Below, piece after piece: positions 1 through 6,451 of a DNA stretch of 6,451 nucleotides. Position numbers and translations under genes: made by a program. Every line of letters starts with the position of its first letter. The first letter of the stretch is position 1. Origin of the DNA: an uncultured SAR324 cluster bacterium (GTDB taxonomy: Bacteria; SAR324; NAC60-12); contig CABXOR010000073.1 of NCBI GenBank assembly GCA_902513935.1, forward strand, positions 1 through 6,451, written 5' to 3'. A model generated the notes under the pieces. That model was given only the letters and a program-made list of their open reading frames with translations. It was not told where the DNA came from and did not search any database.

Positions 1-174
1 ATGTTGCTGGCAGTAGTAGGTCAACTGGGAGATTTGGTAGAATCCAAAATAAAACGGCTCTGCGATGTCAAAGACTCCGGCACTTTGCTGCCCGGACATG
101 GTGGAATCCTTGACAGGATTGATGGTCACATGCTCGCTGCGCCTGTATTTTACTATATATTGCAACTAGGATGA
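1..174 (+). CDS. cdsA: CDP-diacylglycerol synthase (phosphatidate cytidylyltransferase), C-terminal end
   Basis: The frame is open from base 1 and ends at TGA 172-174, giving the last 57 residues; the 5' part lies outside the window, so the ATG at base 1 is probably an internal Met. The enzyme is an inner-membrane protein that makes CDP-diacylglycerol from phosphatidate and CTP, the branch point of phospholipid synthesis. Residues 15-40 fit the CDP-diglyceride synthase signature throughout: S-x-[hydrophobic]-K-R, four residues, K-D-x-G, two residues, L-P-x-H-G-G-I-x-D-R-I-D. The Asp residues of this motif are associated with metal binding and catalysis in the family. A short hydrophobic tail ([11 protein letters not shown]) follows, as expected for the last membrane segment. 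The stop overlaps the next start as ATGA, which suggests translational coupling to dxr. The cdsA-dxr-rseP order is common in Gram-negative bacteria. Confidence 0.94.
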
Positions 175-1424
175 AATCCTCTGCAAGCACAGCAAATGGT
201 AAGGAAGTTCCATCCTCAGTTGTTACTAAATTAACAGTCCTGGGGGCAACAGGTTCGATTGGTATCAATACACTTGAAATAGTTCGGCAGTTTCCGCATA
301 AATTTAAAATTGAAGCCCTGTCCTGCCGAAGTTCAATTGAGCGTTTGGTTGAGCAAATCAAGGAGTTTCAACCACGTTTGGTGTGTGTGGACAACTCTGA
401 GCAAGCACGGGAATTACGTGAAACGTTCCGCGACAGAAATTCCGGTACAGAAACCAAGTTTGTCTGGGGTGTTGAAGGATTAATTCAGATTTCAAGTGAT
501 CCTGAAGTGGATCTAGTGGTAGCCGGAATTGTTGGAGCGGCAGGATTGCAACCAACTTATTCTGCAGTCCAGGCAGGTAAAACAGTGGCAGTGGCCAACA
601 AAGAACCACTTGTGATGGCAGGAGAGCTGTTTGTACAAACAGTTAATAAAACCGGCGCGAAGCTGTTGCCCACAGACAGTGAGCATAATGCGATTTTTCA
701 AGTACTCCACGGAGAGCCTCCGGAGCGAATTGCCAGACTGATTTTGACTGCCTCCGGAGGTCCATTCCGGGATCTTCCTCTGAAGGAGTTTGAAAAGATT
801 ACTCTAGCCGAAGCTCTGAGCCATCCCAATTGGGAGATGGGTCAAAAAATTTCCATCGATTCGGCGACGATGATGAACAAAGGTCTGGAAATAATCGAGG
901 CACACTGGTTGTTCAATACTCCGGTCGAAAATATTGATGTGCTGATGCAGCGGGAAAGCATCATTCATTCGATGGTGGAATTTATTGATGGTTCTTTTTT
1001 GGCGCAAATGGGTCTTCCGGATATGAAAGTTCCAATTGCATACTGTCTCGGCTGGCCCGAACGGCTGCCGTTGAAAATCCCCCGTTTGGATCCACTTTCC
1101 ATGAGTGCGCTCCATTTTGAAAAAATTAACCCGCAGCGCTACCCCTGTCTTCCGCTTGCAATCAAAGTCGCTAAACAGGGCGGAGCAGCACCTGCCGTTT
1201 TGAATGGCGCCAATGAAACAGTTGTTACCGCTTTTTTGGGTGAAGAAATCCACTTTGTTGAGATTGCTGAAACTATTGCAGCCGTGATCAAGGACTTTGA
1301 AAAAGCCTTGCACCAAGTAGATGTTCCTTCTTTCCTTCAGAAAATCCACACACTGGAAGATGCAGAACATGCTGATAAATGGGGACGCAAGCAAGCAAGC
1401 AAAATACTGGAGAGTATTATCTAG
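171..1424 (+). CDS. dxr: 1-deoxy-D-xylulose 5-phosphate reductoisomerase
   Basis: This 417-residue protein is the cytosolic second enzyme of the MEP pathway. It converts DXP to 2-C-methyl-D-erythritol 4-phosphate with NADPH and a divalent metal, and is the fosmidomycin target in the family. The NADPH-binding GATGSIG is at residues 25-31 and the VANKEP motif at 141-146. The metal site is D169 and E171 (TDSEH) plus E240 (MMNKGLE). Substrate-binding residues are S195 (TASGGPF), H218 and W221 (HPNW), S231, N236 and K237. The flexible-loop region is near MGLPDMKVP (280-288), and the C-terminal helical domain includes LNGANE (344-349). The roughly 20 residues before LTVLGATG make it slightly longer than the usual ~400. 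No in-frame ATG, GTG or TTG occurs closer to the fold, so the ATG overlapping the cdsA stop is preferred. All catalytic residues are present and the gene appears functional. Confidence 0.97.
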
Positions 1425-1447
1425 TTGTCCTTGAAATATAAGGAATT

Positions 1448-1819
1448 ATGGATTCAAATAAAATAGTACTCTCAATCTTGGAAGAAAACTATATCATTCA
1501 TAAGCTTGACCAAAGCACTAACTTGCCGGAAGAGCTTATTAAGTGTGAATTCTATAGTCTGAGCAATTCACAAGAAGAATTGTCTTTGGTCTGTCCGGAG
1601 CAAATGTTAATTCAAAGTGAGAAAAGCAGCCCAAACTGGAAATGCTTGAAAGTGGCAGGACCGCTCGACTTAAATCTGACTGGTATACTTGCTGGACTTT
1701 CTGATACACTGGCAAAAGCAATAATCAGTATTTTTGCAATTTCGACATTTGAAACGGATTACCTTTTGATTCAAAAACAAGCTTTGAAAGCTGCTAAAAC
1801 TGCACTTATCAGTCAGTGA
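1448..1819 (+). CDS. Small ACT-domain protein (COG3603-like)
   Basis: This 123-residue soluble protein looks like the stand-alone tandem ACT family, distantly related to aspartokinase regulatory domains and eukaryotic CASTOR. Supporting motifs are EELSLVCPE (43-51), the W64-K-C-L-K-V-A-G-P-L-D segment followed by LTGILAGLS (77-85), and ISIFAISTFETDYLLI (93-108). That last block is the most diagnostic: hydrophobic strand, a Ser-Thr turn, then D-Y before the final strand. ACT domains usually bind small ligands such as amino acids, but the ligand here cannot be read from sequence. A TAAGGAA ribosome binding site at 1439-1445 lies very close to the ATG. The gene sits 23 bp after dxr and 42 bp before rseP, all on one strand, so it is probably in the same operon. 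This family is not a usual resident between dxr and rseP. Family assignment is fairly sure; function is unknown. Confidence 0.83.
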   Translation: MDSNKIVLSILEENYIIHKLDQSTNLPEELIKCEFYSLSNSQEELSLVCPEQMLIQSEKSSPNWKCLKVAGPLDLNLTGILAGLSDTLAKAIISIFAISTFETDYLLIQKQALKAAKTALISQ

Positions 1820-1861
1820 TATCAGTTTAAATAACCGTAAACATTCAATTTAATATTCATT

Positions 1862-3181
1862 ATGCTGACAACAATTTTGTCTTTTATAGCAGTTCTTGGA
1901 GTTTTGATTTTCATTCATGAACTGGGACATTTTCTGGCGGCACGTCATGTAGGCGTGCGTGTCGAAGCCTTTTCAATTGGATTCCCGCCGACTGCGTGGG
2001 GCAAGCAGGTTGGAGATACAGAATACCGGCTTTCGTGGGTTCCAATTGGTGGTTATGTGAAATTATTTGGACAGAACGTCGAGGATGAAAATCCGGATGA
2101 TCAGACAAATTATGCTGCAAAATCAATTTTTCAACGCCTTTACATACTTGCTGCAGGCCCGGCAATGAATCTGTTGTTTGCATTAATTTTTATGCCACTA
2201 GTTTTTTTGATTGGCATGGATATGCCAGCTTATTTAAAAGAACCTCCCCTCATTCAAAATGTCAAACAGGGAAGCTACGCACAGGAAATAGGGATCCACG
2301 CAAATGATGAAATACTCGCAGTGAACGACACCCATGTTAAAAACTGGGAAGAACTGCATAGTGAACTGGCTAAAGTTTCTAGTAAAGAAACTCTGACCAT
2401 GGAAGTTGATCGTTCTGGGAGCTTGGTGATTTTGGAAGGTTCCGGAAAAGCATTTCAGAATGCAGGGCCAATGGGTTGGTCTCCATTTCTTGCTCCGGTT
2501 GTTGGTGAATTTACAGCACAATCACCGGCCATGAAGGCAGGTATTCAAGCTGGTGACAAAGTAACGAGAGTAAACGGCCAGGCTATCCTGGATTGGAGTG
2601 AAATCTCTCCGGCAGTACAACAATTTATGGACGAAAGTGTTAACAATTCGGAAACAGCTACTAAAACACTCACCGTTGAGCTGGAAAGAAATGGCGACAT
2701 TCAATTTGTAGAAGTGGCACCGTATTTAGAGCCAAGGTCCCAAAGATGGCTTTTGGGCATGAGCATGTTAAAGATTTCTCGCTCTTTCTCATTTGGCGAA
2801 TCTGTTATATTGGGAACTTCCCGATTGTGGTTTCTGACAAAAGCTACCTTTGGTTTTCTGGGACAGATGTTCCAGGGAGAAGGCTCAATGGATGACCTTG
2901 GTGGGCCGGTAAAAATTGGGATGGTAATTGGTGATGCAGCCCGCAGCGGAATCGCAGAGCTGTTTTTCCTGATGTCTTTCATAAGTCTGCAGTTGGGTAT
3001 CTTTAATTTGCTTCCGATTCCTGCCCTGGACGGCGGTCACATCTTCATGCTGCTGGTAGAAAAATTCAAGGGCGAACCTTTGAGCTCAGCCTTGCGGGAA
3101 AAGACTCAGATGGTTGGTTTTTCATTACTGATTTCTCTAATGGTTTTTGTGACCTGGAATGACTTGATGAGTTTGTTATAA
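1862..3181 (+). CDS. rseP: Site-2 intramembrane zinc metalloprotease RseP
   Basis: This 439-residue inner-membrane S2P protease cuts transmembrane substrates within the bilayer. In model Gram-negative bacteria these are anti-sigma factors of the envelope stress response and leftover signal peptides. The catalytic HELGH is at residues 19-23 (zinc ligands H19 and H23, E20 catalytic) inside the first membrane helix. The third ligand is D390 in NLLPIPALDGGH (382-393). A membrane segment follows AAGPAMN (97-103), and the last helices lie at about 366-399 and 416-436. Two PDZ-like domains sit between, at about 127-195 and 212-290, each with the A-G-I-x-x-x-D pattern (IGIHANDEILAVN and AGIQAGDKVTRVN). 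Length fits two-PDZ RseP proteins (about 450). No clear Shine-Dalgarno precedes the ATG, but the N-terminus aligns well with the family because HExxH begins near residue 19. No anti-sigma factor or other substrate is encoded in the window. Confidence 0.96.
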   Translation: MLTTILSFIAVLGVLIFIHELGHFLAARHVGVRVEAFSIGFPPTAWGKQVGDTEYRLSWVPIGGYVKLFGQNVEDENPDDQTNYAAKSIFQRLYILAAGPAMNLLFALIFMPLVFLIGMDMPAYLKEPPLIQNVKQGSYAQEIGIHANDEILAVNDTHVKNWEELHSELAKVSSKETLTMEVDRSGSLVILEGSGKAFQNAGPMGWSPFLAPVVGEFTAQSPAMKAGIQAGDKVTRVNGQAILDWSEISPAVQQFMDESVNNSETATKTLTVELERNGDIQFVEVAPYLEPRSQRWLLGMSMLKISRSFSFGESVILGTSRLWFLTKATFGFLGQMFQGEGSMDDLGGPVKIGMVIGDAARSGIAELFFLMSFISLQLGIFNLLPIPALDGGHIFMLLVEKFKGEPLSSALREKTQMVGFSLLISLMVFVTWNDLMSLL

Positions 3182-3324
3182 ATCTTTTTTTTCTGGTGGA
3201 TCTAAGATTTCCAGGATTTGTGGTAAATTTAAAGTTGGACTGTATGGCTGAAACAATACGAACGGAACTTTTCAAAAAATCTAGTTTGATGTAAAACAGG
3301 TTTCTTGATTCAGGACCTTTTAAT

Positions 3325-3359
3325 CGATACCGGTGGTTGGCTTATTCGGTATTGTTTTT
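3325..3359 (+). terminator. Probable intrinsic terminator downstream of rseP
   Basis: CGATACCG at 3325-3332 pairs with CGGTATTG at 3347-3354 over 8 bp, including one G-T wobble, with a 14-nt loop. TTTTT follows directly at 3355-3359. It lies 144 bp after the rseP stop and would end the cdsA-dxr-ACT-rseP transcript. The large loop makes it weaker than a textbook terminator. Confidence 0.5.
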
Positions 3360-3370
3360 AAAGTGGCGAG

Positions 3371-3400
3371 CTTAGTTTAAAAAATAATATGAAAACTAAG
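3371..3400. repeat. Inverted repeat, 8-bp arms
   Basis: CTTAGTTT (3371-3378) and AAACTAAG (3393-3400) are perfect reverse complements separated by a 14-nt AT-only-plus-G loop. No T-run follows, so it does not look like a terminator. It could be a protein-binding site or chance in AT-rich DNA. Confidence 0.35.
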
Positions 3401-3431
3401 TTAGCACTGAAGTAAATTATATTTGGAATAA

Positions 3432-3455
3432 TTCAGTATGTAGTTGCATACTGAA
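3432..3455. repeat. Perfect inverted repeat upstream of the heptad-repeat gene
   Basis: TTCAGTATG (3432-3440) and CATACTGAA (3447-3455) are perfect 9-bp reverse complements with a 6-nt loop, ending 36 bp before the start at 3492. The position suits an operator or a 5'-leader hairpin. The following ATCTTTTCC has only four T in a row, so termination is less likely. Confidence 0.5.
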
Positions 3456-3491
3456 ATCTTTTCCCTAACCTAAATAAATACATGAGACACG

Positions 3492-4463
3492 ATGGCTGAA
3501 CAAGTAACAGGTGGAGAACAAGGCCAGCAAGGTGGCGAAATGGATAGCATGGGTTTTGCTGCGAACCAGGCATACGGAGAAGCTTTAGAAGGTGGGGCAT
3601 CACCCCAAGAGGCCTTTGAAGTTGCCGGCGCTGCAGCTCAAGAAGTAGCAACCGAAATAGGAGTACCTCAAGCAGATTTCGATCAGGGAATTGAAGCTGC
3701 TTTCGACGGTTTTGCAGATGCAATGGCTAGTGGCGCATCACCTGGAGAGGCTTTTGGCTTTGCAATGGAAGCTGCTCAAGAGGCCACAGACACTGATACT
3801 GATATGGGACCTCCGCCTTACCTCGCCCCAACTGGTGACATGACGGATGTAAGCGGTGACATGACAGGGGTTTCCGGAGATGTGTCTACTGTAACTGGGG
3901 ATGTGTCTGGAGTAACCGGAGATGTGTCTACTTTATACGGAGATTTGTCTGGAATAACTGGCGACATGACAGGGGTTGCCGGAGATGTTTCTGGAGTAAT
4001 CGGAGATTTGTCTGGTGCAACTGGCGACATGACAGGTTGCGAGGGTGATATGTCTGGTGCAACTGGCGACATGACAGGTTGCGAGGGTGATATGTCTGAC
4101 GTAACTGGTGACATGACAGGTTGTGAAGGTGACATGACTGGAGTGACTGGCGACATGACCGTTATGTCTGGCGACATGACTGGAGTAGAGGGTCAACCAC
4201 CTGCTGAAATGATGGGAGAAGGTGACCAAGGTATGGGTACCATGGATCAAGCATTTGCTGACGATGGAACGGATAAAGGAACTCCTCCTCCAACGGATGA
4301 TCCAATGGCAGCTGCTATAGACGAAGCAGCTGCGCAAGATGCTGCTAGTAGTATGCCGGAAGCAGGTCAAGGAGCTCTGGATACGCTGGCAGAAGTGGGA
4401 CCACAAGATGATGGTGTTCCAAAGGTAGAGGAAGACGATCAATCTGGTGGAGCTGTAGGTTAA
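3492..4463 (+). CDS. Acidic protein with GD[MV][ST] heptapeptide repeats, function unknown
   Basis: This 323-residue protein is not recognised as a family member. It has three parts. Residues 28-57 and 74-102 are an imperfect helical duplication sharing GASPxEAF followed by AAQE(V)AT. Residues 114-232 are 17 uninterrupted heptads xGD[MVL][ST]xx, with hydrophobic residues at positions 4 and usually 7. Residues 233-323 are an acidic, Pro/Ala/Gly-rich tail. I count about 67 Asp plus Glu against 2 Lys and no Arg. Cysteines occur only at 183, 197 and 211, exactly 14 residues apart. No signal peptide or membrane helix is visible. The 3-4 hydrophobic spacing could suit a coiled coil, but two or more small residues per heptad (Gly, Ser/Thr) favour a β-rich or extended fold. 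The Shine-Dalgarno is weak (GAGA at 3484-3487). The reverse-strand reading of the repeat is also open, but the + frame has gene-like flanks and a start resembling the 4945 gene. Confidence 0.82.
   Translation: MAEQVTGGEQGQQGGEMDSMGFAANQAYGEALEGGASPQEAFEVAGAAAQEVATEIGVPQADFDQGIEAAFDGFADAMASGASPGEAFGFAMEAAQEATDTDTDMGPPPYLAPTGDMTDVSGDMTGVSGDVSTVTGDVSGVTGDVSTLYGDLSGITGDMTGVAGDVSGVIGDLSGATGDMTGCEGDMSGATGDMTGCEGDMSDVTGDMTGCEGDMTGVTGDMTVMSGDMTGVEGQPPAEMMGEGDQGMGTMDQAFADDGTDKGTPPPTDDPMAAAIDEAAAQDAASSMPEAGQGALDTLAEVGPQDDGVPKVEEDDQSGGAVG
3831..4187 (+). repeat. 17 tandem 21-bp units encoding xGD[MVL][ST]xx heptads
   Basis: Residues 114-232 of the protein at 3492 fall in exact 7-residue register with no insertion. 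Gly-Asp is invariant at positions 2-3 in all 17 units. Position 4 is Met, Val or Leu and position 5 Ser or Thr. Position 1 varies (T, S, E, A, I, Y) and position 7 is usually Val, Ile, Leu, Ala or Cys. Units are diverged at synonymous sites except in the central block at 4011-4094. Confidence 0.93.
4011..4094 (+). repeat. Perfect 42-bp tandem duplication within the heptad repeats
   Basis: Bases 4011-4052 and 4053-4094 are identical 42-bp units, each two heptads including one Cys. A third copy at 4095-4136 differs at 7 positions, mostly synonymous apart from the Gly-Ala to Asp-Val change. Identity at the DNA level implies recent duplication by slippage or unequal recombination. Confidence 0.93.
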
Positions 4464-4547
4464 TACCATCCAAGATCAAAAGTGACGCACAATTTCTGCT
4501 GTTGATATTAACAAATTTGAGGGTGTTTTTTTATTATTATTAAATAG

Positions 4548-4576
4548 TTGACTTTTAAAATAATTTTTGATATTTT
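4548..4576 (+). promoter_or_regulatory. Possible sigma-70-type promoter
   Basis: TTGACT (4548-4553) and TATTTT (4571-4576) are separated by 17 bp in AT-rich DNA. Transcription would begin near 4583, just before the hairpin at 4616-4650 and about 360 bp before the next gene. AT-rich sequence gives such matches by chance, so support is modest. Confidence 0.3.
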
Positions 4577-4615
4577 TCTTATTCCAAATTAGTGTAGTCT
4601 TTACTAAGAACGAAG

Positions 4616-4650
4616 GTGGATTTGAGGGAAAAAACCACTCTCGAATCTAC
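4616..4650 (+). other. Strong intergenic hairpin (leader or small-RNA candidate)
   Basis: GTGGATTTGAG (4616-4626) pairs with CTCGAATCTAC (4640-4650) over 11 positions: nine Watson-Crick pairs and two G-T wobbles. The loop is 13 nt, in which GG and CC could extend the stem with a bulge. The G-T wobbles suit an RNA stem on the + strand better than a DNA-binding palindrome. No T-run follows, so it is not an intrinsic terminator. I recognise no riboswitch class. Confidence 0.45.
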
Positions 4651-4731
4651 ATTAAGAATCTCCTCTGTAACTGGTTCTATCTAACCTTTTTCACTATACT
4701 GATTTTGCATCTGTCAATGGGTATGTTGTTG

Positions 4732-4744
4732 AAAATTTCGAAAT
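4732..4744. promoter_or_regulatory. Palindromic site AAAATTTCGAAAT, copy 1
   Basis: This contains the perfect 10-bp palindrome ATTTCGAAAT (4735-4744). The same 13 bases recur 127 bp downstream at 4859-4871. The paired placement upstream of the 4945 gene suggests binding sites for a dimeric regulator; the regulator is unknown. Confidence 0.4.
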
Positions 4745-4858
4745 AGACAATTCTTTTGGTAACTAATTCGACTTTCTTTAAATTATTTTAACAAAAGTTA
4801 AAAAAAAGCTTGACAACCTCTACAAAATGAATGAGTTTTTATGTTAAATAAAAAAAGC

Positions 4859-4872
4859 AAAATTTCGAAATT
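4859..4872. promoter_or_regulatory. Palindromic site AAAATTTCGAAATT, copy 2
   Basis: The 12-bp palindrome AATTTCGAAATT (4861-4872) is perfect and carries the same 13-base core as copy 1. It ends 72 bp before the start at 4945, a normal distance for an operator in or near a promoter. Confidence 0.42.
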
Positions 4873-4944
4873 CATATTAGATTTTCAAGTCAAGCTGACG
4901 ACTCTAAACTCTAGCGTAATTTTTAACACAAAAAAGGATATAAA

Positions 4945-5316
4945 ATGGCTGAAAATGAAAAAATGGTTCTGACTAAGGGTTCCGCAGATCAGACAAAGGC
5001 CGCTGTGGCAAGGAATAATTCAACTATGGCAGCAACAAAGTTGGCTGCAGCACAGGCTAATTTAAAAAGGTCAATAGAATCGGTAGGAGCAAAGTCCACC
5101 ATTGCAACAAAAAAGGCATCTGCGGCACAGGTTAATTCAAGCATGGCAACAAAAAAGGCATCTGCGGCACAGGTTAATTCAACCATTGCAACAAAAAAGG
5201 CAGCTGCGGCACAGGCTAGTTCAACCATGGCAGCAGCATCTGCAGTGGCAACGGCAAAGATGTCCCAACAAAAGGCAAATGTGATGCATGGTAGAATTAA
5301 GCAAGCAACTGCTTAA
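4945..5316 (+). CDS. Basic Ala/Lys/Ser-rich protein with 14-residue repeats, function unknown
   Basis: This 123-residue protein starts MAENEK. An AAAGGA ribosome binding site at 4933-4938 lies 6 nt before the ATG, which decides the start. Residues 51-106 are four consecutive 14-residue units of the type S[ST][IM]ATKKAxAAQxx, the last one diverged. A related unit occurs at 26-39, separated by a short linker that includes KRSIESVGAK (41-50). I count 18 Lys plus Arg against 4 acidic residues, so it is strongly basic. The Ala-rich, Lys-patterned repeats predict a long helix, somewhat like histone H1-type tails or other nucleic-acid-binding or polyanion-binding proteins; this is composition-based only. 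There is no signal peptide or membrane helix. The gene is 40 bp upstream of the acidic nonapeptide-repeat gene and probably co-transcribed with it, so binding to an acidic partner is an attractive but unproven idea. Confidence 0.8.
   Translation: MAENEKMVLTKGSADQTKAAVARNNSTMAATKLAAAQANLKRSIESVGAKSTIATKKASAAQVNSSMATKKASAAQVNSTIATKKAAAAQASSTMAAASAVATAKMSQQKANVMHGRIKQATA
5095..5262 (+). repeat. Four tandem 42-bp units encoding ATKKA[SA]AAQ repeats
   Basis: The units are 5095-5136, 5137-5178, 5179-5220 and 5221-5262. The first three are nearly identical, sharing GCAACAAAAAAGGCA in each. The fourth keeps only the start (TCAACCATGGCA) and the composition. An older, separate copy lies at 5020-5061. 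Confidence 0.92.
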
Positions 5317-5345
5317 TAAAATAACCTCAAATTAACACTAAATCT

Positions 5346-5350
5346 AGGAG
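5346..5350 (+). promoter_or_regulatory. Ribosome binding site fixing the start of the nonapeptide-repeat gene
   Basis: AGGAG at 5346-5350 is 6 nt before ATG 5357. It is the best ribosome binding site in the window and settles which of the several open frames in the repeat region is translated. Confidence 0.8.
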
Positions 5351-5356
5351 AAAACA

Positions 5357-6451
5357 ATGGCACAAGCATATACAAATGATGACGGTTCGACCGGCACTTA
5401 TAATGAAGATGGAAGTGGAAGCTATACCGCTGCAGATGGTTCGACCCAAACTTGGGATGCAGATGGTGGTGGAACCTATACTGAAGCGGATGGTTCCTCT
5501 GGTTCTTATTCTGCAGAAGGTTCGTATACCCACAACGATGCTGATGGCAACTCGTACAGCGGGGATGCAGAAGGCAATCATAGCTATGAAGGTGCAGATG
5601 GCTCAACCGGTACTATGAGTGCGGACGGTTCAGGTTCCTATACCGGTGCTGATGGAACAACTGCAACCCAGGATACAGATGGCAACGGAAGCTATGAAAT
5701 GGCAGATGGCTCATCCGGTACTTGGGATGCAGATGGTGGTGGAACTTATACTGAAGCCGATGGTTCCTCTGGTTCTTATTCTGCAGACGGTTCAGGTTCC
5801 TATACAGATGCCGATGGCTCATCCGGTACTTGGGATGCAGATGGTGGTGGAACCTATGAAAGTGCCGATGGTTCCTCTGGTTCTTATTCTGCAGATGGTT
5901 CGTATTCCCACACCGATGCAGATGGCAATTCCCACAGCCAAGATGCAGATGGCAACGAGAGCTATACCGGTGCAGATGGTTCTTCAGGCACCGTGAATGC
6001 GGACGGTTCAAGTACCCACACCGATGCAGATGGCAATTCCCACAGCATGGATGCAGATGGCAACGAGAGCTATACCGGTGCCGATGGCTCAACCGCCACC
6101 ATGAATGCAGACGGTTCAGGTACCTATACAGGTGCAGATGGAACAACTGCATCCATGGATACAGAAGGCAACGGAAGCTATGAAATGGCCGATGGCTCAT
6201 CCGGTACTTGGGATGCAGATGGTGGTGGAACCTATGAAAGTGCAGATGGTTCCTCTGGTTCTTATACTGCAGATGGTTCGCATTCCCACACCGATGCAGA
6301 TGGCAATTCCCACAGCGTGGATGCAGATGGCAACGAAAGCTATACCGGTGCAGATGGATCGTCAGGCACCATGAGTGCGGACGGTTCAAGTACCCACACT
6401 GATGCAGATGGCAATTCCCACAGTGTGGATGCAGATGGCAACGAGAGCTAT
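5357..6451 (+). CDS. Asp/Gly/Ser-rich nonapeptide-repeat protein, 3' end outside window
   Basis: The frame opens at ATG 5357 and runs without a stop to the last base: 365 residues and continuing. Only the first ten residues (MAQAYTNDDG) precede the repeat, and even they resemble a unit. From residue 11 there are 39 complete 9-residue units ending in [ADE][DE]G, mostly ADG, with no insertion or deletion. Unit types include SSGTWDADG, GGTYESADG, NSHSVDADG and NESYTGADG. The visible part has 70 Asp plus Glu and no Lys, Arg, Leu, Ile, Phe, Pro or Cys; the aromatics are Tyr and Trp, with His in some units. There is no signal peptide. A nonapeptide period rich in Asp and Gly recalls RTX calcium β-rolls, but GGxGxD is absent. 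DADGN also recalls calcium-loop motifs. A repetitive adhesin, matrix or mineral/ion-binding protein is possible; no family is recognised. It is likely co-transcribed with the gene at 4945. Confidence 0.9.
   Translation, partial: MAQAYTNDDGSTGTYNEDGSGSYTAADGSTQTWDADGGGTYTEADGSSGSYSAEGSYTHNDADGNSYSGDAEGNHSYEGADGSTGTMSADGSGSYTGADGTTATQDTDGNGSYEMADGSSGTWDADGGGTYTEADGSSGSYSADGSGSYTDADGSSGTWDADGGGTYESADGSSGSYSADGSYSHTDADGNSHSQDADGNESYTGADGSSGTVNADGSSTHTDADGNSHSMDADGNESYTGADGSTATMNADGSGTYTGADGTTASMDTEGNGSYEMADGSSGTWDADGGGTYESADGSSGSYTADGSHSHTDADGNSHSVDADGNESYTGADGSSGTMSADGSSTHTDADGNSHSVDADGNESY
5387..6439 (+). repeat. 39 tandem 27-bp units encoding xxxxxxADG nonapeptides
   Basis: Each unit is exactly 27 bp and ends in codons for Asp/Glu-Gly (GAT or GAC, or GAA in a few, then GGN), nearly always preceded by Ala. 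The array continues past the window: a partial fortieth unit occupies 6440-6451. Synonymous codons differ among units, which indicates long-term selection on the protein pattern. Longer blocks are nearly identical. Confidence 0.96.
5819..6451 (+). repeat. 378-bp higher-order repeat of 14 nonapeptide units
   Basis: Units 17-30 (5819-6196) recur unit for unit as 31-39 plus the partial unit (from 6197), an offset of 378 bp. For example, the SSGTWDADG-GGTYESADG pair near 5821 and near 6199 is identical over 45 bases. An earlier version, units 3-12, has 10 units and lacks the four-unit segment of types SSGT, SSTH, NSHS and NESY. Confidence 0.85.

Follow-up and report, generated by a model that had tools for sequence, protein, structure and literature searches.

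The window analysed here is a stretch of 6,451 nucleotides from an uncultured SAR324 cluster bacterium. It carries dxr, rseP and an ACT-domain gene (Pfam), its rseP is 93% and 92% identical to those of two other SAR324 loci (L001 and L002, respectively), and it looks like chromosomal DNA of this cluster. Downstream of rseP, genes for an acidic GDMTG protein, a basic protein and an acidic ADG protein lie on the same strand.

171..1424, + strand: dxr (DXP reductoisomerase), chromosomal context; from the Pfam scan
1862..3181, + strand: rseP (site-2 protease, M50/PDZ), syntenic anchor; from Pfam and comparison of SAR324 loci
3492..4463, + strand: acidic GDMTG heptad-repeat protein, 323 aa, pI 4.05; from the frame list, composition and relatives
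4945..5316, + strand: basic Lys/Ala-rich repeat protein, 123 aa, pI 10.8; from the frame list, composition and protein-database relatives
5346..5350, + strand: ribosome-binding site AGGAG, 6 nt before the ATG; read directly
5357..6451, + strand: gene of the acidic ADG nonapeptide repeats, 365 codons or more, running off the window end; from frame, repeat register and constraint
Elsewhere, L120:2554-3921, L121:5447-6427, L122:217-1422 and L004:11535-12533: GDMTG heptad-repeat proteins

The ADG gene begins 40 nt past the end of the basic-protein gene and the two are presumably co-transcribed; a scan of 3150-5450 gave no promoter or terminator signal exceeding the chance level. Antisense to the repeats (5613-6449, minus strand) there is a further open frame of 278 codons, probably a by-product of the repeat's codons. 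The low-confidence model of the GDMTG protein is helical near the N-terminus (residues 17-99), forms short strands within the heptads and closes with a tail of low confidence, and an acidic Gly-rich C-terminal end is common to six aligned GDMTG proteins, which are candidates for a second type of exported repeat protein.

An initial sequence-only reading had described the ADG gene as an open-ended frame with a strong ribosome-binding site and a 13-letter alphabet, and all of this was borne out: the 365 codons contain no stop, AGGAG precedes the ATG, and K, R, L, I, F, P and C are absent, with 70 D+E against 0 K+R. The visible part of the protein has a pI of 4.05 and a net charge of about -70 over 365 residues. 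The gene length is a lower bound, as the window stops within the repeats; the best complete relative found (L081) has 693 aa. The nine-residue register claimed by that reading also stood, since 40 of 40 nonapeptides counted from residue 2 end in DG or EG, whereas the uniform ADG ending did not: 37 units end in DG and three in EG, with Ala at position 7 in 36 of the 40. In the other eight registers at most one unit ends in DG or EG, and [DE]G pairs at a spacing of nine number 39, against a mean of 0.5 and a maximum of 5 in 1000 shuffles. Between repeat copies 126 residues apart, pN/pS is 0.50 in frame versus 1.11 and 1.00 in the other two frames; the ADG frame is therefore under protein-level constraint.

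Repeat copies are more alike at multiples of 18 residues (identity 0.48-0.75) than at odd multiples of nine (0.33-0.38), which indicates that two unlike strands alternate. In even units position 4 is Tyr or His (20/20), preceded by Ser or Thr at position 3 (19/20) and followed at position 5 by Ser or Thr (14/20; the remainder being five Glu and one Asn). Odd units carry Tyr, Met, Trp, Val or Gln at position 5 (19/20), and positions 2 and 4 are Ser or Thr in 20 of 20 each. All 50 Tyr, Trp, His, Met and Val residues share the same residue-number parity, and adjacent units never have such a residue at the same position, against a mean of 16.3 after shuffling; the relative L081 has the same alternation, by 22 to 0.

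In the AlphaFold2 model, positions 2-5 of each unit are predicted as a strand, giving 40 strands for 40 units; the pTM is 0.58, from a shallow alignment of 10 sequences, a situation in which AlphaFold2 can be overconfident for tandem repeats. The A-D-G turn is compatible with a type I turn with a G1 bulge. If hairpin partners sum to 7, a register taken from the model's secondary structure, the bulky residues all fall on one face and the opposite face is Ser or Thr at 73 of 80 positions, while a partner sum of 8 would alternate the faces instead; we infer from the model that the sheet would have two unlike faces. In Foldseek searches of the PDB, the closest solved folds among the best 50 matches of each list were single-layer antiparallel meanders, with TCP domains aligning at 14-21% identity and an rmsd of 2.8-9.9; ciliary-apparatus, Rhs and teneurin chains also occur among the matches listed, at low TM-scores. 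Among the best 50 matches in a viral fold library, most were MORN or F-box proteins from giant viruses, a likeness of fold only. On this model, the ADG protein probably folds as a single-layer antiparallel beta-meander, in agreement with the earlier expectation of an extended repeat architecture with no ordinary hydrophobic core, given a composition that lacks an aliphatic core.

The TCP (G-box) domain of CPAP/SAS-4 (PF07202) is likewise a core-less, single-layer antiparallel meander with x-D-G turns, as predicted for the ADG protein. It differs in having about 20 strands and PDG turns, whereas the ADG protein has 40 or more strands, ADG turns and no proline, and is far more regular and acidic. 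CPAP is moreover a centriolar protein that binds STIL, and TCP domains are characterised by binding a proline-rich partner along the edge of the sheet; the ADG protein is bacterial and perhaps exported. A 2013 report stated that, as far as its authors knew, no other natural protein consisted solely of a freestanding beta-meander without a core, as the TCP domain does (PMC3776556). The ADG unit of nine or 18 residues is unlike the MORN unit of 23 residues with a YEGEW-type motif (PMC7725318), and has no Pfam match to MORN (PF02493). The RTX, dockerin, TSP3 and ice-nucleation families, proposed earlier for comparison, gave no match: no Pfam family was hit at E <= 1, the RTX and ice-nucleation profiles included. 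The RTX nonapeptide GGxGx[DN] (or GGxGxD) is absent, and against the loops of dockerin, TSP3 and EF-hand proteins the ADG protein has 0 DxDxDG and 19 [DN]xDG. Single-layer sheets are also known from OspA and its engineered forms; in OspA the sheet has globular caps at its ends and does not consist of nonapeptides, unlike the predicted ADG sheet.

That the protein belongs to no recognised family held for the window protein itself, which matches no Pfam family at E <= 1, but not for its homologues. Among five relatives scanned, P0001 and P0002 exceed the gathering score of Pfam Tcp10_C (PF07202), whereas P0004, P0011 and the closest full-length relative, L081 (no Pfam family at E <= 0.1), do not. 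P0001 is 40% identical to the window protein over 73% of the latter (E 2.8e-33), and its Tcp10_C-matching part faces the window repeats in the alignment. Since these homologues match Tcp10_C and the window protein has no Pfam match, the window repeat is, judged by sequence comparison, a divergent, proline-free relative or look-alike of Tcp10_C repeats, and by the profile test a non-member. The PDG turn motif is absent, there being no proline, and all turns are ADG or variants. The PF07202 profile found nothing in 52 genomes of the class, yet also nothing in 14 controls.

In protein-database searches, which with repeat proteins scored only the ~8,000 candidates sharing most words, a precomputed Tcp10_C label was carried by 4 of 33 matches of the window protein and 19 of 33 matches of L081, the two lists having two proteins in common. 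Labelled matches of L081 include Streptomyces ('AAWKG family', P0041) and Terasakiella (P0047) proteins, while four matches named Magnetococcales or Magnetococcus have no such label. The Tcp10_C-labelled proteins share DG-spaced repeats with the ADG protein, but these are more degenerate and, in the proteins read, stand alongside other regions. Seven database proteins (P0003, P0004, P0006, P0007, P0010, P0011 and P0012; 370-427 aa) have N-terminal ADGSWGY-type repeats followed by an acidic stretch, and the C-terminal region of P0011 comes near PASTA, below its cut-off. L081 (1342-3423, minus strand) and P0001 start with a Lys-rich segment followed by a LEDRIAPG motif, possibly a targeting signal; the motif is absent from the window protein.

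Several matches were set aside. The PDB entry 8zxl ('spindlefibril', phmmer E 1.9e-7) has a collagen-like GAP repeat and matches by composition, its three domains having 44.5-49.6 bits of bias and i-Evalues of 0.26-3.8 each, and a literature search on it turned up only unrelated papers. Up to E 10 the PDB gave just one further sequence match, CPAP 4ld1 (E 2.9, phmmer), which is a lead and not a test. Matches to PHROG 36982 (E 3.9e-4) and to the collagen-like adhesin NF038329 (E 0.24) were judged compositional, and of 10 pattern matches in a scan of viral contigs none was confirmed as a relative. Among the titles listed, literature searches found nothing on bacterial proteins with Tcp10_C, and searches on SAR324 type I secretion or adhesins, bacterial MORN proteins and secreted single-layer sheets found nothing on the ADG protein.

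Within the class, five of 52 genomes matched the ADG repeat before filtering and three after. Matches in G026 (17 stops inside) and G005 (E 5.9e-4, low-complexity frame) were dropped as chance, and convincing repeats remained in G029 and, in short form, in G018 and G012. The G029 protein, the 693-aa L081, is 58% identical over 254 residues (E 2e-62). In G018 and G012 the ADG stretch lies within an acidic protein directly upstream of genes for an ABC transporter and a cNMP-binding HlyD protein; the L004 transporter, the same protein as that of G018, best matches type I secretion permease models, below their cut-offs. This ABC family is present in 8 of the 17 genomes of the nearest genus and, at E <= 1e-60, in 10 of the 52 class genomes, of which G032 and G048 have distant members (23-29% identical). 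An acidic GDMTG or ADG protein is encoded upstream of the ABC gene in all six congeners with the upstream gene on the contig (G012, G014, G018, G024, G025 and, in fragments, G026); two of these proteins contain the ADG repeat, and the usual neighbour of the exporter is the GDMTG type. The contigs of G001 and G013 begin too close to the ABC gene to show this neighbour, leaving only 107 and 110 upstream bases, respectively. The GDMTG gene of G001 lies on a separate contig, apparently L001, ending 176 bases past the gene, and the assembly break corresponds to the interval where the window has the basic and ADG genes. The window itself contains no exporter gene and ends short of that position; the C-terminus of the ADG protein, the expected site of the uncleaved secretion signal of a type I substrate, lies past its end. 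Five of the eight closest rseP loci (L001-L008) were read: the cassette follows rseP in L004 and, frameshifted, in L002, and the sister loci L003 and L008 have no cassette in roughly 10 kb after rseP. The first gene past rseP in L003 (NORP237; 11364-11765, minus strand) encodes a small lipoprotein-like MORN protein (Pfam E 9.6e-33). In L093 (G026:C1:585000-604000) T4-type portal (E 6.5e-69) and prohead protease genes are found at ~11-19 kb, and the contig also has genes resembling flagellar and, by eye, PEP carboxykinase genes.

The gene order in G029 is GAF-HlyD, M50-HlyD, ADG protein, basic 104-aa protein, HlyD and OEP, which from its gene content is a different setting that again appears export-like. 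Loci with GAF/HlyD, M50/HlyD and SecA-associated genes were described by Kamneva et al. 2015 (PMC4452313), whose available sections name no repeat-protein substrate; the relative's locus L089 resembles them in its GAF-HlyD, M50-HlyD, HlyD and OEP genes and differs, together with L090, in the absence by eye of SecA among the frames. The visible part of the ADG protein, acidic and free of cysteine, has a trait of type I substrates. Such substrates are typically acidic and cysteine-poor. On balance, these neighbourhoods suggest that the ADG protein is likely to be exported, and its composition would allow this.

A small basic protein is encoded beside the ADG gene in both the window (pI 10.8) and G029 (pI 11.5). 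The basic protein of the window matches no Pfam family at E <= 1, and it has no match in the 52 class genomes (a search run with no positive control) and 46 relatives of 67-136 aa at E <= 0.01 in the protein database, for 40 of which the longest contig is under 1.5 kb. Five DG-repeat proteins (P0034, P0035, P0036, P0037 and P0039), four of them named Magnetococcales or Magnetococcus, have a basic region after acidic repeats (pI 11.4-12.0 over the last 130 residues). Homology of the basic protein beside L081 to Magnetococcales-type basic C-termini was rejected (best E 0.04 without composition correction), and because the basic proteins have no detectable homology, the acidic/basic pairing is an analogy.

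Readings other than a freestanding sheet were weighed against these data. A disordered polyanion, an acidic hydrophilic coil acting as cation buffer or flexible spacer with no stable sheet, would suit the missing aliphatic core, the charge of about -70 and the shallow alignment behind the model, but a pure spacer needs neither the strict parity of all 50 bulky residues nor the alternation of positions 4 and 5 and a conserved turn every nine residues. The GDMTG protein, modelled with AlphaFold2 by the same procedure from 6 sequences, reached a pLDDT of only 62.9, and this single comparison indicates that high model confidence is not automatic; the disordered reading is considered unlikely. More unlikely still is a repeat stalk of a new RTX-like or dockerin-like type, whose DADG turns would bind Ca2+ and thereby drive folding after export. 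The 19 [DN]xDG and the type I exporter loci of relatives, where RTX proteins are typical, speak for it, while the absence of GGxGx[DN], DxDxDG and any Pfam family at E <= 1, together with the plain meander of the closest fold, the TCP domain, speaks against it.

The beta-solenoid suggested by the sequence-only reading, taken here to have two strands per 18-residue coil, would account for the 18-residue period, and solenoids tolerate such repeats. It was not upheld by the confident model, whose best matches (best 50 of each list) are single-layer antiparallel meanders, and it would bury a face of Tyr, Gly and His, with only three Val as branched aliphatics; we regard it as improbable. A spurious repeat-rich frame or an assembly artefact could be suspected from the window ending inside the repeats and from the open antisense frame, but this is already contradicted by the in-frame pN/pS of 0.50, the AGGAG before the ATG and the complete 693-aa relative, and its likelihood is negligible.

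The reading favoured here, held at slightly better than an even chance, is that the ADG gene encodes an exported structural ribbon protein, a freestanding antiparallel sheet serving as scaffold or adhesive. Each nine-residue unit would form one short beta-strand and a tight A-D-G turn, and 40 or more strands would make a single sheet; at the beta-sheet strand spacing of 0.48 nm, the visible part would be a ribbon of ~19 nm. One face would bear a ladder of Tyr, Trp, His, Met and Val and the other Ser and Thr, with rows of Asp and Glu along both edges. Secretion could take place through a type I exporter in the unfolded state, which the acidic, cysteine-free composition permits, with the scaffold or adhesive ribbon forming outside the cell. 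There the bulky face would serve for stacking or surface binding, and cations, or else the product of the neighbouring upstream basic gene, would be held along the acidic edges. Against this reading stand the lack of an exporter gene in the window, the presence of convincing ADG repeats in only three of 52 class genomes, the GDMTG type as the exporter's more usual neighbour, the two sister loci with no cassette, the shallow alignment and modest pTM of the model, the low identity to TCP domains and the missing Pfam match of both the window protein and L081. A role in a scaffold or matrix is plausible; taken by itself, the extracellular scaffold or adhesive role is a guess that fits the anatomy, held at well under an even chance. 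The biological role and the basic partner are speculative, and the fullest version is rather doubtful: a secreted two-faced beta-ribbon of one molecule, a covalently linked cross-beta sheet of tens of strands with a Tyr/Trp/His ladder on one face, Ser/Thr on the opposite face and acidic edges, assembled with its basic partner into an extracellular fabric.

If the predicted fold is right, bacteria would have, in the ADG protein, their own form of the freestanding beta-meander of animal centrioles, unusual in its length and regularity. Its confirmation would mean that a freestanding sheet can grow longer, to 40 or more closely similar strands, and still be stable, and would provide a simple natural system for the solubility of core-less beta-sheets. 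If true, the secreted two-faced ribbon would give both the engineered single-layer beta-sheets and the TCP sheet of animal centrioles a counterpart that is natural and genetically encoded. For SAR324, an abundant ocean lineage, the protein, if confirmed, would point to an unrecognised surface or matrix material.
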